NCBI RefSeq assembly: GCF_002906575.1
Contig: NZ_CP026309.1
Location: 3,224,001 to 3,288,000, forward strand
Direction: 5' to 3'
From: Salinigranum rubrum
GTDB taxonomy: Archaea; Halobacteriota; Halobacteria; Halobacteriales; Haloferacaceae
DNA: 64,000 nucleotides
Below, one piece after another: positions 1 through 64,000 of the stretch. The position numbers and the translations under genes are program-made. Below the pieces are notes generated by a model that was not told the origin of the DNA, searched no databases, and was given only the letters and a program-made list of their open reading frames with translations. Positions within the stretch are counted from its first letter, which is position 1. Each line of letters starts with the position of its first letter.

Positions 1-1767
1 AATGGTGAACGGTTGTCGCAGTTGCTGGGACAACAGCTCGGGCGCACATCATACAACACGACAATTCTGCTGACGAACCCCGATACGTTTGTCCTCATGC
101 GTCGAGGGCTCTACAACAGCCGTGTCGAGAACGTTCGTCGGTTCGAGGTCGCTGTCGTGGACGAGTTCCACCGCGCGAACCGGAAGGAGCAGAACACGAT
201 GCTGTTCCTGCTCGACGAAATGTATGACCTCGACGAATCAGTCTGTGGGCTGAACCAGCTTGTCTTCCTCAGCGCGACACCGGATGCCGAACTCGAAGCC
301 AAATTCGAGAACAGTCTATCGGCGCCGTATTATCGGGCTGATGAGTTTGCGTGGGCCGATGACCCCTCGGTCCCGGACGTGCTCGATGGGGAACCCTCAC
401 AAGTCGATTTTGAGCCTGATGGCCTCCCCGAAGGATACCGGGATATCTTGCCCCCGGTCGAACTCACGGTTTTTCCCTCACAAACGTTCCAGACGGCGAC
501 GGAGATGCTCGATGACGACTCGTTCGTCTCGCAGGTTCGAGACGGGGAGTGTGTCATCATGCTGGACGGCATCCACGAAGTCGACCGTGTCTACCGAGCG
601 CTGCGCAACGCTGGTGTTACGGGCGTCGCTCGAATCGATGGCTTTCATCGGAAGAACCTCGAAGAGAAACTGAAGGCTCCGACGCTAGTGAGTAACTCAG
701 CAGTAGAGGTGGGTGTTAATTTCGACACTGAGCAGATCATGTTCTCCGGTCACGACGCGTCGAGCTTTTTCCAGCGACTCGGCCGCCTGCGGAACCGGGA
801 GGACGAGTCGGTTGCACGCGGCTACGTGCCTAAATACACGTTCTCAAAGCTGACGGATCTCGATAAGGCGTCTGGCGATATGTGGCTACCACGTGGACGG
901 TTCGAGGATGAATTGAAGGAAATCTATGTGGATGCCGGTCGCGCACCCGAGTCGTTCGACCGTCGCTACTCGGCTGTTGAGGCGTACGACCACATCAGGA
1001 GTCGCGAGGACAATGCGATGGAAGACCGAAAAAAGGAGCTTCGGCGCGATGGGTACCAGCGGCTCTCGCGTCACTTCTTCCCCGGGGAGACGCTCACGAA
1101 AGACGACGTACAGCGTCTTCACAACGCCGCGAACCGAGGGGTGCTTGACGGCCTGAAGACCTACCGCGGGGAGAGCATTCAAACGCTTGTCTTCGACCAA
1201 CAGGAGCAGAGTATGCAAGCGTACAATATCCCCTACCTGCTTCGACATGGCAGCGTCTCGTTTGTCCCTCGAGAAGAGTTTCTGAATCGAGTTCCCGAGA
1301 GCGAACACGCCGATGTGCGTCGGCTAAAAGAATACAGTGCTGGATACTGCATCTATCGAGGGTCGGCTGACAATGACGGTGAAGCAGCCGAATATGCTGG
1401 CCGGCACGTGGCGTACAAAGCGACTGGACAGCTGTACACCCTGCTGAGTGACCACCCGCGGAACTCACGCGAACCGAAGCGCGTGACAGGGCTGGAGGTT
1501 GAAGTCGACGGGCACGTCGAAGGGTTGAGTCACCTCAAAGACGCACTCAGTGAACGCGAGGTACTCTGCTATGCCCTCGAAGGCAACGCATCGAAAATTC
1601 AGAACCTCTACTCACTCGGCCCGTTTGGATTCATATATCCACTGAGATATTCGGGCGGGGATGCCGCAGTTGCGTTCGGCCATGACGCGCTACATCTCCA
1701 CTGTCGTGTTCAGGATCAAGCCGAGAAGGACGCGGCAGACAACCTGGACGAGGTGTTGGATTGGTAG
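1..1767 (+). CDS. cas3: CRISPR-associated helicase Cas3 (5' end outside window), I-D-like
   Basis: This is the C-terminal part of the CRISPR interference helicase, which unwinds target DNA. The frame is open to the left edge, so the start lies outside. Helicase superfamily 2 motifs are visible: a Walker B box DEFH (bases 160-171), a SATP motif III (about 271-282) and motif VI QRLGRLRNR (about 773-799). No HD nuclease domain is seen in the roughly 588 residues present. The DEFH box and FLSATP wording resemble the stand-alone Cas3' of subtype I-D as I recall it, rather than a typical I-B Cas3; this is inference. The TAG stop is followed directly by the ATG of cas4, so the genes are one operon. 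Confidence 0.9.
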   Translation, partial: NGERLSQLLGQQLGRTSYNTTILLTNPDTFVLMRRGLYNSRVENVRRFEVAVVDEFHRANRKEQNTMLFLLDEMYDLDESVCGLNQLVFLSATPDAELEAKFENSLSAPYYRADEFAWADDPSVPDVLDGEPSQVDFEPDGLPEGYRDILPPVELTVFPSQTFQTATEMLDDDSFVSQVRDGECVIMLDGIHEVDRVYRALRNAGVTGVARIDGFHRKNLEEKLKAPTLVSNSAVEVGVNFDTEQIMFSGHDASSFFQRLGRLRNREDESVARGYVPKYTFSKLTDLDKASGDMWLPRGRFEDELKEIYVDAGRAPESFDRRYSAVEAYDHIRSREDNAMEDRKKELRRDGYQRLSRHFFPGETLTKDDVQRLHNAANRGVLDGLKTYRGESIQTLVFDQQEQSMQAYNIPYLLRHGSVSFVPREEFLNRVPESEHADVRRLKEYSAGYCIYRGSADNDGEAAEYAGRHVAYKATGQLYTLLSDHPRNSREPKRVTGLEVEVDGHVEGLSHLKDALSEREVLCYALEGNASKIQNLYSLGPFGFIYPLRYSGGDAAVAFGHDALHLHCRVQDQAEKDAADNLDEVLDW

Positions 1768-2373
1768 ATGACGACTGCCGGGCAGCGCGATGAACTCGTC
1801 CACGTCAGCGCGATAAATTCGTTCGTCTACTGTCCACGACGGTATTACTACCTTCGGTTCTACGATGTAACACGCCACTCTGTCGAACTCACGGAAGGGA
1901 GACACCAACACCAACGCCATACCCGACGAGGTGGACAGGTGAGAGAACTCTATCTCCGGTCGGACGAACTCGGACTTCACGGGAAAGTGGATGCAATCGA
2001 AGACGGTCGTGACGGCGCGATGACCCCGATTGAGCGAAAGAGGGCTGAGTCGGGGGGCGTCTATCTGAGCGACCGGCTCCAACTAGCGGGCTACTGTATG
2101 CTGTTGGAAGAACGGGTTGGTGAGCCGGTCAACGTCGGCTACGTGTATACGCGGTCTACCGACACCCGTCATGCAATCACGATTTCCGACGAGATGCGAG
2201 ATGGAGTCGAACGAATTGTGGAGAAGATACGCTCGATGGAGGTTGGGAAACTACCACCGTACACACAGCATCCAGACAAGTGTGAGAGCTGCTCGGTCAG
2301 ACACTACTGCCTGCCAGCGGAGACACGGGAACTCGAACCCGAGAAAGTCGCCGGAAGTGGGTGGGAACAATGA
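1768..2373 (+). CDS. cas4: Cas4 nuclease, RecB-type with iron-sulfur cluster
   Basis: Cas4 helps cut and select PAM-bearing prespacers during CRISPR adaptation. The 201-residue protein has the expected RecB-like core: Asp75 in GKVDAIE, Glu89 and Lys91 in PIERKR, and Gln105 in QLAGYC. Four cysteines for a 4Fe-4S cluster are visible: Cys22 in YCPRRYYY and Cys172, Cys175 and Cys181 in CESCSVRHYC. The ATG follows the cas3 stop without a gap. The TGA overlaps the cas1 start (ATGA), which suggests translational coupling. Length and motifs are normal for the family. Confidence 0.93.
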   Translation: MTTAGQRDELVHVSAINSFVYCPRRYYYLRFYDVTRHSVELTEGRHQHQRHTRRGGQVRELYLRSDELGLHGKVDAIEDGRDGAMTPIERKRAESGGVYLSDRLQLAGYCMLLEERVGEPVNVGYVYTRSTDTRHAITISDEMRDGVERIVEKIRSMEVGKLPPYTQHPDKCESCSVRHYCLPAETRELEPEKVAGSGWEQ

Positions 2374-3365
2374 AGGAGCCAGAACCGCTACATGAGGCAG
2401 ACACCCTCTACATCAAACGACAAGGGACGTTGGTCGGCACGACAGACAACCGCATCACTGTCAGAGATGTTGACGGAGAGGATGGGTTACTCGATTCATT
2501 CCCCGTTGAACACGTCAGGACGATCAATGTGTTTGGTGGAGTTGCGTTCACGACGGGATTCACGAGCGTTGCACATGACCACCGAATCACGCTTAATTAC
2601 TTTTCGAAGACAGGTACGTTCCGAGGCCGGTTTCTGCCTCATCGCAACACTGTCGCTGCCGTCCGACGGGCACAGTATGCCTTCGGTGATGATGACGCCC
2701 TCAATTTGGCCTGCGAGCTGATTCAGGCAAAGATAGAGAACGCAATTGGATTTCTCCGCTCGAAATCAGTTGCAGCGCCACAAACGATATACGATGCCCT
2801 CGCGATGACCGAAGGTCCCCAAACACAAGACAGCCTTCGTGGCGCTGAAGGGATGGCTGCAAGAGCATACTTCGATGCACTCTCTGACGTCTTTATTGAT
2901 GGGTGGCAAATGGAGGGGCGGTCGACGAGGCCGCCAGAAGACCATCTCAATTCACTCCTCTCACTCACCTATGTGTTCCTCACGAACGAGGTCGAAGCGG
3001 CGCTTCACACCAGAAATCTCGACCCGCATCTCGGTGTCTTCCACGCCGATCGTCATGGGAGGCCGTCACTTGCTCTTGACCTTATCGAGGAGTTCCGCCA
3101 CCCCTTCGGTGATCGGCTTGTCTCTCGACTGGTAAACCAACGGATACTGACACACGACTCGTTCAATACCAACAATCGCTTATCAGAAGACGGGTTCGAA
3201 AAATTTCTCGAAAAGTATGATCAGTTCATGTCCGAAGCCCAAACCCATCCAGCGTTTGAGTATAGTGTCAGCCGACGGCAAGTGATTCGGCTTCAGGCAA
3301 CGCTCCTCCGAAAGCGACTGGTCGGTGAACTTGACGACTATCACCCATATCTCCCATATAAATGA
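2370..3365 (+). CDS. cas1: CRISPR integrase Cas1
   Basis: Cas1 is the metal-dependent integrase that inserts spacers at the leader end of the array, acting with Cas2. The protein is 331 residues from the ATG at 2370, which overlaps the cas4 TGA. An in-frame GTG at 2361 would add three residues but is less likely. Metal ligands are recognisable: Glu160 in GAEGMAARAYF, His225 in GVFHADRHG and Asp237 in SLALDLIEEFRHP. The N-terminal beta-rich domain (about 1-90) and helical C-terminal domain fit the family. The stop overlaps the cas2 start by four bases. Confidence 0.95.
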   Translation: MKEPEPLHEADTLYIKRQGTLVGTTDNRITVRDVDGEDGLLDSFPVEHVRTINVFGGVAFTTGFTSVAHDHRITLNYFSKTGTFRGRFLPHRNTVAAVRRAQYAFGDDDALNLACELIQAKIENAIGFLRSKSVAAPQTIYDALAMTEGPQTQDSLRGAEGMAARAYFDALSDVFIDGWQMEGRSTRPPEDHLNSLLSLTYVFLTNEVEAALHTRNLDPHLGVFHADRHGRPSLALDLIEEFRHPFGDRLVSRLVNQRILTHDSFNTNNRLSEDGFEKFLEKYDQFMSEAQTHPAFEYSVSRRQVIRLQATLLRKRLVGELDDYHPYLPYK

Positions 3366-3649
3366 GTCAGAACCACTTCGTCATCGTGTATGACTCGGAC
3401 GAGGATTCAGCTCGACGAAAAGTCCGGAGCGCCATCCGTGCATTCGGCGGCTGGAAGCAGTATAGCGTGTTTGAGTGTCTATTGAGCGAGACAGAACAAG
3501 CGGAACTATTCGCCCGACTCGACCAAGTCGTCGCACAAGCGGAGGGAGATACGAGGATCAGATGCTACAAACTGTCAGCGGCAGAGGGGAGTATACACAC
3601 CATTCCAGAAGAAGCCGAGACTGATGATGGCGCCAATAACATTATATAA
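3362..3649 (+). CDS. cas2: CRISPR adaptation protein Cas2
   Basis: Cas2 is the small ferredoxin-fold partner that bridges two Cas1 dimers in the integration complex. The 95 residues begin with FVIVYDSDEDSARRK, containing the usual first-strand aspartate, and carry the conserved YSVFECLL segment near 38-45. Coupling to cas1 is by an ATGA overlap at 3362-3365. The C-terminus is acidic and ends 111 bp before the first CRISPR repeat, so the leader lies directly downstream. Length is normal. Confidence 0.92.
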   Translation: MSQNHFVIVYDSDEDSARRKVRSAIRAFGGWKQYSVFECLLSETEQAELFARLDQVVAQAEGDTRIRCYKLSAAEGSIHTIPEEAETDDGANNII

Positions 3650-3760
3650 TAGCATTCAGGTGTTTAAATAGGATGTGTACAGCCCCCCTTCACCCGAATC
3701 CGGCAAAAATCGAGCCGGTGAAATCAGACGAGACGGACTCTCGGGCGTTTTCAGGGTGCT
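3650..3760 (+). promoter_or_regulatory. CRISPR leader with TATA-like promoter
   Basis: The 111 bp between cas2 and the first repeat form the probable leader. An AT-rich TTTAAATA box lies at 3663-3670, about 95 bp before repeat 1, and would drive pre-crRNA on the plus strand. The repeat ends in ATTGAAAC when read on this strand, as expected for a crRNA 5' handle, which supports this orientation. No other reading of the stretch is evident. Confidence 0.65.
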
Positions 3761-6700
3761 GTCGCAGGAACCAATGAACCCACACCGGGATTGAAACAGG
3801 AAGTCCTGCCGTGTTCCAACAGCGACCGTGTCGGTCGCAGGAACCAATGAACCCACACCGGGATTGAAACACGTCTCGAAAGAGAGGGAAGCAAAGGGCG
3901 GGGGTGTCGCAGGAACCAATGAACCCACACCGGGATTGAAACTTCACCCGTGAAGCCAACTGCGACAGCGCGTACAGTCGCAGGAACCAATGAACCCACA
4001 CCGGGATTGAAACATTTCGCTGCCGCCAGCAGTCGTCCCAAAGTCCAGTCGCAGGAACCAATGAACCCACACCGGGATTGAAACATCTCGCGCTCCTCGT
4101 CCTCCTCGCGACTCAATGGTCGCAGGAACCAATGAACCCACACCGGGATTGAAACGACATGGTCACTCTCCGAGCAGCGCGTCGAGCAGGTCGCAGGAAC
4201 CAATGAACCCACACCGGGATTGAAACTGTCGATGTCTGTGAACCACAGCGCGGACGCGAGCGTCGCAGGAACCAATGAACCCACACCGGGATTGAAACAG
4301 TCCGTTATCGGCGCGTGGCTGCGGGAGGTGCTTGTCGCAGGAACCAATGAACCCACACCGGGATTGAAACGCTGTGACAGCGAGTGCGGCGAAAAGCAGT
4401 GCAATGTCGCAGGAACCAATGAACCCACACCGGGATTGAAACTTCACAACGCCGAACCAACTCGGAGGGTATGCTGTGTCGCAGGAACCAATGAACCCAC
4501 ACCGGGATTGAAACAACACCGGGACCGTCCAGGCGGCACTAACCGACGGGTCGCAGGAACCAATGAACCCACACCGGGATTGAAACAACGCTGCAACGAT
4601 GCCGATGAGCGCCACGAGGACGTCGCAGGAACCAATGAACCCACACCGGGATTGAAACCTGCTGGGACTGCGGCCTCGTGACCATGGGTGGTGTCGCAGG
4701 AACCAATGAACCCACACCGGGATTGAAACGGTGAGCGGTAAAATGCCTGAAAGAACGTACACGGTCGCAGGAACCAATGAACCCACACCGGGATTGAAAC
4801 GCGTTCGAACTCTGGCTGGAGGGTCAGGGCATCGAGTCGCAGGAACCAATGAACCCACACCGGGATTGAAACCAGAGGCCGTCGACGGCGTCGATGACCT
4901 GCTCCTGTCGCAGGAACCAATGAACCCACACCGGGATTGAAACCCGTGGTCGGACGGGCCCGCGCCGATCGCCGACGCGTCGCAGGAACCAATGAACCCA
5001 CACCGGGATTGAAACATCAGCCCGACGCCGATCAAGGTAAACGCGGTTGGTCGCAGGAACCAATGAACCCACACCGGGATTGAAACAACTTCATCCATCT
5101 CCTCGAACCCCAGATAGAGGGTCGCAGGAACCAATGAACCCACACCGGGATTGAAACCGGTCCATAGCTCGGAGTTGTGAGAGGGTGCCGCGTCGCAGGA
5201 ACCAATGAACCCACACCGGGATTGAAACAAGTCAGTGCGTCGGCAGACCTTCTCGCCCCGGTGTCGCAGGAACCAATGAACCCACACCGGGATTGAAACA
5301 TACCATCACCGGCCCGCAACCACACCAGCCCGTGTCGCAGGAACCAATGAACCCACACCGGGATTGAAACATTCTGGGTCATACAGCGCCACCGACGCCG
5401 AGACAATGTCGCAGGAACCAATGAACCCACACCGGGATTGAAACACTTCACGACACTTGAGGTGAGTCGGCGGCGGCAGGTCGCAGGAACCAATGAACCC
5501 ACACCGGGATTGAAACTCAGGATGTCGTCGACGAGGTGGTTGAGGTACCAGTCGTCGCAGGAACCAATGAACCCACACCGGGATTGAAACACTCGGCGCT
5601 CAGTGCCGTGCCGACGACCTGTTGTCGCAGGAACCAATGAACCCACACCGGGATTGAAACTTGTTCACGTCCAGGAAGAGCCTCGAGGAGAAGTCGTGTC
5701 GCAGGAACCAATGAACCCACACCGGGATTGAAACTCTTCTGACGCCGGCAGTACCTCCACCGCCTCCGTCGCAGGAACCAATGAACCCACACCGGGATTG
5801 AAACCGTCGGTCTCGTTGGTCCGACTCTGGAAGTCGGCGGTGTCGCAGGAACCAATGAACCCACACCGGGATTGAAACCGCACTGGACGATGTCGGACTG
5901 TGCTTGCGTGAACGTCGCAGGAACCAATGAACCCACACCGGGATTGAAACTCGTCAGAAATCCTGTCTGTGGCCGCTGAGGTGTGTCGCAGGAACCAATG
6001 AACCCACACCGGGATTGAAACCCGACCCGAACATGCTCCGCAGGTCCACCGTCTCGTCGCAGGAACCAATGAACCCACACCGGGATTGAAACCGATCGAC
6101 TCGCCTATCTCGATCCGGACGGAGCGACGTGTCGCAGGAACCAATGAACCCACACCGGGATTGAAACATGTATGACTCTCCGGTCCTCGAGTCCGAGCCG
6201 GGTCGCAGGAACCAATGAACCCACACCGGGATTGAAACCCCGAAACGGGCCCGTGGAGTCCGGTCCTGAAGACGCGTCGCAGGAACCAATGAACCCACAC
6301 CGGGATTGAAACGTATCGATATAGCGTACGTCGACATCGAGCCTGTCGCAGGAACCAATGAACCCACACCGGGATTGAAACCTGTCGAGTTTCCGTTCCC
6401 ACTGTTCGGTGGGTGTGTCGCAGGAACCAATGAACCCACACCGGGATTGAAACCATGTCCGCGCCATCCTCGCGGTCAAGGCGCAACTGTCGCAGGAACC
6501 AATGAACCCACACCGGGATTGAAACCAAACGGAGGTGCTGTCACAACTCGACATAAGATGTCGCAGGAACCAATGAACCCACACCGGGATTGAAACACCC
6601 CCTGCACTCGGAGCGGTGACGATTGTCGGGTCGCAGGAACCAATGAACCCACACCGGGATTGAAACTCGCTCCGACGACGGGGATAGAGGACCGCGTCGT

Positions 6701-7319
6701 CGCAGGAACCAATGAACCCACACCGGGATTGAAACAGATAGACGCACTTCTGCCGGACCCTCCGGTTAGGCGTCGCAGGAACCAATGAACCCACACCGGG
6801 ATTGAAACAGAACGGACCCACCCGTGACAGTTGACGAGCGTATTGTCGCAGGAACCAATGAACCCACACCGGGATTGAAACTCATCACCACCATCGTCGC
6901 AGGGGAGGTGCCGCGGCGTCGCAGGAACCAATGAACCCACACCGGGATTGAAACTCATCACCACCATCGTCGCAGGGGAGGTGCCGCGGCGTCGCAGGAA
7001 CCAATGAACCCACACCGGGATTGAAACTCCAGAAGATGGGCGGCTCCGACGAGCTCCCCGCCGTGTCGCAGGAACCAATGAACCCACACCGGGATTGAAA
7101 CTCGACGCGTTCGGGGTCCTCGAGGCACTCCGACACGCGTCGCAGGAACCAATGAACCCACACCGGGATTGAAACTTCCACACGCGGCAGGAGTCGCGTT
7201 TCATGGTCCGTCGCAGGAACCAATGAACCCACACCGGGATTGAAACGTCCCTCCCGGACCCACCGGTCAACCCCGTGCTTCGGTCGCAGGAACCAATGAA
7301 CCCACACCGGGATTGAAAC
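3761..7319 (+). CRISPR. CRISPR array, 50 repeats of 37 nt, 49 spacers
   Basis: I count 50 repeats of 37 nt, each starting GTCGCAGGAACC and ending GGGATTGAAAC, with the first at 3761-3797 and the last at 7283-7319. Repeat-to-repeat spacing is 69-75 bp, so spacers are about 32-38 nt. The repeats look identical throughout, including the last one. The ATTGAAAC 3' end implies plus-strand transcription from the leader beside cas2, so the youngest spacers should be near 3800. Spacers 44 (6882-6917) and 45 (6955-6990) are identical. Spacers 42 and 49 share a coding signature. A 37-nt repeat fits haloarchaeal I-D arrays better than the 30-nt I-B arrays I know. Confidence 0.99.
6845..6990 (+). repeat. 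Duplicated repeat-spacer unit inside the CRISPR array
   Basis: Two consecutive 73-bp repeat-spacer units (6845-6917 and 6918-6990) are identical, including the 36-nt spacers. The spacer itself contains GTCGCAGG, which equals the first eight bases of the repeat. This looks like slippage or recombination in the old part of the array, although a second acquisition of the same protospacer is possible. Confidence 0.95.
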
Positions 7320-7820
7320 GGCCTCAGTACGTTCAGCATCCTTAGTTCGGTCCCCTTCGTCACTCCTCCAGGCCCCAGCTCGCTCGTATTTTCTCGGTAC
7401 GCCATCACCATGTACGGTTTCGGTCGGCTGACAAGGCTCGCGGACACGAAAACGACGTGAAACTGGCCGCTCATCGTGGACCTGATTGGTCAGTTGCAAG
7501 GTGGTTCATGATCCTTCTCGAACTGCAGAATCGTATCCAGTCCAACTGTTAAGGCGCGCGGGTGAGCGCGCCGACTGGCGGTATGGTGTATATCTGGTGT
7601 CGCTCCGAAGGAGCGGCTCGTAGTTTCCTCCTGTCCGTCTTTACGGACACCCCTAACGGAGAATTGGGCGCCCCCTGCCGGAATTGGGACAGGGGTAGTG
7701 GTCGCGACTCCTCGAAATCAGAGATAACCGTCATCACTACGACAAAGTTCAGGGTCGAAACAAGCAACTTTAGCCGCTAATTACGGCACAGAACAGTGAT
7801 GCCTCTCACCAGTCGTCCCG
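7320..7820. other. Non-coding trailer with a run of stem-loops
   Basis: No credible gene is seen in these 501 bp. After the last repeat there is about 230 bp of unremarkable sequence, then consecutive hairpins: GGCGCGC/GCGCGCC with a 5-nt loop (7554-7572), CGCTCC/GGAGCG with a 3-nt loop (7601-7615), and TGTCCGT/ACGGACA with a 4-nt loop (7632-7649). A CCCTG/CAGGG pair follows at about 7673-7694, with GAATTGGG occurring twice near 7662 and 7681. Two opposed frames of 72 codons cross it but have no coding character. It could be a structured RNA, a remnant of an IS200/IS605-type element end, or terminators. Confidence 0.5.
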
Positions 7821-9926
7821 CTATCCGGGCTTTCCGAGCGCGTCAGCGAAGCGCTCGGGGGCGTATCTCGTCCCGTCGACGAGTTTCACGACCGGTGCAA
7901 ACTCGAATCCGAACCGGCGTAGCGGTTCGCCGGTAACCTCTGCCCACCGCTGTGCCCCCGATCGAAGGAGGCGCTTGGCTTCGTCGAGAGTCGACGGGGT
8001 GAATCCCACCTCCAGTCGGTCGGGGTCTGCACCCTCGACCCGACGGACGTTCCCCCCGTACTGGTCGAGCCAGCGCGTCCACGGGTCCTCCCGCTTGCCG
8101 TGGGTCTCAGCTCGGAACAGGGCATCGAGCGCTCCTTCGAGGCCCTTGTTGATACTCTCTTTAACCGAGTCGATGTACCCGGTTACTTCCTGTGCGATGT
8201 ATTTCGAGGCGAGTTGCACGTCGCCATACGTGTGCTCGACCAGCGGTGAGAGCCGCTTTATCGAGGCGTATACGGTGTCGAGGTGAACGCCGATGGTTCG
8301 CGCGAGCTTCTTCGGAGAGGTTGCCCCTCCGTCAGTAAGGAGGGAGTCGACGAGTGCTGCGTCCGTCGAGTTCATCCGACTCGCGGCACAGAACAAAAGG
8401 TCATCCTGTTTCTGCTCGATGCGTGGCAGTCGGTATCGGAGAATCTTCCGCCATCGTCCTGATCCGGTCACCTCGAAATAGTCGTCAGCGACGAAGTACT
8501 GGGAGTCTGGTCGCGTGGGAATGTCCGACCACTCCAGGACGTTCAGCAGTGCCTCGTCGAGCTCTCGGACCAGCTGGTCGCGGTCGTCCCAGTAGAGCGT
8601 GTCGTCGTGAATTGAGTTCTGGAACGAGACGCCGATCTTGGGGTTCTCGAGTGCCGTACCCGCTACGGCATCCGGATTTCGCACGTGGTAGTGTTTGAAC
8701 TCCTTCGCGAGGCTGTGACCGCCGATGAGTTCGTGCGCTCGCATCGAATCGATCGTCGCCGTGTGGTAATAGCCGGGGCATTCACGGTCGTCACGAACCG
8801 TCTTTGCGTACCCCTCGCGGTCGCCGGAGAGGAGCAACGAAACCCGATGCAGGACTCCGTCGAAGGCGATTACACGTCCAGTCGTTCCCTTCGCGACGCG
8901 GACGTACAGCTCGGCGTCGACGATATTTGACGACGGGTGGGTGTCGCCAGGAGCGAAGTCCTCGGGATGGATTGGTGTCGGACTATTGAAGCGGAATCCC
9001 TGCCGTTCAGCGAGAGACGCGAGAGCCGCCTGTAGCACGTGCGGATACTGCTCGAACTCCCAGTTGGATCCCTCCATCTCGACATCGTAGCCCTCGATGT
9101 TGCATGGGTTCGACATCGATCGCGATCCCTCGACAGTCTCGATGTCGGGCCACCTCGGGGAAATCCGAAAGTACGCCCGTTTGCGTCCCTCACTCGCAGC
9201 ATCCGACCACGACGAGTACGACTTCGGGTACACATAGACGAGGTACTCACGGACCTCGTCAAGGCGGAAGCCAGGGTCATCGCGAGGAGCGATCCCGGAT
9301 CCTTTGAACCCAAACTCGACGGCCCACTCTTTCCCGTCGATCTCTGTGGCTGCACGGAGACGGCCGTGCTCCTCGAAGTCGTGTTCCCCCTGGAGTGATC
9401 GGAGGCCGAAGTACGACCGGAGCGGGTTAGCGAGGTGTGAGCAATCCCACTTCAGGTACGCGTGGAACTCGTGAGGCTGTGGAATAATGAACTGCCTCGT
9501 GATCGGTTCCTCCTCGAGATCGGGGTCCTCGTCACACTCGCCTGCGGCCCTCTGTGCGGCCTCGTACTCCTCGCATCCGTTGAAGTGCTGTGTCGGATCC
9601 GCACGACGGACGTGAGGGTGCTTGCAGTACAAACAGTGGGCGACTGGCTCGGACTCACACATACCCTCGTGAGCCAGCGCGTCCCTTGTCGTCTCGAACC
9701 GACGACGACAGAACCGACACCGTGCAGCGTAGCGAGACGCTGACGATACGGTAACCGTCCTCGGACTCGCCTCTACGTTGAGCCCGTCTGTACCCGAGTC
9801 CTGTCTATCAGCATCCGCGTCGGGCTGCTCAACGGTGGATTCGACGGAATCGTCACTATTGGTGGTGACGGCCGTGGCCGAATCAAGTTGCTCGAAGAAG
9901 TCGTCGACGTCCGTCACGCCGACCAC
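7821..9926 (-). CDS. 701-residue protein with two CCHC zinc fingers and wHTH-like C-terminus
   Basis: Function unknown. Residues 1-60 are acidic and probably disordered. Two tandem fingers of the form C-x2-C-x12-H-x3-C follow: Cys70, Cys73, His86, Cys90 and Cys98, Cys101, His114, Cys118. The middle has conserved-looking segments such as IGGHSLAKEFKHYH. About residues 545-580 (SPKKLARTIGVHLDTVYASI) read like a winged helix-turn-helix. It recalls the haloarchaeal DUF7845 proteins I know from plasmid and provirus contexts; this is from memory. The GTG at 9926 is used here; a GTG at 9917 has better spacing from the GGAGG at about 9928-9932. It has its own AT-rich promoter. Wording in the evidence separates motifs seen from function, which is not assigned. 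Confidence 0.75.
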   Translation of the reverse strand: MVGVTDVDDFFEQLDSATAVTTNSDDSVESTVEQPDADADRQDSGTDGLNVEASPRTVTVSSASRYAARCRFCRRRFETTRDALAHEGMCESEPVAHCLYCKHPHVRRADPTQHFNGCEEYEAAQRAAGECDEDPDLEEEPITRQFIIPQPHEFHAYLKWDCSHLANPLRSYFGLRSLQGEHDFEEHGRLRAATEIDGKEWAVEFGFKGSGIAPRDDPGFRLDEVREYLVYVYPKSYSSWSDAASEGRKRAYFRISPRWPDIETVEGSRSMSNPCNIEGYDVEMEGSNWEFEQYPHVLQAALASLAERQGFRFNSPTPIHPEDFAPGDTHPSSNIVDAELYVRVAKGTTGRVIAFDGVLHRVSLLLSGDREGYAKTVRDDRECPGYYHTATIDSMRAHELIGGHSLAKEFKHYHVRNPDAVAGTALENPKIGVSFQNSIHDDTLYWDDRDQLVRELDEALLNVLEWSDIPTRPDSQYFVADDYFEVTGSGRWRKILRYRLPRIEQKQDDLLFCAASRMNSTDAALVDSLLTDGGATSPKKLARTIGVHLDTVYASIKRLSPLVEHTYGDVQLASKYIAQEVTGYIDSVKESINKGLEGALDALFRAETHGKREDPWTRWLDQYGGNVRRVEGADPDRLEVGFTPSTLDEAKRLLRSGAQRWAEVTGEPLRRFGFEFAPVVKLVDGTRYAPERFADALGKPG

Positions 9927-9970
9927 CTCCTGGTGAGGCCACCGGGAGAGTGATGCGTCTCAGCGGCGGA

Positions 9971-9984
9971 TAAATATAAAAAGG
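9971..9984 (-). promoter_or_regulatory. AT-rich element after secY: TATA box of the 701-residue gene and possible secY terminator
   Basis: On the minus strand this reads CCTTTTTATATTTA, 45-58 bp before the 701-residue gene and just after the secY stop. It fits a TATA box for the downstream gene, and the T-run could also end ribosomal operon transcription. This makes the zinc-finger gene a separate transcription unit. Confidence 0.5.
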
Positions 9985-9995
9985 CGTCCAGATAT

Positions 9996-11468
9996 TCAGT
10001 TACCGCCGCCGAACATCTGGCGCATCATCGGGTGCATCTCCATCAACTGCTCCTCCGCGATCTCCTCGTACAACTTGTACGTGATGGAGACCGTGAGCAG
10101 CAAGCCGGTGCCCGAAACCTGTCCGATGGTGCCGAGCATGTTGGCCATCACGGCCAGGAGACCCACCAGGGCCCCGCCGATGACCGTCACCTGCGGGATG
10201 TACCGCTCCATGACCTTCTCGATGACCTGTGGGTTGCGGCGGAAGCCGGGGATCTGCATCCCGGAGTTCTGGATCTGCCGGGCCGTCGACTCGGGGCCCA
10301 TCCCCGTCGTCTCGACCCAGAAGATGGCGAATATCGCGCCGCCGATGATCATGAACGTCAGGTCCACCAGGATCCGAAGCATGATCTCCCAGGGTTCGTT
10401 GGACGTGAGCCCGAGGAACCACATCCAGTCCGCGCGGCTCTGGATGGGCGCGAGGAAGTAGAACAGGCCGCCGGTGACCTGTCCGTTGGAGTTGTACTGC
10501 CCGAGCCACGCCGGCAGGCTCCCGAGCTGTGTGTTGAGGATCCGGCCGAGGAACTGGATGTTCGCCTGCAGCGCGCGAACGAGGATCATCGGCAGGACGC
10601 TCGCGTAGATGAGCTTCACCGGGAACCGACCGCGGGCACCCTTCACGCGGGCGTGCGAGAGCGGGATTTCGACGCGGACGGACTCGGCGTACACGACGAT
10701 ACCGAAGATGAGCAGCGTCGTGATGAGCGCGAGGATCTGTCCCTGTCCGAGGAACAGCGCCTGCAGGCCCTCGGCGGTCAAAAGCGACGGCAGTTCGGCG
10801 GAGCCGGTGATGATGCCGAACCAGGTGGGGAAGAAGCCCGACGTGCGGCCGAGCGCCTCCCAGCTGAACAGGCCGGCGACGAGCTGCTGGCTGACGCCGG
10901 CGATGATGAACAGCCCGACACCGGAGCCGACACCCCACTTCGAGACGACCTCGTCCATGAACAGGATGAGGATGCCGCCGACGGCGATCTGCGCGAAGAT
11001 GAGCGTCTTCACGCCGTTGGAACCGACGCCGAGCGACTGCGCGACTGCGGGGTCGGCGGGGAGGAAGTTCCCCGCGAACACCATCGGGAGGCCGGTCAGA
11101 CAGATCATCACGACCACCAGCAGCTTCTGCAGCCCCTGGTAGAGGATCTGATCACGCGGGTCCGACGTGTCGAGGCCGAGCAGGTCGGCCCCGCCGAGCA
11201 GTTGCAGCACGATGCTCGCCGTGACGATGGGCCCGATCCCCAGCTGGAGGATCGACCCCTGCGACCCCGCCAGGATCGAGCGGAACTGCCCGAAGAAGTC
11301 CTCCGAGCCCGTCGCGAGCCCGAACAGGGTGACGTTCGTCAGGAAGAAATACAGGACGAGGATGCCCGCGGTCCACCCGAGCTTGCGGCGGAAGGGCACG
11401 TGCCCCTCCGGGCGGGTGACCGAGGGCATTCGTGTCAGCACCGGTTCGGCGGCCTCCTTCCATCCCAT
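9996..11468 (-). CDS. secY: Preprotein translocase subunit SecY
   Basis: SecY is the central pore of the Sec translocon in the cytoplasmic membrane. The 490-residue protein has about ten hydrophobic segments, the first near residues 30-52 (LGWTAGILVLYFFLTNVTLF). It begins MGWKEAAEPVLTRMPSV, as in other archaeal SecY proteins. The C-terminal cytoplasmic segment YKLYEEIAEEQLMEMHP is typical. It is the last gene of the ribosomal operon and follows uL15 with a gap of three bases. Archaeal spc operons often continue with adk; here an accessory gene and the CRISPR locus follow instead. Confidence 0.97.
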   Translation of the reverse strand: MGWKEAAEPVLTRMPSVTRPEGHVPFRRKLGWTAGILVLYFFLTNVTLFGLATGSEDFFGQFRSILAGSQGSILQLGIGPIVTASIVLQLLGGADLLGLDTSDPRDQILYQGLQKLLVVVMICLTGLPMVFAGNFLPADPAVAQSLGVGSNGVKTLIFAQIAVGGILILFMDEVVSKWGVGSGVGLFIIAGVSQQLVAGLFSWEALGRTSGFFPTWFGIITGSAELPSLLTAEGLQALFLGQGQILALITTLLIFGIVVYAESVRVEIPLSHARVKGARGRFPVKLIYASVLPMILVRALQANIQFLGRILNTQLGSLPAWLGQYNSNGQVTGGLFYFLAPIQSRADWMWFLGLTSNEPWEIMLRILVDLTFMIIGGAIFAIFWVETTGMGPESTARQIQNSGMQIPGFRRNPQVIEKVMERYIPQVTVIGGALVGLLAVMANMLGTIGQVSGTGLLLTVSITYKLYEEIAEEQLMEMHPMMRQMFGGGN

Positions 11469-11471
11469 GGG

Positions 11472-11993
11472 TTACTCTCCGTTCGCCTCGTCGTCCGAAG
11501 CGTTTTCGGTTTCGTCCGCGGTCTCGTCTTCGGCGTCGGCCGCTGCCTCCTGTGCGCGCTCGGTGAGTTCGACGCTCCCGCCGGCCTCCTCGATGAGCTC
11601 GCGTGCCCCGCTCGTGAAGGCGTCGGCGACGACGTGCAGTTCGTTGCGGACCTGCCCGCCACCGAGCACCTTCACGACGTCGACATCGTGACCGTCCTCG
11701 GCGATGTCGCGTGCGTCGAGGTGGTACGCGTCGCCGTCGGCTTCGGCGGCGCCCTCCGCAGCGAGGAGCGCCGCGTCCTCGTCGAGCTTCTGGACGCGCA
11801 CCTCGACGACGGTGTCCTTCGTCTCCTCGGGCCGCGTGAAGCCGTGTTTGCCGAGCGGTTCGTAGTTGTGGAACTCGTGTTTGGCTCGACCCGCACGACC
11901 GCGACCACCACGGTGGCCGGCGCCGCGCCGGTTCTTGTGGGTGCCGCCGCCGTGCGTCCGGGAGCCGCGCTGGCGTCGTTTCTTCGACGTCAT
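11472..11993 (-). CDS. rpl15: 50S ribosomal protein uL15
   Basis: A large-subunit protein of 173 residues. The basic N-terminus MTSKKRRQRGSRTHGGGTH with its Gly/Arg-rich loop is characteristic, and the GKHGFTRP segment is conserved. The C-terminal 40 residues are Ala/Glu/Asp-rich, a haloarchaeal acidic extension. The ATG at 11993 is chosen because it gives the standard N-terminus and overlaps the uL30 stop; the frame stays open further upstream without coding character. Confidence 0.96.
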   Translation of the reverse strand: MTSKKRRQRGSRTHGGGTHKNRRGAGHRGGRGRAGRAKHEFHNYEPLGKHGFTRPEETKDTVVEVRVQKLDEDAALLAAEGAAEADGDAYHLDARDIAEDGHDVDVVKVLGGGQVRNELHVVADAFTSGARELIEEAGGSVELTERAQEAAADAEDETADETENASDDEANGE

Positions 11994-12454
11994 CGCATCG
12001 CCTCCAGGAGGTCGTCGATCTGCTGCGTCGAGTGCTTGCCGAGCTGTCCACCCTCGGGGGCGGCGTGCTTCAGGCCTTTGTGGCCCCCGCGCGGGGGGTG
12101 CAGGCGGAGGACGGGCGAGAGGCCCTGCTCGCGCAGGGTCGTCTCCTCGTCGACGAGCGCCTCGGCGAGGGAGGCGAAGTCGTCGTAGTCGGTGTTGTCC
12201 GCGAGCCACGCCTCGTCGACGTCGTCGTCGCCTTCGATGGGCTCGACGCGCTTGTGGAGGAGCGTCTCGACTACTTCGACCGAGGGCTCACCGTGTGCCA
12301 CCCAGTCGTTCACCTTCGTGATCATCCCGCGGTAGGTGTCCTTCTCGGGGACGAACGTGCAGTGGTTGACCCCGTGGAGGTTGAGCATCTTCATCGTGTC
12401 GCGGACGCCCGAACTCATGTCGACCTCGCCGCGAACCTGGACGACGGCCTGCAT
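11990..12454 (-). CDS. rpmD: 50S ribosomal protein uL30
   Basis: A large-subunit protein of 154 residues, the long archaeal/eukaryotic form. The start [19 protein letters not shown] and the internal LNLHGVNHCTFVPE match the family, and the C-terminus carries the archaeal RLHPPRGGHKG segment. Two ATG codons stand side by side at 12457 and 12454; GGAGGTG lies just upstream, and both overlap the uS5 stop. The second gives the N-terminus usual for haloarchaea. Confidence 0.95.
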   Translation of the reverse strand: MQAVVQVRGEVDMSSGVRDTMKMLNLHGVNHCTFVPEKDTYRGMITKVNDWVAHGEPSVEVVETLLHKRVEPIEGDDDVDEAWLADNTDYDDFASLAEALVDEETTLREQGLSPVLRLHPPRGGHKGLKHAAPEGGQLGKHSTQQIDDLLEAMR

Positions 12455-13110
12455 CATTCGGACACCTCCCCGTCGGCTTCGATCTGCACCTGGCGAGCGC
12501 GGCGCGGCGTGCGCGACTGCGACGCGTTGCGCAGCGCGTTGTACGTCGCCTTCGCGAGGTTCACCGTGGTCCGAGTGTTGCCGTGGGACTTCGTCCACGC
12601 GTCCTGCACGCCGGCGAGTTCGAGTATGCTCCGGGTCGTCTCCGACGCCGCGAGCCCCAGCCCGCGCGGGGCGGGGATGATCTCGACGGTCACCGAGCCG
12701 GCCTTTCCTTCGGCCTTCCGGGTCAGCGAGTGGGTGCCGCCGGCGCGGTCCTCCCACGACCCCGAGCCGCGGTCGACCTTGATGATGTTCAGCTTCGCCA
12801 CCTCGATGGCCTTCTGAATCGCGCCACCGACCTGGTCGTCACGGCCCTCGGCGTAGCCGAGGTAGCCGTCTCTGTTCCCGACGGCGACGACGCACCGGAA
12901 CTTCACCCGGCGGCCGGAGTCGGTCATGCGCTGGACCATGTTGATGTCGAGCACGTCGTCGTCCAGTCCGGGCAGGAGCTGGTCGACGATCTCGGGCTCC
13001 TTGAGCGGGAGGCCCGACTCGAGAGCCTGGTCCATCGATGTGACGTCGCCGTCCTGTACCATACGGCCGAGCCGCGTGCGCGGCTCCCATCCGTTGTTGC
13101 TTCTACTCAT
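12454..13110 (-). CDS. rpsE: 30S ribosomal protein uS5
   Basis: A small-subunit protein of 218 residues that sits at the mRNA entry side and contributes to decoding accuracy. The S5 double-stranded RNA-binding region is visible around [21 protein letters not shown] (about 69-89), followed by the C-terminal domain with [14 protein letters not shown]. The start overlaps the uL18 stop by four bases, and the stop overlaps the uL30 start. Length is normal for archaea. Confidence 0.97.
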
Positions 13111-13661
13111 GCGTCCTCCTGAAGTCGCTCGAGCACCTCGTCGAAGTGCCCGGGCAGTTCCGTGGCGTCGAACGCCCCGCTGTAGAGCGGCTCGTCGAGC
13201 CCCTCGGCGTACTCGGCGATGTGCTCGCCGCGGTTACGCGACCAGTCCGCCAGCACGCTCTCGTTGTGCGGGATGTCGAGCCCGGCGTCGATTGCACCTT
13301 CCTGTACCGCGAACACCTTGTTGCCAGGGGTCGCCGTGTTCAGGCCGATGTCGAGCACCGCCTCGTCGAGGCCGGCATCGCGGGCCCGGAGGCCCACGAG
13401 GTAGCCCGTGAGGTAGGCGCTCGGGAGGTTCCCCGTGGGGGCCTCCCAGCCGTAGTCGGCGAGGTCCTCGCTCGAAGCGCTCACGTGTGTCTCGTCGCCC
13501 TGCGGTCCCGGGGTGACCAGCTGCGCCCTGACGTGCTTGTTGCTCACGCGAGCGACAAGCCGTGGCTTGCCTGATTTCAGCAGGCGCAACCTCTGATGGT
13601 AGTCGGTCCGGGACTCGCGGCGACGCCGCATCGGCACTCTGTACCGTGGTCCTGTCGCCAT
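13107..13661 (-). CDS. rpl18: 50S ribosomal protein uL18
   Basis: This 184-residue protein binds 5S rRNA together with uL5. The N-terminus [17 protein letters not shown] and the segment [16 protein letters not shown] match archaeal uL18. The ATG at 13661 is preferred because it gives this standard N-terminus and shares a base with the eL19 TAA stop. An acidic C-terminus ends four bases into the uS5 start. Confidence 0.97.
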
Positions 13662-14116
13662 TATTTCACCTCGTGTCCGTAGTGTGTCTCGATGTACGTT
13701 TCGAGCCGGTCGACGCTGTCGAACTCGCCACCGCTCGCCTTGTTGTACAGCGTGCGGTACTCGCTTGCCGACAGCGGGCCGTCGTCGCGCAGGTCGCGGA
13801 GTCGCTTCCGCTGTGCGCGGATCCGGCTGATCCATGCCTTCTTCTTGTTCTGACGGGCACCCGCCTTCCCTTTCCGGGAACCGGCCCCCTTGCGGTGGCC
13901 GTAGTCGCGCTTGGCTTTCCGCTCGCGTGCGCGACCCTTCGAGTTGCCCTTCGCGTCCTTGACGCGGATGGTTCCCTGGTCGACCAGGTCACGGACGTCC
14001 TCGCGCGTGATGGCGTCCGCGATGTCGGCCTGCTCCTCGGGGTCCATCCAGATGCGGTCCTTGCCGACGTCGAGGACGTCGGCGGCCATGCGTCGCTGGG
14101 CTTTCAGATCCGTCAT
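13661..14116 (-). CDS. rpl19e: 50S ribosomal protein eL19
   Basis: A large-subunit protein of 151 residues found in archaea and eukaryotes. [23 protein letters not shown] is typical at the N-terminus, followed by a basic middle (about 60-100) rich in Lys and Arg that inserts into rRNA. The start at 14116 overlaps the eL32 stop. Upstream in-frame codons are not used because they fall inside eL32. Confidence 0.97.
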
Positions 14117-14838
14117 TCGTCTCCCTCCGCTTCGACCTCGATGTAGGTCGGGTTGAGGACGCGAATCTCGCGGTCCTCGCACTCGTCTTCGATGCGCTCG
14201 CGCTTGCGGGCGCCCACCGAGGAGGCGATGCGGACGGCCTGGGTGTCGCCGTCGACACCCTCCAGGTCGTCGGTGTTGTGGACGCGGACCTCCTCGAAAC
14301 CGGAGGGGTGCAGGCCACGGGCGGCCTTCGGCGAGCGGAAGCCCGCCTGAACCGTGTCGCCCTTGCCCTTGATGCCGCGACGCTGCTTCGAGAGGTTGCC
14401 GCGGGGACGCCGCCAGGACTCGGGCGTCCGCTTCTTCATGTGGTGGTCCTGCCGCTTGAACTGCGGCTTGCCCTCGCGGTGTTTCTGGACCAAGGCCTGC
14501 TCGGTCTCCTCGTCCAGTTCGGGCGTCTTGTCGGCGTGCCCGCGGGCGACCGTCTTCGTCGGGACGTCCTCGTCCTCGGCCGCTTCGACCTCCTCTTCGG
14601 TCTCGTCTTCGACTTCCGCGTCGGTCTCTTCGGAGACTTCGAGACCGCCGACGTCGGCCTTGATACGCGCGGCGAGCGCGTTGCCGATGCCGTCGACGTC
14701 CGAGAGTTCGGACTGGCTCGCGGCCTTCACGTCCTCGACCGACTCGTAGCCGGCCTCGCGGAGCGCCTCGGCCTTCGACGGGCCGACGCCGCTGATGTCT
14801 TCGAGTTCCTGTGGTTCTTCCGTGTCGTCAGCGGACAT
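14113..14838 (-). CDS. rpl32e: 50S ribosomal protein eL32 with helix-hairpin-helix extension
   Basis: A large-subunit protein of 241 residues. The eL32 core begins near residue 115 ([14 protein letters not shown]) and includes [20 protein letters not shown]. Residues 10-65 form a helix-hairpin-helix-like domain ([17 protein letters not shown], then [16 protein letters not shown]), joined by a strongly acidic linker at about 70-95. This N-terminal extension is usual for haloarchaea but not for other archaea. The gene lies directly before eL19. Confidence 0.96.
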
Positions 14839-15378
14839 CTAGGCACCTCCTGCCTTCTGTGGCTTCTCCGTGATGTAGACGCCGTCTTGGAACACGCGCG
14901 TGTCCTTGTCCTTCACACGGGTGAGCTGTTCGATGTCGGCCGCCGTCTGGCCGACGTCCTCCTTGTTCGGACCGGTGAGGATGACCTCCTCGCCGTCGAT
15001 CTGTACGTCGGTGTCGCCGCGGATCTTCGCGCGGCGCGGTGCCTTCTCGCCGAGGAAGTTCTCGATGACCACGTGGTCACCGTCGACGGAGACCTGCATC
15101 GGGAAGTGGGCGTAGAAGACTTCCATCTTGTACTCCCACCCCGCGGTGACGCCGTGGAACATGTTCCGCACGTGGCTCTCGAACGTGCCCGCGGTCGCGG
15201 TGGTCTTCGCGTCTTCCTCCGACGATTCGATGACGACCGCGCCGTCTTCGACCTCGACGCTGATGTCGGGGTACCAGAGGCGTCGCGAGACGCTCCCTTC
15301 CGGTCCCTCGACGGTGAGCGTGAGGTGGTCCATCTCGGCGGAGACGTCGTCGGGGATGTCGAGTTCTATTCGTGTCAT
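14839..15378 (-). CDS. rpl6: 50S ribosomal protein uL6
   Basis: A large-subunit protein of 179 residues near the factor-binding region. The two tandem L6 folds are visible; the second contains VVIENFLGEKAPRRAKI. The start MTRIELDIPDDV at 15378 is the standard archaeal N-terminus and lies two bases from the uS8 stop. The frame continues upstream into uS8 but without coding character. Confidence 0.97.
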   Translation of the reverse strand: MTRIELDIPDDVSAEMDHLTLTVEGPEGSVSRRLWYPDISVEVEDGAVVIESSEEDAKTTATAGTFESHVRNMFHGVTAGWEYKMEVFYAHFPMQVSVDGDHVVIENFLGEKAPRRAKIRGDTDVQIDGEEVILTGPNKEDVGQTAADIEQLTRVKDKDTRVFQDGVYITEKPQKAGGA

Positions 15379-15380
15379 TG

Positions 15381-15773
15381 TCAGTAGACGTACGCGATCA
15401 CCTGGCCACCGAGGCCCTCCTCGCGGGCCTCGTAGTGGCTCATGACGCCGTGGCTCGTCGAGACGATGAGCGTCCCGTAGTCGCGGGCAGGGAGATACCG
15501 CTTCTCCCACTTCTCGTACTCGTCGGCTCCGGTCTCGTACCGGGGCTTCACGGCGCCACACTTGTTGATCGCGCCTTTCAGTTCGACCTCGAAGTTACCG
15601 GCCTTGCCGTCGTCGACGAACTCGAAGCCGTCGATGTACCCGCGGTCGTAGAAGACCTCGAGGACGGAGCCGATGACGTTCGAGGCGGGCTGTACCGTGT
15701 GGCTCAGATGGCCGACGCTCTCGGCGTTGTTCACGCCGGAGAGCGCGTTGCTGAGTGGATCGTTGTCCGCCAT
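15381..15773 (-). CDS. rps8: 30S ribosomal protein uS8
   Basis: A primary 16S rRNA-binding protein of 130 residues. [18 protein letters not shown] and the C-terminal [16 protein letters not shown] loop are diagnostic. The ATG at 15773 is two bases downstream of the uS14 stop. Normal length. Confidence 0.97.
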
Positions 15774-15775
15774 GG

Positions 15776-15949
15776 TTATCGATACTTCTTGAATCCGATG
15801 TTGCGGGCGACCTCGCGGAAGCACTGCCGGCAGAGGAAGATGTCGTACTTCCCGACCAGACCCTGCTTCCGTTCGCACCGACGGCACTCGCGCTCGATGC
15901 CGGTGCGTCGGGAGGCGTGCTCGCCCGTCTCTGTCTCGCTTTCGCTCAT
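15776..15949 (-). CDS. rps14: 30S ribosomal protein uS14 (zinc-binding form)
   Basis: A 57-residue small-subunit protein. The zinc ribbon is complete: CRRC (Cys22, Cys25) and CRQC (Cys40, Cys43). The C-terminus [12 protein letters not shown] is typical. The first 17 residues ([17 protein letters not shown]) are an acidic haloarchaeal extension. The start overlaps the uL5 stop by four bases. Confidence 0.96.
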
Positions 15950-16482
15950 TCTTCGGTCACCTCCACGTCGACGCCGAACTCCCGCTCGACGAACGCGATG
16001 GCGTCCTCGGGCGTGAGCTTGTGGCGCGACGGGATGGAACTGGCTGCCTTGTCGCGCTTGCGCACGCGGTAGCCGGGGCGGACGAGGTTGACCGTCACGT
16101 CCAGCCCGTAGATCCCGATGTTCGGGTCGTACTCCTGGCTCGGGAACTCGGTGTGCTCGGCGACGCCGAAGCTGAAGTTCCCGTACTCGTCGAACTGCGT
16201 GGACGAGAGGTCGGTCAGCGGCAGCGCCGTCTCGAGGAACTCCTCGGCGGCCGCGCCTCTGAGCGTGACCTTCGCGCCGACGGGTTCGCCCCGACGGACG
16301 CCGAAGTCCTGGCTCGCGCGCTTCGACTGCGTCCGAACCGGCTCCTGACCCGCGACCTCGCCGAGGATCTCCTCGGCGTTCGCGAGTTCCCGGCCGCCGG
16401 TGCCGACGCCCATGTGGACGACGACCTTCTCGACGGAGGGCTGTCGCATCTCGTGGAATCCCGACTCGGAATCCGACGACAT
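15946..16482 (-). CDS. rpl5: 50S ribosomal protein uL5
   Basis: A 5S rRNA-binding protein of 178 residues that contacts the P-site t[21 protein letters not shown] and [18 protein letters not shown] are characteristic. The start codon overlaps the final base of the eS4 stop, and the stop overlaps uS14, so translation is probably coupled. Confidence 0.97.
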
Positions 16483-17204
16483 CAGGCGTCACCTCCCTCG
16501 TCCCCGGCGCCGCCGGTGAAGTTCTCGTCGATGACGACGACGTAGCCTTCGACCGTCTCGAACTCGGTGTCGTCGTCGCGGACGACGCGGACGGTGTTGT
16601 TCCCGCTGCCGGGCGTGACCGTGATCTCTGCGACCTCGCCGATCTCGCCGGCGTGCTGGCCGTCGACGGCCGTGACGAGCGCGCCCTCCTCGTAGCCGAA
16701 GTGGGCGACGATCTCCTTCGTCTCGTTGTCGACGACGATCGAGTCGTTCGTCGAGTAGTCGCTCCCGTCTTCGACGCGGACGTTGGTCCCGTCGTGGAGG
16801 GTGAGCTGGAAGGCACCGCCTTTGACCTGCTGTTTGCGGACCACCTTGCCGAGGCGGCTGTCCGCCGCGTCGGCCGAGATGGGCGTCAGCGCCAGGCGTC
16901 CGCCCTCGTCGGGGAACACCCGGTAGTACTCCTCGCGCTGGGTGAACGTGAGGATGTCGAACATCCCGATGGGACGGGACTCGTCCGACACCGCCACGCC
17001 GTTGACCAGGACGCTGTCCTGGTTGAGCGCGTAGCGCGCTTCCTTCTTCGAGTCGACGTAGCCGAGCACGTCCCGCAGCAGGATGAGCAGGGGAACCCCC
17101 GCCTCACCGTGCGGACCGGCGTCGGCCTTGACCGTCCAGGTCGATTCCTTGCGTTCGATCGGCCACGTGTTCGGGACCGAGAGTCGCTTCTGGTGTCGCG
17201 TCAT
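16482..17204 (-). CDS. rps4e: 30S ribosomal protein eS4
   Basis: A small-subunit protein of 240 residues specific to archaea and eukaryotes. It starts [20 protein letters not shown]. An S4 RNA-binding fold follows (about 45-90, with [14 protein letters not shown]), then a central domain and a KOW motif near residues 175-205 ([15 protein letters not shown]). The tail is short and acidic. The start overlaps the uL24 stop by four bases. Confidence 0.97.
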
Positions 17205-17575
17205 TCGTTATCGTCCTCCTCGTCGGCGCGGAGCCGTGCCTCGCGGCGGTCGTCGTCGTCGTGGAACTCGAGTTCCGTGATGCGGACGTTCGACGCGTCG
17301 AGCGGCCGCGGCACTTCCTCGCCGTCGGCCTTCTCGACGGTCACGTCCTCGACGTGGACAGCGCCGGATTTGAGGTCGACCTTGATGACTTCGCCGGACT
17401 CGCCGGCGTAGTCGCCGCGGAGTACCTCGACGGTGTCGCCCGCGTTGACGCGGGCGCTGCGTCGACCGTACTCCTCGCGGAGGTCGTCCGAAAGCGTGGC
17501 ACGGACCTGCTTGTGCCGCTCGTGGAGCGGCGCGTCGCGCGTCCGAGTTCGCTGTTTGCGTGGTTGTTTCGTCAT
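17201..17575 (-). CDS. rplX: 50S ribosomal protein uL24
   Basis: A large-subunit assembly protein of 124 residues. The KOW motif is at about 43-70 ([19 protein letters not shown]). The N-terminal [20 protein letters not shown] is the usual archaeal form, and the last 20 residues are highly acidic. A nine-base gap separates it from uL14. Confidence 0.96.
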
Positions 17576-17584
17576 TCTATCTCC

Positions 17585-17983
17585 TCAGACGATCATCGTC
17601 GCTGTCGATGCGATGCTCCCGAAGCGCTCGGCAACCTCGCGCGCGATGGGACCCTTGATCTCGGTCCCGCGCGGTTCTTCCATCTCGTCGATGATGACGG
17701 CCGCGTTGTCTTCGAACTTCACGCGCGTTCCGTCGGGTCGTCGGATCGTCTTTCGCTGTCGGACGATGACGGCCTCGAGGACCTGGCGGCGCATCTCGGG
17801 GGTGCCTTTGGTGACCGAGACGGTCACCTTGTCACCGATGCCCGCCGAGGGCTGGCGGTTCTTCGTGCCGGAGTAGCCGTGGACGCTGATTACCTTCAGC
17901 TCACGGGCTCCGGTGTTGTCCGCACACGTGACGAGCGCGCCGCGGTTGAGGCCACGAGTGACGTCGGCCTTCAGCGCCTCCAT
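17585..17983 (-). CDS. rpl14: 50S ribosomal protein uL14
   Basis: A highly conserved large-subunit protein of 132 residues at the subunit interface. The segments [17 protein letters not shown] and [14 protein letters not shown], with a GPIAREV ending, are diagnostic. The start overlaps the uS17 stop by one base. Confidence 0.98.
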
Positions 17984-18309
17984 CAGTCGTCACCTCCGAC
18001 GCGTTCGATGACCACGTGCGATTTCGTCTTCGAGAGCGGTCGTGTCTCTGCGATACGGACCGTGTCGCCTGCTTCGAGTCCCAGACACGGCGGTGCATGG
18101 GCCGGAATCCGACTCCGACGCTTCATGTACCGGTCGTATTTGGGGACGCGAACGTCGTACTCGCGCTCGACGACGACGGTCTTGTCCATGTCTGTGGAGG
18201 CGACGGTGCCCTCCAGCGTCTGTCCGCGCACGGAAAGCGATCCGTGGAACGGACAGTTCTGGTCGGAGCAGGTCTCCTCCGGCTGTGGTACGTTGAGTCC
18301 TAACGCCAT
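17983..18309 (-). CDS. rps17: 30S ribosomal protein uS17
   Basis: A small-subunit OB-fold protein of 108 residues. The N-terminus [19 protein letters not shown] is the archaeal form with two cysteines. [20 protein letters not shown] is conserved. The gene start lies inside the 3' end of rnp1, an overlap of ten bases. Confidence 0.97.
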
Positions 18310-18842
18310 GTTGATTCACCTGCGTTCTCCGTGCGGAGCGCGGGTCGTGAGAGCAGCTGTGTGCCATCCACCGTAACGTAGGCCACGCCCTCGCCAGCTT
18401 CGACCCGTGCCGCCTCGACCGACTCGCCGTTGGAGTCGGCGTCGATAGCGGGTTGGTCGGGTCCCGAAACCGGTTCGGACGCGGTCCCCGAGGCCTTCGC
18501 AGCCTCGGCGGCTTCATCTGTGCGTGTGTGTCGAGCGCCAGCGGCGACGGTAGGGGCGTCGCGTCGGCCCTCGTTCGTGTTCGGCTCGTCGGTCGAGAGG
18601 CGGAACTCGAACGTCGTCCCCTGTTTGGGGACCTGCCGCACCCGAGAGCCGTTGTGCTCGACGGCATCGCCGTCTCGCGCTCGGCGCGGCTCGGCCGCGC
18701 CGCAGTCGATATGCAGCGTGTGCATCGTCTCGACGACGACACGGCCCGCTATCCCGACCAGGTCGGGGTTCGCGGCGTCGACGACCTCCGTGTAGAGGCC
18801 GTTGAGTTCGTGTCGTGTGAGGGTCTCGGGTGTGAGTGGCAT
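18300..18842 (-). CDS. rnp1: RNase P protein component 1 (Rnp1/Rpp29-like)
   Basis: An archaeal RNase P subunit that assists 5' maturation of tRNA. The Rpp29 core is visible at the N-terminal side ([19 protein letters not shown], then [17 protein letters not shown] and TFEFRL near 77-82) and ends with [15 protein letters not shown]. Between about residues 85 and 150 lies a low-complexity Ala/Glu/Thr/Pro-rich insert that makes the protein 180 residues, longer than I expect for haloarchaea. The position between uL29 and uS17 is the usual one. Confidence 0.92.
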
Positions 18843-18855
18843 CGGTTCGAGTCCG

Positions 18856-19074
18856 TTATTCGTCTTCGTCGTCGAGGTCGCCCTCTTCCGTCTGGATCGT
18901 CTTGATCCGGGCGATGGTCTTCTTCAGTTCGCTCACGCGACCGGGGTTGTCCGGCGCGCCACCCGCCGCCTGGACGGCCTTCGCGTTGAGCAGCTCGGTT
19001 TCGAGCTCCTCGAGTTCTGCCTGTCGCTCGGCGGGCGTCATGTCGCGGATCTCGGCGGTGTAGAGGATCGCCAT
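18856..19074 (-). CDS. rpmC: 50S ribosomal protein uL29
   Basis: A small large-subunit protein of 72 residues at the tunnel exit. It shows the two-helix fold with [22 protein letters not shown] and [17 protein letters not shown]. The start directly follows the uS3 stop. The acidic tail [10 protein letters not shown] is haloarchaeal. Confidence 0.96.
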
Positions 19075-20076
19075 CTACGCGTCCTCCTCCTCCTCGTCGT
19101 CCGCGTCCGCATCTTCGTCCTCGTCGTCGTCGGCCGCTTCCATCTCGGCGACGAGGTCGGCGGCTTCCGCCTCGACCTCCTCGTCGAGCGCCTCCTCGGC
19201 AGCCGCCTCGGCGGCGGCCTCGTCGGATTCGGGATCGGGAGCGGTCTCGGCGGGACCGGTCTCCGCGTCGACGTCCTCCTCGACGACTTCCTCGTCGATG
19301 TCGATCTCCTCCTCGTCGACGACCTCGATGTCCTCCTCGTCGAGCACCTCGTCGGGCTCGTCGGTGGGGACCTCGACGTCCTCGTCGGAGAAGTCGGGGA
19401 CCTCCTCGGGGTCCTCTTCGAGGAGTTCCTCGACGCTCTCGCCGCCGGTCGCTGCGACCTGTTCGACGGCCTCGACTTCGACGTCTTCCTCGATGTGGAA
19501 GTCGTCGGGCAGTTCCGCACCCGGCGGGATGATCTTCACCGTGACGCCGATGGTGCCGAGCTTCATGACGGCGACGCCCTGGCCCTCGTCGACGATTTCC
19601 TCCGCGGGCTCACCGTTGTGCTTGATGTAGCCGCGGTTGAACTTCTCGACGCGCGAGCGAGCGCCCGTGACCTTGCCCGAGAGGACGATTTCGGCGCCGA
19701 GCGCGCCGGCCTCCATGATGCGGTCGATGGTCGTGTGGCCGGCCTTCCGGAAGTACCAGCCGCGTTCGAGGGCGTTCGCGAGGCGGTCGGCGACGATGCG
19801 CGCGTTCAGGTCGGGCTCGTCGACCTCCTGAACGTCGATCTGGGGGTCGTCCAGGTCGAAGCGCTCTTCGAGTTCGCGCGTCACCTTGCGGATGTTCTTC
19901 CCGCCTTTACCGATGACCATCCCGGGCTTTTCGGCCTTGAGGACGATCTGGGTGCCCATCGGCGTCTTCGCGACCTCCATCCCGCCGTAGCCGGCGCGAC
20001 CGAGTTCGTCCGCGAAGAACTCGTCGATCTGCGAGCGCTGGAGTCCGTTCTCGATGAACTGGTGTTCGTCAGCCAT
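19075..20076 (-). CDS. rps3: 30S ribosomal protein uS3 with long acidic tail
   Basis: A small-subunit protein of 333 residues at the mRNA entry tunnel. The KH domain is clear ([20 protein letters not shown], about 50-69), followed by the C-terminal S3 domain containing [16 protein letters not shown]. From about residue 208 the protein is almost entirely Glu/Asp/Ala, an acidic extension of some 120 residues; such tails are known in haloarchaeal uS3. The ATG at 20076 overlaps the uL22 stop by one base. Confidence 0.96.
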
Positions 20077-20540
20077 TATTCGGCCTCCTCCTGCTCGATG
20101 ATGAGTTCGACGTCGCAGAGCGTCGTGTTCCACGGGTCGGCGCGGCCGAACGCGCGCGGCTTCCGGCCGGGACGCTCGCCCGTCTTGTGCGCGGCGACGT
20201 GCTTGATGGTCATCTCCGACCCCTCGAAGCCCTGCTCGTCCGCGTTGTTGCGGACGTTCTCGATGAGCTTCAGGAAGTCCTTCGAGGCCTTCTCGGGGTA
20301 CCTGCCCGCGTCCCACCCGTCGATGTCGGAGCGGTGTCCGACGCCGGAGTTGTGCTGCTTGAACGGGACGGAGCGCTCCTCGGCGATGACGGCATCGAGG
20401 TACTCCTCGGCCTGGGCAACCGTCTTGCCCTTGATGGCACGGGAGATGGCCTTGCTGTGCTTGAGGCTGATGGGCCGGTCGCGGAGCATCCCCCTGGCGG
20501 TGGTCTCCGGGTCGGCCTCGACGCTGTAGTTGATTCCCAT
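20076..20540 (-). CDS. rpl22: 50S ribosomal protein uL22
   Basis: A large-subunit tunnel protein of 154 residues. [19 protein letters not shown] is typical for haloarchaea, and the extended beta-hairpin region contains [20 protein letters not shown]. It lies three bases after uS19 and overlaps uS3 by one base. Confidence 0.97.
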
Positions 20541-20543
20541 GGT

Positions 20544-20966
20544 TTACTTGAGTGGCACGAACTTCGACGACCGGGTCGCACCGATGCCGGCCTGGCCGTG
20601 CTCGACCGAGGTTCGGGTGAGCTGGAACTCGCCCAGGTAGTGGCCGATCATCTCGGGCTGTACCCGGACGCGCTCGAACTCCTGTCCGTTGTAGACGGCG
20701 AACGTCTTCTCGACGAACGACGGCAGGACGACCATGTCGCGCAGGTGCGTCCGAATCGGGTTGTCAGCCGTCCCCTCGGGGTCCGCGTCGCGGACCGTCT
20801 CGAGCAGCTTCTCGTGCTGGGCGGTCAGCCCTCGGGTGATAGTTCGCCGCTGGCGAGCGGGGAGCAGTTCCGCGACCTCGTCGAGCTCCATGTCCTGCAA
20901 CTCGTCGAGCGTGTGACCGCGGTAGGTGAACTCACCTTCGCGGCCGGTACGGTATTCCGAACTCAT
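20544..20966 (-). CDS. rps19: 30S ribosomal protein uS19
   Basis: A small-subunit head protein of 140 residues. The conserved core includes [19 protein letters not shown] and the signature [14 protein letters not shown]. The N-terminus [17 protein letters not shown] is the archaeal form. Short gaps of three bases separate it from both neighbours. Confidence 0.97.
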
Positions 20967-20969
20967 GAT

Positions 20970-21701
20970 CTACTTGTTCCCTGCCTTGCCGCCGCGTCCG
21001 GTTCGTTTCGAGGCGATGTCGCCCACCTTGCGGCCCGGCGGCGCGTTTCGCGAGACGGACTTCGGCTTTCCGGGGTGCTGTCGACCGCCGCCACCGAACG
21101 GGTGGTCGACGGCGTTCATCGCGACACCGCGGACGCGCGGGTACTTCGAGCCGCGCGAGCGCATCTTGTGGTACTTGTTGCCGGCCTTGACGAACGGCTT
21201 CTCCGTCCGACCGCCACCGGCGACGACGCCGATGGTGGCGCGGCACTCGGGGCTGAGGCGCTTGACCTCGCCCGATGGGAGCTTCACGACCGCCACACGG
21301 CGGTCGTGGCTCAGGAGCTGTGCCGACGTCCCGGAGGCGCGGGCGAACTTGCCGCCGTCGCCCGGCTGGGACTCGACGTTACAGACCGGAACCCCCTCGG
21401 GAATCTCCGCGAGCGGGAGCGTGTTACCCGGTTTGATCTCGGCGGAGACGCCCACCTGGATGGTGTCGCCGACGGTGATGCCCTCCGGCGCGAGGACGAG
21501 GCGCTGGTCGCCGTCCTCGAACTCGATGGCGGCGATGGGCGCGCTGCGGGCGGGGTCGTGCTCGATGTCGACGACCGTGCCCGAGACGGTGTCTCTGTCC
21601 TCGCTTTTCTTGTGCGACAGTTCGGCCTTGTAGCGGTGCGACGGCGCTCGGTACGTCGAGGAGCCGTGCCCGCGTTTCTGTCCCTGAATTCGTCGTCCCA
21701 T
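20970..21701 (-). CDS. rpl2: 50S ribosomal protein uL2
   Basis: One of the most conserved large-subunit proteins, needed for subunit joining and the peptidyl transferase centre. The 243-residue protein carries RGVAMNAVDHPFGGGGRQH, with the near-universal histidine, and starts MGRRIQGQKRGHG. It abuts the uL23 stop. Confidence 0.98.
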   Translation of the reverse strand: MGRRIQGQKRGHGSSTYRAPSHRYKAELSHKKSEDRDTVSGTVVDIEHDPARSAPIAAIEFEDGDQRLVLAPEGITVGDTIQVGVSAEIKPGNTLPLAEIPEGVPVCNVESQPGDGGKFARASGTSAQLLSHDRRVAVVKLPSGEVKRLSPECRATIGVVAGGGRTEKPFVKAGNKYHKMRSRGSKYPRVRGVAMNAVDHPFGGGGRQHPGKPKSVSRNAPPGRKVGDIASKRTGRGGKAGNK

Positions 21702-21956
21702 CTAGAACACCCCGATTCTGGAGGCGATCTCCTGTGCGTCGTCCTCCTCGTTGAGTCGGACGGTCGCCTTCTTCTTCCCCTTGGGCGTCACCTGCGTGTT
21801 CACCTTGTCGATGGTGACCTCGTAGCGGCGCTCGATCTCATCGCGGACCTCCGCCTTGGTGGCGTCGAGGTGGACGATGAACTGGAGCTTGTTGTCGAAG
21901 TCCATCTCGTTCATCGCCTTCTCGGTGACGAGCGGGTGGTGGATGATTCCACTCAT
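21702..21956 (-). CDS. rpl23: 50S ribosomal protein uL23
   Basis: A large-subunit protein of 84 residues at the tunnel exit, where signal recognition particle docks. MSGIIHHPLVTEKAMNEMD and the VNTQVTPKGKKKATVRL segment are diagnostic. The ATG at 21956 is chosen over an in-frame upstream start because it overlaps the uL4 stop and gives the standard N-terminus. Confidence 0.97.
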   Translation of the reverse strand: MSGIIHHPLVTEKAMNEMDFDNKLQFIVHLDATKAEVRDEIERRYEVTIDKVNTQVTPKGKKKATVRLNEEDDAQEIASRIGVF

Positions 21957-22696
21957 CGGTCGGCCACCTCCGCGAGGGCGCTCTCGGTCCACACGGTCAG
22001 TCGACCGGCGTGGGTGCCCGGTGCGAGGTCCTCCGCCGAGACGTTCGCCGCGGTGGCGACGTCGGCACCGGCGAGGTTGCGAGCCGCCTTCGACGGCTCC
22101 TCGCTCGTGACGAAGAGGATCGATTTCGCCCGGCGGTACTTGCGACCGCGGGTCTTCCCGCGACCGGCACGGACCTTCCGCTCGTCCGCGCGCTCGATGT
22201 CGGCGTGGGTGCCGATCGATTCGAGGAACGCGACGACCTCTTTCGTCTTCACGAGGTCCTCGAAGTCGTCCGAGACGACGAGCGGGAGCGCCAGTTCGGA
22301 ATCGAACTGGTGTCCGCGCTCGCGTACGAGGTCGACGTCCGCGGTGGCCGCGATAGCCGATCGGACGGCGAGTTGCCGCTCCTTGTCGTTGATTCGCTTC
22401 CCCTGGTCCTTCTCGGCCTTCGGCGGGTGGGCCTTGCGGCCACCCACGGTCTGGGGGACGCGACGGCCCTGCCCGTTCTCGCGGGGGACGTGAGCCATGC
22501 CGCGGCCGCTCCCGAAGGACTCCGCCGGGGTTCGCATCCCGGCGTAGGGGTCGGCGCCGTACGCCTGCTTCCGGTTGGCCTGCGCGGCGACGACCGCCCG
22601 CTGGATGAGGTCCGGGCGGTAGGGCGTGTCGAACACGTCGGGGAGGTCGACCTCGCCCGCGTCGTCGCCGTTCAGGTCGCGTACTGTTGCTTTCAT
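21953..22696 (-). CDS. rpl4: 50S ribosomal protein uL4
   Basis: A large-subunit protein of 247 residues lining the exit tunnel. MKATVRDLNGDDAGEVDLP is the usual start, and the tunnel loop contains GSGRGMAHVPRENGQGRRVP. The start at 22696 shares its first base with the end of uL3. A long open frame extends upstream inside uL3 but is not coding. Confidence 0.97.
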   Translation of the reverse strand: MKATVRDLNGDDAGEVDLPDVFDTPYRPDLIQRAVVAAQANRKQAYGADPYAGMRTPAESFGSGRGMAHVPRENGQGRRVPQTVGGRKAHPPKAEKDQGKRINDKERQLAVRSAIAATADVDLVRERGHQFDSELALPLVVSDDFEDLVKTKEVVAFLESIGTHADIERADERKVRAGRGKTRGRKYRRAKSILFVTSEEPSKAARNLAGADVATAANVSAEDLAPGTHAGRLTVWTESALAEVADR

Positions 22697-23712
22697 TATC
22701 CTTGGTTCGAGGCTGTGGAGACGTAGCGCACCTCGGGGTCGAGGCGCGGCTGGTCGTTCGGTCGGATGGCCGGGCGGAACCGCAGGAGCCGCTTGTTCGG
22801 CCCCGGCAGCGAGCCCTTGACGAGGGCGTACGGGCCGTCGACCTCGCCGTAGTTGACGAACCCGCCGTCGACGCTGGCCTCGGAGCCGTCGCCGACGTCG
22901 ATGAGGCGCTTGTTGAGCTCCGTGCGCTGGTGGTAGCCCGTCTGTCCCTGCTGGGGGACGGTCGAGCGCACGCGCGACGGATTCCACGGGCCGAGGTTAC
23001 CGATGCGGCGCCGCCACCCCTGTCGGGCGTGCTTGCCCTTGCGCTTCTGGACGCCCCAGCGCTTGACGGGGCCCTGGGTGCCCTTCCCCTTCGTGATCCC
23101 CGACGCGTCGAGGTACTGCCCGGGGCGGAACACGTCGTTCATGGCGTGCTCGCCGCCCTCTTCGAGGAGGTCGAGCGCGAAGTCGGCGCGCTCCGAGAGG
23201 GAGCCGCCGCCGATGCGCGTCTCCATCACGTCGGGCTTCTTCTTCGGGACGTTCGCGAGCGCGCCGGGGACCGTGTGGGTGATGACCCGGAGGTCGTCCA
23301 CGCTGCCCTCGTCGAGGAGGGCGCGAAGGTCGTCGGCGTCGTCTTCGAACGTGTCTTCGGCCGGCAGCGAGATCGTGCGCGAGAGGTCCTCGTGGAACTC
23401 GCTCGCCCACACCTCGGTGGTCGGCTTCATACCGTACGGCGTCTGTTCGTAGGCTCTGAGGGCGACGGCGCGCATCGGCGGCGTCTCGACGACGGTCACC
23501 GGCACGGACTCCTCCATCCCCTCGCGGGCGGAGTTCGCGTGGTCGTTGACCATGACGACGTGGGTCATCCCGGCCTTGTAGCCGGCGAAGCCCTGCAGCG
23601 CAGGGGAGCCATCGTCGTCGGGCCACGAGCGGAACCGCGGGACTTCCGACGTCGCGCGCTTTCGCGGGCTGTAGCCCATCGAGCCTTTGCGTGGTCTGCT
23701 TGGTTGTGGCAT
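22696..23712 (-). CDS. rpl3: 50S ribosomal protein uL3
   Basis: A large-subunit assembly protein of 338 residues whose loop reaches the peptidyl transferase centre. MPQPSRPRKGSMGYSPRKRA is the archaeal/eukaryotic N-terminus. GITKGKGTQGPVKRWGVQ is the signature near residues 205-222. It starts six bases after the SPOUT methyltransferase gene and is the first ribosomal protein of the operon. Confidence 0.98.
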   Translation of the reverse strand: MPQPSRPRKGSMGYSPRKRATSEVPRFRSWPDDDGSPALQGFAGYKAGMTHVVMVNDHANSAREGMEESVPVTVVETPPMRAVALRAYEQTPYGMKPTTEVWASEFHEDLSRTISLPAEDTFEDDADDLRALLDEGSVDDLRVITHTVPGALANVPKKKPDVMETRIGGGSLSERADFALDLLEEGGEHAMNDVFRPGQYLDASGITKGKGTQGPVKRWGVQKRKGKHARQGWRRRIGNLGPWNPSRVRSTVPQQGQTGYHQRTELNKRLIDVGDGSEASVDGGFVNYGEVDGPYALVKGSLPGPNKRLLRFRPAIRPNDQPRLDPEVRYVSTASNQG

Positions 23713-23718
23713 GTGTGT

Positions 23719-24576
23719 TTACTCCGTCTGGCTTGGGAGTGTCAGGGGCGCGAGGGAGGCGAACATCGCTTCCTCCGTCCGCACGACCTCGCTGCCCTGA
23801 TTCGGAATCGTATTCAGCCAGAGGTCGAACCCCGGATCGTCGGGTTCGACTTCGCCGCCTCCGGCGGCGGCGACGGCCTCGGTCTCGATGCCGAGGATGT
23901 CCGGAAGGCCCCGACCCGGCGCGCCGAAGGCGACTGTCGCGCCTCCGGCGACCTGTCGGGAGAGGTCCGCCACGTCGTGGGCGGACAGCGGTCGCCCGAA
24001 TCGGGATGTCGCCACGCGAATCCCGGCGTCGGGGCGGCCAAGCGCTTCCGCGAGGTCCATCCGGGAGACGTCGTACCCCGGCTGCGGGGCGTCGACGATC
24101 CGCGCACGGACCGGCTCTCTCGAAGAGATCCTGATGGTGACGCGCTCTCCCTCCTCGACCCTCATGTGAGGGGGAGTGAGGAGGGAGATCGGGTGTTGCA
24201 GTCCGCAAGTGACCCGAACGCGGCCTTCAGGTCCGACCTCAGTCACGATTCCCTGTGTTAACGACCCCGATTCGTTCGAATCGGAGCCGGTCGTAGACGC
24301 GATTCGGAGGGGCGGCAGGACACCGACGTACGCCAGTTCGTCCCGCCTGTCCCACACCTCCTTTCGGAGGTGGGGTGGTGTGGCGGCGTACCGCAGCACG
24401 GTTTCGACGAACCCGCCTCCCCACTCGCGTTCGCCTTCCCGGTCGGGGAAGACGACGAGTCGGTCCGCCCGGAACACCGTCGCCGCACGGGCGACGTAGC
24501 CGAGTTTGCGAGTCGCCTCGCGTTGGTCTTCGGCTTCCCGGACGAGGGAAGACGGCACGAGTACGCTGAGTGTCAT
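23719..24576 (-). CDS. SPOUT-type RNA methyltransferase (COG2106-like)
   Basis: A probable S-adenosylmethionine-dependent RNA methyltransferase of the C9orf114/COG2106 group. The 285-residue protein starts MTLSVLVPSSLVREAEDQRE. It has an inserted OB-like region (about 95-155) and a knot-like C-terminal half with VAFGAPGRGLPDIL and LNTIPNQGSEVVRTEEA, which fit the trefoil-knot cofactor site. Location directly upstream of uL3 is conserved in many archaea and suggests a role in rRNA or ribosome maturation. The exact substrate is not known from the sequence. Confidence 0.88.
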   Translation of the reverse strand: MTLSVLVPSSLVREAEDQREATRKLGYVARAATVFRADRLVVFPDREGEREWGGGFVETVLRYAATPPHLRKEVWDRRDELAYVGVLPPLRIASTTGSDSNESGSLTQGIVTEVGPEGRVRVTCGLQHPISLLTPPHMRVEEGERVTIRISSREPVRARIVDAPQPGYDVSRMDLAEALGRPDAGIRVATSRFGRPLSAHDVADLSRQVAGGATVAFGAPGRGLPDILGIETEAVAAAGGGEVEPDDPGFDLWLNTIPNQGSEVVRTEEAMFASLAPLTLPSQTE

Positions 24577-24672
24577 GCCGAGCCGTCCATCGTCGCGTCT
24601 AGACTGTATCCAACGTACCTGAGCCTCGTTGAAAAGGGTAGCGAATCGCGTGTGTGGGTGTGAGGGGCTGAC

Positions 24673-24710
24673 AGTCTCACAGACGCACGAATTCGTGTGT
24701 GAGAGTCACT
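24673..24710. promoter_or_regulatory. Imperfect palindrome upstream of the ribosomal operon
   Basis: Centred on GAATTC at 24689-24694 there is a perfect 12-bp dyad (CACGAATTCGTG, 24686-24697). Outside it, CTCACA (24676-24681) can pair with TGTGAG (about 24698-24703). It lies about 100 bp before the methyltransferase start and 80 bp after the NTF2-like gene, both on the minus strand. It could be an operator for the ribosomal operon or a terminator for the upstream gene. Confidence 0.45.
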
Positions 24711-24789
24711 CGGTACGACCACAGAGTATCCCGTGGCAGAAGGAAGCGGAGCGAAACGTCAGCGCCTCTCGCGCGAGCGCGCGATGAGA

Positions 24790-25137
24790 CTACTTCGGCT
24801 CGACCTTCCCCGCGAACGTCTGGAGGGTGATGATACCGTCCTCGATGCGGAACGTGTCCGTACAGAACTCGTAGTCGTTGTCCGGCGTTTCGCCGTTCCA
24901 GACGATGTAGGCGGTGTCGCCTTCGATCTCCTTCTGTTCGAGGTCGACCCGCGACCCCTCCTGCGAGTACTCGTCGAAGAGACCGCTGAACAGGTCCTCG
25001 ATCTCGTCGAGACCGCGGAACGTGCCCATGTTCGTGATGACGACCGAGTCGTCGTCGTAATCGACCATGACCTCTTCGAGGTCCTGGGTGGTGAACGCGT
25101 CCAGGTGGTGGTCCAAGACGTCCTCTGTGGTGCTCAT
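24790..25137 (-). CDS. SnoaL/NTF2-like domain protein
   Basis: A 115-residue protein of the nuclear transport factor 2-like fold, a cone-shaped ligand-binding or catalytic scaffold. The start MSTTEDVLDHHLDAFTTQD with DLEEVMVDYDDDSVVITN (about 20-37) and the FRGLDEIEDLF turn are typical. Substrate and role cannot be inferred. The ATG at 25137 is preferred to one 15 bases upstream because it gives the family's usual start. It is monocistronic, downstream on the minus strand of the tRNA-Gly region. Confidence 0.8.
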   Translation of the reverse strand: MSTTEDVLDHHLDAFTTQDLEEVMVDYDDDSVVITNMGTFRGLDEIEDLFSGLFDEYSQEGSRVDLEQKEIEGDTAYIVWNGETPDNDYEFCTDTFRIEDGIITLQTFAGKVEPK

Positions 25138-25257
25138 TGTGTATCTCCGCACGTGTTATCGGTTCGAACTATCATCAACGTTTGGTCCGCGGGCTCGAAC
25201 CCACCCACGGCGCACCAGTGTGCCTGCAGTCGTCTCACACTGACGGTGGGAAAGGAC

Positions 25258-25270
25258 GGATTTTTATACC
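25258..25270 (+). promoter_or_regulatory. TATA box of tRNA-Gly
   Basis: The AT-rich sequence GGATTTTTATACC stands in otherwise GC-rich DNA about 40 bp before the mature tRNA 5' end, the distance expected for an archaeal tRNA promoter. Confidence 0.6.
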
Positions 25271-25306
25271 ACCGTGGCTTTAGCTGAAACTGCGCAGACG
25301 CGTGAT

Positions 25307-25377
25307 GCGCTGGTAGTGTAGTGGTATCACGTGACCTTGCCATGGTCACAACCTGGGTTCAAATCCCAGCCAGCGCA
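25307..25377 (+). tRNA. tRNA-Gly (anticodon GCC)
   Basis: The cloverleaf is complete: acceptor stem GCGCTGG (25307-25313) pairs with CCAGCGC (25370-25376), followed by discriminator A. The anticodon stem TGACC/GGTCA encloses the loop TTGCCAT, giving anticodon GCC. The T-arm contains the invariant GGTTCAAATCC. No intron is seen and CCA is not encoded. The 3' half is repeated several times downstream. Confidence 0.96.
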
Positions 25378-25972
25378 CTTCTCCCGAGCACAAAACGGCG
25401 AGCGGCCGCCGTGCGTGCCGCTCGCCTCCGTGCGAGGGTGTGTGAGCACCTGGATTTGAATCAGAGAGCGAAGCGAACCATGTGAGCGGAGCGACCGTGG
25501 TTCACAATCCCAGCCAGCGCACTTCTACAGAATCCGTCCGCGAGCGACTTCCATGTCGCTCGCACTCTCTGGATTCTGGTGCAGGCGCGACGATGGATTT
25601 GAACCCGGAGAGTCGCAACCGTGAGCGAAGCGAGCGGTCCGTCTCTACTCGGTTCACAATCCCAGCCAGCGCACTTCTCTCGAACTTGACTCCCAAGCGG
25701 CGCGTCTCGTCGCGCCGCGACTCCCGAGTCGAGTGAATGCGAAACGGTGGATTTGAACCCTGCCAGTCGCGCGCAGCGAACGGAGTTCCCGCGAGCGGAG
25801 CGAGTGGGAGCACGGAAGACGAGCAGAGCGAGTCTTCCGGAGTGAGCGAGCACGTCTGGCTTCGGTTCACAATCCCAGCCAGCGCACTTCTCCCGAGCAC
25901 AAAACGGCGAGCGGCCGCTGTGCGTACCACTCGCCTCCGTGCGAGGGTGTGTGAGCACCTGGATTTGAACCC
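25354..25972. repeat. Tandem and inverted copies of the tRNA-Gly 3' end
   Basis: The 3' part of tRNA-Gly (AATCCCAGCCAGCGCACTTC) recurs at about 25506, 25657 and 25871. Between these copies stand reverse-complement T-arm pieces (TGGATTTGAACC type) at about 25451, 25593, 25748 and 25959, so each unit is an imperfect palindrome. A 99-bp block at 25362-25460 returns at 25871-25969 with three mismatches. Linkers contain strong stems such as GCGAGCGAC/GTCGCTCGC (about 25540-25563). Long open frames across the region only translate the repeats. Confidence 0.9.
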
Positions 25973-25993
25973 TATCGGATGGCCTCCACGCTC

Positions 25994-26125
25994 ACGCACG
26001 CGAAGATGATCTGTGACCTCGGGAGCGGTGAGAACCGGAATCTCAGCTTCCTCGAAGACGGCCAGCACGCTGTCGAGCGTCACCTGTTCGGTGTACTTCC
26101 CACTCTCGTCGCGCTCTCGCACCAC
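25994..26125 (-). pseudogene. Truncated 5' fragment of a haloarchaeal HTH protein
   Basis: About 43 codons from a GTG at 26125 (VRERDESGKYTEQVTLDSV, then a PVLTAPEVTDHLR helix) read like the N-terminus of small haloarchaeal winged-helix proteins. The frame then runs into the inverted tRNA T-arm near 25960-25980, and the rest of the domain is missing. The likely cause is recombination at the repeat cluster. The family assignment is from memory. Confidence 0.55.
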
Positions 26126-26207
26126 GAGTGTCCGTCTGTGCGGGCAGACAGATCTGAGTACGTCCCCATCACCGAGGCAGGGTCATGGTACCGCGACACT
26201 CGCAAGT

Positions 26208-26219
26208 CTTATTCATAAA
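26208..26219 (+). promoter_or_regulatory. TATA box of the cold-shock gene
   Basis: TCTTATTCATAA lies 22-33 bp before the ATG at 26241. The spacing implies a leaderless or nearly leaderless transcript, which is common in haloarchaea. Confidence 0.6.
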
Positions 26220-26240
26220 CCCAGTCTACATTTGTCTGTA

Positions 26241-26435
26241 ATGGCAAACGGTAAGGTTGATTTCTTCAACGACACTGGCGGATACGGTTTCATCTCGACG
26301 GACGACGCTGACGACGACGTGTTCTTCCACATGGAGGATGTCGGCGGCGAGGACCTGACGGAAGGTACCGAGGTCGAATTTAGCATCGAACAGGCCCCCA
26401 AAGGCCCCCGCGCGACGAACCTCGTCCGCAACTAA
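26241..26435 (+). CDS. Cold-shock domain protein (CspA family)
   Basis: A 64-residue single OB-fold protein that binds single-stranded RNA or DNA and acts as an RNA chaperone. RNP-like motifs are visible: GKVDFFNDTGGYGFIS (RNP1 region, about 4-19) and DVFFHMED (RNP2, about 26-33). The protein starts MANGKVDFF, the typical haloarchaeal form. An upstream frame remains open but the ATG at 26241 gives the standard N-terminus. It is monocistronic with its own TATA box. Confidence 0.95.
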   Translation: MANGKVDFFNDTGGYGFISTDDADDDVFFHMEDVGGEDLTEGTEVEFSIEQAPKGPRATNLVRN

Positions 26436-26855
26436 GCGTTTCAGCTGTCGCCTCACGGTGACTGTTGACGACTCCGTTCTTTCGCACTGATACGCTCCGT
26501 AGTCGGTGCTCTCTTCAGAGGTACATCTGCGGCGGTAGCCACTCTCTACCGGGACACCGGTGAAGTTCAACAGCTGTTTCGACGCGAAGACGGGGGAATC
26601 CACAGCCATGGACGTGACCGCTGGCGTTTGCGAGAGTCAGAATCCCGACCGTACCGCCGGGTTCCGTTTGGACGAGACGACCCGAGCCAGCGCACTTCTC
26701 CCGAGCGCAAAACGGCGAGTGACCGCTCGGCGCGTCGCGCCGCGACTCCAGAATTCAGTGCGTGATCGCCTCCTGAGACCGACGGTGTCTCCGGCCGTTT
26801 TCGTAACGCAGTTCAATCCTGACGTTCGACAGATAGGTACGGGGCATCACGAGCG
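26436..26855. other. Gene-free stretch with a tRNA-Gly-linked repeat remnant
   Basis: No supported gene is present in these 420 bp. At about 26685-26765 there is another copy of the tRNA 3' end and its linkers (AGCCAGCGCACTTCTCCCG, then a stem of CGGCGCG type), similar to 25372-25410 and 25695-25720. The remainder shows nothing recognisable. Confidence 0.6.
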
Positions 26856-27074
26856 ATGCACAAAACGATCCTGAGAGAGTTCTTCGACGAGTACGAGTGG
26901 ATACACCTGAGTCTGGGTATCGTCGGCAACGTCCTCTTCTTCGTCGGGAGCGTCCTGTTCCTGTACGAGACCATCGAGGTGCTGGATATCTACACGTTCA
27001 TCGTCGGCTCGTTCCTCATGCTCGTCGGCGCGGTCGGGAAGGCGCTGGTCAAGTACGCGAGCGGTGACTCGTAA
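26856..27074 (+). CDS. YrhK-like small membrane protein
   Basis: A 72-residue protein with two predicted membrane segments, about 16-37 (IHLSLGIVGNVLFFVGSVLF) and 46-66 (YTFIVGSFLMLVGAVGKALV). The FFDEYEWIHLSLGIVGN segment resembles YrhK-domain proteins. Function is unknown. A partly deleted copy of this gene lies at 27573-27698. The gene is flanked on both sides by tRNA-Gly-derived repeat remnants. Confidence 0.75.
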   Translation: MHKTILREFFDEYEWIHLSLGIVGNVLFFVGSVLFLYETIEVLDIYTFIVGSFLMLVGAVGKALVKYASGDS

Positions 27075-27103
27075 GCAGCGGTCAGACCGACGGGTCCGGC
27101 GAA

Positions 27104-27224
27104 CGGTCCGTCTCTACTCGGTTCAACATCCCAGCCAGACGGTGGATTCGAACCCTGCCAGTCGCAGCACCCGAGTGAAGCGAGGGCGACCGTCTGGCTC
27201 CGGCTCACAACCCCAGCCAACACA
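27104..27224. repeat. Fused copy of tRNA-Gly-derived repeat units
   Basis: CGGTCCGTCTCTACTCGGTT matches the right side of the unit near 25636, and the following GGTGGATTCGAACCCTGCCA matches the unit starting near 25746. It closes with CTCACAACCCCAGCCA. The linker normally between these parts is missing, so the copy looks like a deletion product. Confidence 0.75.
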
Positions 27225-27272
27225 GTCAACGAGAAACCGAGGACCGAAACCGCACACGCGAACCGGCGAAAT

Positions 27273-27503
27273 CTACTCTCGTTCGAAGTACTGTAAGAGA
27301 AACGGGTAGGTCTCGTTGTAGACAGCCGCGACGGTGAGCAGCACGACGACGAACGCCACGAGACTCTGCAGGGGGATGGAGTAGCCCACCAGCACGTACG
27401 CTGCGGGAAACGGCTCGACCCGTACCACGTAGAACGTCGCTGCCAGCAGAACCATCAGGACGGCCCAACTCGGAATCCGTTGTAATGGCCCGAAGTTCAC
27501 CAT
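27273..27503 (-). CDS. Small two-helix membrane protein, unknown function
   Basis: A 76-residue protein from the ATG at 27503 with two hydrophobic segments, about 13-30 (SWAVLMVLLAATFYVV) and 41-64 (YSIPLQSLVAFVVVLLTVAA). The short C-terminus is charged (YFERE). I do not recognise the family. The start codon choice rests on loss of coding character upstream, where the frame runs antisense through the truncated YrhK copy. Confidence 0.55.
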   Translation of the reverse strand: MVNFGPLQRIPSWAVLMVLLAATFYVVRVEPFPAAYVLVGYSIPLQSLVAFVVVLLTVAAVYNETYPFLLQYFERE

Positions 27504-27572
27504 GAGCGTAGGTACGACCGCGGTCGTCTTCAACCAGTATCTTCGGTACGGAGCGCGACAGGGGTTCGTTTC

Positions 27573-27698
27573 GGAGTTCTTCGACGGTACGAGTGGAGAC
27601 GCCTGAGCCTGGTCTACACGTTCATCGTCGGTTCGTTCCTCATGCTCGTCGGCGCGGTCGGGAAGGTGCTGGTCAAGTACGCGAGCGGCGACTCGTGA
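27573..27698 (+). pseudogene. Partial copy of the YrhK-like gene with internal deletion
   Basis: GAGTTCTTCGAC at the left and TACACGTTCATCGTCGG to the stop at the right match the intact gene at 26856-27074 almost base for base. About 80 bp in the middle, encoding the first membrane helix, are missing. The left part also has an indel in the GACGAGTACGAG stretch that shifts the frame. The 3' part reads YTFIVGSFLMLVGAVGKVLV and ends with the same KYASGDS. Confidence 0.85.
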
Positions 27699-27773
27699 GG
27701 ACGGACGCCGACCGGCGAGTGTGGCAATCGGTGCGCCTCCACCCGACACGCCCAGTCAGCTACCGCTCCCGAG

Positions 27774-28016
27774 TTACTCTGTGACCGGTCGGCGTCGGCG
27801 CTCGCTCTCTTCGTCGCCTCCGTCCTCCCCTTCGCCGTCTTCTCCTCCTTCTCCGCCTTCACCACTCTCTCCGCCTTCACCACCCTCTTCGTCTCCGCCC
27901 TCTTCGCCTTCTCCGTCCCCCGGACTAGCACACCCTGCGAGGCCAGCCCCCACCAGGACCACGCCGATGCTCCGAAGGAACGTCCGCCGGTCGTACCGCT
28001 CGTCGAGTCGTCTCAT
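27774..28016 (-). CDS. Small Tat lipoprotein with Gly/Glu-rich tail
   Basis: An 80-residue protein. The N-terminus YDRRTFLRSIGVVLVGAGL combines a twin-arginine signal with a lipobox (LAGC, Cys27), so export by Tat and lipid anchoring are likely, as is common in haloarchaea. The mature part is almost only Gly, Glu, Asp and Ser, in runs such as GEGEEGGDEEGGEGG. Function is unknown; low-complexity tails of this kind may bind cations. The ATG at 28016 places the signal at the N-terminus. Confidence 0.7.
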   Translation of the reverse strand: MRRLDERYDRRTFLRSIGVVLVGAGLAGCASPGDGEGEEGGDEEGGEGGESGEGGEGGEDGEGEDGGDEESERRRRPVTE

Positions 28017-28143
28017 CGACCTATCGGTCGGGACGGTGTCGGGTAAGCGGGCGGCTTGCGTACCTCCGAACACACCGTCGAGACGTTCACTCGATAACGT
28101 GTAACTCAAGATACTTGTTTCGCGCCGTGTTAGCACACGTGCG

Positions 28144-28278
28144 ATGCCCGAACTCACCATCTCGGACGAACTCTACACGCAGTTGGAGACGGCAGCCGAA
28201 GACGGCGACTTCGAGGAGACCATGTGGAAGATGGTCGCGATGTACCGGCGGAGCCACAACCCTCAGGCCTCGCGGTGA
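28144..28278 (+). CDS. 44-residue protein, antitoxin-like
   Basis: The short gene starts MPELTISDELYTQLETAAED and ends HNPQASR. A beta strand followed by ISDELYTQLE and then FEETMWKMVAMY resembles the ribbon-helix-helix type of haloarchaeal VapB-like proteins. No toxin gene is adjacent. An AT-rich GATACTTGTTT about 30 bp upstream of the ATG would give a leaderless transcript. It is too short for firm family assignment. Confidence 0.5.
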   Translation: MPELTISDELYTQLETAAEDGDFEETMWKMVAMYRRSHNPQASR

Positions 28279-28383
28279 GGTCGACGGGCCCCGACTCGCG
28301 CCGTGCTCGACGGCAGTGGGTGTCGCTGTCGGTTCGACAGCGGTGAGTAGGGGTCGAAAAACGAGTCTCTCGTGTCGGTGCGG

Positions 28384-28581
28384 TTACGCCGCGAAGAACC
28401 GCGCGAGTTCCTCGGCGGTCACTTCGATGCGGCGTGCGCTGTCGATGGTTTCGAGCTTCGCGCTCGCCGGGTGCCAACTGCCGTACGTCGCGATGCGGTC
28501 GAACTGGGTGTCGGCGTCGAAGCCTCGGTACTCTCTGGTGAGCGTTAGTCTGCGGTTCACAGGTGAGTGAAGGCGCTCCAC
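28384..28581 (-). CDS. Small conserved-looking protein, unknown function
   Basis: A 65-residue protein from a GTG at 28581; a second GTG at 28560 is also possible. The sequence (TREYRGFDADTQFDRIATYG, then LETIDSARRIEVTAEELARF) has normal haloarchaeal composition and no low complexity. The AATTAAAATT element at 28606-28615 lies about 25 bp before the first start and supports a leaderless transcript. I do not recognise the family. Confidence 0.5.
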   Translation of the reverse strand: MERLHSPVNRRLTLTREYRGFDADTQFDRIATYGSWHPASAKLETIDSARRIEVTAEELARFFAA

Positions 28582-28605
28582 GGATTAAAGATTTACTACA
28601 GAACG

Positions 28606-28615
28606 AATTAAAATT
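28606..28615 (-). promoter_or_regulatory. TATA-like box of the 65-residue gene
   Basis: AATTAAAATT stands out from the surrounding sequence and lies about 25 bp upstream of the GTG at 28581 on the minus strand, the spacing of a leaderless haloarchaeal promoter. Confidence 0.45.
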
Positions 28616-28657
28616 ACCACGAACGACCCTCCACGAACACGATTACTCGTGACGGAC

Positions 28658-29212
28658 TCACGACTCACAGCGAAACACCGTCGCCGCGGCGAGCGGGAAC
28701 GGGTCGGCCGGGTCGTTCGGGTCGAGTTCGGCGCGGGCGACGACGCCCTCGCGGACGAGGTACGCGACGTGTCGCGGGGGGTAGTCGGCCGCCGTTTCGG
28801 CCTCCACGGCGTACGAGTAGTCGAGGTCGACGACGTAGCCGCGCTCGGTCTCGGTCACCGGCGGCGAGTCGCTGACGGCGACGTCGACGTAGGTCGCGTC
28901 GGGGCTGTCGATCACGAGGCTGTTGAGCACGTACGCCGTCTCGTAGCCGGAGACGAACGAACCCGCCGACGTCGCGTCGAGCGAATCGGGGAACGGCGGG
29001 TACGACGGCGGCGACACGTCCCCGGTGTCGACCGCCCGCGGAGGGTCGACAGTCGTCGTCGTCGCGCAGTCGAGCGCGGACGAGGGGGTGTCCGTCGAGG
29101 CCAACGTGGTCCTCGGAGCAGCAGTCGGGTCTGACGCCGTCGACTGCTGCCCCGTGCAGCCAGCGGTGAACAGCGTCGCGAGACTCAGGAGGAGGCGTCG
29201 ACGCGGGACCAT
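28658..29212 (-). CDS. Secreted lipoprotein, unknown function
   Basis: A 184-residue protein with an N-terminal signal VPRRRLLLSLATLFTAGC containing a lipobox-like TAGC (Cys19); the RRR may be a Tat signal. A Thr/Ser/Ala-rich linker (about 20-60) follows. The mature domain contains repeated short strands (YVLNSLVIDSPDATYVDVAV, YVVDLDYSYAVEA). I do not recognise the fold. The ATG at 29212 is chosen because it puts the signal first; an upstream start would add nine residues. Confidence 0.7.
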   Translation of the reverse strand: MVPRRRLLLSLATLFTAGCTGQQSTASDPTAAPRTTLASTDTPSSALDCATTTTVDPPRAVDTGDVSPPSYPPFPDSLDATSAGSFVSGYETAYVLNSLVIDSPDATYVDVAVSDSPPVTETERGYVVDLDYSYAVEAETAADYPPRHVAYLVREGVVARAELDPNDPADPFPLAAATVFRCES

Positions 29213-29278
29213 GCCCGGAGCCTCGCGGTCCCGAGTCATCGGTCTTGGGGCCGACGGACGACCCGCCGATGGGCGAGG

Positions 29279-29449
29279 TCAGAGTTCGTGTTGCTTCTGG
29301 TGTTTCAGTCGTTCGGCGACGATACCCGGGACGGTCGTCTGACACCGGCGGCAGCGCCAGGAGGGTTTCGTCACGCCGTCGAGTTTCGTCAGGTCGCGCT
29401 TCGTCTGCAACAGCGCGTTACACCCAGAACAGCGGCGAGAGATCGCCAT
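29279..29449 (-). CDS. 56-residue zinc-ribbon protein
   Basis: A very small protein with two CxxC knuckles, Cys7/Cys10 (RRCSGCNALL) and Cys33/Cys36 (WRCRRCQTTV), and a basic C-terminus with three histidines (KHQKQHEL). A short zinc ribbon of this kind often binds nucleic acid or acts as an adaptor. The start codon ATG at 29449 and stop TGA at 29279-29281 leave a compact gene with good codon use. Role unknown. Confidence 0.65.
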   Translation of the reverse strand: MAISRRCSGCNALLQTKRDLTKLDGVTKPSWRCRRCQTTVPGIVAERLKHQKQHEL

Positions 29450-29535
29450 AACCGAGATACGACGGAGCCGTATTTGAAACTATCTGCGGGACCGGTACGT
29501 CACGGGACGTGGGGGCGAGAGGCGCGCGTCCGTGT

Positions 29536-29835
29536 TCAATCCTCGACGACGTACGCGAGGTCCTCGCGGCGAGCGCCACAGCCACATCGGGCGGGGAACG
29601 CGTCGAGTGAGCCGAGCGCGCCACAGTCGAGACAGCGCCAGACGAGAAGCGCCTCGCCGAACCCCTCGGCGAGGCGTTTGTTCCGGACGGCGACGGGCGG
29701 CCGGACCGCGCGCGACTCGGTGACCGCGCTGGGCTCCTCGCTCGCGATGTCGACGAGGCGCTGGGTCCGTGTCTCCGTGGACTCCTCGTGGCGGGCGACC
29801 CCCGGGGTCATCGGACTCGGTGTTCGGGTAGCCAT
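29536..29835 (-). CDS. Rubredoxin-like zinc-ribbon protein (DUF7130-like)
   Basis: A 99-residue protein with a Cys-rich C-terminus: Cys68, Cys71 (CLDCGALG) and Cys84, Cys86 (CGCG). The N-terminal half is polar and carries VRNKRLAEGFGEALLVW before the ribbon. This arrangement matches haloarchaeal proteins I recall as DUF7130 rubredoxin-like. The ATG at 29835 is preferred over one five codons upstream. Metal ligand and function remain inferred. Confidence 0.7.
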   Translation of the reverse strand: MATRTPSPMTPGVARHEESTETRTQRLVDIASEEPSAVTESRAVRPPVAVRNKRLAEGFGEALLVWRCLDCGALGSLDAFPARCGCGARREDLAYVVED

Positions 29836-29883
29836 GCGAAGGGGACGCACGCACCGGTATTAAGTGCGGACCGTACCCGCCGG

Positions 29884-30957
29884 TTACTCTGACTCTCTCG
29901 GCGACCAGGAGAGTTCGAGCGTGACCGGGCCGCCGAACAGCCCGACGTCGGTCTCCGCGACGACGGAGTCCGGGCGTGGAAGCGTCACCTGCCGGTCGCC
30001 GGCGGCCACCGTGATTTCGGCGTCGGACTCGGAGGCCGCTTCGAGCGCGTGTTCGAGCGCCTCGAGCGCCCGGGTCACCTCGTCTCGGGAGGGCCCCGAC
30101 GAGTTGTCGTAGTCGACGCCGCCGAGGAGCGGACGGACGTTGACGTCGCGCGAGCGGTTCGACAGCACCGCGTTGATGGCCGCACCGAGGAGGATGACCA
30201 GTCCCGAGAAGTACAGCCACGTGAGGAGCACGAGGATGCCGGCGACGATGCTCGGGTCCTGTGCCTTCGAGCTGACGGAGGCGTACAGCTGAAACAGCGT
30301 CTCGAACGACGCCAGGCCGACGGCGGCGAACAGCACGCCGGGAAGCACCTCGGCGACGCCGACGTCCGAGTCGGGGAAGACGTAGTACATCGGGAAGAGC
30401 GCGACGGCGATGAGGGCGACGAGGACGAGGCGGTGGAGGAGCCATCCGAGCCCCGAGTTCCCGAACGTGAGCTGCGACTCGACGAAGATGGCCGCGAGGA
30501 TGGTGAGCGCGAAGACGACGAGGACGAGTATCCCGTCGGACACCTGGTCGGCGAAGGTGTTGGCCGCCTCGGACTCGTAGATGTCCGAGAAGGCGGTATC
30601 GAGGCCGCGGAAGATGCGGAGAGTACCCCAGATGAGGACGGCGCCGCCGAGGAGCGACACGCCCGCCGAGCCGCCGGCGTCGGAGAGTTCGCCCACGAAG
30701 ATTGGTGCGGCGCCCGGCGTGATGACCGAGGCGACGAACTGCTGGAACGCCTCCTCTAAGCTCTGGTCGCCGAGTCGAGCGACGACTGCGAGGACCAAGA
30801 GGAGAAGCGGGAGCAACGAGACGAACGCGTGGTAGGCGATGCTGGCCGCCATGAACGTGAGTCGCTCGGTGCGAATCTCGTGGACGATGGCGCGGAGCAG
30901 GACGAACGCTCGCTCGAACCGCGGGTCCGCGTTGGCGACCCGGGAGAGAACAGACAT
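29884..30957 (-). CDS. YihY/BrkB-family membrane protein
   Basis: A polytopic inner membrane protein of 357 residues with about six membrane segments. The diagnostic N-terminal segment TERLTFMAASIAYHAFVSLL (about 31-50) and the later SIVAGILVLLTWLYFSGLVI fit the YihY/virulence factor BrkB family. The C-terminal 90 residues are soluble and acidic. Transport or envelope function is suspected for the family but not established. The ATG at 30957 leaves the usual short cytoplasmic N-terminus. It is divergent from the thiamine-binding protein gene. Confidence 0.88.
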   Translation of the reverse strand: MSVLSRVANADPRFERAFVLLRAIVHEIRTERLTFMAASIAYHAFVSLLPLLLLVLAVVARLGDQSLEEAFQQFVASVITPGAAPIFVGELSDAGGSAGVSLLGGAVLIWGTLRIFRGLDTAFSDIYESEAANTFADQVSDGILVLVVFALTILAAIFVESQLTFGNSGLGWLLHRLVLVALIAVALFPMYYVFPDSDVGVAEVLPGVLFAAVGLASFETLFQLYASVSSKAQDPSIVAGILVLLTWLYFSGLVILLGAAINAVLSNRSRDVNVRPLLGGVDYDNSSGPSRDEVTRALEALEHALEAASESDAEITVAAGDRQVTLPRPDSVVAETDVGLFGGPVTLELSWSPRESE

Positions 30958-31084
30958 GGCGGGAGGTACGAGCGCGGGGGAGATAATCGTGGCAGTGATG
31001 AGGAGTGTCACGGAAGGAGAACGTCACGTACCGGCCACCACACCGACCACCGACAGTTACCTGCCCTCCCGTCCTCTTCGAACC

Positions 31085-31396
31085 ATGACCGTCATCGCGA
31101 TGTTGAGCGTGGCACCGGTGATCGAAGGAAGCATGGCCTCCGAGGTGGCGAAGGCCGTCGCCGCCCTCGACGACTTCGACGTCTCCTACGAGACGAACCC
31201 GATGGGCACGGTGATCGAAGCCGACGACGTCGATACCCTCCTCGAAGCCGTCGCCGCGGCGCACAAAGCCGTCGACGGCGACCGGGTGAGCACGTTCTTG
31301 AAGATCGACGACAAGCGCACGCGGACACAGACGGCGGGAACGAAGGTCGACCGCGTCGAAGAGGAACTCGGGCGGGAAGCCCGACGGGAACGGTAA
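31085..31396 (+). CDS. MTH1187-family thiamine-binding protein
   Basis: A 103-residue protein with the ferredoxin-like fold of the YkoF/MTH1187 group, which binds thiamine-like ligands. MTVIAMLSVAPVIEGSMASE and SYETNPMGTVIEADDVDTLL are the conserved segments. It starts 40 bp upstream of mch and probably shares its transcript. The start ATG at 31085 is the family's normal N-terminus. Confidence 0.9.
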   Translation: MTVIAMLSVAPVIEGSMASEVAKAVAALDDFDVSYETNPMGTVIEADDVDTLLEAVAAAHKAVDGDRVSTFLKIDDKRTRTQTAGTKVDRVEEELGREARRER

Positions 31397-31436
31397 GAAC
31401 CCGTCACCCTTTATCCGAGGCCGCAGAAGACGGCGT

Positions 31437-32390
31437 ATGGAGAGTCTCAACCGGATGGCCATCGAACTCGTCGACGAGGTGTTGGACTTCGCCGACGAAC
31501 TCGGGGTCGTCGTCTACGAACTCGATTCGGGGGCGACAGTCATCGACTGCGGCGTCGACGCCGAGGCCGGCCTGGAGGCGGGTCTCCTCCTCGCGGAGGT
31601 GCAGACGGCCGGACTCGCGACCGTCCAGACGCGGATGGACGAGGTCGCTGGGGCACCGATTCCACACGTCGAACTCACGACCGATCACCCGGCGCTCGCG
31701 CTGCTGTGTTCGCAGAAAGCCGGCTGGGAACTCGCGTTCGAGGGTCAGGGGGAAGAGCCGGGGTTCGACGGCCTCGGTGCCGGCCCGGCCCGCGCGCTGG
31801 TCGGTCAGGAGAGCGAGTTCCAGGCCGTCGGCTACTACGACGAGTTCGACCTGACCGTCCTCACGGTCGAGAGCATCGACCTGCCGGACGACGCCGTCGC
31901 GGAGCACGTCTCGGAACTCACGGGCGTCGAACCGTCGGGCGTGTTCCTGCCGACGTTCGCGACCGGTTCCACCGTCGGCAGCGTGACGATGGCCGCCCGG
32001 GCGGCCGAACTCGCCGTCTTCCGCCTCTTCGAACTCGGCTACGACCCGAAGGACGTCCTCACTGCCTCGGGCTCTGCGCCCGTCGCGCCCGTCAGCTACG
32101 ACGAGGGCGTCGCCATGGGTCGGACGAACGACGCCCTGGCCTACGGCGGCCAGGTGTACGTGCAGGTCCGCGAGGACAGCGACGTCTTCGACGCCCTCCC
32201 GTCGACGGCCGCCGAGGAGTACGGCACGCCGTTCGAGACGGTGTTCGAGGAGGCCGACTGGGACTTCTACGAGGTTTCCGACTCGGTGTTCGCGCCCGCG
32301 CAGGTCACGGTCGACGTGGTCGACGGCCCGACGCGGGTGCTGGGGGAGACGGACGAGGAGTTGCTCGCGGAGTCGTTCGGGTTCCAGTGA
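31437..32390 (+). CDS. mch: Methenyltetrahydromethanopterin cyclohydrolase
   Basis: Converts N5,N10-methenyl-tetrahydro(methano)pterin to the N5-formyl form in one-carbon metabolism. The 317-residue protein aligns by eye throughout, with MESLNRMAIELVDEVL at the start, FLPTFATGSTVGSVTMAARA near 160-179 and ASGSAPVAPVSYDEGVAMG near 206-224. Haloarchaea use the enzyme with folate-type cofactors although they are not methanogens. The gene lies just after the thiamine-binding protein gene. Confidence 0.95.
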   Translation: MESLNRMAIELVDEVLDFADELGVVVYELDSGATVIDCGVDAEAGLEAGLLLAEVQTAGLATVQTRMDEVAGAPIPHVELTTDHPALALLCSQKAGWELAFEGQGEEPGFDGLGAGPARALVGQESEFQAVGYYDEFDLTVLTVESIDLPDDAVAEHVSELTGVEPSGVFLPTFATGSTVGSVTMAARAAELAVFRLFELGYDPKDVLTASGSAPVAPVSYDEGVAMGRTNDALAYGGQVYVQVREDSDVFDALPSTAAEEYGTPFETVFEEADWDFYEVSDSVFAPAQVTVDVVDGPTRVLGETDEELLAESFGFQ

Positions 32391-32402
32391 GCAGGTCGAG
32401 AG

Positions 32403-32924
32403 ATGACCCGGTTCAAACTCGTCCCGGAACCGCCCGACTCCGTGGAGCGGGTCGCCGAAGCACAGCGGGCCGTCCCGCTCGTGCCGGGAACCGAAGACGA
32501 CTGCTGTGCGCGGCTCGTGCGTCGGCTCGGGTTCCCGAGCCGCGACGTGGCGCGGACGTGGCTCACGTTCCTCCGCGCGCTCGAACTCGCCGAGGAGCGC
32601 GACGCGGGGTTTGTCCGCCTCTCCCGAGACCCCACGCGGGAGCACCTCCAGCGTAGCCTCCTCGACCGAGTGTACGGCGCACAGGAGGTGCTCGATGCGC
32701 TCGGAGCCGAGCCGAGCGGCGCCGACGCCGTCTTCGAGCGCTTCGAAGAGCGCGTCCCCGAGTGGGAACACTACAAGGACCCGTCGGGGTGGCGCGAGAC
32801 GTGGCGCGAGCGCGTCGGCTACCTCCTCGGCTGGCTCGTCCTCCTTGACCTCGCCGAACACCGCGACGACGGATACGTCGCGGGACGGGGAGTCGACAGC
32901 GACGGGTCGGACGAGCCACCCTGA
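32403..32924 (+). CDS. Conserved haloarchaeal protein, unknown function
   Basis: A 173-residue soluble protein with no signal or membrane segment. It starts MTRFKLVPEPPDSVERVAEA and contains VARTWLTFLRALELAEE and VGYLLGWLVLLDLAEH, which suggests an all-helical, possibly winged-helix-like fold. It lies 12 bp after mch and is probably cotranscribed. I recall similar proteins only in haloarchaea and cannot assign a function. Confidence 0.75.
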   Translation: MTRFKLVPEPPDSVERVAEAQRAVPLVPGTEDDCCARLVRRLGFPSRDVARTWLTFLRALELAEERDAGFVRLSRDPTREHLQRSLLDRVYGAQEVLDALGAEPSGADAVFERFEERVPEWEHYKDPSGWRETWRERVGYLLGWLVLLDLAEHRDDGYVAGRGVDSDGSDEPP

Positions 32925-32995
32925 GACGCCTGCGCGTGAGCGGCGACGCTGCACGCGACACACGACTTTTCTCCGGGCCGCGCGTACGACGACCG

Positions 32996-33673
32996 ATGAC
33001 CGCCACGCCCGTCGACACGGTGCTGTTCGACCTCGACGACACCCTCGTCACCTACAACCGGAGCACGGCCGAACTGCTCGACGAGTCCTTTGGTGCCGTC
33101 GGTGTCGACCCGTTCTTCTCCGCCGAGGCGTACTTCTCGCGGTACGAGGAGTTCCTGCCGACGACCGACTCCATGGAGGCGCTCCGGGAGGCGTGTTTCG
33201 CGGCCATCGCCGACGACAGCGGGCGTGACCCGTCGCTCGGCCGCGACGTCGCCCGCGCGTTCAACGCCCGTCGCGACCACGGCGACGTCAGGCTCCTGCC
33301 GGGTGCCCGCGACGTGCTGGACGCCTTCGCCGACGAGTATCGGCTGGGAATCGTGACGAACGGCCCGCCGGACGTCCAGCGGCCGAAACTCGTGGGCGCG
33401 GGCCTCGACGAGACCTTCGAGACGGTCGTCTTCGCCGGCTACGACACGGAACCGAAGCCGAAACCGGAGCCGTTCCGTCGGGCGCTGGCGGCGCTCGATT
33501 CGAGCGCCGACCGGGCCGCTCACGTCGGTAACTCACTCGCCTCGGACGTGGCTGGTGCCCACGCGGCGGGCCTCCGGAGCGTCTGGGTCCCGGCGTACGA
33601 GGAGTCGGTCGACGTGACGCCGCACCTTCGGCTCGACTCGCTGGACGAACTCACGGAACATCCGTGGAAGTAG
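32996..33673 (+). CDS. HAD-family hydrolase
   Basis: A haloacid dehalogenase-type phosphatase of 225 residues. All motifs are present: motif I VLFDLDDTLVTY (Asp11 nucleophile), motif II GIVTNGP (about 117-123), motif III KPKPEPF and motif IV GNSLASDVAGAHAAG. The helical cap is of the C1 type. Substrate unknown; a phosphoglycolate- or pyrophosphatase-like role is possible. The ATG at 32996 is used because the upstream extension has no homology character. Confidence 0.9.
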   Translation: MTATPVDTVLFDLDDTLVTYNRSTAELLDESFGAVGVDPFFSAEAYFSRYEEFLPTTDSMEALREACFAAIADDSGRDPSLGRDVARAFNARRDHGDVRLLPGARDVLDAFADEYRLGIVTNGPPDVQRPKLVGAGLDETFETVVFAGYDTEPKPKPEPFRRALAALDSSADRAAHVGNSLASDVAGAHAAGLRSVWVPAYEESVDVTPHLRLDSLDELTEHPWK

Positions 33674-33795
33674 CGAGAGGGTTTAAATCCGATACCGCAG
33701 CCAACGGCCTCGTGGTCTAGCTCGGACCGTGGGGCGACGCGCGACGTGGCGGCACACCGTCTCACGGGCATGCGGCGTGCCGTCCGTCAGCCCAC

Positions 33796-35395
33796 TTACT
33801 CCTCGTAGACGTTCGTGACGGTCCCGACGCCCTTGCTCCGTCCCTCGCGGAAGACGAACCGCTGGCCCTCCTCGACCAGATACGGGCGGAACTTGAACTC
33901 GACTTCGGTCGTTCCGCTGTCGCCGGGGAGCAACTGGCCGCCCTCGGGGCGGAACACCGCCGCCTCGCTGACGGTTTCGAGGTGGATGACGGGTTCGTAG
34001 CCGGAGCCGATCCGGGTGGGGTGATTGAGCACCATCACCTCCGCTTCGAACCGCCTGACAGGCGTGGGGTCGGCGTCGGCCGGGAGCAGCACCATCCCGC
34101 GTTCGAGGTCGGTCTCGCGGACGCCCTTGAGCGCGATGCCGACGATGCGGCCGGCCTTCGCGCGGTCCACGCGGTGGTAGTGCATCTCGATGGAGCGGAC
34201 TTCGACCTCGCGGAAGGCACCGTCCGCCATCGGGCCGACGAGGAGTTCGTCGCCGGCCTCGACGGTCCCGGCGTTCACCGTGCCGGAGGCGACGGCCCCG
34301 ACGCCCGTGACTGAGTACGAGCGGTCGATGTACATCCGGAACTCGCCGTCCTCGTGGGCCGTCTTCGGCAGGTGCTCGAACAGGTAGTTGAGTTCGTCGA
34401 GTCCCTGCTCCGTCACGGCGCTGGTCTTGAGGATAGGAACGACGGCGTCGCTGACCTCGTCGACGGCTGTCTCGACGCCGTGGCGCTCGATCCGGAGTGG
34501 CGTCTTCCCGACGTCGCGGAGCAGCCGTTCGACCTCGCGTTCGACCTCGCTGACCCGGTCGGCGTCGACCATGTCCACCTTGGTGAGCGCGACGACGGTG
34601 GGCAGTTCCATCGCCAGGAGGATGCCGAGGTGCTCTCGCGTCGTCCGCGTCGGGCCGTCGTCCGCGGCGACGACGATGAGACCGTAGTCGAGTCGCTGAC
34701 CGACCAGTCCCGAATCGTCGTTCGGAGCCACGGTTCGTGGCCGACCGTGTCGACGAACGAGACGAGCCTGTCGGCCTCCTGGACGACCCGCGCTCGGTCC
34801 GCCTTCCGGTGGGGGTTGTCCATGTGGACCGGCCCGTCGGCGTCGAACCCGTACACGCCGTAGGAGAGATCAGCGGAGAGCCCGCGCTCGACCTCGTGTG
34901 GCTGGACGTCGAGGAACGAGCGGGTCGCGCCCTCGCCGTCGTCGGCCCGCCCGGTGACGAGCGACCCCACGAGCGTCGACTTACCGTGGTCGACGTGACC
35001 CGCGGTGCCGACGACGATGTGGTCGTCGTCGCCTTCGAGCATCGCCCCCTCCCGCAGGGTGGCGACGCCGACGAGACCGTCGTCACCGACCCCCACGTCT
35101 CGACGTCGTGGATGTGTGCGCCGGCTTCCTCTGCCAGGAGCGACAGGACGTCCATCGACTCCGAGAACTCCTCCCGCGAGATGGCGGCGATGCCGCCGTC
35201 GTCGGTGACGCCGATGACGTAGGTCGCCGTGCCGTCGCCCGAGAGGACGCGGTGGCGCAGTTGCGCCGCGAGACTCTCCATGCGCCCCTCCGCGAGGTGG
35301 ACGCTCCGAGAGAGCCGTTCCTTGAACTCGATGTAGCCGCCCTCTTCTTCTCCGCGCTCGAGGGCCTCGTCGAGAACGGCCCGGTCAGCGCTCAT
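33796..35395 (-). pseudogene. GTPBP1-like translational GTPase broken by two frameshifts
   Basis: Read with two corrections, this encodes a haloarchaeal GTPBP1/EF-Tu-like GTPase of about 532 residues. The first frame (from 35395) gives [20 protein letters not shown] to HDVETWG. One base is missing in the C5 run at 35090-35094, after which the frame gives [16 protein letters not shown] and the P-loop [14 protein letters not shown] second base is missing near 34709-34711, where [12 protein letters not shown] should continue with [11 protein letters not shown]. The last part reads normally (ALTKVDMVD, then the beta-barrel domains). Both are single-base losses in G runs, so assembly error is as likely as true decay. 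Confidence 0.85.
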
Positions 35396-35491
35396 GCACG
35401 CGCGTAGGAAACCCCCCACGTTAAGGCTTTCCGTGGTGCGGGTCCTCGTGTCACAGGAGCGCTCACGAACGATGGGTTCGGGTCGGCGTCG

Positions 35492-36016
35492 CTACGTCGG
35501 TTCGTCGGTCAACCGCTCGTACGCCCGGTTGACGCGTTTGAACTCGTCTTCGTCCCCCGACGGGCGGTCCGGGTGGACCTCCTTCACCCGTTCGCGGTAC
35601 GCGCTCCGGACGGCCTCGTCGTCGGCGCCGGGGTCCAGTCCGAGCGTCCGGTACGCCTCGCGCTGTGACGGTCCGGAGGACGCGCGCTGTCCGCCGAACC
35701 GGGACTGACCCTGCCGCTGGGCACCGGCGCCGAACCCACCCGGTCCGGTCTGCCCACCTCGGGGGCCGCGGAACCGACTACCCGCACGGACGCGTCGGGT
35801 CCGGGTCCGTTCCTGGAGGCGGCCGCTAGCGTGATACCACATGAAGTAGGTGGTCGCGGCGAACGGAACCGCGATAACGAGCAGGAACAACTGCTGAGTG
35901 AACGACAGCACCACTAGAAGGACGGTCAGACCGGCGAAGACGGCTGCGAGCCCCAAGACGAGTCGGTCTCGGTCCACACCTGTCGTTGGGTGTGCGGGGT
36001 TGTAAGCGTCTCGCAC
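35492..36016 (-). CDS. Membrane-anchored DnaJ-domain protein
   Basis: A 174-residue protein with two membrane segments near 18-38 and 42-60, a Gly/Arg/Gln-rich linker (about 68-118) and a C-terminal J domain (about 119-172) with the HPD motif at 148-150. It would recruit and stimulate an Hsp70 at the membrane. The start at 36016 is uncertain; a GTG fourteen codons downstream is possible. Arrangement of TM plus J domain is common in haloarchaea. Confidence 0.88.
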   Translation of the reverse strand: MRDAYNPAHPTTGVDRDRLVLGLAAVFAGLTVLLVVLSFTQQLFLLVIAVPFAATTYFMWYHASGRLQERTRTRRVRAGSRFRGPRGGQTGPGGFGAGAQRQGQSRFGGQRASSGPSQREAYRTLGLDPGADDEAVRSAYRERVKEVHPDRPSGDEDEFKRVNRAYERLTDEPT

Positions 36017-36088
36017 CCGGCGGCTGTGTGGCCAACGGGCGACTGGGCGGAACGCTCATGAGTCCGTGTGCCGACCGTTGACACGGGT

Positions 36089-36196
36089 ATGTACGGAACA
36101 GCGCAGGAACCGTACCGGTGTGAGGCGTGCGGAAAGGAGTTCGAGACGGAGCGCGCCCTCAGGGCGCACGTCCACACGGTGGGACTCGTCGACTGA
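36089..36196 (+). CDS. 35-residue C2H2 zinc-finger protein
   Basis: A single finger with Cys11 and Cys14 (YRCEACGKEF), spaced from His27 and His29 (RAHVHTVG), and ending in GLVD. The knuckle matches small haloarchaeal C2H2 proteins, where the ending HVxxVGLVD recurs as I recall. It starts with ATG at 36089 and is probably transcribed alone between the divergent dnaJ-like gene and pyrF. Role unknown, perhaps a DNA-binding regulator. Confidence 0.7.
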   Translation: MYGTAQEPYRCEACGKEFETERALRAHVHTVGLVD

Positions 36197-36239
36197 GAGC
36201 GGGCCAGCGAGCGGCGGAGACGCCACGTACTAGAGAGAC

Positions 36240-37043
36240 TCAGCGGTACCGATTGAGTCGCTTCTTCAGCCGCTTCGCCGCTTCACCGGCCGCCTTGGCG
36301 AACGCCGCTCCCCGGTCTTCGCCGGCGAAGATGATACCGCGAGAGGAGTTCACGAGGCCGACGCCGTCCGCGAGGCCGTGGGTGACGGCGGCCTCGGCGT
36401 CACCGCCCTGCGCGCCGACGCCGGGCACGAGGAAGGGGAGGTCCGGCACCTGTTCGCGGACGGATTCGAGTTCCTCGGGCGTCGTCGCCCCGACGACGAG
36501 ACCGACGTTCCCGTTTCGGTTCCACAGGTCCGCGAGCGCTGCGACGCGCTCGTAGACGCGGTCGCCCGAGGCGAGTTCGAGGTCCTGTACGTCGCTTCCG
36601 CCGGGGTTGGAGGTCCGACAGAGGACGAACACGCCCTTGTCGGCGCGGGAGAGAAACGGTTCGAGCGAGTCTCTGCCCAGATACGGATTGAGCGTGATGG
36701 CGTCGGCGTGGTCGAGAAGCTTCGCGTACTGTCGGGACGTGTTACCGATGTCGGCCCGCTTCGCGTCCAGGAGGACGGGGACGTCCTTCCCGTGAGCGTA
36801 CGCGATGGTCTCGCGGAGCGCACGCCAGCCGTCGCCGTCCTCGTAGAAGGCGGCGTTCGGCTTGTAGCAGGCCGCGTGTTCGTGCGTCGCGTCGATGATC
36901 CGGCGGTTGAACGCCCAGCGGGGCAGGTCGTACTCGTCGAGGTGCTCGGGGATGCGGGTGGGGTCGGGGTCGAGGCCGACGGAGACGACGCTGTCGACCC
37001 GGTCGATGCGGTCGCGGAGGCGGTCGAAGAAGTCCTCGTTCAT
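36240..37043 (-). CDS. pyrF: Orotidine 5'-phosphate decarboxylase
   Basis: Last step of UMP synthesis. The 267-residue protein contains the catalytic DxKxxD motif in LLDAKRADIGNTS (about 88-100) and the phosphate-binding VGATTPEEL and GVGAQGGDAE segments. The length and VSVGLDPDPTRIP start match the long PyrF form. The ATG at 37043 is used; an upstream ATG adds six residues. Monocistronic. Confidence 0.95.
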   Translation of the reverse strand: MNEDFFDRLRDRIDRVDSVVSVGLDPDPTRIPEHLDEYDLPRWAFNRRIIDATHEHAACYKPNAAFYEDGDGWRALRETIAYAHGKDVPVLLDAKRADIGNTSRQYAKLLDHADAITLNPYLGRDSLEPFLSRADKGVFVLCRTSNPGGSDVQDLELASGDRVYERVAALADLWNRNGNVGLVVGATTPEELESVREQVPDLPFLVPGVGAQGGDAEAAVTHGLADGVGLVNSSRGIIFAGEDRGAAFAKAAGEAAKRLKKRLNRYR

Positions 37044-37191
37044 TTGCGCGTACTCACCCACGGAGCCGCTAATAGCGTTCGGGTTCGCCAGTGCGCGTCG
37101 TCAGCGACGCGCGACCGAGTCGTGAGCGTCCACCCCGCATCGTGACCGAGCTTTATCGTCGTGTGATCCGTATGACACACGGTGAGAGGCG

Positions 37192-38283
37192 ATGGAGACG
37201 ATTCGACAGTCTGTCGAACGGGGGGACGAGGCGGGTCGTGAGCCGAACGCGTACTGGCTGACGCGCGCGCTCCCACAGAGCACGCGGGGGACGCTGCTCA
37301 CGGCGGGAGCGGTCGCCGCCGGACTGTACGTCAGTGGATTCGTGGGCGCAGTGCTCGCCGGACAGTCCGGCTATCTCCGAGAGACCGACTTCTACCTGTA
37401 CGCGCTCGGCGCGTTCTTCGAGGTGGTGTTGCTCTGCAACTGGTCGGCGCGGTACCCGAGGCTGTGGCAGGCGCTCAACGCGAGGACCGGAGAGGGTGAA
37501 CGGCTGTTCGACGTTCCGGAAGACAGGTATCGGGAGGTCGTCGACCGGGGCCTCCGTCGCGTCTACCGGCTGGACGGGCCGGTCGCGCTCTTCGCGCTGT
37601 ATCACCTGTTCATCATGCTCGTCCTGTTCCAGGGCGGGGCGTTCGACCACATCAGACACTGGAACCTCGTCGTCGTCAATCTCCTCGGCGCGTTCGCCGT
37701 CTACCTCTTCTTCGGCCACCTTCTCCTCCTCCGGGACGTGGTCGCGCTGCCGGTCACCGACGTCGACGCGGCGGCCGACCGGTTCGAGGCCGTCATCGAC
37801 TTCGGCCTGCTCGTCATCGTGGAGTGGTTCCCCGCGGTCACGGTGCTCTTCGCGTACGTGTTCGAGACGCTGTACGGGGCAGTCTCGGGGGGAGACCGGC
37901 TCTGGGCGAGCTTCCTGACGATTCTCCTCGGAGGCGGACCAAGCGGGGCGACGGCCGAACTCCTCTTGCTCCTCGGGTTCACCGTCGTCGGCGTCGTCGC
38001 GTTCGTCGCGACCCTCCTCCTGGTACACACCGGCCTCGCCGCCGCGCGGCGCAGGGAGCTACGCGCGATCCGACGCGAGTACGAGGAGTTCTACGAGCTG
38101 TGGAAGGCCGAGTCGGAGTCGACGGAGCGGCTGGCGACCGGGATGGACATCCTCGAACGGCAGCAGGCGAGCGTGAAGGCCGCCCGGACGTGGCCGTACA
38201 ACGCCTCGATGGTGCTCAGACTCGGAATCGCGTCACAGATTCCGGTGCTCAGTCTCGTCGCGAGGGTGTTGACCGGGGGCTGA
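37192..38283 (+). CDS. Polytopic membrane protein, unknown function
   Basis: A 363-residue protein with about six hydrophobic segments (for example GTLLTAGAVAAGLYVSGFVG near 33-52, and VALFALYHLFIMLVLF near 131-146). The C-terminal region after about 285 is a charged helix (RRRELRAIRREYEEFYELWK) followed by a weaker hydrophobic end. I recognise no family motif. It is transcribed alone between pyrF and the amidohydrolase. Confidence 0.7.
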   Translation: METIRQSVERGDEAGREPNAYWLTRALPQSTRGTLLTAGAVAAGLYVSGFVGAVLAGQSGYLRETDFYLYALGAFFEVVLLCNWSARYPRLWQALNARTGEGERLFDVPEDRYREVVDRGLRRVYRLDGPVALFALYHLFIMLVLFQGGAFDHIRHWNLVVVNLLGAFAVYLFFGHLLLLRDVVALPVTDVDAAADRFEAVIDFGLLVIVEWFPAVTVLFAYVFETLYGAVSGGDRLWASFLTILLGGGPSGATAELLLLLGFTVVGVVAFVATLLLVHTGLAAARRRELRAIRREYEEFYELWKAESESTERLATGMDILERQQASVKAARTWPYNASMVLRLGIASQIPVLSLVARVLTGG

Positions 38284-38306
38284 GGGGTGGGTCCGCGTCG
38301 TGGACG

Positions 38307-39869
38307 CTACGCCAGTGACTCCGACTCGTAGACGACGTCCCCGTCCACGACGGTCATCACGGGGTCGACGTCGGCAGTCTCGTCCGCCTCCCACGGCGAC
38401 TCGTCGAGGACGACCAGATCCGCCCGGGTGCCGAGCGCGAGCGTCCCGAGTCGGTCCTCGTCGAAGCCGGCGTACGCACCTCCGGCGGTGTACGCGCGGA
38501 GCGCCTCGGTGGTCGAGAGGCGCTGGCTCTCGTGGGGCGCGTCGACGGCGCAGGCGATTCCGAGCAAGGGGTCGAGCGGCATGCAGTCGCTCCCGAACGC
38601 CAGCGGGACACCGGCGTCGACCATCGCGCGGTAGCGGTTCGTCTCGGTTCGTCGAGGGCCGAGCCGTCGCTCGTACAGGCCGCCCTCGTCGGCCCACTTC
38701 AGGAAGTTCGGTTGGACCGAGGCGACGACGCCTAGCTCGCGCATCCGTTCGATGGCCGCGTCGTCGGCGAGTTCGACGTGTTCGATGCGGTGACGGCTGT
38801 CGGCATCCGCGTCGGAAACTCGCTCGAACGCGTCGAGGACGGCCTCGACCGCCTCGTCGCCGATGGCGTGGGCCGTCACCTGAAAGCCCGCGTCGTCGGC
38901 CCTGGTCACGAGGGCGTTCAGTTCCGCGGGCGGGACGACCCACTGGCCCGTCGTGTCGGCGTCGGCGTACGGACTCGAAAGCTTCGCCGTCCGCCCGCCG
39001 AAGCTCCCGTCCGTGTAGGTCTTGATGGCACCCACGGTGACGAGTCCCGACCCGTGGTTCGTCCGGAGACCGACGTCGATCAGAGCGTCGAGGTGGTCGG
39101 ACCAGTAGTTGAGTCGAACGCGGAGTGAGAGGTCGTCCGTCTCCTGGAGGTCGCGGTACACCTCGGGTGCGTGGGAGTTCCGGACCATGTCGTGGACGCC
39201 GGTGACGCCGCGTTCGTTCGCGTGGCGCTGGGCCGCCTCTATGAGTGCGCGCGTCTCGTCTCGGGTGGGCGAGACGGCGTCCCAGACGTCGTCGACCGCC
39301 GTCTCGACGAGGACGCCCGTCGCCTCTTCCTCACCCTGAACGTCGCCCCCGTGGTCGCCCGCAGCGAGGCCGAGGCGGTCGAGGGCGACCGAGTTGAGCG
39401 ACGCGACGTGCATGTCCTCGCGGAAGGCGACGACGGGGCGAGAGTCGGAGACCCCGTCGAGGTCCGTGCGGGTGAGGTAGCGGTCGTCGTCCCAGCGCGA
39501 CTCGTCGTAGCCGAAGCCCTGGACCCACTCGTTCCCGCGCTCACCCTCACCCTCGACCTCTACCTCGGCCGCGCGCTCGCGGAGGTGGTCGAGGGCAGCG
39601 GTGCGAGAATCGACCGAGAGGTCCGCGTGAACGAGTCGGCGGCCGACCATCGGGAGGTGGGTGTGGGCGTCGACGAAGCCCGGGAGGACGACGCGACCGT
39701 CGAGTTCGACCACCCGGGTGTCGGTGCCCGCGAGAAAGTCGACGTCGTAGGCGTTCGTGAGGCGGACGATTCGGCCGTCGCGCACGGCGAGCGCCTCGTA
39801 CGTCTCGTCGGGGTCGGAGAGGGAGTGTACCTCCGCGTCGGTGAGGATGAGGTCGGCGGCCGCGGTCAT
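38307..39869 (-). CDS. YtcJ-like amidohydrolase
   Basis: A metal-dependent hydrolase of 520 residues. The N-terminal composite strand region leads to VVLPGFVDAHTHLPMVG, with the metal-binding HxH. Further ligands are expected in VTAHAIGDEAV and RIEHVEL, and a conserved Asp appears in FGSDCMPLDPL near 430-440. This order is typical of YtcJ/N-substituted formamide deformylase-like enzymes. Substrate unknown. Stop is 24 bp from the convergent membrane protein gene. Confidence 0.9.
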   Translation of the reverse strand: MTAAADLILTDAEVHSLSDPDETYEALAVRDGRIVRLTNAYDVDFLAGTDTRVVELDGRVVLPGFVDAHTHLPMVGRRLVHADLSVDSRTAALDHLRERAAEVEVEGEGERGNEWVQGFGYDESRWDDDRYLTRTDLDGVSDSRPVVAFREDMHVASLNSVALDRLGLAAGDHGGDVQGEEEATGVLVETAVDDVWDAVSPTRDETRALIEAAQRHANERGVTGVHDMVRNSHAPEVYRDLQETDDLSLRVRLNYWSDHLDALIDVGLRTNHGSGLVTVGAIKTYTDGSFGGRTAKLSSPYADADTTGQWVVPPAELNALVTRADDAGFQVTAHAIGDEAVEAVLDAFERVSDADADSRHRIEHVELADDAAIERMRELGVVASVQPNFLKWADEGGLYERRLGPRRTETNRYRAMVDAGVPLAFGSDCMPLDPLLGIACAVDAPHESQRLSTTEALRAYTAGGAYAGFDEDRLGTLALGTRADLVVLDESPWEADETADVDPVMTVVDGDVVYESESLA

Positions 39870-40375
39870 ACACCCTCACGTGTGGGGGAGGAGCAAGAAC
39901 GTTCGGGAGTCGGTCGATTTGCTTCCGAGTTTCGACTGGGAGAGAGATTGTGTGAGTGCTCGACTGGGAGAACGGCTGTTCGATTGCGACGGCGACGAGA
40001 GGCGGTGCACGGGCGCGGTGGACCGCAGCCTCGGCCGCCGGAGCGACTGCGTCGCTCCGAGCCTGTGCTCGTTTTCACTCGTGCAGACACCGGAGCAACG
40101 GGGTTGCTTCGAGCCGTTCACTCGCTCCGCTCGCTCACTCCCGCGCCGACCGCCACAGAGTGACGCGAGCGGTGGCGCGTGACGGCGCGGCCCCTGTGGC
40201 CGCGCGATACGTGCGAGGGGCGAGCGACCACTGGGAGCGAGTCGGCTGGGGAGGACGTGGCTGCGGTCTCACCGCGCCCGTACACCGCGCGGCCATCGTT
40301 GTGGTCTCACCGACGCCGCAGACTCGATTTCAACCCGAGTACGGACGCGTCTCTCTCACTCGTGTTTCCCACCTC
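39870..40375. repeat. Gene-free region with GC-rich dispersed repeats
   Basis: No gene is supported in these 506 bp. From about 39990 to 40163 stands a repeat with CCGCAGCCTCGGCCGCC, then GCTTCGAGCCGTTCACTCG and CGCTCCGCTCGCTCACTC. The same block occurs in opposite orientation at about 41728-41880, on the other side of hmgA. A second piece (about 40230-40330) contains GGCTGGGGAGGACGTGG and GCGGTCTCACCGC, related to sequence near 47070 and 52375. Confidence 0.65.
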
Positions 40376-41605
40376 TCACCGTCCCAGCGACTCGTGCGCA
40401 CTGGAGAGATGACGCGACGCCAGCGCCGATAAGAGGGAGAGTTCGCCCGCGAGCGCGCCGACGGCGATGCACTCCGCGAGCGCGTCGGCGTTGTTCCCCG
40501 CTGGGTCGCCGCCGCCGCGCACTCCAAGGACGTCCAGTCCTTCGGCCTGCGTCGGGAGCTTCGTCCCGCCGCCGACGGTTCCGACTTCGAGGGAGGCGAG
40601 CGACACCGAGGCGTAGAGGCCCTCCTCTCGCACGTCGGCGGTGGTGATGGCGTTGGCCCCCTCGACGACCTGTGCGGCGTCCTGCCCCGTCGCGAGGAAC
40701 ATCGCGGCGACGACGTTGGCGACGTGGGCGTTGAACCCCAGGGAACCGGCCTTCGCGCTCCCGACCAGGTTCTTCCGGGTGTTGACCTCCGCGATGGCCG
40801 CGGGCGTGGTGTGGAGGCGCTCCTCGACGACGTCTCGCGGAATCAGGACGTCGGCCGTCACCGACCGCCCGCGCCCCTCGACTGCGTTGATGGCGGCGGG
40901 CTTCTTGTCCGTGCAGAGGTTGCCCGACAGCGCCACGAGCGAGGCGGTCGTCTCCGCCTCGACGACGTCGCAGGCCGCCTGCGTGGCGATGGTGGCCATG
41001 TTCATCCCCATCGCGTCCTTCGTGTCGTATCTGAAGCGCAAGAAGACGTTGTCGCCCACGACGTACGGCTTCACCGCTTCTAACTCCCCGTGGCTCGTCG
41101 TCTCCTCGGCGGCATCTTTCAACGTCGACCCGTTGTCCCGGACCCACGACGCGAGCGCCTCGCCCTCGACGACCGAGTCGACGCGGAACACTGGCGCGCG
41201 GGTCATCCCGGAGGTGGTCACTCTCGCCGTCGCGCCGCCCGCGCGGTCGATGACCGAACAGCCGCGGTTGACCGACGCGAGGAGCGCCCCCTCCGTCGTG
41301 GCCATCGGGAGGTAGTAGTTGCCGGAGGCGGCGCCGCCGTCGACGGTGACGGGACCGACGACGCCCGCGGGAATCTGGACCGCACCGATCATGTTCTCGA
41401 TGTTCGGGTCGGCGGCGGCGGCGTCGAACGCGTACTCGCCGACCGTTTCGAGCGACGCACCCGACTGCTCCTCGACGAGCAGGCGTCGGGCCGCCGTGGC
41501 CGTGTCGGGGTCGGCGTGTTCTTCCAGCGCGTGAAACCGGACTTCGCCCGCGCGGACGCGCTCCGCGAGCGCCTCGGGGGTCGGGTCCGTGTCCGAGTCG
41601 GTCAT
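40376..41605 (-). CDS. hmgA: Hydroxymethylglutaryl-CoA reductase (NADPH)
   Basis: Produces mevalonate for isoprenoid lipids, a key step for archaeal membranes and the target of statins in haloarchaea. The 409-residue class I enzyme shows ENMIGAVQIPAGVVGPV (about 70-86, with the catalytic Glu), DTKDAMGMNMATIA, NLCTDKKPAAIN (catalytic Lys) and TVGGGTKLPTQ. The C-terminal His region reads LSSAHESLGR. The ATG at 41605 gives a normal N-terminus. The gene is flanked by inverted copies of a GC-rich repeat. Confidence 0.96.
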   Translation of the reverse strand: MTDSDTDPTPEALAERVRAGEVRFHALEEHADPDTATAARRLLVEEQSGASLETVGEYAFDAAAADPNIENMIGAVQIPAGVVGPVTVDGGAASGNYYLPMATTEGALLASVNRGCSVIDRAGGATARVTTSGMTRAPVFRVDSVVEGEALASWVRDNGSTLKDAAEETTSHGELEAVKPYVVGDNVFLRFRYDTKDAMGMNMATIATQAACDVVEAETTASLVALSGNLCTDKKPAAINAVEGRGRSVTADVLIPRDVVEERLHTTPAAIAEVNTRKNLVGSAKAGSLGFNAHVANVVAAMFLATGQDAAQVVEGANAITTADVREEGLYASVSLASLEVGTVGGGTKLPTQAEGLDVLGVRGGGDPAGNNADALAECIAVGALAGELSLLSALASRHLSSAHESLGR

Positions 41606-42097
41606 ACGCGCACGTCTCCCTCGGGCGTCTAACGCTTGTCGGTCCGGCCTCCCGCACTCTCGTGGTGTGCTGATTTCACGGGCCGTCCGTTCGGTGGACC
41701 GGGCGTCGCCGTGAACATCGGACGGGCAGTCGGCGCGCGGGAGTGAGCGACGTGAACGACTCGCGCGAGGTCTTCGTGAGGGAGCCGAACGAACGGCTCG
41801 AAGCGACTGCGTCGCTCCGGCGGCCGAGGCTGCGGTTTCACCGCCTTAGCGACGCCGCGGTCTCCCCGCTGTCACCGCCACTGCCGACGACGAGCCAGCT
41901 CCCACCCACCGCTGGGTGTACTCACCGTCCCGAGAGCCGAAACCGAACCAACCCCTCCGAGAAAAACGCCGACCGAACCGCTACGTCCACGCCTCACACC
42001 CACTTTCACTTCCGCCGCGCGTCTGGCTCGCGCTTTTTCACCTCACACCCGTTGTTCGTCACGCGTCCGTCGGCGAGCACCGGCGGGCGTAGCCACC
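41606..42097. repeat. Gene-free region with inverted copy of the hmgA-flanking repeat
   Basis: About 41728-41880 is the reverse-complement arrangement of the block near 39990-40163: GCGCGGGAGTGAGCGA, then GGCTCGAAGC, then GGCGGCCGAGGCTGCGGT. The rest of the 492 bp shows no gene; long open frames are GC artefacts. An A/T-richer TTTTTCACC near 42033 may belong to the promoter of the small gene at 42098. Confidence 0.6.
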
Positions 42098-42262
42098 ATG
42101 ACAACCGACAGTTCGCGCGGCGTGTCCGACGCGGCCGCCACGAGCGACGGGACCGACACCGACGACTACCGGAAGGCGGTCCTGACGCTCCGGGTGGTGA
42201 AACTCGCCCTGGGGGCGCTCGTCTCCGCCCTCACCGTCCTTCGGTTGCTGGGCGTCATCTGA
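42098..42262 (+). CDS. 54-residue single-helix membrane protein
   Basis: Starts MTTDSSRGVSDAAATSDGTD, a polar acidic leader, followed by a charged stretch (DDYRKAVLTLRVVKL) and a hydrophobic segment near 35-54 (LALGALVSALTVLRLLGV). It ends 14 bp before the convergent DUF5817-like gene. Codon use is normal. I do not recognise a family; function unknown. Confidence 0.55.
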   Translation: MTTDSSRGVSDAAATSDGTDTDDYRKAVLTLRVVKLALGALVSALTVLRLLGVI

Positions 42263-42276
42263 GGCCGGGGAGCGGG

Positions 42277-42795
42277 TCAGAGCAGTCGGTATCGTCCCCG
42301 ACTCTCCGACACGTCGCCCCGACGCGTGAGTTTCGCCAGGAGGTCGCGGGCGGCCGCCGCGGGCACGCCGTGCTCGTCGGCGTACGCGACGATTTCCCCT
42401 TCGGTGGGCCGGTCGCCCTCCCGAATCGCGTCCCTGACCACCTCGTCGCGGGTGCGCGACCGCGTCTCCTCGCGGCCGGCCGCGGCCACCTCGTCGGCGT
42501 CGAGGCCCGACTCCTCCAGGTACTCCCGGTCGTCGATGACCGGCGTCTCCGTCTCGGCCTCCATCTCCGCGACGGTTTCGAGGTCCGAAAACGCCTCCGA
42601 CGCCCCCTGTTTCTTCGCCAGTAACTCGGCCCGCGCCTGCCGCGCGGTGTCGCGGTCGTCGGACTCGAAGAGGCGCTTCAGCTTCCGCGTCTGATGGCGA
42701 CGACCACAGCGTGGACACCGCGCCGTCTTCGACGAGGCGGGGTCCGAGAGGAGCCACAGCGCCGCACAGTCGGTACAGCCGACGACCGCGTACAT
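42277..42795 (-). CDS. Zinc-ribbon protein with wHTH-like C-terminus (DUF5817-like)
   Basis: A 172-residue protein. The N-terminus MYAVVGCTDCAALWLLSDP has Cys7/Cys10, with Cys27/Cys30 in CPRCGRRHQTRKLKRLFE, giving a zinc ribbon. The middle is acidic and helical, and the C-terminal 60 residues (TEGEIVAYADEHGVPAAAAR, then LTRRGDVSESRGRYRLL) look like a winged helix. This matches haloarchaeal proteins I recall as DUF5817. A nucleic acid-binding role is likely. The ATG at 42795 is only 54 bp from the divergent cupin gene. Confidence 0.8.
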   Translation of the reverse strand: MYAVVGCTDCAALWLLSDPASSKTARCPRCGRRHQTRKLKRLFESDDRDTARQARAELLAKKQGASEAFSDLETVAEMEAETETPVIDDREYLEESGLDADEVAAAGREETRSRTRDEVVRDAIREGDRPTEGEIVAYADEHGVPAAAARDLLAKLTRRGDVSESRGRYRLL

Positions 42796-42848
42796 ACTCG
42801 CGGCTGGGCGGCCCGCACTCTTATATCGCTCGCCGTCGGGACCATGGC

Positions 42849-43199
42849 ATGGAGCGCGTTCCACTCTCGGGAGTAGAGCCCGCCGAAGCGGTCGACGGTG
42901 TTCACCTCTCGCAACTGGCCGCCGGGACGGAGATGAGCGTCCAGCACTTCCGCATCGACCCCGGCGCTCGCGTCCCCGAGCACAGTCACCCGCACGAACA
43001 GACCGGCTACGTCACGGCCGGCGAACTCACCTTCCTCGTCGACGGGGAGGAAGTCACCGTCTCGGCGGGCGACTCGTACGCCATCCCCGGCGACGAACCA
43101 CACGGCGCCGAGAACCGCGGCGACGAACCCGTCGAGGGCGTCGACATCTTCGCCCCGCCCCGGGTGAACCCCGACTGGGACGGCGCGGACGAGTCGTGA
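42849..43199 (+). CDS. Cupin-domain protein
   Basis: A small single-domain cupin of 116 residues. The metal site is visible as HSHPHEQTGYVTAGELTF (about 46-63; two His, Gln/Glu) and a second motif near PGDEPHGAENRGDEP (about 80-94). Function is open: such proteins may bind sugars or metals or act as dioxygenases. The ATG at 42849 lies close to the divergent DUF5817-like gene. Confidence 0.88.
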   Translation: MERVPLSGVEPAEAVDGVHLSQLAAGTEMSVQHFRIDPGARVPEHSHPHEQTGYVTAGELTFLVDGEEVTVSAGDSYAIPGDEPHGAENRGDEPVEGVDIFAPPRVNPDWDGADES

Positions 43200-43515
43200 C
43201 ACTGCCCGCTATCGGTCGGTGAGCGCTCTCGGCACCCCCGGCTTCGACTCTCGTTACGCAGGAGCAGTCGACGGTCCGGCCGATAAACCGTCGGTCGGGA
43301 GGGACGGTCCGGGAGTGCACGAACGTCGTTTGCGGCGCGTCCTCGCGTAGACGAGTCGGTGCCGTCAGTGCTAGGGACCGCTTCGGAGCGCCTGGACACG
43401 TATTTACGTACGGGTGAACGAGGAAGCGTATGTACGGACCGCCGACGCGGGTCGGCACGGACAGACCCTCCACCACGTCGGACCGCCGAGCACCGTCTGT
43501 CGGGGAGGTCGACCG
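43200..43515. other. Gene-free stretch with probable promoter of the first DUF2238-like gene
   Basis: No gene is seen in these 316 bp. CACGTATTTACG at about 43398-43409 is the only AT-rich element and may be the TATA box of the gene at 43516, leaving an untranslated leader of roughly 80 bases. GGGGAGGTC at 43502-43510 would serve as its ribosome-binding site. Confidence 0.4.
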
Positions 43516-43965
43516 ATGGCACTGACGGAGGCCACGCCGAGCGTCAGCGACCTGAACGTCCGCTACCGGCGGCACCGACGCGGGGCGTGGGCGGCCGCGC
43601 TCGTCTGGGGCGGCGTCGTCAGCGCCCTCCACTTCGCCGGCCTCGCGTACGGCATCTACACCGAACTCTGGTGGTGGGATCTCCTCACGCACTTCACGTC
43701 GGGGTTCGGCGTCGCCGCGCTGTTGTACCTCGCCTGGACGGAGGGTTTTCGCTCGCGGGTCGGCCTCTTCGTCGTCCTCCCCGTCTGCGTCCTCTGTATC
43801 GGCACGTGGTTCGAGGTGTACGAGCGGGTCTTCAAGGATTTCTGGTACGGCTGGTCCAACGCCTTTTACCTCGAAGACACCGCCGTCGACCTCGTCGTCG
43901 ACACGCTCGGTGCCGTCGTGTTCGGCGTCGTTCTCCGGGTGTACAGCCGCGTCCGGCGGTCGTGA
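43516..43965 (+). CDS. YjdF/DUF2238-like membrane protein, copy 1
   Basis: A 149-residue protein with four predicted membrane segments. The conserved pattern WWWDLLTHFTSGFGVAALLY, then GTWFEVYERVFKDFW and EDTAVDLVVDTLGA, resembles YjdF/DUF2238 proteins with their conserved Glu and Asp residues inside the membrane. Function unknown. GGGGAGGTC stands eight bases before the ATG. A paralogue follows 69 bp downstream. Confidence 0.75.
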   Translation: MALTEATPSVSDLNVRYRRHRRGAWAAALVWGGVVSALHFAGLAYGIYTELWWWDLLTHFTSGFGVAALLYLAWTEGFRSRVGLFVVLPVCVLCIGTWFEVYERVFKDFWYGWSNAFYLEDTAVDLVVDTLGAVVFGVVLRVYSRVRRS

Positions 43966-44034
43966 CTCGTCACCGAACGTCAGGGCTGATAACCGGGGGG
44001 GAACGTTTTTTCGTTCGCTCGTCCTCGAACGAGT

Positions 44035-44517
44035 ATGCTCTCACGTTCCGACGCGCTCGCCCGCTCCGCCCGGTGGGTGGAAGCGTTCAGCCAGCGCCGA
44101 GCGCTCCGCCCCACGGAGGTGTACGCCGTGGGCGGCTTCGGCGTCGCGGTCACCGGCCTCCACTTCGCCAGCATGGGCCTGTTCCTCTACTCGAAGATCT
44201 GGTGGTGGGACGTGATGGTCCACGCGCTCTCGGGGCTCGGCGTCGCCGCCGTCCTGTACGTCTACCGGCCGCAACTCGCCCGCGGCGCGTTCGCCGTCTT
44301 CGTCGTCCTTCCCCTCTTGGTCCTTGCCATCGGCACGTGGTTCGAGGTGTACGAGCGACTGTTCACCGACTTCTGGGTCAACTGGGCGCGCGGGTTCTAC
44401 CTCGAAGACACCGGTATCGACCTCGTCGCGGACACCGCCGGAGCGGTCGTGTTCTCGCTCCTCCTCTGGGTGCGCGCCCGACTCTGGGGCCACCCGAGCG
44501 ACCGCGCGCGGCTCTGA
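44035..44517 (+). CDS. YjdF/DUF2238-like membrane protein, copy 2
   Basis: A 160-residue paralogue of the preceding gene: WWWDVMVHALSGLGVAAVLY, GTWFEVYERLFTDFW and EDTGIDLVADTAGA align position for position. The N-terminus differs and is longer and basic. A tandem duplication is clear; whether the two form a heteromer is not known. CGAACG and GTTTTTTCG upstream (about 44003-44011) may be its own promoter. Confidence 0.75.
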   Translation: MLSRSDALARSARWVEAFSQRRALRPTEVYAVGGFGVAVTGLHFASMGLFLYSKIWWWDVMVHALSGLGVAAVLYVYRPQLARGAFAVFVVLPLLVLAIGTWFEVYERLFTDFWVNWARGFYLEDTGIDLVADTAGAVVFSLLLWVRARLWGHPSDRARL

Positions 44518-44554
44518 ACAGTTCGTCGATTCGTCCCCGCCCCTCACGACCCCT

Positions 44555-45457
44555 TCAGAGCGTGCTGAGCCGGGTCGCCATGTCTCGAAGCTCCTCACGG
44601 TCGTCGAGTTCCGCGAGCCACCGCTCGGGCAGGGCGTCCGCGCCGAACCGCGCGCCGACGACGGCGCCCGCGACGGCACCGACGGTGTCGGCGTCGCCGC
44701 CCATGTTGACAACCTCGACGAGCGCCGCCTCGGGCGAGTCGGCGTGCAGGCCGTGCCACAGCGCGGTCTGGAGCGTGTCGACGACGTAGCCCGTCGACCG
44801 GAGCGTCGAGGGGTCGAGGTCGCCGGCGACGACGGGCCGGAGCGCGTCATCGAGCGCCGAGGGCGGCCCGACACGGTCCAGTGCGCCCGCCAGCGGGTCC
44901 TCGCGGTCGAGGAGCAACCCGGCGAGCGTGAGGTTCAACACCGCACAGCCGGCGGTGCAGCGCGGGTCCGCGTGGGTGATTCGCGAACTCGTCTCGCTCG
45001 CGTCTGCCAGCTGGGACTCGTCGTCGGCGAAGGCGACGGCGAGCGGCGGAGCGCGCATGACGCTGCCGTTCCCGGCGTTCGAGCCTTCCGGGGACTCCTC
45101 CCACACCCGCTGTCCGGCCGTCTCCCACGAGTCGCCGTCGCGGATGCGCGAGAGCGCCCGCGCCGTCATGTTACCGACGTCGAACGGTTCCGCGTCGTAC
45201 CACGCGACGAACCGCTCGGCGACGTCGTCGGGGTCGAATCCGCCGCAGGAAACCAGGCTCCGGGCGAGACACACCGCCATGTCCGTGTCGTCCGTGACGG
45301 TCCCCGCGGGCTTCCCCCACGTGCCGTTCGCGAGCATCTCCCGTACCTCGCCGTACTGCGCGAGGATGCGCGCGGGCGTCTCGAACTCGACCGGCCGGCC
45401 GAGCGCGTCGCCGCAGGCGAGGCCGAGCAACACCCCCGCCGTGCGGTCTGTTTCCAT
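44555..45457 (-). CDS. ADP-ribosylglycohydrolase family protein
   Basis: A magnesium-dependent hydrolase of 300 residues in the DraG/ARH family, which removes ADP-ribose from proteins or small molecules. Metal-site motifs are visible: GLACGDALGRPVEF near 12-25, VTDDTDMAVCLA near 55-66, and NMGGDADTVGAVAGAVVGA near 248-266. Substrate unknown. The ATG at 45457 gives METDRTAGVLLG; a T-rich CTTTTTTGAC about 25 bp upstream may be the TATA region. Confidence 0.92.
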   Translation of the reverse strand: METDRTAGVLLGLACGDALGRPVEFETPARILAQYGEVREMLANGTWGKPAGTVTDDTDMAVCLARSLVSCGGFDPDDVAERFVAWYDAEPFDVGNMTARALSRIRDGDSWETAGQRVWEESPEGSNAGNGSVMRAPPLAVAFADDESQLADASETSSRITHADPRCTAGCAVLNLTLAGLLLDREDPLAGALDRVGPPSALDDALRPVVAGDLDPSTLRSTGYVVDTLQTALWHGLHADSPEAALVEVVNMGGDADTVGAVAGAVVGARFGADALPERWLAELDDREELRDMATRLSTL

Positions 45458-45565
45458 ACCAGGTAGCTGTCGGCACGTGTCAAAAAAGCACATGATTCCC
45501 GACGGACGGGCCGCGTCGACGAACGGGACCGAAACCGGTATCCGACGGCCCACCGGCCATGGACC

Positions 45566-45985
45566 ATGTCGGAGCTCGCGGCCCACCACGTCGGCATCAC
45601 CGTCGAAGACCTCGAACGCGCAGTCGACTTCTACCGGGACGTCCTCGGACTCGAACTCCTCGACCGCTTCTCGGTCGGTGGCGAGGCGTTCTCGACGGGT
45701 GTCGGCGTCGACGGCGCCAGCGCCGAGTTCGCACACCTCGACGCCGACGGCGCCCGTATCGAACTCGTCTCGTACGACCCCGAGGGCGACCCGGTGGGGG
45801 AGCCGGCAGTGAACCAGCCCGGTGCGGTCCACGTCGGACTCTCGACGGGAGACCTCGACGCGTTCTACGAGTCGCTCCCCGACGACGTCGAGACGCAGAG
45901 TGCCCCGCAGCGAACCGAAAGCGGCACGAATATTCTCTTTCTCAGGGACCCGGAGGGGAACCTCGTCGAGGTGCTGGAAGCGTAG
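45566..45985 (+). CDS. VOC-family protein (glyoxalase/dioxygenase fold)
   Basis: A 139-residue protein of the vicinal oxygen chelate superfamily with two beta-alpha-beta-beta-beta modules. Metal ligands are expected at His8 (HHVGITVEDLERAVDFY), Glu65 (ARIELVSYDP), His89 (GAVHVGLSTGD) and Glu135 (GNLVEVLE). This pattern resembles methylmalonyl-CoA epimerase or glyoxalase-like proteins, but the specific reaction cannot be named. Divergent from the ADP-ribosylglycohydrolase gene. Confidence 0.88.
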   Translation: MSELAAHHVGITVEDLERAVDFYRDVLGLELLDRFSVGGEAFSTGVGVDGASAEFAHLDADGARIELVSYDPEGDPVGEPAVNQPGAVHVGLSTGDLDAFYESLPDDVETQSAPQRTESGTNILFLRDPEGNLVEVLEA

Positions 45986-46033
45986 GGGTGGCTCGCCCGG
46001 AATCGACGACCGGACGCCGCGGCGGCGGCACGC

Positions 46034-46753
46034 TCATCCACGCTGCAGTCGCTTTTCGGCCCGCGTCCGGTCCGCTTCGGTGTTCACGTTGACGCACCAT
46101 CCCTCCAGACCGACGGTCTCGACCCGGCCGCCGTCGTCGAGAAGCCAGTCGACCGCGGCCGTGAGTTCGTACTCGCCGGTCGGGGAGGGGTCGATGGCGC
46201 GACACGCCTCGAATATCCGCGGCGAGAAGGCGTAGAAGCCCCGCGGGACCGTCGTCGACGGCGGGTCGTCGGGCTTCTCGACGAGACCGGCGACGTTCCC
46301 CTCGTCGTCGAACGAGACGACGCCCGTGGCCGCGGCGTCGGCCCGCGACACCTCGTCGACGAGCAGGGTCGCATCGGCGGCCGAGTTACGGTGTCTGTCG
46401 AGCACGTCTCCCAGGTTCGCCCGGCAGACGTTGTCGCCGTTGAGCACGAGGAAGTCGGCGTCGAGGTCCGCCCGCGATTCGGCCGTCAGCAGCGCGTCGG
46501 CGAGTCCCCTCCGTTCGGTCTGGTGGGCGTAGGTGAGCGGGAGGTCCCCGAAGCGGTCGCCGTAGTACGAGACGATCTGTTCGCCCTGATAGCCGACCAC
46601 CACGACGAGTTCGTCGACGCCGAGCGCCCGGAGCGTCTCGAAACAGTGCGTCAGGAGCGGCTGGCCGGCGACCTCGACGAGCCCCTTCGGTCGCTCGGCC
46701 GTGCGCGGACGGAGGCGAGTTCCCTCTCCCGCGGCGAGGACGACGCCGTACAT
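46034..46753 (-). CDS. Sugar-phosphate nucleotidyltransferase
   Basis: Forms an NDP-sugar from a sugar 1-phosphate and NTP. The 239-residue protein has the signature GEGTRLRPRTAERPK near 9-23, the metal-binding LVLNGDN near 98-104, and VEKPDDPPST later. It lacks the C-terminal hexapeptide-repeat acyltransferase domain of GlmU-type enzymes. It is most like glucose-1-phosphate thymidylyl- or uridylyltransferase and may serve glycoprotein or exopolysaccharide synthesis. The ATG at 46753 gives MYGVVLAAG, the normal start. Confidence 0.9.
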   Translation of the reverse strand: MYGVVLAAGEGTRLRPRTAERPKGLVEVAGQPLLTHCFETLRALGVDELVVVVGYQGEQIVSYYGDRFGDLPLTYAHQTERRGLADALLTAESRADLDADFLVLNGDNVCRANLGDVLDRHRNSAADATLLVDEVSRADAAATGVVSFDDEGNVAGLVEKPDDPPSTTVPRGFYAFSPRIFEACRAIDPSPTGEYELTAAVDWLLDDGGRVETVGLEGWCVNVNTEADRTRAEKRLQRG

Positions 46754-47192
46754 ACCGTGCGATAGCGCGTCGAGCGCGTAAAACGTCCGGGGATGGGTCG
46801 GGTGGGGAGCAGTCGAGGTGTTCGTGACCGAGCGGTGCGTACTCGGTCGGAGAACCATAACCGGAGTCGAGTCCGGGGTCGGAGACCGAGCGAGAACGCG
46901 ACTACCGCGCGGGACACGGGCGCGGTGAGGCCACACCACCGAAGCGACAGAGCCGCTTCGAGCCGTTCGTTCACTCGGTTCACTCGTCTGCGAGCGACAC
47001 GTAGTCGCCCGCATGGCCAGCGGGACGCTTCACGTCCCGCGCTGCTCACGAAGACCTCCCCAGCCGACTGCGGTGTCTGCGGGCGACCCCGCCGGGGGCC
47101 ACGCGCACGAGTATCGGATACGCACGCTCGCTGAACCGAGCACGTCCTCGAACGGCCGTCGGCGTTATGTCCACGCGCACCAACCTCCCGAT
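46754..47192. repeat. Gene-free region with dispersed GC-rich repeat
   Basis: No gene is supported in these 439 bp. About 46893-47075 contains pieces of the dispersed repeat: GGCGCGGTGAGGCCACACC, then GCCGCTTCGAGCCGTTCG and further on CCTCCCCAGCCGACTGCGG. The order matches the hmgA-flanking blocks only in part, so it looks decayed or mosaic. Confidence 0.5.
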
Positions 47193-47405
47193 ATGTTCGA
47201 ACGCAACGTCGGCGGCGTCGACCGACTCGTCCGCGCACTGCTGGCGGTCGCACTCACGGTCGTCGCGGTCAGCGCGCTCCGGTCGGGGAACCGCTCGCTC
47301 GGCGTCGTCGCCGCGCTGGGCGCGGTCGGAGCGGGATTCAACGCGACGACGTGTTTCTGCGGCGTGAACGCCGCGCTCGGACTCGACACGGCCCGAGAGG
47401 AGTAG
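47193..47405 (+). CDS. DUF2892/YgaP-like small membrane protein
   Basis: A 70-residue protein with two membrane segments near 12-28 and 34-50. It starts MFERNVGGVDRLVRALLAVA, the typical beginning of DUF2892 inner membrane proteins, and ends with a Cys-containing loop (NATTCFCGVNAALGL). Function is unknown; relatives are often fused to rhodanese domains. The ATG at 47193 is chosen over the long upstream frame, which crosses repeats. Confidence 0.85.
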   Translation: MFERNVGGVDRLVRALLAVALTVVAVSALRSGNRSLGVVAALGAVGAGFNATTCFCGVNAALGLDTAREE

Positions 47406-47476
47406 CGGATACGCCGCTGTCCACCGACGAGACGCGATAACAAAGGCGAGTGGAGGGTCGGGAGGGTCGAGCGGGC

Positions 47477-48739
<1,263 letters not shown>

Positions 48740-48890
48740 GAACAGTCACGGATTTCCGTAGCACACTAAAATGCCTGCCGTTCTCCGTCCGCGAGATGAC
48801 ACCGAACGATCAGTATCCACCCGGTCGCCGTCGGCGAGACGCGTCGACGAGAGAGCCAGTCTTTACGTCGTCACCGCGACAGGGAGCGTC

Positions 48891-49778
48891 ATGCACGTAA
48901 TCGTCCACGGGGGGGCCGGCAACGCGCCGGTCGCGCCGACGGAGCGCCGAGCCGTCCTCGACGAGGCCGCAGCCGCCGGTGCCGGGGAGGAGACGCCGCT
49001 CGCCGCGGTCGAAGCCGCCGTTCGCGTCCTCGAACACGACGAACGGTTCAACGCCGGCCGCGGGAGCGCCGTCCAGGTCGACGGTCACGTGAGGGTCGAC
49101 GCCGGCGTGATGACCGCCGAGAGAGAAGTCGGCGCCGTCGCCTCCCTCACCGGCGTCGAACACCCCGTCTCGGTCGCCCGCGCCGTCTGCGAGGAAACGC
49201 CGCACGTCCTCCTCGCCGGCGAGGGCGGAGAGGCGTTCGCCGCGCACGTCGGCGTCGACACCGGCGTCGACCTCACGACCGACGCGACCCGCGAGCGGTT
49301 CGCGGCCGCCGAGCCTCCCGACGGGGCGGACGCGCAGGTCGAGTGGGTCCGCGAGCACTTCGGCGACGACGCGGGCGGGGCGGACCCAAGCATCGAGGGG
49401 GAGAAAGACCACGACACCGTCGGAGCCGTCGCGGGCGACGGCGAGCGGTTCGCGGCGGCGACCTCCACCGGTGGGCGGTGGTTCGCGCTCACGGGTCGCG
49501 TCGGCGACGTCCCCCAGGTCGGGTCGGGGTTCTACTGCTCACCCGCCGGCGGCGCCTCGGCGACGGGGGCGGGCGAGGACATCGCGCGGACGACGCTCGC
49601 GCGCCGTGCCGTCGACCGCCTCGACGCCGGGGACGACCCACAGTCAGCGGCCGACGCGGCGCTGGCACGGTTCGTCGAGGAGACCGAATCGCGGGCGGGC
49701 CTCATCGTGCTCTCGGGCGACGGGGTCGGGAGCGCGTACAACAGCGAGGCGATGCAGACGAGTACGGCGCGCCGGTGA
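48891..49778 (+). CDS. Isoaspartyl peptidase/L-asparaginase (Ntn-type)
   Basis: A plant-type asparaginase of 295 residues that is expected to self-cleave before Thr176 in HDTVGAVA, making that threonine the nucleophile. MHVIVHGGAGNAPVAP at the start and LEHDERFNAGRGSAVQ are family signatures, and the second half contains TGRVGDVPQVGSGFYC and ASATGAGEDI. The ATG at 48891 is preferred because the family begins at this point. It is divergent from icd. Confidence 0.94.
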   Translation: MHVIVHGGAGNAPVAPTERRAVLDEAAAAGAGEETPLAAVEAAVRVLEHDERFNAGRGSAVQVDGHVRVDAGVMTAEREVGAVASLTGVEHPVSVARAVCEETPHVLLAGEGGEAFAAHVGVDTGVDLTTDATRERFAAAEPPDGADAQVEWVREHFGDDAGGADPSIEGEKDHDTVGAVAGDGERFAAATSTGGRWFALTGRVGDVPQVGSGFYCSPAGGASATGAGEDIARTTLARRAVDRLDAGDDPQSAADAALARFVEETESRAGLIVLSGDGVGSAYNSEAMQTSTARR

Positions 49779-49796
49779 ACACCGGCCGCCGCACAC

Positions 49797-50462
49797 TCAC
49801 AGCCGACGCTCGACCGCCCGCGACATGATTTCGGCCTCCGCCTTCCGGAGGTGTTCGGCCGCCGTCGCCGGCGAACAGCCGAGGGCCTCGGCGACGTCCG
49901 AGACCGACCCCTCCCGACGGGCCCCGTAGTAGCCGATGTCGACAGCGGCGTCGACCGCCTCGCGCTGTCGCGCCGTGAGTCGGAGCAGCGGGTCGACGGC
50001 TCCGGCGTCGTAGGGACGGACAGAGAGCACGTCGACGGCGACGTCGTCCGGCGTGTCGGAGACGGCCGACTGGACCGCCTCGACGGTCCCGACGAGCGTG
50101 AACGCCATCGACCGGTCGCCCCGGTAGGTCACGGGCGGGACGACCACGAGGCTCTCGCTCCGGTACGTCGCCAGTAGCCGACGGTCGGCCTCGCGCAGGT
50201 CGTCGCGGACGTAGACGTAGAACGACTCCCCTCCCCGAACGGACACCTCGGAGTCGACGACCGACTCGACCGATTCGAGCGCGTCGGCGTACACCTCGGG
50301 TCGTTCGCCCTCCACGTTGAATATCATCGAGACGGTCCCGTCCCCGCCGGTGTTCCAGTGGATCAGGTGGCTCCGGGTGAACGCCTCGTGCCGGCAGACG
50401 AAGGCGTGCATCGGGTGGAGGGTCGGCTCGTCCAGTGTGAGGCGAAGCCGGAGGGATTTCAT
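49797..50462 (-). CDS. Bat-type helix-turn-helix regulator
   Basis: A 221-residue transcription factor of the bacterio-opsin activator class. The C-terminal HTH_10 domain reads [19 protein letters not shown], then [20 protein letters not shown]. The N-terminal 150 residues ([20 protein letters not shown]) form the usual GAF-like sensor region. Such proteins often control the neighbouring divergent gene, here nuoCD, but no operator is evident. The ATG at 50462 fits the family. Confidence 0.9.
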
Positions 50463-50567
50463 CGTTCGGACGTGCGGCGGGCGGGTAATAAACGGCCTCA
50501 CTCGTGCGGCAGAACCCCCACGGTCGAGGCGGGCGAACCGGTGAACGCCCTCGCTGAGGCACCGATT

Positions 50568-52229
50568 ATGGCCGACGCATCCCCCGCTCTCGACCGCCGG
50601 ACAGCCGACACGAGTCACGAAGCCCTCGAATCGCTCATCGGCGAGTTCGTCCTCAAGCGCGACGACCACCTCAACGCGCCGGGGTTCGAGATTCGCCCCG
50701 ACGCCGTCCAGGACGTGCTCTCGACGCTCGAATCCGAGGCCGGTTTCGACCACCTCTCGTGCGTCACGGCCCAGGAGTACGAGGACCGCTACGAGTCCAT
50801 CTACCACCTCACCTCGTACGACGACCGGACCCGCGAGGTGAGTATCGTGGTCCCCACCCCGAAGGACCTCTCGACGAGCCAGACGGCCGAACCGGTGTTT
50901 CGGACGGCGGACTGGCACGAACGGGAAGCGTACGACCTGGTGGGCATCGAGTACGAGGGCCACCCCGATTTACGAAGAATCCTGCTCCCCGAGACGTGGC
51001 AGGGTCACCCCCTCTCGCTCGACTACGACCAGGACCGCCCACAGATCGTACCGTACACCGAGAACCGCAATCCCATCGAGGCCGATTCGAAGGGCGAGAA
51101 CGACGAGACGATGCTCATCAACGTCGGACCGCACCACCCCGCGACCCACGGCGTCCTCCACGTCGAGGCGACCCTCAGCGGCGAGCAGGTGGTCGACCTC
51201 GACCCGGACCTCGGTTACATCCACCGCTGTGAGGAGCAGATGTGCCAGCAGGGAACCTACCGCTACCAGATCATGCCGTATCCCGACCGCTGGGACTGGA
51301 GCGGGGCCGGCCTGTTGAACGAGTGGGCGTACGCGCGCGTGGCCGAGGACATGGCCGACATCGAAGTCCCCGAGTACGCGAAACTCGTGCGAACGATGAG
51401 TGCGGAACTCTCTCGGATCCTCGCGCACCTGCTCGCCGTGGGGACGTACGCGCTGGACGTCGTCGGCGAGTTCACGGCCACGTTCATGTACGCGATTCGC
51501 GACCGCGAGAAGGTCCAGTCGATCCTCGAAGACCTGACGGGCCAGCGGCTGATGTTCAACTACTTTCGCCTGGGCGGGGTGGTCTGGGACCTCCCCGAAC
51601 CCCGTGGAGCGTTCTTCGAGGAGGTTCGAGACCTCGTCGACCACCTCGCCGAGGCACTGGGAGAGTACCACGACCTCCTGACGGCGAACGAGATCATCCA
51701 GCTTCGGACGGTCGACGTCGGCGTGTTACCCCCGGACGTCGCCAAGTCCTACGGCGTGACCGGCCCCGTTGCGCGCGGGTCGGGCATCGACTACGACCTC
51801 CGCCGTGACGACCCGTACGGCTACTACGACGAACTCGACTGGAACGTCGTCACCGAGGACGGCTGCGACAACTACTCGCGCCTCCTGGTCCGACTCCGCG
51901 AGGTCGAAGAGTCGGCGAGGATCATCGAACAGTGCGTCGACCTCCTGGAGGACTGGCCCGAGTCGGACCGAGAGATCCAAGCGAACGTTCCCCGGACGCT
52001 GCGCCCCGAGGACGACACCGAAATCTACCGCGCGGTCGAGGGTGCGAAGGGCGAACTCGGCATCTATATGCGGGCCGATGGAACGGACAAGCCCGCGCGC
52101 TTCAAGATTCGCGGCCCCTCCTTTTCGAACCTCCAGGCGCTCCCCGAGATGGCGGCGGGCGAGTACGTGGCCGATATGATCGCGTCGCTCGGCAGCCTCG
52201 ACACGATCATGGGCGAAGTGGACCGCTGA
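50568..52229 (+). CDS. nuoCD: NADH dehydrogenase-like complex I subunit NuoCD (fused)
   Basis: A fused NuoC-NuoD subunit of respiratory complex I, part of the peripheral quinone-reducing arm. Residues 1-180 are the NuoC part ([20 protein letters not shown] and [10 protein letters not shown]). From about 185 the NuoD part has [33 protein letters not shown] and [11 protein letters not shown]-like segments, ending DTIMGEVDR. The 553-residue length is normal. No other nuo gene is adjacent, whereas haloarchaeal nuo genes usually form one operon. The last 36 coding bases are copied just downstream. Confidence 0.93.
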
Positions 52230-52293
52230 CGAGCGACGCGAAGCGGAGCGAGGGAGCCTCAACACGATCATGGGCGAAGTGGACCGCTGACGA
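52194..52293 (+). repeat. Direct repeat of the nuoCD 3' end
   Basis: The 39 bp at 52194-52232, covering the last codons and stop of nuoCD, return at 52255-52293 with one mismatch. Between them stand 22 bp of GCGACGCGAAGCGGAGCGAG type. The second copy is not part of any gene. Confidence 0.95.
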
Positions 52294-52515
52294 CGTATCA
52301 CCGGCTGGTGCTTCAGTCGTCGGTGGGACAGACAGGGAGAACGGGATGACCGCGAAGTCGCCAGAGCGGTGAGACCACGGCCTCACACCTCCCCAGCCGG
52401 GTCTCCGCGCACGGAGGGGCTCGCGGCCCCTCGCGCGCCGTTCGCTCACTTCGTTCGTTCACACCTGGGCCACCGATACACCTCCCACCCCAGCGCTCGC
52501 TCGACAGTCGTCGAT
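52230..52515. other. Gap between nuoCD and ppk1 with dispersed repeat
   Basis: After the duplicated nuoCD end, about 52355-52475 holds the dispersed intergenic repeat: GCGGTGAGACCACGGCC, CCTCCCCAGCCGGG and CGTTCGCTCACTTCGTTCG. No gene is seen. The genes on either side converge, so terminators are expected but none is distinct. Confidence 0.5.
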
Positions 52516-54849
52516 TCAGCGGTCGTCGGTGAACACGTCGGAGAAGTCGACGCGCGACTCGCGGCCGGCGTCGGCGTTCGACTGAAACACGCCCGTCGGC
52601 TCGTCGTCGGGGGTCGCCGCCCGGGCGCGCTCCATCAACTGCTGGTGGCTGCTGCGGACCGGTTCACCGTCCTCGGGGCGGACCTGCTCGTACCTCCCGT
52701 CGGCGTCCATCACCCAGCGCTTGCGGTTGTCCCCGCGGGCCGCGTCGAGGACGAACTGCAACTCCTCGCGGAGGTCGGGATCCTCGACGGGGGTGACGGC
52801 CTCGACGCGACGGTCGAGGTTGCGCGTCATCCAGTCCGCGCTCCCGATGTAGTACTCGGGGCTGCCGTCGTTCTCGAAGTAGAATATCCGCGAGTGTTCG
52901 AGGAACCGACCGACGACGGAGGAGACGTCGACCGTCTCGCTCACGCCCTCGATGCCGGGGCGGAGCCGACAGATCCCCCGCACCAGGAGGTCGATGTCGA
53001 CGCCGGCCGTCGACGCGCGGTACAGTTCCTTCACCATCTCGGGATCCTCCAGGGAGTTCATCTTCGCGACGATCTTCGCCTCCCTCCCCTGGCGGGCGTG
53101 GTCGGCCTCGCGGCGGACGAGTCGGGTGAACTCCCGGCGCATGTTCTCGGGGGCGACCAGGAGCTTCCGGTAGGATTCGTGCAGCGAGTGGCCGGTGAAG
53201 AAGTTGAACAGCTTCACGAGGTCCTGGCCGACGTCGCGGTCCGACGTCAGGAGTCCCAGATCGGTGTACGTCTTGGCCGTCTCGGAGTGGTAGTTGCCGG
53301 TGGCGACGTGCGAGTACAGCTGTACGCCGTCGGTCTCTTCGCGCACGACGAGCGCCGTCTTCGAGTGCGTCTTGAGGCCGATGGTGCCGTAGGCGACGTG
53401 AATGCCCTCTTCCTCCAGGCGTTTGACCCACCGGAGGTTGTTCTCCTCGTCGAATCGGGCCTTGAGTTCGACCATCACCGCGACCTGCTTGCCGTTCTTC
53501 GCCGCCTCGATGAGGCTCTCGATGACCTTCGAATCGGAGGCGGTCCGGTAGATGGCCGCCTTGATGGCGAGGACGTCGGGGTCCGAGGCGGCGGCGTCGA
53601 GGAACGACTGGACGGTGGTCGAAAAGGAGTGGTACGGGTGGTGGACGAGCACGTCCTTCTCTCTGATCTCCGTGAACAGCTCCTGGGGGGCGTCGGGGTC
53701 GACGCCGGCGAACCGGGGGTGCGCCTGCGGCGACCACGGATCGAGCTTCAGGTCGGGGCGGTCGAGGCCCGCGAGCGAGAAGAGGGCGGTGTAGTCGAGC
53801 AGGCCGTCGAGCGTGACCACCTCGCGCTCGGAGACGCCGAGTTGGTCGACGAGGAGATCCCGCACCCGGTCGGGGGTGTCGGAGGATATCTCCAGCCGGA
53901 CGACGGTGGCGAACCGCCGCTGGCGGAGCACGTCCTCGATCACCCCGACGAGTCCCTCGGCGATCTCCTCGTTCCGCCGCACTTCGGCGTTGCGCGTCAC
54001 CCGGAAGAGCGAGGTGTCGAGCACGTCCACGTTGGGGAAGAGGCGGTCGAGATTCGCCTCGATGACGTGTTCGAGCCGGACGTACCGGCGCTCGTCGGTG
54101 TCGGCGTCGGCATCGCGGGCGACGCCGCCGACGTCGACGAGCCGCGGGCGGTTACGGGGAAGCTTCACCCGCGAGAACTTCACGTCGGAGCCGTCGCTCG
54201 TGAGCACCGCGAGCGAGAGCGAGAGGTTCGAGATGAACGGGAACGGATGGGCGGGGTCGAACGTCAGCGGCGTCAGCGTGGGGAGGACGTTCTGTTCGAA
54301 GTAGTCGCTGAGGTCGGCCCGTTCCTGGGGAGAGAGGTCGGCCCAGTCGACGATGCGGACGCCCTCGTCGGCAAGGGCGGACCGGACTCCGTCGTAACAG
54401 GCCGCCTGTCGCGTGAGGAGCGCGCGCGACTCCTCTAAGATCGCCTCCCACTGCTCCTCGGGCGTCCGACCGTCGGGCGTCAGTTCCGTGACGCCGGCGT
54501 CCATCTGCTGTTTCAGGCCGCCGACCCGCTTCATGAAGAACTCGTCCATGTTGCGGGTGACGATGGCGAGGAACTTCGCGCGTTCCAGGAGGGGGTTGCG
54601 CCCGTCGACCGCCTCGTAGAGGACGCGGCGCTGGAAGGCGAGTTCGGAGAGTTCGCGGTTGAGATACAGGGAAGGGTCGTCGAGGTCGACCGCGTCACCG
54701 ACCTCGAACGTCGTGTCGGGGAAGACGTCGACGGTGGCGTCCGAATCGCTGTCGACGGTGGCGTCGGAAGCGGACCTGGAGGCGGACGCCGAAGCGTCCC
54801 CGTCGGTCGACTGCGCCGCGGCGTCGTCCGAGACCTCTTCCTGTGACAT
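52516..54849 (-). CDS. ppk1: Polyphosphate kinase 1
   Basis: Reversibly polymerises ATP terminal phosphate to polyphosphate. The 777-residue protein has the N-terminal domain (YLNRELSELAFQRRVLYEA, about 62-80), the head region and the catalytic phospholipase-D-like domains. The autophosphorylated His is expected in the segment GTIGLKTHSKTALVVRE, and the second site near RLRPGIEGVSETVDV. The first 60 residues are a low-complexity acidic Ser/Asp extension. It lies 31 bp upstream of the PPP phosphatase gene's end, on the same strand. Confidence 0.96.
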   Translation of the reverse strand: MSQEEVSDDAAAQSTDGDASASASRSASDATVDSDSDATVDVFPDTTFEVGDAVDLDDPSLYLNRELSELAFQRRVLYEAVDGRNPLLERAKFLAIVTRNMDEFFMKRVGGLKQQMDAGVTELTPDGRTPEEQWEAILEESRALLTRQAACYDGVRSALADEGVRIVDWADLSPQERADLSDYFEQNVLPTLTPLTFDPAHPFPFISNLSLSLAVLTSDGSDVKFSRVKLPRNRPRLVDVGGVARDADADTDERRYVRLEHVIEANLDRLFPNVDVLDTSLFRVTRNAEVRRNEEIAEGLVGVIEDVLRQRRFATVVRLEISSDTPDRVRDLLVDQLGVSEREVVTLDGLLDYTALFSLAGLDRPDLKLDPWSPQAHPRFAGVDPDAPQELFTEIREKDVLVHHPYHSFSTTVQSFLDAAASDPDVLAIKAAIYRTASDSKVIESLIEAAKNGKQVAVMVELKARFDEENNLRWVKRLEEEGIHVAYGTIGLKTHSKTALVVREETDGVQLYSHVATGNYHSETAKTYTDLGLLTSDRDVGQDLVKLFNFFTGHSLHESYRKLLVAPENMRREFTRLVRREADHARQGREAKIVAKMNSLEDPEMVKELYRASTAGVDIDLLVRGICRLRPGIEGVSETVDVSSVVGRFLEHSRIFYFENDGSPEYYIGSADWMTRNLDRRVEAVTPVEDPDLREELQFVLDAARGDNRKRWVMDADGRYEQVRPEDGEPVRSSHQQLMERARAATPDDEPTGVFQSNADAGRESRVDFSDVFTDDR

Positions 54850-54880
54850 CGTCGGATCTACGCCGTCGCGCGACTTGAGT

Positions 54881-55576
54881 TCACTGGAGGACGGGCATCC
54901 GCGGCGTGACGAACTTCGACGCGGGGCGGTGCTGGACCGTCCGGTCGGTCTCCAGTTCGAGGACGGTCTCGTCGTACCAACTGTACGCCGTCAGCGACCC
55001 GCCGTAGACACAGCCCGTGTCGAGGCCGACCGCGTGCTCGCGGATGACGGGGTCCGCGATGGGCGTGTGGCCGAAGAACACCGTCTGCGGCCCGTCGTGT
55101 TTCTCCCACCAGAAGGGGCGCTCGTATCCGCTGGAGAGCGACCGCATCTCCAGGAGGTCGTCGACGTCGTGCGCCTCCAAGGACTTGCGCGGGTCGACGC
55201 CGCCGTGGACGACGAGGGCGTCCTCGAAGGAGATGGCGACGGGAAGCGAGCGGATCCACGCGAGGTCTTCGGTAGTGAGTTCGGGGAGTTCCTTCGTCCC
55301 GCGGAGGAGTTTCTCCTCGTTGTTGCCGCGGATGGTGACCATGTTGTCGTGCGCCCGAACGAAGTCGACGACTCCCTTGCTGTCGGGCCCCTTGCGGACG
55401 AGGTCACCGACGAAGACGAACAGGTCGTCGTCGGAGGGACCGATGCGGTCGACGAGCGTCTTCAGTTCGCGGAGACAGCCGTGGACGTCGCCCACGACGT
55501 AGATGTCGTCCCACTCGTCCGCGTCGATTCGGTGGTGCTGCGCCTCGACGCTGTGGTTGAACTGAGGGGTAGTCAT
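54881..55576 (-). CDS. PPP-family metallophosphatase (ApaH-like)
   Basis: A 231-residue calcineurin-like phosphoesterase. Metal-site motifs are GDVHGC (29-34), GDLVRKGPDS (57-66) and GNNEE (84-88), followed by VHGG and FGHTP. The GDLVRKGP wording resembles symmetrical Ap4A hydrolase and related protein phosphatases. It is cotranscribed with ppk1 to judge from the 31-bp gap, which may link polyphosphate and nucleotide signalling; this is inference. Start ATG at 55576; an AT-rich ACTATATAGATAAC lies about 50-65 bp upstream. Confidence 0.9.
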   Translation of the reverse strand: MTTPQFNHSVEAQHHRIDADEWDDIYVVGDVHGCLRELKTLVDRIGPSDDDLFVFVGDLVRKGPDSKGVVDFVRAHDNMVTIRGNNEEKLLRGTKELPELTTEDLAWIRSLPVAISFEDALVVHGGVDPRKSLEAHDVDDLLEMRSLSSGYERPFWWEKHDGPQTVFFGHTPIADPVIREHAVGLDTGCVYGGSLTAYSWYDETVLELETDRTVQHRPASKFVTPRMPVLQ

Positions 55577-55828
55577 AGGGGGGAGGTTCCTGTGAGACAC
55601 CTAGGCGGAAAGCATCTAAAGGATTGCTAAGTTATCTATATAGTTAAACGGTGTCACGGGAGGAGATCACACGGTGAGGGCGAGAGAGAGACTGCGAGCG
55701 CCGTCTCCCTCGTCGAGCGGTCCCGGGCCCGCCTATAGAGAACGGCGTGTGGAACGGAGACGGGCCGTGTTTTTCATCCGAGATATTCGCTCCCGAACGG
55801 TTATGCGCAGGCTCGACCCTGACAGACC

Positions 55829-58500
55829 ATGACCGACGAGTCATCTACGGACGTCGTCCGTGTCCTCCACATCGATGACACGCCGGACTTCGCCGACGTG
55901 GTCGCCACGCACCTCGAACGTGACAACGACGGATTCGTCGTCGAAACCGCCACGGACGCGAACGAGGGGCTGGAGATGTTCGTCGCCGACGAGTTCGACT
56001 GCGTCGTGTCGGACTACGACATGCCCGGACGCGACGGGATCGCTCTCCTCGAATCGATTCGGGCGGTCGACCCCGACCTGCCGTTCATCCTGTTCACGGG
56101 GAAGGGGTCGGAGGAGGTCGCCAGCGACGCGATCTCGGCAGGGGTCACCGACTACCTCCAGAAAGAGCGGGGCACCGACCAGTACACCGTGCTCGCCAAC
56201 CGGATCGAGAACGCCGTCGCCCACTACCGCTCACAGCGACTGGTCGAGCGGAGTGAACGCCGACTGCGCGAGATCGTCGACGCCATCCCACAGTTCCTGT
56301 ACGTGGTCGACGAGGACGGTTCCTACCTGCTCGCGAACGAGGCCCTCGCGGACTTTCACGGCACATCGGTCTCGGAACTCGAAGGATCGAACGTGACGGA
56401 CGTGTTCGACGACGACGACGTCGCCCAGTTCACGGCCGACCTCGAAGACGTACTCGAGTCGGGGATCACGAAGCACGTACCGATCATCGAGATTCCCGAC
56501 TCGACGGGGGAAGTCCGTCGCCTCGAACCGCGCATCCTCCCGTACGACCTCGCGGAGACCGACAAGGATGCGGTGCTCGGACTGACCGTCGACGTCACCG
56601 AACACGAGGAGCGCTCCCGCGACCTCGAACGGACGTACGAGCGGATGCGACTCGCCCTCGAACACACCGACTCGGTCGTCTTCGAGATCGACTTCGACAC
56701 CGGCGCCGTGGTCCGTCACGGGACCTACGAGCGGTCCTTCGGCGTCTCACCCGACGAGACGCCGACGTGGGAGGACCACCTCGAGCACGCGGTGCACCCA
56801 GAGGACAGGGAGGCGTTTCGGCGGTTCCACGAACGACTGATCGACGGCGAGCGCCACCGTGACGAGATCGTCTACCGCACGAACCCCGAGAACGGGGGCG
56901 TTCGCTGGATGAGAGCCACCGTCTACGTCCGACAGGAGTCGGGCGGGTCTCCTCGGCAGGCGATCGGCATCTCTCGGGACGTCACCGAACAGCGGCGACA
57001 CGAGCGCGAACTCGAACAGGCGAACACCCTGCTCTCGACGCTGTTCGACACGCTCCCCGTCGGCGTCCTCGCCGAGGACGCTTCCCGGCAGGTGTTGGCG
57101 GTCAATCAGCAACTGTTCGACCTGTTCGAGATGCCCGGGAGTTCCGAGGACGTCGTCGGGGCGGACTGCGGGCGACTGGCACGAGCGGTCAGCGACCAGT
57201 TCGTCGACCCCGAGGGGTTCACCCGGCGAATCGACGAACTGATAGCCGAACGCGAACCGGTCCGCGACGAGGAACTGGTGCGCCGCGACGGGCGGACGTT
57301 CGCCCGGAGCCACCAGCCGATCGACCTCTCCGACGGCGCCGGACACCTCTGGGTCTACCACGACGTCACCGAGCGCACGGAACACGAACGTCGACTCGAG
57401 GCGCTGCACGAGGCGACGCAGGAACTCATGGCCGCCGAGACGCGCGAGGAGGTGGCCGAGGTCGGCGTCGAGGCGACCCAGCGGATCCTGGGGTTCGACG
57501 CGAACTCGATCCATCTACACGACGAGGGGTCGGGGCTCGTCCCCGTCGCCGTCTCCGACACCATCCACGACCTCATCGACGAGGTGCCGACGTTCACCGA
57601 CGGCGGCAGTATCGCGTGGCGGGTCTACGAGGAGGGCGAACCGCTCGCGATCGACGACGTCCTCGACGACCCGGACGTGTACAACCCCGAGACGTCCATC
57701 CGGAGCGAACTGCTGCTCCCGATCGGTGAACACGGACTCCTGCTCGCGGGGGCGCCGACACCAGAGGCGTTCGACCAGCGGGACGTCGTTCTGGGGGAAT
57801 CCTGGTCGGCAACGTCGCCGCGGCGCTCGAACAGGTCAAACGGACGGGGCAGGTCCAGGCCCGCGAACGGGAACTGACGCGCCAGAACGACCGCCTGAAG
57901 GAGTTCACGAGCATCGTCTCGCACGACCTCCGCAGTCCGCTGAACGTGGCCGAGGGACGGCTGGCCCTGGCGATGGACGAGTGCGAGAGCGACCACCTCC
58001 CGCAGGCGGCTCAGGCGCTCGATCGGATGGGGGCGTTGATCGACGACCTCCTGACGCTCGCGCGCGAGGGTGACCGGGAACGTGAGGCGGAGACGGTCGA
58101 CCTCGCGTCCCTCGCGCGGAGCAGTTGGCGACACGTCGCGACGGCCGACGCCACGCTGGTCACGGAGACCGAGCGGACGGTCCGAGGGGACGAGAGTCGG
58201 CTCCAGCAACTGTTCGAGAACCTCTTCCGCAACAGCGTGGAACACGGCGGCGACGACATCACCGTGACGGTCGGTGACACGGGGACGGGGTTCTACGTGG
58301 CTGACAACGGGCCGGGAATCCCGGCAGACACCCGCGAAGCGGTGTTCGATGCCGGCTACTCGACGGTGCCGAACGGGACCGGGTTCGGGCTGAGTATCGT
58401 CAAGCAGGTCGTCGACGACCACGGGTGGACCATCGCGGTCACCGACTCCGCCGACGGCGGCACGCGCGTCGAGGTCACGGACGTCGACGGCGAACCGTAG
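55829..58500 (+). pseudogene. Multi-PAS sensor histidine kinase with receiver domain, single frameshift
   Basis: Read with one correction this is a hybrid kinase of about 890 residues: receiver domain (1-125, Asp62 in VVSDYDMPG), two to three PAS domains (about 140-500), a GAF domain (about 520-670), then dimerisation and ATPase domains. One base is missing near 57793-57799 (GGGGGAA), so frame one runs off after RDVVLGE and the second frame continues NVAAALEQVKRTGQVQ. The phosphoacceptor box EFTSIVSHDLRSPLN, N box ENLFRNSVEHG, DNGPGIP and GTGFGLSIVKQVV are intact. It may be an assembly error. Input signal unknown. Confidence 0.85.
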
Positions 58501-58525
58501 TTCACGGCCGTCGGCGAACCGTAGT
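58486..58525 (+). repeat. Short direct repeat over the kinase stop codon
   Basis: GGCGAACCGTAG occurs at the end of the kinase gene (58489-58500) and again at 58513-58524, twelve bases further. Both copies end in TAG. It is a small version of the 3'-end copying seen at nuoCD, and may be chance at this length. Confidence 0.6.
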
Positions 58526-58643
58526 CGGGCCTCGTTCACGTCGGCCGCGAGCCGTGACCGGGCCGCTCCCGCAGGCGTCGAGACGCGCTGACGTCGCCGG
58601 GCACCCCGCAACCTCTTTCCTTCCCTCCCCCAAACCGGAGGCC

Positions 58644-59534
58644 ATGAGTATCGGACCCCTCGACGACGAAACGGTCGAAAAGTACCGCGAGGCAGGCCGG
58701 GTGCTGAAGACGGTGATGGACGAGACGCGCGAACTGGTCGAACCGGGGACGACCCATCTCGAAGTGGCCGAACACGCCGAGTCGCGCGTCGCAGACCTCG
58801 CCGACGGCTGTGCGTTCCCGGTGAACATCTCGGTCAACGAGGAGGCGTCGCACTCGACGCCCGGACGCGACGACGACACCGAGTTCGGCGAGGACCTCGT
58901 CTGTCTCGACATCGGCGTCCACGTCGACGGCTACATCGCCGACGCCGCGGTCACAGTGGACCTCGCGGGCGAGGACGAGTTGACGGAGGCCGCAGAACAG
59001 GCGCTCGACGCCGCCCTCGACGAGATCGGACCCGGCGTGGAGACGGGCGTCGTGGGGCAGGCCATCGAGGACGTCATCCGGGGCTACGGCTTCACGCCCG
59101 TCCTGAACCTCTCGGGTCACGGCGTCGCCCAGTACGACGCTCACACCGGCCCCAACATCCCCAACCGAGGGACGGAGCGGGGGGTCGAACTCGAAGTCGG
59201 CGACGTCGTCGCCGTCGAACCGTTCGCTACCGACGGCCGCGGGAAGGTGAGCGAGGGCTCGAAGGAGGAGATATACAGCCTCGAACGCGAGCGCTCCGTC
59301 CGCAACCGCCAGGCGCGCGAAGTGCTCGAACACGTCACCGAGAACTACCGGACGCTCCCCTTCGCCGCGCGGTGGGTAGACGTCCCGCGTGCGGAGATGG
59401 CCATCTCGCGGCTGTCGCGACAGGGCGTCCTCCACGGCTATCCCGTGCTCAAGGAGGAGGACGGCTGCATGGTGAGCCAGGCGGAACACACGGTCATCGT
59501 CACCGAGGACGGCTGCGAGATCACGACCGAGTAG
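58644..59534 (+). CDS. map: Methionine aminopeptidase type II
   Basis: Removes the initiator methionine. The 296-residue protein shows the five metal ligands in context: LDIGVHVDGYIADAAVTVDL (two Asp), NLSGHGVAQYDAH (His), VVAVEPFATDG (Glu) and SQAEHTVIV (Glu). The insertion typical of type II enzymes lies between about 190 and 250. The ATG at 58644 is used because the upstream extension lacks coding character. Monocistronic. Confidence 0.96.
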   Translation: MSIGPLDDETVEKYREAGRVLKTVMDETRELVEPGTTHLEVAEHAESRVADLADGCAFPVNISVNEEASHSTPGRDDDTEFGEDLVCLDIGVHVDGYIADAAVTVDLAGEDELTEAAEQALDAALDEIGPGVETGVVGQAIEDVIRGYGFTPVLNLSGHGVAQYDAHTGPNIPNRGTERGVELEVGDVVAVEPFATDGRGKVSEGSKEEIYSLERERSVRNRQAREVLEHVTENYRTLPFAARWVDVPRAEMAISRLSRQGVLHGYPVLKEEDGCMVSQAEHTVIVTEDGCEITTE

Positions 59535-59587
59535 CCCGACACTGACGGTCGGTGACGCGTCCGAAAGAAGTAAAACGCCTGCCCCAG

Positions 59588-59788
59588 TTAGGCGTCGTTC
59601 ATCCGCTGTGCGGAGGTGGTCCCACACTCGAAGCAGGTGGACACGCGATACGGCTCGCGCGAGTACTCCGCGTTCTCCGGCTTCGAACTCTCCGTTCGAA
59701 GCTCGACCTGCACCCGATGGAGTGTCTCACGCTCACACTCCCTGCAGGGTTCGGTCATGCCGTCTGTGTCTGATGGTCGCGTAGCCAT
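59588..59788 (-). CDS. Small zinc-ribbon protein (DUF7835-like)
   Basis: A 66-residue protein with Cys15/Cys18 (EPCRECERETLHRVQVEL) and Cys52/Cys55 (STCFECGTTSAQRMNDA). The internal SREPYRVSTCF and terminal RMNDA match a haloarchaeal zinc beta-ribbon family I recall as DUF7835. Function unknown, perhaps nucleic acid or protein binding. It is convergent with map and has its own start ATG at 59788. Confidence 0.85.
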   Translation of the reverse strand: MATRPSDTDGMTEPCRECERETLHRVQVELRTESSKPENAEYSREPYRVSTCFECGTTSAQRMNDA

Positions 59789-59931
59789 CGAACCACCCTA
59801 GGGATTCATCCGACATTAAGTTACTTCCTCGTCATGTCGTGAATCATGTTCCTCTGCGACCGGCGTGATAGGGTCGAGCGACCCCCGCTGAGGACGGACA
59901 GGACTAAACGACCTCCCCCGCTCCCGAGCGT

Positions 59932-60465
59932 ATGGATCAGATCTTCGCGCCGTGGCGCATCGAGTGGGTCGAACGCGAGGAGAGCGGAGACGAGTGCCCG
60001 TTCTGTGCGCTCCCCGACCGCGGCGATGACAGGGACGCGAAGGTCGTCGCTCGCTCCGAACACGCGTTCGTCCTCCTCAACAACTACCCGTACAACCCGG
60101 GGCACGTCATGGTCATCCCGTACCGCCACACCGGCGAGTACGGCGCGCTCTCGGACGCCGAACTGCTGGACCACGCCCGACTGAAGGCGCGGACGTTCGA
60201 CGCACTGGAGGCAGCGCTCGGCCCCGACGCGTTCAACGCGGGACTGAACCTCGGCGGCCCCGCCGGAGGCTCTATCGAGGACCACCTCCACACCCACGTG
60301 GTACCGCGGTGGAACGGCGACACGAACTTCATGCCCGTTGTATCCGAGACGTCGGTCATCGTCGAGGCCATCGACGACACGTACGAGCGCGTCCACGAGG
60401 CGTTCGTCGCACAGTCGGGGGCGACCGTCGCCGACACCGGGGCGGTTCGGCTCCGTCTCGACTGA
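59932..60465 (+). CDS. HIT-family nucleotide hydrolase
   Basis: A histidine-triad protein of 177 residues of the Hint/Fhit kind, cleaving nucleotide phosphoramidates or dinucleoside polyphosphates. The triad is His118, His120, His122 in EDHLHTHVVPRW. A zinc-type CPFC (Cys22, Cys25) lies near the N-terminus, and NYPYNPGHVMVIP is the conserved N-terminal strand. Divergent from the zinc-ribbon gene. Confidence 0.94.
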   Translation: MDQIFAPWRIEWVEREESGDECPFCALPDRGDDRDAKVVARSEHAFVLLNNYPYNPGHVMVIPYRHTGEYGALSDAELLDHARLKARTFDALEAALGPDAFNAGLNLGGPAGGSIEDHLHTHVVPRWNGDTNFMPVVSETSVIVEAIDDTYERVHEAFVAQSGATVADTGAVRLRLD

Positions 60466-60516
60466 GTCGAAGCGCCGAACGAAGCGTCTTTGACCCTCTC
60501 GGTCCAATCACGACCG

Positions 60517-61527
60517 ATGGACCGGTCTGACGCGGTACGGCGGGTCGGGGCGGTCATCCTCGCGGTGAACGTCGCGCTCGTGGCCGCCAAGGGCGGCGCC
60601 TGGTACCTCACGGGGAGCCTCGCGGTCGGCTCTGAGGCGGTCAACAGCCTCGCGGACGTGGTCTACAGCGTCGTCATCCTCGCGGGGCTCTACCTCACGA
60701 CGCAGCCTCCCGACTTCGAGCACCCACACGGCCACGAGCGCATCGAACCGTTCGTCTCGCTCGTCATCGCGCTCGGGGTCTTCGCCGCGGGCTTCGCCGT
60801 CATCTGGCAAGCCACGTCGTCGGTGCTGTCGGGCGACTACGGCGGCGCCGCCGGCACCCTCGGACTCGTCGTCCTCGGGACGAGCGCCGCCGTGAAGTAC
60901 GGTCTCTACCACTACTGTCTCCGGATGGGCGAGCGGTACCACTCCCCCGCGCTGGAGGCGACGGCGCTCGACAACCGCAACGACATCCTCACCGCGAGCG
61001 CGGCGCTCGTCGGCGTCGTCGGTGCCTCGATGGGCGTGCCCATCCTCGACCCGATCGCCGCGGGCGTCGTCTCGCTCGGTATCCTCTACACGGGGTACGA
61101 GATCGTCCGCGACAACGTCAACTACCTCGTGGGGGCCGCCCCACCCGAGTCCCTCCGCATCGAAATCCTCCGCCGGGCGTTCGCCCACCCCGACGTGAGA
61201 GGCGCTCACGACGTCGTCGCTCACTACGTCGGCCCCGAAATCGACGTCAGCCTCCACATCGAGGTCGAGGGGGACATGACGCTCCTCGACGCACACGACA
61301 TCGAGACGGAGGTCATCGAGTCCATTCGGGCGCTCCCGCAGGTCGACGACGTCTTCGTCCACGTCGACCCGAAGGAACTCGGCGAGTGGAAAGAGGACGA
61401 GACGACGGACCTCTTCGCGCGGGAGTTCCCCGACGACCGACGCGACGAGGGGACGGATGCCGTGGGAACGGCGAGCACGACCCAAACCCAGTCGACGAGG
61501 CCCGAACGCGACCCTCGCGGCCAGTAA
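60517..61527 (+). CDS. Cation diffusion facilitator family transporter
   Basis: A divalent-metal/proton antiporter of 336 residues. Six membrane segments fill residues 8-205; metal-site residues are expected in GSEAVNSLADVVYS (about 38-51) and ATALDNRNDILTASA (about 149-163). The cytoplasmic C-terminal domain (about 210-295) is the metal-sensing fold with HPDVRGAHDVVAHYV. The ending is low-complexity. It lies 51 bp after the HIT gene and may be cotranscribed. Substrate metal not determinable. Confidence 0.93.
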   Translation: MDRSDAVRRVGAVILAVNVALVAAKGGAWYLTGSLAVGSEAVNSLADVVYSVVILAGLYLTTQPPDFEHPHGHERIEPFVSLVIALGVFAAGFAVIWQATSSVLSGDYGGAAGTLGLVVLGTSAAVKYGLYHYCLRMGERYHSPALEATALDNRNDILTASAALVGVVGASMGVPILDPIAAGVVSLGILYTGYEIVRDNVNYLVGAAPPESLRIEILRRAFAHPDVRGAHDVVAHYVGPEIDVSLHIEVEGDMTLLDAHDIETEVIESIRALPQVDDVFVHVDPKELGEWKEDETTDLFAREFPDDRRDEGTDAVGTASTTQTQSTRPERDPRGQ

Positions 61528-61564
61528 CGCTTTCGACTGCGTTCGGCAGGGGGTCGCGGAAGGG

Positions 61565-61930
61565 TCAGTCGCAGCAGTCCAACGAGGCAGGTGACGACAG
61601 GTGCGCGCAGGTCCCGTCGCCGCAGGGGACGACCCGTGCCCGGTCGTCGATGGTCGACAGCGCCGCGACGACGTCGCGGCCAGCGTCGGTGAGCGTGTAC
61701 CACGTCGTCGGCGGCGACGTCGCCGCGACACGGCGCGAGACGAGACCGCGGCACGACAGGGCATCGAGGCGACGCGAGAGGGTCGACGACGTCACGTCCA
61801 GTTCCCGACGGAGGTTCGAAAACCGTCGGTCGTCGGCGTCGAGCGCGAACAGCACGTGCGGCGCGTACTTCGCGCCGAGGACGTCCGCGAGGTCGTGCCA
61901 CGCGGCCTGTTGGTCGGTGTCGAGCGTCAC
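61565..61930 (-). CDS. HxlR-like winged-helix regulator with cysteine-rich end
   Basis: A 121-residue DNA-binding protein. The winged helix reads YAPHVLFALDADDRRFSNLR, then LDVTSSTLSRRLDALSCRGL and a wing with TTWYTLTDAGRDV. The C-terminus carries a CGDGTC motif and ends LDCCD, suggesting metal, thiol or redox sensing. The GTG at 61930 is favoured because a GTTAAGT element lies about 27 bp upstream and the gene is divergent from the DUF2703-like gene. A longer start at 62065 is possible but would overlap it. Confidence 0.8.
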   Translation of the reverse strand: MTLDTDQQAAWHDLADVLGAKYAPHVLFALDADDRRFSNLRRELDVTSSTLSRRLDALSCRGLVSRRVAATSPPTTWYTLTDAGRDVVAALSTIDDRARVVPCGDGTCAHLSSPASLDCCD

Positions 61931-62049
61931 GGCGGTGAGTTCGTCGCCGTGGTACTTAACAGAGTGTGGACGGTCCCACCGGTGCAACCTCGCCGCGTCG
62001 AAGCGAGCCGGCGTGTGGGGTAATCGTGGGAGACGACGAAGTGGAGTCG

Positions 62050-62526
62050 ATGACGACACGACCACGCGACGTCAGAGTGGAGTTCCTGTACCTCGACCGA
62101 GAAACCTGCGAACGGTGCCGCGGAACGGAGGCGGCCGTCGAGAGCGCGCTTTCGGCCGTTCGACCCGCGCTCGCGCTCGCCGGCGCGGGCGTCGTTCTCG
62201 ACCGCGTCCACGTCGACTCGGCGGCAACGGCCGAGAGGGTCGGACTCGAAGTGTCACCGACGGTCAGGGTCGACGGTCGGGACGTCCAGGCGGAGTTCGA
62301 GACCTCCGACTGCGGCTGTGCGAGCGACGAGTCGGTTCCCTGTCGGGTCTGGCGGTACGACGGACGGACCACCGAACGCGCCCCAGCGAGTCTCGTCGCC
62401 AACGCGGTGCTCAGCGCGGCGTATCAGGTCGAGTCGACTGACCGTGGCGGTGACGACCCCACCGACCGTCGGGAGGTGACTCGACCGGTTGAGAGGTACT
62501 TCGAGAGCGACGAGCCGTGCTGCTGA
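62050..62526 (+). CDS. DUF2703-like cysteine-rich protein
   Basis: A 158-residue protein beginning with a thioredoxin-like strand and CxxC (VEFLYLDRETCERCRGTEAA, Cys20/Cys23), followed by PTVRVDGRDVQAEF, a SDCGCASDESVPC cluster and a C-terminal CC. The pattern fits DUF2703, which I associate with metal or arsenic resistance loci in archaea; that link is from memory. The divergent regulator, also Cys-rich, probably controls it. The ATG at 62050 is used; a GTG in frame upstream is possible. Confidence 0.8.
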   Translation: MTTRPRDVRVEFLYLDRETCERCRGTEAAVESALSAVRPALALAGAGVVLDRVHVDSAATAERVGLEVSPTVRVDGRDVQAEFETSDCGCASDESVPCRVWRYDGRTTERAPASLVANAVLSAAYQVESTDRGGDDPTDRREVTRPVERYFESDEPCC

Positions 62527-62565
62527 CCCGAGAGTACCTCGCCGCAGTTCGGTGAGGACGGCAGG

Positions 62566-63132
62566 TCAGCGCCCTGCGAGCAGTAGCCGGAGGTGTCCGA
62601 TCCACGGGACGGCGGCCTGTCCCTTGCCAGTAATCCAGGCCTCTCGAACGACGGCCATCCCGCCGGCCTGGTCGTAGTAGTCGTTCGCGTCGCCTTTGGT
62701 CACGTAGCCGTCGTGTGGTGCCGGGCAGTGTGCGAGTTCACGGCAACTGTCGACCGACGCGGGGAGGTACTCGGAATCGGCCTCGTCGTACCAGTTCTCG
62801 CCGCGGTCGACGCGGAGGTGCGCACGGTGGATGACCAGCCCCTCGTGCGACGGCGAGTCGAAGACGAGGACGTCGCCGCGCGCACCGAGCCGTCGGTACT
62901 CCGCTGCGGCAGCGTGGGTGGCAACAGGCGCGCCTGAGGGGGGCGCGAACCGCTCCGTCGCCGTCACGTACACGAGGTCGCCGCGTTCGAGGTGCGGCTC
63001 CATGCTCCCTGACTCGACGGCAACGAACGGGGGCCAGACGCCGGACGCCGCGAGCACGAGGCTGAAGACGAGCAAAACGGCGAGCGCGGGGGCGACGCTC
63101 CGTAGTCGTTCGGCGCGTGTTGGAGGGACCAC
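62566..63132 (-). CDS. Archaeal-type signal peptidase I (S26B-like)
   Basis: Cleaves N-terminal signal peptides at the membrane. The 188-residue protein has one N-terminal membrane segment (about 14-32), the nucleophile Ser43 in VESGSMEPHLERGDLV, His102 in VIHRAHLRV where bacterial enzymes use lysine, and the conserved GYVTKGDANDYYD. Haloarchaeal species often have two such enzymes, so this may be one paralogue. Start GTG/ATG at 63132. Confidence 0.9.
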   Translation of the reverse strand: MVPPTRAERLRSVAPALAVLLVFSLVLAASGVWPPFVAVESGSMEPHLERGDLVYVTATERFAPPSGAPVATHAAAAEYRRLGARGDVLVFDSPSHEGLVIHRAHLRVDRGENWYDEADSEYLPASVDSCRELAHCPAPHDGYVTKGDANDYYDQAGGMAVVREAWITGKGQAAVPWIGHLRLLLAGR

Positions 63133-63211
63133 ACCGGCCGGTCGCGCGTCGAAGGCAAGAGGACAACGGTCTCACGCGAGACGGTGACGGAACGCCCGAG
63201 GCGCGTGACGC

Positions 63212-64000
63212 TCAGACCGGCTTCGCGAACGCGTACACGGTCTGGTGGCCCGTCACCTCGACCTCGCAGAAGTCACCGGGTTCTAATCCATAGTCGGAAG
63301 CGTTCTGGACGATGATCTGCCGGTAGGCCTCGTCGCGGCACTTCACCGAGTCGCCGGTTCCCTCCTCGACGACGAGCACCTCGTGGGTGGTACCGACCAT
63401 CGCCTCGTACGCCTCGGCGACGACCGCCATCTTCAGCTCGGACATCTCCTTCGAGCGTTCCTTCTTGACGGTGCCGCCGAGCCCCTTCAGCTTCGCCGCG
63501 TCGGTGCCCGGGCGCTTCGAGAAGCGGGTGACGTTGATCTTCTCGGGGCGGGTCTCGCGGAGGAGCGCCATCGACTGCTGGTGGTCGACGTCCTCCTCCG
63601 TGGGGTAGCCGACGATGAAGTCCGTCGAGAGCGTCCAGTAGTCGAGGTGAGCGTCGAACGTCTCGCACACCTCGACGTACTCCGACACTTGGTGCTGGCG
63701 GCGCATGTGCCCCAGGACGGAGTTCGAACCGGACTGCACCGGCGCGTGGAGGAAGTTGTAGAGCTTCTCGTTCTCGGCGAACACCCGGGCGAGGTCCTCG
63801 CGGATGCCGTGGACGCCCTTCGGGTTGGCCATCCCGACCCTGACGCGGAAGTCGCCGTCGATGTCACAGATGCGGTCGAGGAGTTCGTGGAGCGTTCGTT
63901 CCCCCTGATCCCAGCCGTAGACGCCGGTGTCTTGGCCCGTGATTCGGAGTTCCTTCGCGCCGGCGTGGACGAGCGCGCGCGCCTTCTCGACGTTCTCCTC
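63212..64000 (-). CDS. tRNA t6A37 methylthiotransferase, e-CDKAL type (5' end outside window)
   Basis: A radical-SAM enzyme that converts t6A37 to ms2t6A37 in tRNA. The frame is open to the right edge, so the N-terminal iron-sulfur domains lie outside. Visible are ELRITGQDTGVYGWD near the edge, then FLHAPVQSGSNSVLGHMRR, DFIVGYPTEE and a C-terminal TRAM domain starting near GTTHEVLVVEEGTGDSVKC. The MiaB-type QSGS and GYPTE segments place it in the methylthiotransferase family; the archaeal CDKAL1-like subgroup is inferred. A second chain member upstream cannot be seen. Confidence 0.92.
   Translation of the reverse strand, partial: EENVEKARALVHAGAKELRITGQDTGVYGWDQGERTLHELLDRICDIDGDFRVRVGMANPKGVHGIREDLARVFAENEKLYNFLHAPVQSGSNSVLGHMRRQHQVSEYVEVCETFDAHLDYWTLSTDFIVGYPTEEDVDHQQSMALLRETRPEKINVTRFSKRPGTDAAKLKGLGGTVKKERSKEMSELKMAVVAEAYEAMVGTTHEVLVVEEGTGDSVKCRDEAYRQIIVQNASDYGLEPGDFCEVEVTGHQTVYAFAKPV

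What the first reader, a model, noticed from the sequence alone, without database searches (positions are those of the whole stretch)
25354..25972. Tandem palindromic units built from the tRNA-Gly 3' end
The 3' end of tRNA-Gly is repeated at least three times downstream, each time paired with a reverse-complement T-arm so that each unit is a palindrome. Linkers carry strong stems, and a 99-bp block is nearly duplicated. This goes beyond a single integrase att scar and may be a palindromic element that targets or derives from tRNA genes.
Basis: partly seen in the sequence, partly recalled or inferred. Interest (0 to 1): 0.65.

Follow-up and report, generated by a model that had tools for sequence, protein, structure and literature searches.

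The report
Palindromic inserts that copy tRNA ends
Behind many tRNA genes of salt-loving archaea sits a family of short hairpin-forming DNA inserts, apparently undescribed, whose outer arms are copies of the 3' end of whichever tRNA gene they follow, which points to an unknown way for DNA to insert at, and adapt to, any tRNA gene.

Summary
Downstream of tRNA-Gly(GCC) lie three complete units, one truncated unit and two older remnants. Each unit is: stem-loop spacer (S), inverted T-arm (L), conserved core (C), direct copy of the tRNA 3' end (R). The same unit follows many other tRNA genes in this Salinigranum genome and its congeners (56 of 152 tRNA genes; 0 of 760 shuffles). Two core classes occur in 113 and 114 of 293 genomes of the order. 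A scan of 84,980 genomes found the class A core only in haloarchaea. R copies the local tRNA (13.1 of 14 bases, against 7.2 for other isotypes), from T-loop position 57 to the mature 3' end, base 73, with a sharp edge. Related species show empty sites in which exactly whole units are absent. Nearly identical cores sit behind tRNA-Val in one species and tRNA-Pro in another, each with its own local acceptor end. Core stems show compensatory changes. Best reading: a non-autonomous, tRNA-anchored palindromic insertion element that duplicates the tRNA 3' end on insertion. The enzyme is unknown; Cas1 is absent from 17 of 23 carriers, and no phage, plasmid or viral record carries a unit. No published description was found.

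The parts
25307..25377 (+). tRNA-Gly(GCC), host gene; source of the arms
   Evidence: ARAGORN, Rfam RF00005 66.7 bits
25378..25451 (+). S1: stem-loop spacer of unit 1, starting at the base after N73
   Evidence: Folds at -39.3 kcal/mol, z -2.8; near-duplicate of S at 25887-25960
25452..25463 (+). L1: inverted T-arm GGATTTGAATCA
   Evidence: pairs with R1 in the fold
25464..25498 (+). C1: class A core (GAGAGCGAAGCGAACCATGTGAGCGGAGCGACCGTG)
   Evidence: Matches the order-wide class A core at 1 mismatch
25499..25521 (+). R1: copy of the tRNA-Gly 3' end, with an extra C in the T-loop (GGTTCACAATCCCAGCCAGCGCA)
25522..25594 (+). S2: two-part stem-loop spacer of unit 2
   Evidence: Outer 9-bp and inner 9-bp stems, z -3.7
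25595..25606 (+). L2: inverted T-arm GGATTTGAACCC
25607..25650 (+). C2: class B-prime core (GGAGAGTCGC...GTCTCTACTC)
   Evidence: Hairpin; same core type behind Haloarcula tRNA-Arg
25651..25673 (+). R2: copy of the tRNA-Gly 3' end
25674..25748 (+). S3: stem-loop spacer of unit 3
25749..25760 (+). L3: inverted T-arm GGATTTGAACCC
25761..25863 (+). C3: class B core (TGCCAGTCGC...CACGTCTGGCTTC) enlarged by two extra apical hairpins
   Evidence: Class B pattern hit; fold -67.3 kcal/mol, z -3.6
25864..25886 (+). R3: copy of the tRNA-Gly 3' end
25887..25972 (+). Truncated fourth unit: S plus left arm, 97% identical to S1-L1; no core or right arm
   Evidence: D2
26679..26740 (+). Old remnant: tRNA-Gly acceptor copy plus S-like stem, downstream of a cspA gene
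27097..27219 (+). Old remnant: end of a C2-like core, degenerate R, L (GGATTCGAACCC 27144-27155), class B core, degenerate R (27202-27219)

Best explanation
A family of non-autonomous, tRNA-anchored palindromic insertion elements. A unit of about 70-230 bp (median 128 in the genus) sits exactly between the last base of the mature tRNA (N73) and the tRNA's native 3' flank. It consists of a stem-loop spacer (S), an inverted T-arm (L), a conserved hairpin core (C) and a direct copy of the local tRNA from the T-loop to N73 (R). SHOWN: tRNA specificity, local tailoring of R and of the T-loop/T-stem part of L, exact boundaries, whole-unit presence/absence between species, tandem arrays, haloarchaea-wide spread, conservation of the core hairpin, and nearly identical cores at two different tRNA loci each with its own local acceptor end. 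INFERRED: a recombinase or transposase recognises the universal T-loop motif (TTCRANTCC), which in every tRNA lies 17-20 bp upstream of N73. It opens the gene by a staggered cut across that interval, so that gap repair duplicates the tRNA end (R) and leaves the tRNA gene intact. The hairpin (single-stranded DNA or RNA) is the recognised form. L is the element's own copy of the T-loop motif, kept complementary to R by hairpin-templated correction or by selection. Repeated insertion behind the same tRNA, and unequal recombination between R copies, build and erode arrays.
For: Of 84 class A cores in a scan of 84,980 genomes, all haloarchaeal, 71 have a tRNA gene 59-290 bp upstream on the same strand, and at least 7 of the other 13 have an upstream copy of the same tRNA tail. 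Class B: 27 of 30 loci. R matches its own tRNA at 13.1 of 14 bases, other isotypes at 7.2. The copy extends over positions 57-73 with a sharp edge at N73 and none of the T-stem 5' strand. Empty sites: Haloarcula tRNA-Arg G160 against G023, whose upstream 176 bp are identical, and Salinigranum tRNA-Glu(CTC) G000/G002 against G003; the native flank resumes exactly after R. The same tRNA carries 0 to 4 units of different core classes in related species. The core behind Val(TAC) in G000 and Pro(TGG) in G003 is nearly identical up to the T-stem, then each has its local acceptor end. The internal core stem shows compensatory changes in 4 of 7 pairs, 0 of 500 shuffles.
Against: No enzyme or autonomous relative was identified. 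Units are often shared between species at the same tRNA (30 of 74 nearest neighbours), so movement is not frequent. Deletion by recombination between the tRNA end and R gives the same empty sites as insertion would. A simple target-site duplication explains R but not why L is also partly local (T-loop and T-stem: own 4.59, other 2.90; acceptor part only weakly so).
Confidence: 0.55

Rival explanations
1. RNA cassette: the unit is read through from the tRNA promoter and works as RNA. L-C-R folds as an acceptor/T-arm minihelix ending exactly at N73, so it would be cut by tRNase Z and perhaps given CCA, serving as a processing decoy, trailer stabiliser or small RNA.
For: R ends exactly at the mature tRNA end. 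L-R folds into a near-complete acceptor-T helix in some units. Core stems show compensatory changes. Wobble pairs lean to the sense strand in class B (9 GT-type against 3 AC-type), and class A has a conserved U-G.
Against: Presence is patchy between sister species and absent behind many tRNAs. 0-4 copies of unrelated core classes at one tRNA suggest dispensability. The acceptor pairing of L is often poor. No transcript data.
Confidence: 0.18
2. No dedicated enzyme: local template switching produced an inverted-middle triplication of the tRNA end (A, inverted A, A), later homogenised by gene conversion between tRNA, R and L and by ectopic exchange of cores.
For: The order direct-inverted-direct is the classical product of template switching. 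Cores can be exchanged while arms stay local. R stays near-identical to the tRNA (38 of 74 units exact over 16 bases).
Against: Core and spacer sequences are conserved across the whole order and cannot arise from local sequence. Spread to tRNAs with clean empty sites in sisters needs transfer.
Confidence: 0.12
3. Scars of ordinary tRNA-targeting tyrosine-integrase elements (attL/attR remnants after loss of the element).
For: Such elements do occupy the same tRNA genes: an integrase next to tRNA-Trp of this genome and to tRNA-Gly of G001, and partial tRNA copies are their known signature (PMC3119063, PMC9897764).
Against: The same core occurs at all isotypes with locally matched arms, whereas one integrase's attP matches one tRNA. 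Inverted arms and spacer stems are not attachment-site features. No phage, plasmid or viral record carries a unit. The G001 integrase element has a 49-bp repeat reaching into the anticodon arm, unlike the 17-20 bp here.
Confidence: 0.08
4. Casposase or Cas1-type insertion with duplication of the tRNA end.
For: The A. boonei casposase recognises TCAAATC, the T-loop, and duplicates 14-15 bp at the tRNA-Pro 3' end (PMC6614799), an attractive mechanistic analogue.
Against: No Cas1-family gene in 17 of 23 genomes that carry units. The duplication here includes the T-loop, the casposon's lies downstream of it.
Confidence: 0.04

Closest known systems
Casposons (family 2, e.g. Aciduliprofundum boonei)
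   Same: Insert at the 3' end of a tRNA gene next to the T-loop motif TCAAATC and duplicate a short target (14-15 bp) (PMC6614799).
   Different: Casposons are larger and encode Cas1; these units encode nothing, are mostly in Cas1-free genomes, serve all isotypes, duplicate T-loop to N73, and carry a locally matched inverted arm.
Small mobile repeats (SMR-A), MITEs and PATEs of Haloquadratum walsbyi
   Same: Short, non-coding, inverted-repeat or palindromic haloarchaeal elements, too short for a transposase (PMC3119063).
   Different: Those have fixed termini and are not described at tRNA 3' ends in the passages read; here the termini are copied from the host tRNA.
REP elements / REPINs (bacterial palindromic repeats mobilised by RAYT transposases)
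   Same: Tandem pairs of imperfect hairpins with conserved stems, extragenic, non-autonomous.
   Different: REPs have constant sequence and no tRNA specificity or target copying (general knowledge; PMC3733652 for the family).
tRNA-targeting tyrosine-integrase elements and their partial tRNA repeats
   Same: A direct copy of the tRNA 3' part at the far end of the insert.
   Different: One element family per tRNA, kb-sized, integrase-coding, no inverted arm (PMC8371274 and general knowledge).
Integron attC sites
   Same: Imperfect palindromes with bulged bases, arranged in tandem, recombined as folded single strands (general knowledge).
   Different: No integron-integrase shown, no obligatory gene cassettes, and arms copied from tRNA.

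Membership tests
Casposon | Cas1-family integrase in the element or genome | tested here: not met
   Units encode no protein; Cas1 absent in 17 of 23 carrier genomes
Casposon | Target-site duplication at a tRNA 3' end | tested here: met
   Copy of positions 57-73, empty sites
MITE | Short, non-coding, terminal inverted repeats | tested here: met
   L and R pair; units 70-229 bp
MITE | Termini shared with a known autonomous transposon | tested here: inconclusive
   No autonomous relative seen in phages, plasmids or IMG/VR; chromosomal transposons not surveyed
SMR-A / SMR-B of Haloquadratum | High sequence identity between copies and no target duplication | tested here: not met
   Arms differ by tRNA and a tRNA copy is present
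Tyrosine-integrase element scar | Direct repeat of one specific tRNA, integrase-linked, no inverted copy | tested here: not met
   All isotypes, inverted left arm; the two integrases seen belong to separate elements
REP/REPIN | Conserved tetranucleotide tag plus constant palindrome, RAYT transposase | not tested
   No Y1 transposase search was made
Known RNA family (Rfam 15) | Match above gathering score | tested here: not met
   Only tRNA reaches gathering in 25200-27300; cspA and mascRNA-menRNA match below it

The most novel reading that the evidence does not exclude
A mobile DNA unit that re-derives both of its arms from each new target gene: a single machinery recognises the universal T-loop in any tRNA gene, inserts a hairpin core behind it and copies the local tRNA 3' end in direct and inverted orientation. 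This would be a tRNA-wide 'universal adapter' insertion mechanism with no known counterpart.
Probability: 0.35. Interest if true: 0.92.

Novelty: new variant of a known kind. Interest (0 to 1): 0.77.

Why it matters
tRNA 3' ends are the classical landing sites for mobile DNA, but each known element is tied to one or a few tRNAs. A unit found behind most isotypes across an entire archaeal order, with arms matched to each local tRNA, implies either a new insertion mechanism that copies its target or an unrecognised RNA module attached to tRNA precursors. It also explains many supposed ORFs and tRNA fragments in haloarchaeal genomes and gives a natural, countable system (gain, loss, array order) for studying hairpin-driven genome change in archaea.

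Tried and rejected
IMG/VR hits to the core patterns (5 contigs) were read and are chance matches without arms or tRNA. BLAST of the array against plasmids found only cspA genes among the listed hits, against phages nothing; the core alone found nothing. Cas1 considered and mostly rejected. An early impression that R began only after GGTTCA was dropped: position 57 is also local. A first crude test of L tailoring showed little; an anchored test showed it for T-loop/T-stem and only weakly for the acceptor part. Copying of mature tRNA by a reverse transcriptase was considered and disfavoured because R lacks CCA. Literature searches found no description in the open-access library; subscription papers could not be searched.

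Full report
WHAT IS THERE. The window is G000:C1:3224001-3288000 of a 4.97-Mb haloarchaeal genome. A congener in the set (G003) has a contig of 2,065,601 bp, the length of Salinigranum salinum scaffold 2 (NZ_VTOJ01000002.1), so the genus is Salinigranum. tRNA-Gly(GCC) at 25307-25377 is followed by an array that reads tRNA - S L C R - S L C R - S L C R - S L(truncated). R is GGTTCACAATCCCAGCCAGCGCA, the tRNA 3' end with an extra C in the T-loop. L is the inverted T-arm GGATTTGAA(CCC/TCA). S is a strong stem-loop, in units 2 and 3 made of an outer and an inner stem. C is a core that forms the apical part of the L-R hairpin. Degenerate remnants lie further on, past a cspA gene and a small ORF (26679-26740 and 27097-27219). 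Chance expectation for the 21-mer repeats is 0.00.

IT IS NOT A LOCAL ODDITY. In the own genome 19 of 46 tRNA genes had a fuzzy copy of their own 3' end downstream, against 0.65 expected from shuffles; some were missed, for example tRNA-Leu(TAA) through a parsing slip and intron-containing tRNA-Trp (L016). Across four Salinigranum species 56 of 152 tRNA genes carry at least one copy within 560 bp, against 0 of 760 shuffled controls. The class A core 19-mer GCGGAACGACCGTGGTTCA (at most 1 mismatch) occurs in 113 of 293 genomes of the order, in 46 of 88 genera, with no hit of the reversed control. The class B core CACGTCTGGCTYCGGTTC occurs in 114 of 293 genomes, with a handful of control hits. 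A scan of 84,980 bacterial and archaeal genomes for the exact class A core returned 78 contigs, all haloarchaeal by title.

tRNA SPECIFICITY AND LOCAL TAILORING. Of 84 class A copies, 71 have a tRNA gene 59-290 bp upstream on the same strand, over 17 isoacceptors. Of the other 13, at least 7 have an upstream copy of the same tRNA tail, in tandem arrays, truncated contigs or probably intron-containing tRNAs missed by the finder. For class B, 27 of 30 loci have a tRNA upstream. R matches the last 14 bases of its own tRNA at 13.1 on average and tails of other isotypes at 7.2; no foreign tail reached 13. A position profile over 68 R copies shows the copied stretch to be tRNA positions 57 to 73. 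The match falls to background at the first base after N73 and is at background in the T-stem 5' strand (49-51); positions 54-56 are universal and uninformative (positions 62-73 were used for selection, the edges were not). L also follows the local tRNA in T-loop and T-stem (own 4.59, other isotypes 2.90), e.g. AATTGAA behind tRNAs with TTCAATT, but only weakly in the acceptor part.

GAIN AND LOSS. Haloarcula tRNA-Arg(CCG): G160 has tRNA|CTTTCTGCGACCC. G023, identical over the 176-bp query upstream, has tRNA|S L C R|S L C R|CTTTCTGCGACCC. Other Haloarcula genomes have 0 to 4 units of different core classes behind the same tRNA (the genus name rests on the Haloarcula loci). Salinigranum tRNA-Glu(CTC): G000 and G002 have tRNA|TCCCTTCCTGCCGCC; G003 has one unit with an exact R and then TCCTTTCCTGCCGCC. 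So whole units come or go exactly between N73 and the native flank. In Salinigranum, 30 of 74 units have their nearest relative at the same tRNA in another species (inheritance) and 41 at a different tRNA. The clearest case is the core behind Val(TAC) of G000 and Pro(TGG) of G003: nearly identical from the left arm through the right T-stem, then each continues with its own acceptor end, and the S parts differ. In Halarchaeum (L162) a 44-bp core is doubled in tandem within one unit, followed by a duplicated AAATCCC.

STRUCTURE. Units fold as hairpins in which L pairs R and, in some, also the acceptor part, giving an acceptor-T minihelix with the core as its loop. On 27 class B units with the variable apex trimmed, the internal stem (not copied from tRNA) has compensatory changes in 4 of 7 pairs; whole-structure covariation 0.157 against 0.078 shuffled, 0 of 500 shuffles reaching it, and all slid controls lower. 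This shows that hairpin symmetry is kept. Selection on a folded strand and quasi-palindrome correction both fit. The lean of wobble pairs to the sense strand is slight.

MECHANISM. In every tRNA the T-loop lies a constant 17-20 bp from N73, so a protein that reads TTCRANTCC in DNA and cuts with a fixed stagger would duplicate exactly the observed stretch in any isotype. The A. boonei casposase sets a precedent for reading the T-loop motif TCAAATC as DNA (PMC6614799, read), but Cas1 is missing from 17 of 23 carrier genomes. No phage, plasmid or viral contig carries a unit. Ordinary integrase elements occupy some of the same tRNAs: tRNA-Trp of G000 and tRNA-Gly of G001 with a 49-bp repeat. They look independent of the units. 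The enzyme is therefore unknown, and the step from observation to mobile element is an inference. Deletion between direct repeats, RNA function and template switching are kept as rivals.

NOVELTY. Seven completed full-text searches found no description. The Haloquadratum survey lists MITEs, PATEs and SMRs, none tied to tRNA ends in the passages read, and partial tRNA copies only as prophage scars. No Rfam family other than tRNA reaches its gathering score in the region. I file it as a new variant of small palindromic insertion elements, and note a fair chance that the way it acquires target-matched arms is new in kind.

Noticed in passing
window 2406-3221: A Cas1 gene (PF01867, E 6.8e-72) lies in the same window (G000:C1:3226406-3227221).
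   Followed up: no
L015 1300-3012 and L016 1-1425 (G000 tRNA-Trp): About 2 kb with a tyrosine-integrase-like gene separates the intron-containing tRNA-Trp from a unit array that carries tRNA-Trp ends; the element appears to have inserted at the tRNA and pushed the array downstream.
   Followed up: partly
L062 (G003 tRNA-Gly): A PIN-domain toxin-like gene and a small partner gene lie between the proximal units and an older remnant unit, so cargo genes can become trapped in the arrays (gene identity judged by eye, not searched).
   Followed up: no
window 26856-27074 and about 27610-27700: A small two-helix membrane ORF in the array's distal part has a second partial copy 0.6 kb downstream, suggesting a duplication of the region.
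   Followed up: no
L162 4480-4600 (Halarchaeum acidiphilum): Two 44-bp core modules directly abut (TTCAAA/TTTGAA junction) and are followed by AAATCCCAAATCCC, as if one core had inserted into the T-loop copy of another unit.
   Followed up: partly
S spacers and cores, e.g. L089, L111, L193: Spacers share the pattern NNNNN-GA-ACG-nnn-CGT-GA-NNNNN and cores share GCGAAGC or GCGAACGAAGTGAGC, i.e. mini-hairpins with tandem G-A mismatches like the known extra-stable d(GCGAAGC) hairpin (recalled, not tested).
   Followed up: no
L005 and L019 (tRNA-Ala TGC behind a 16S-rRNA 3' end): The tRNA-Ala(TGC) genes, which sit inside rRNA operons, carry no unit in the Salinigranum genomes examined, as expected if insertion behind a tRNA that needs read-through is selected against.
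   Followed up: partly
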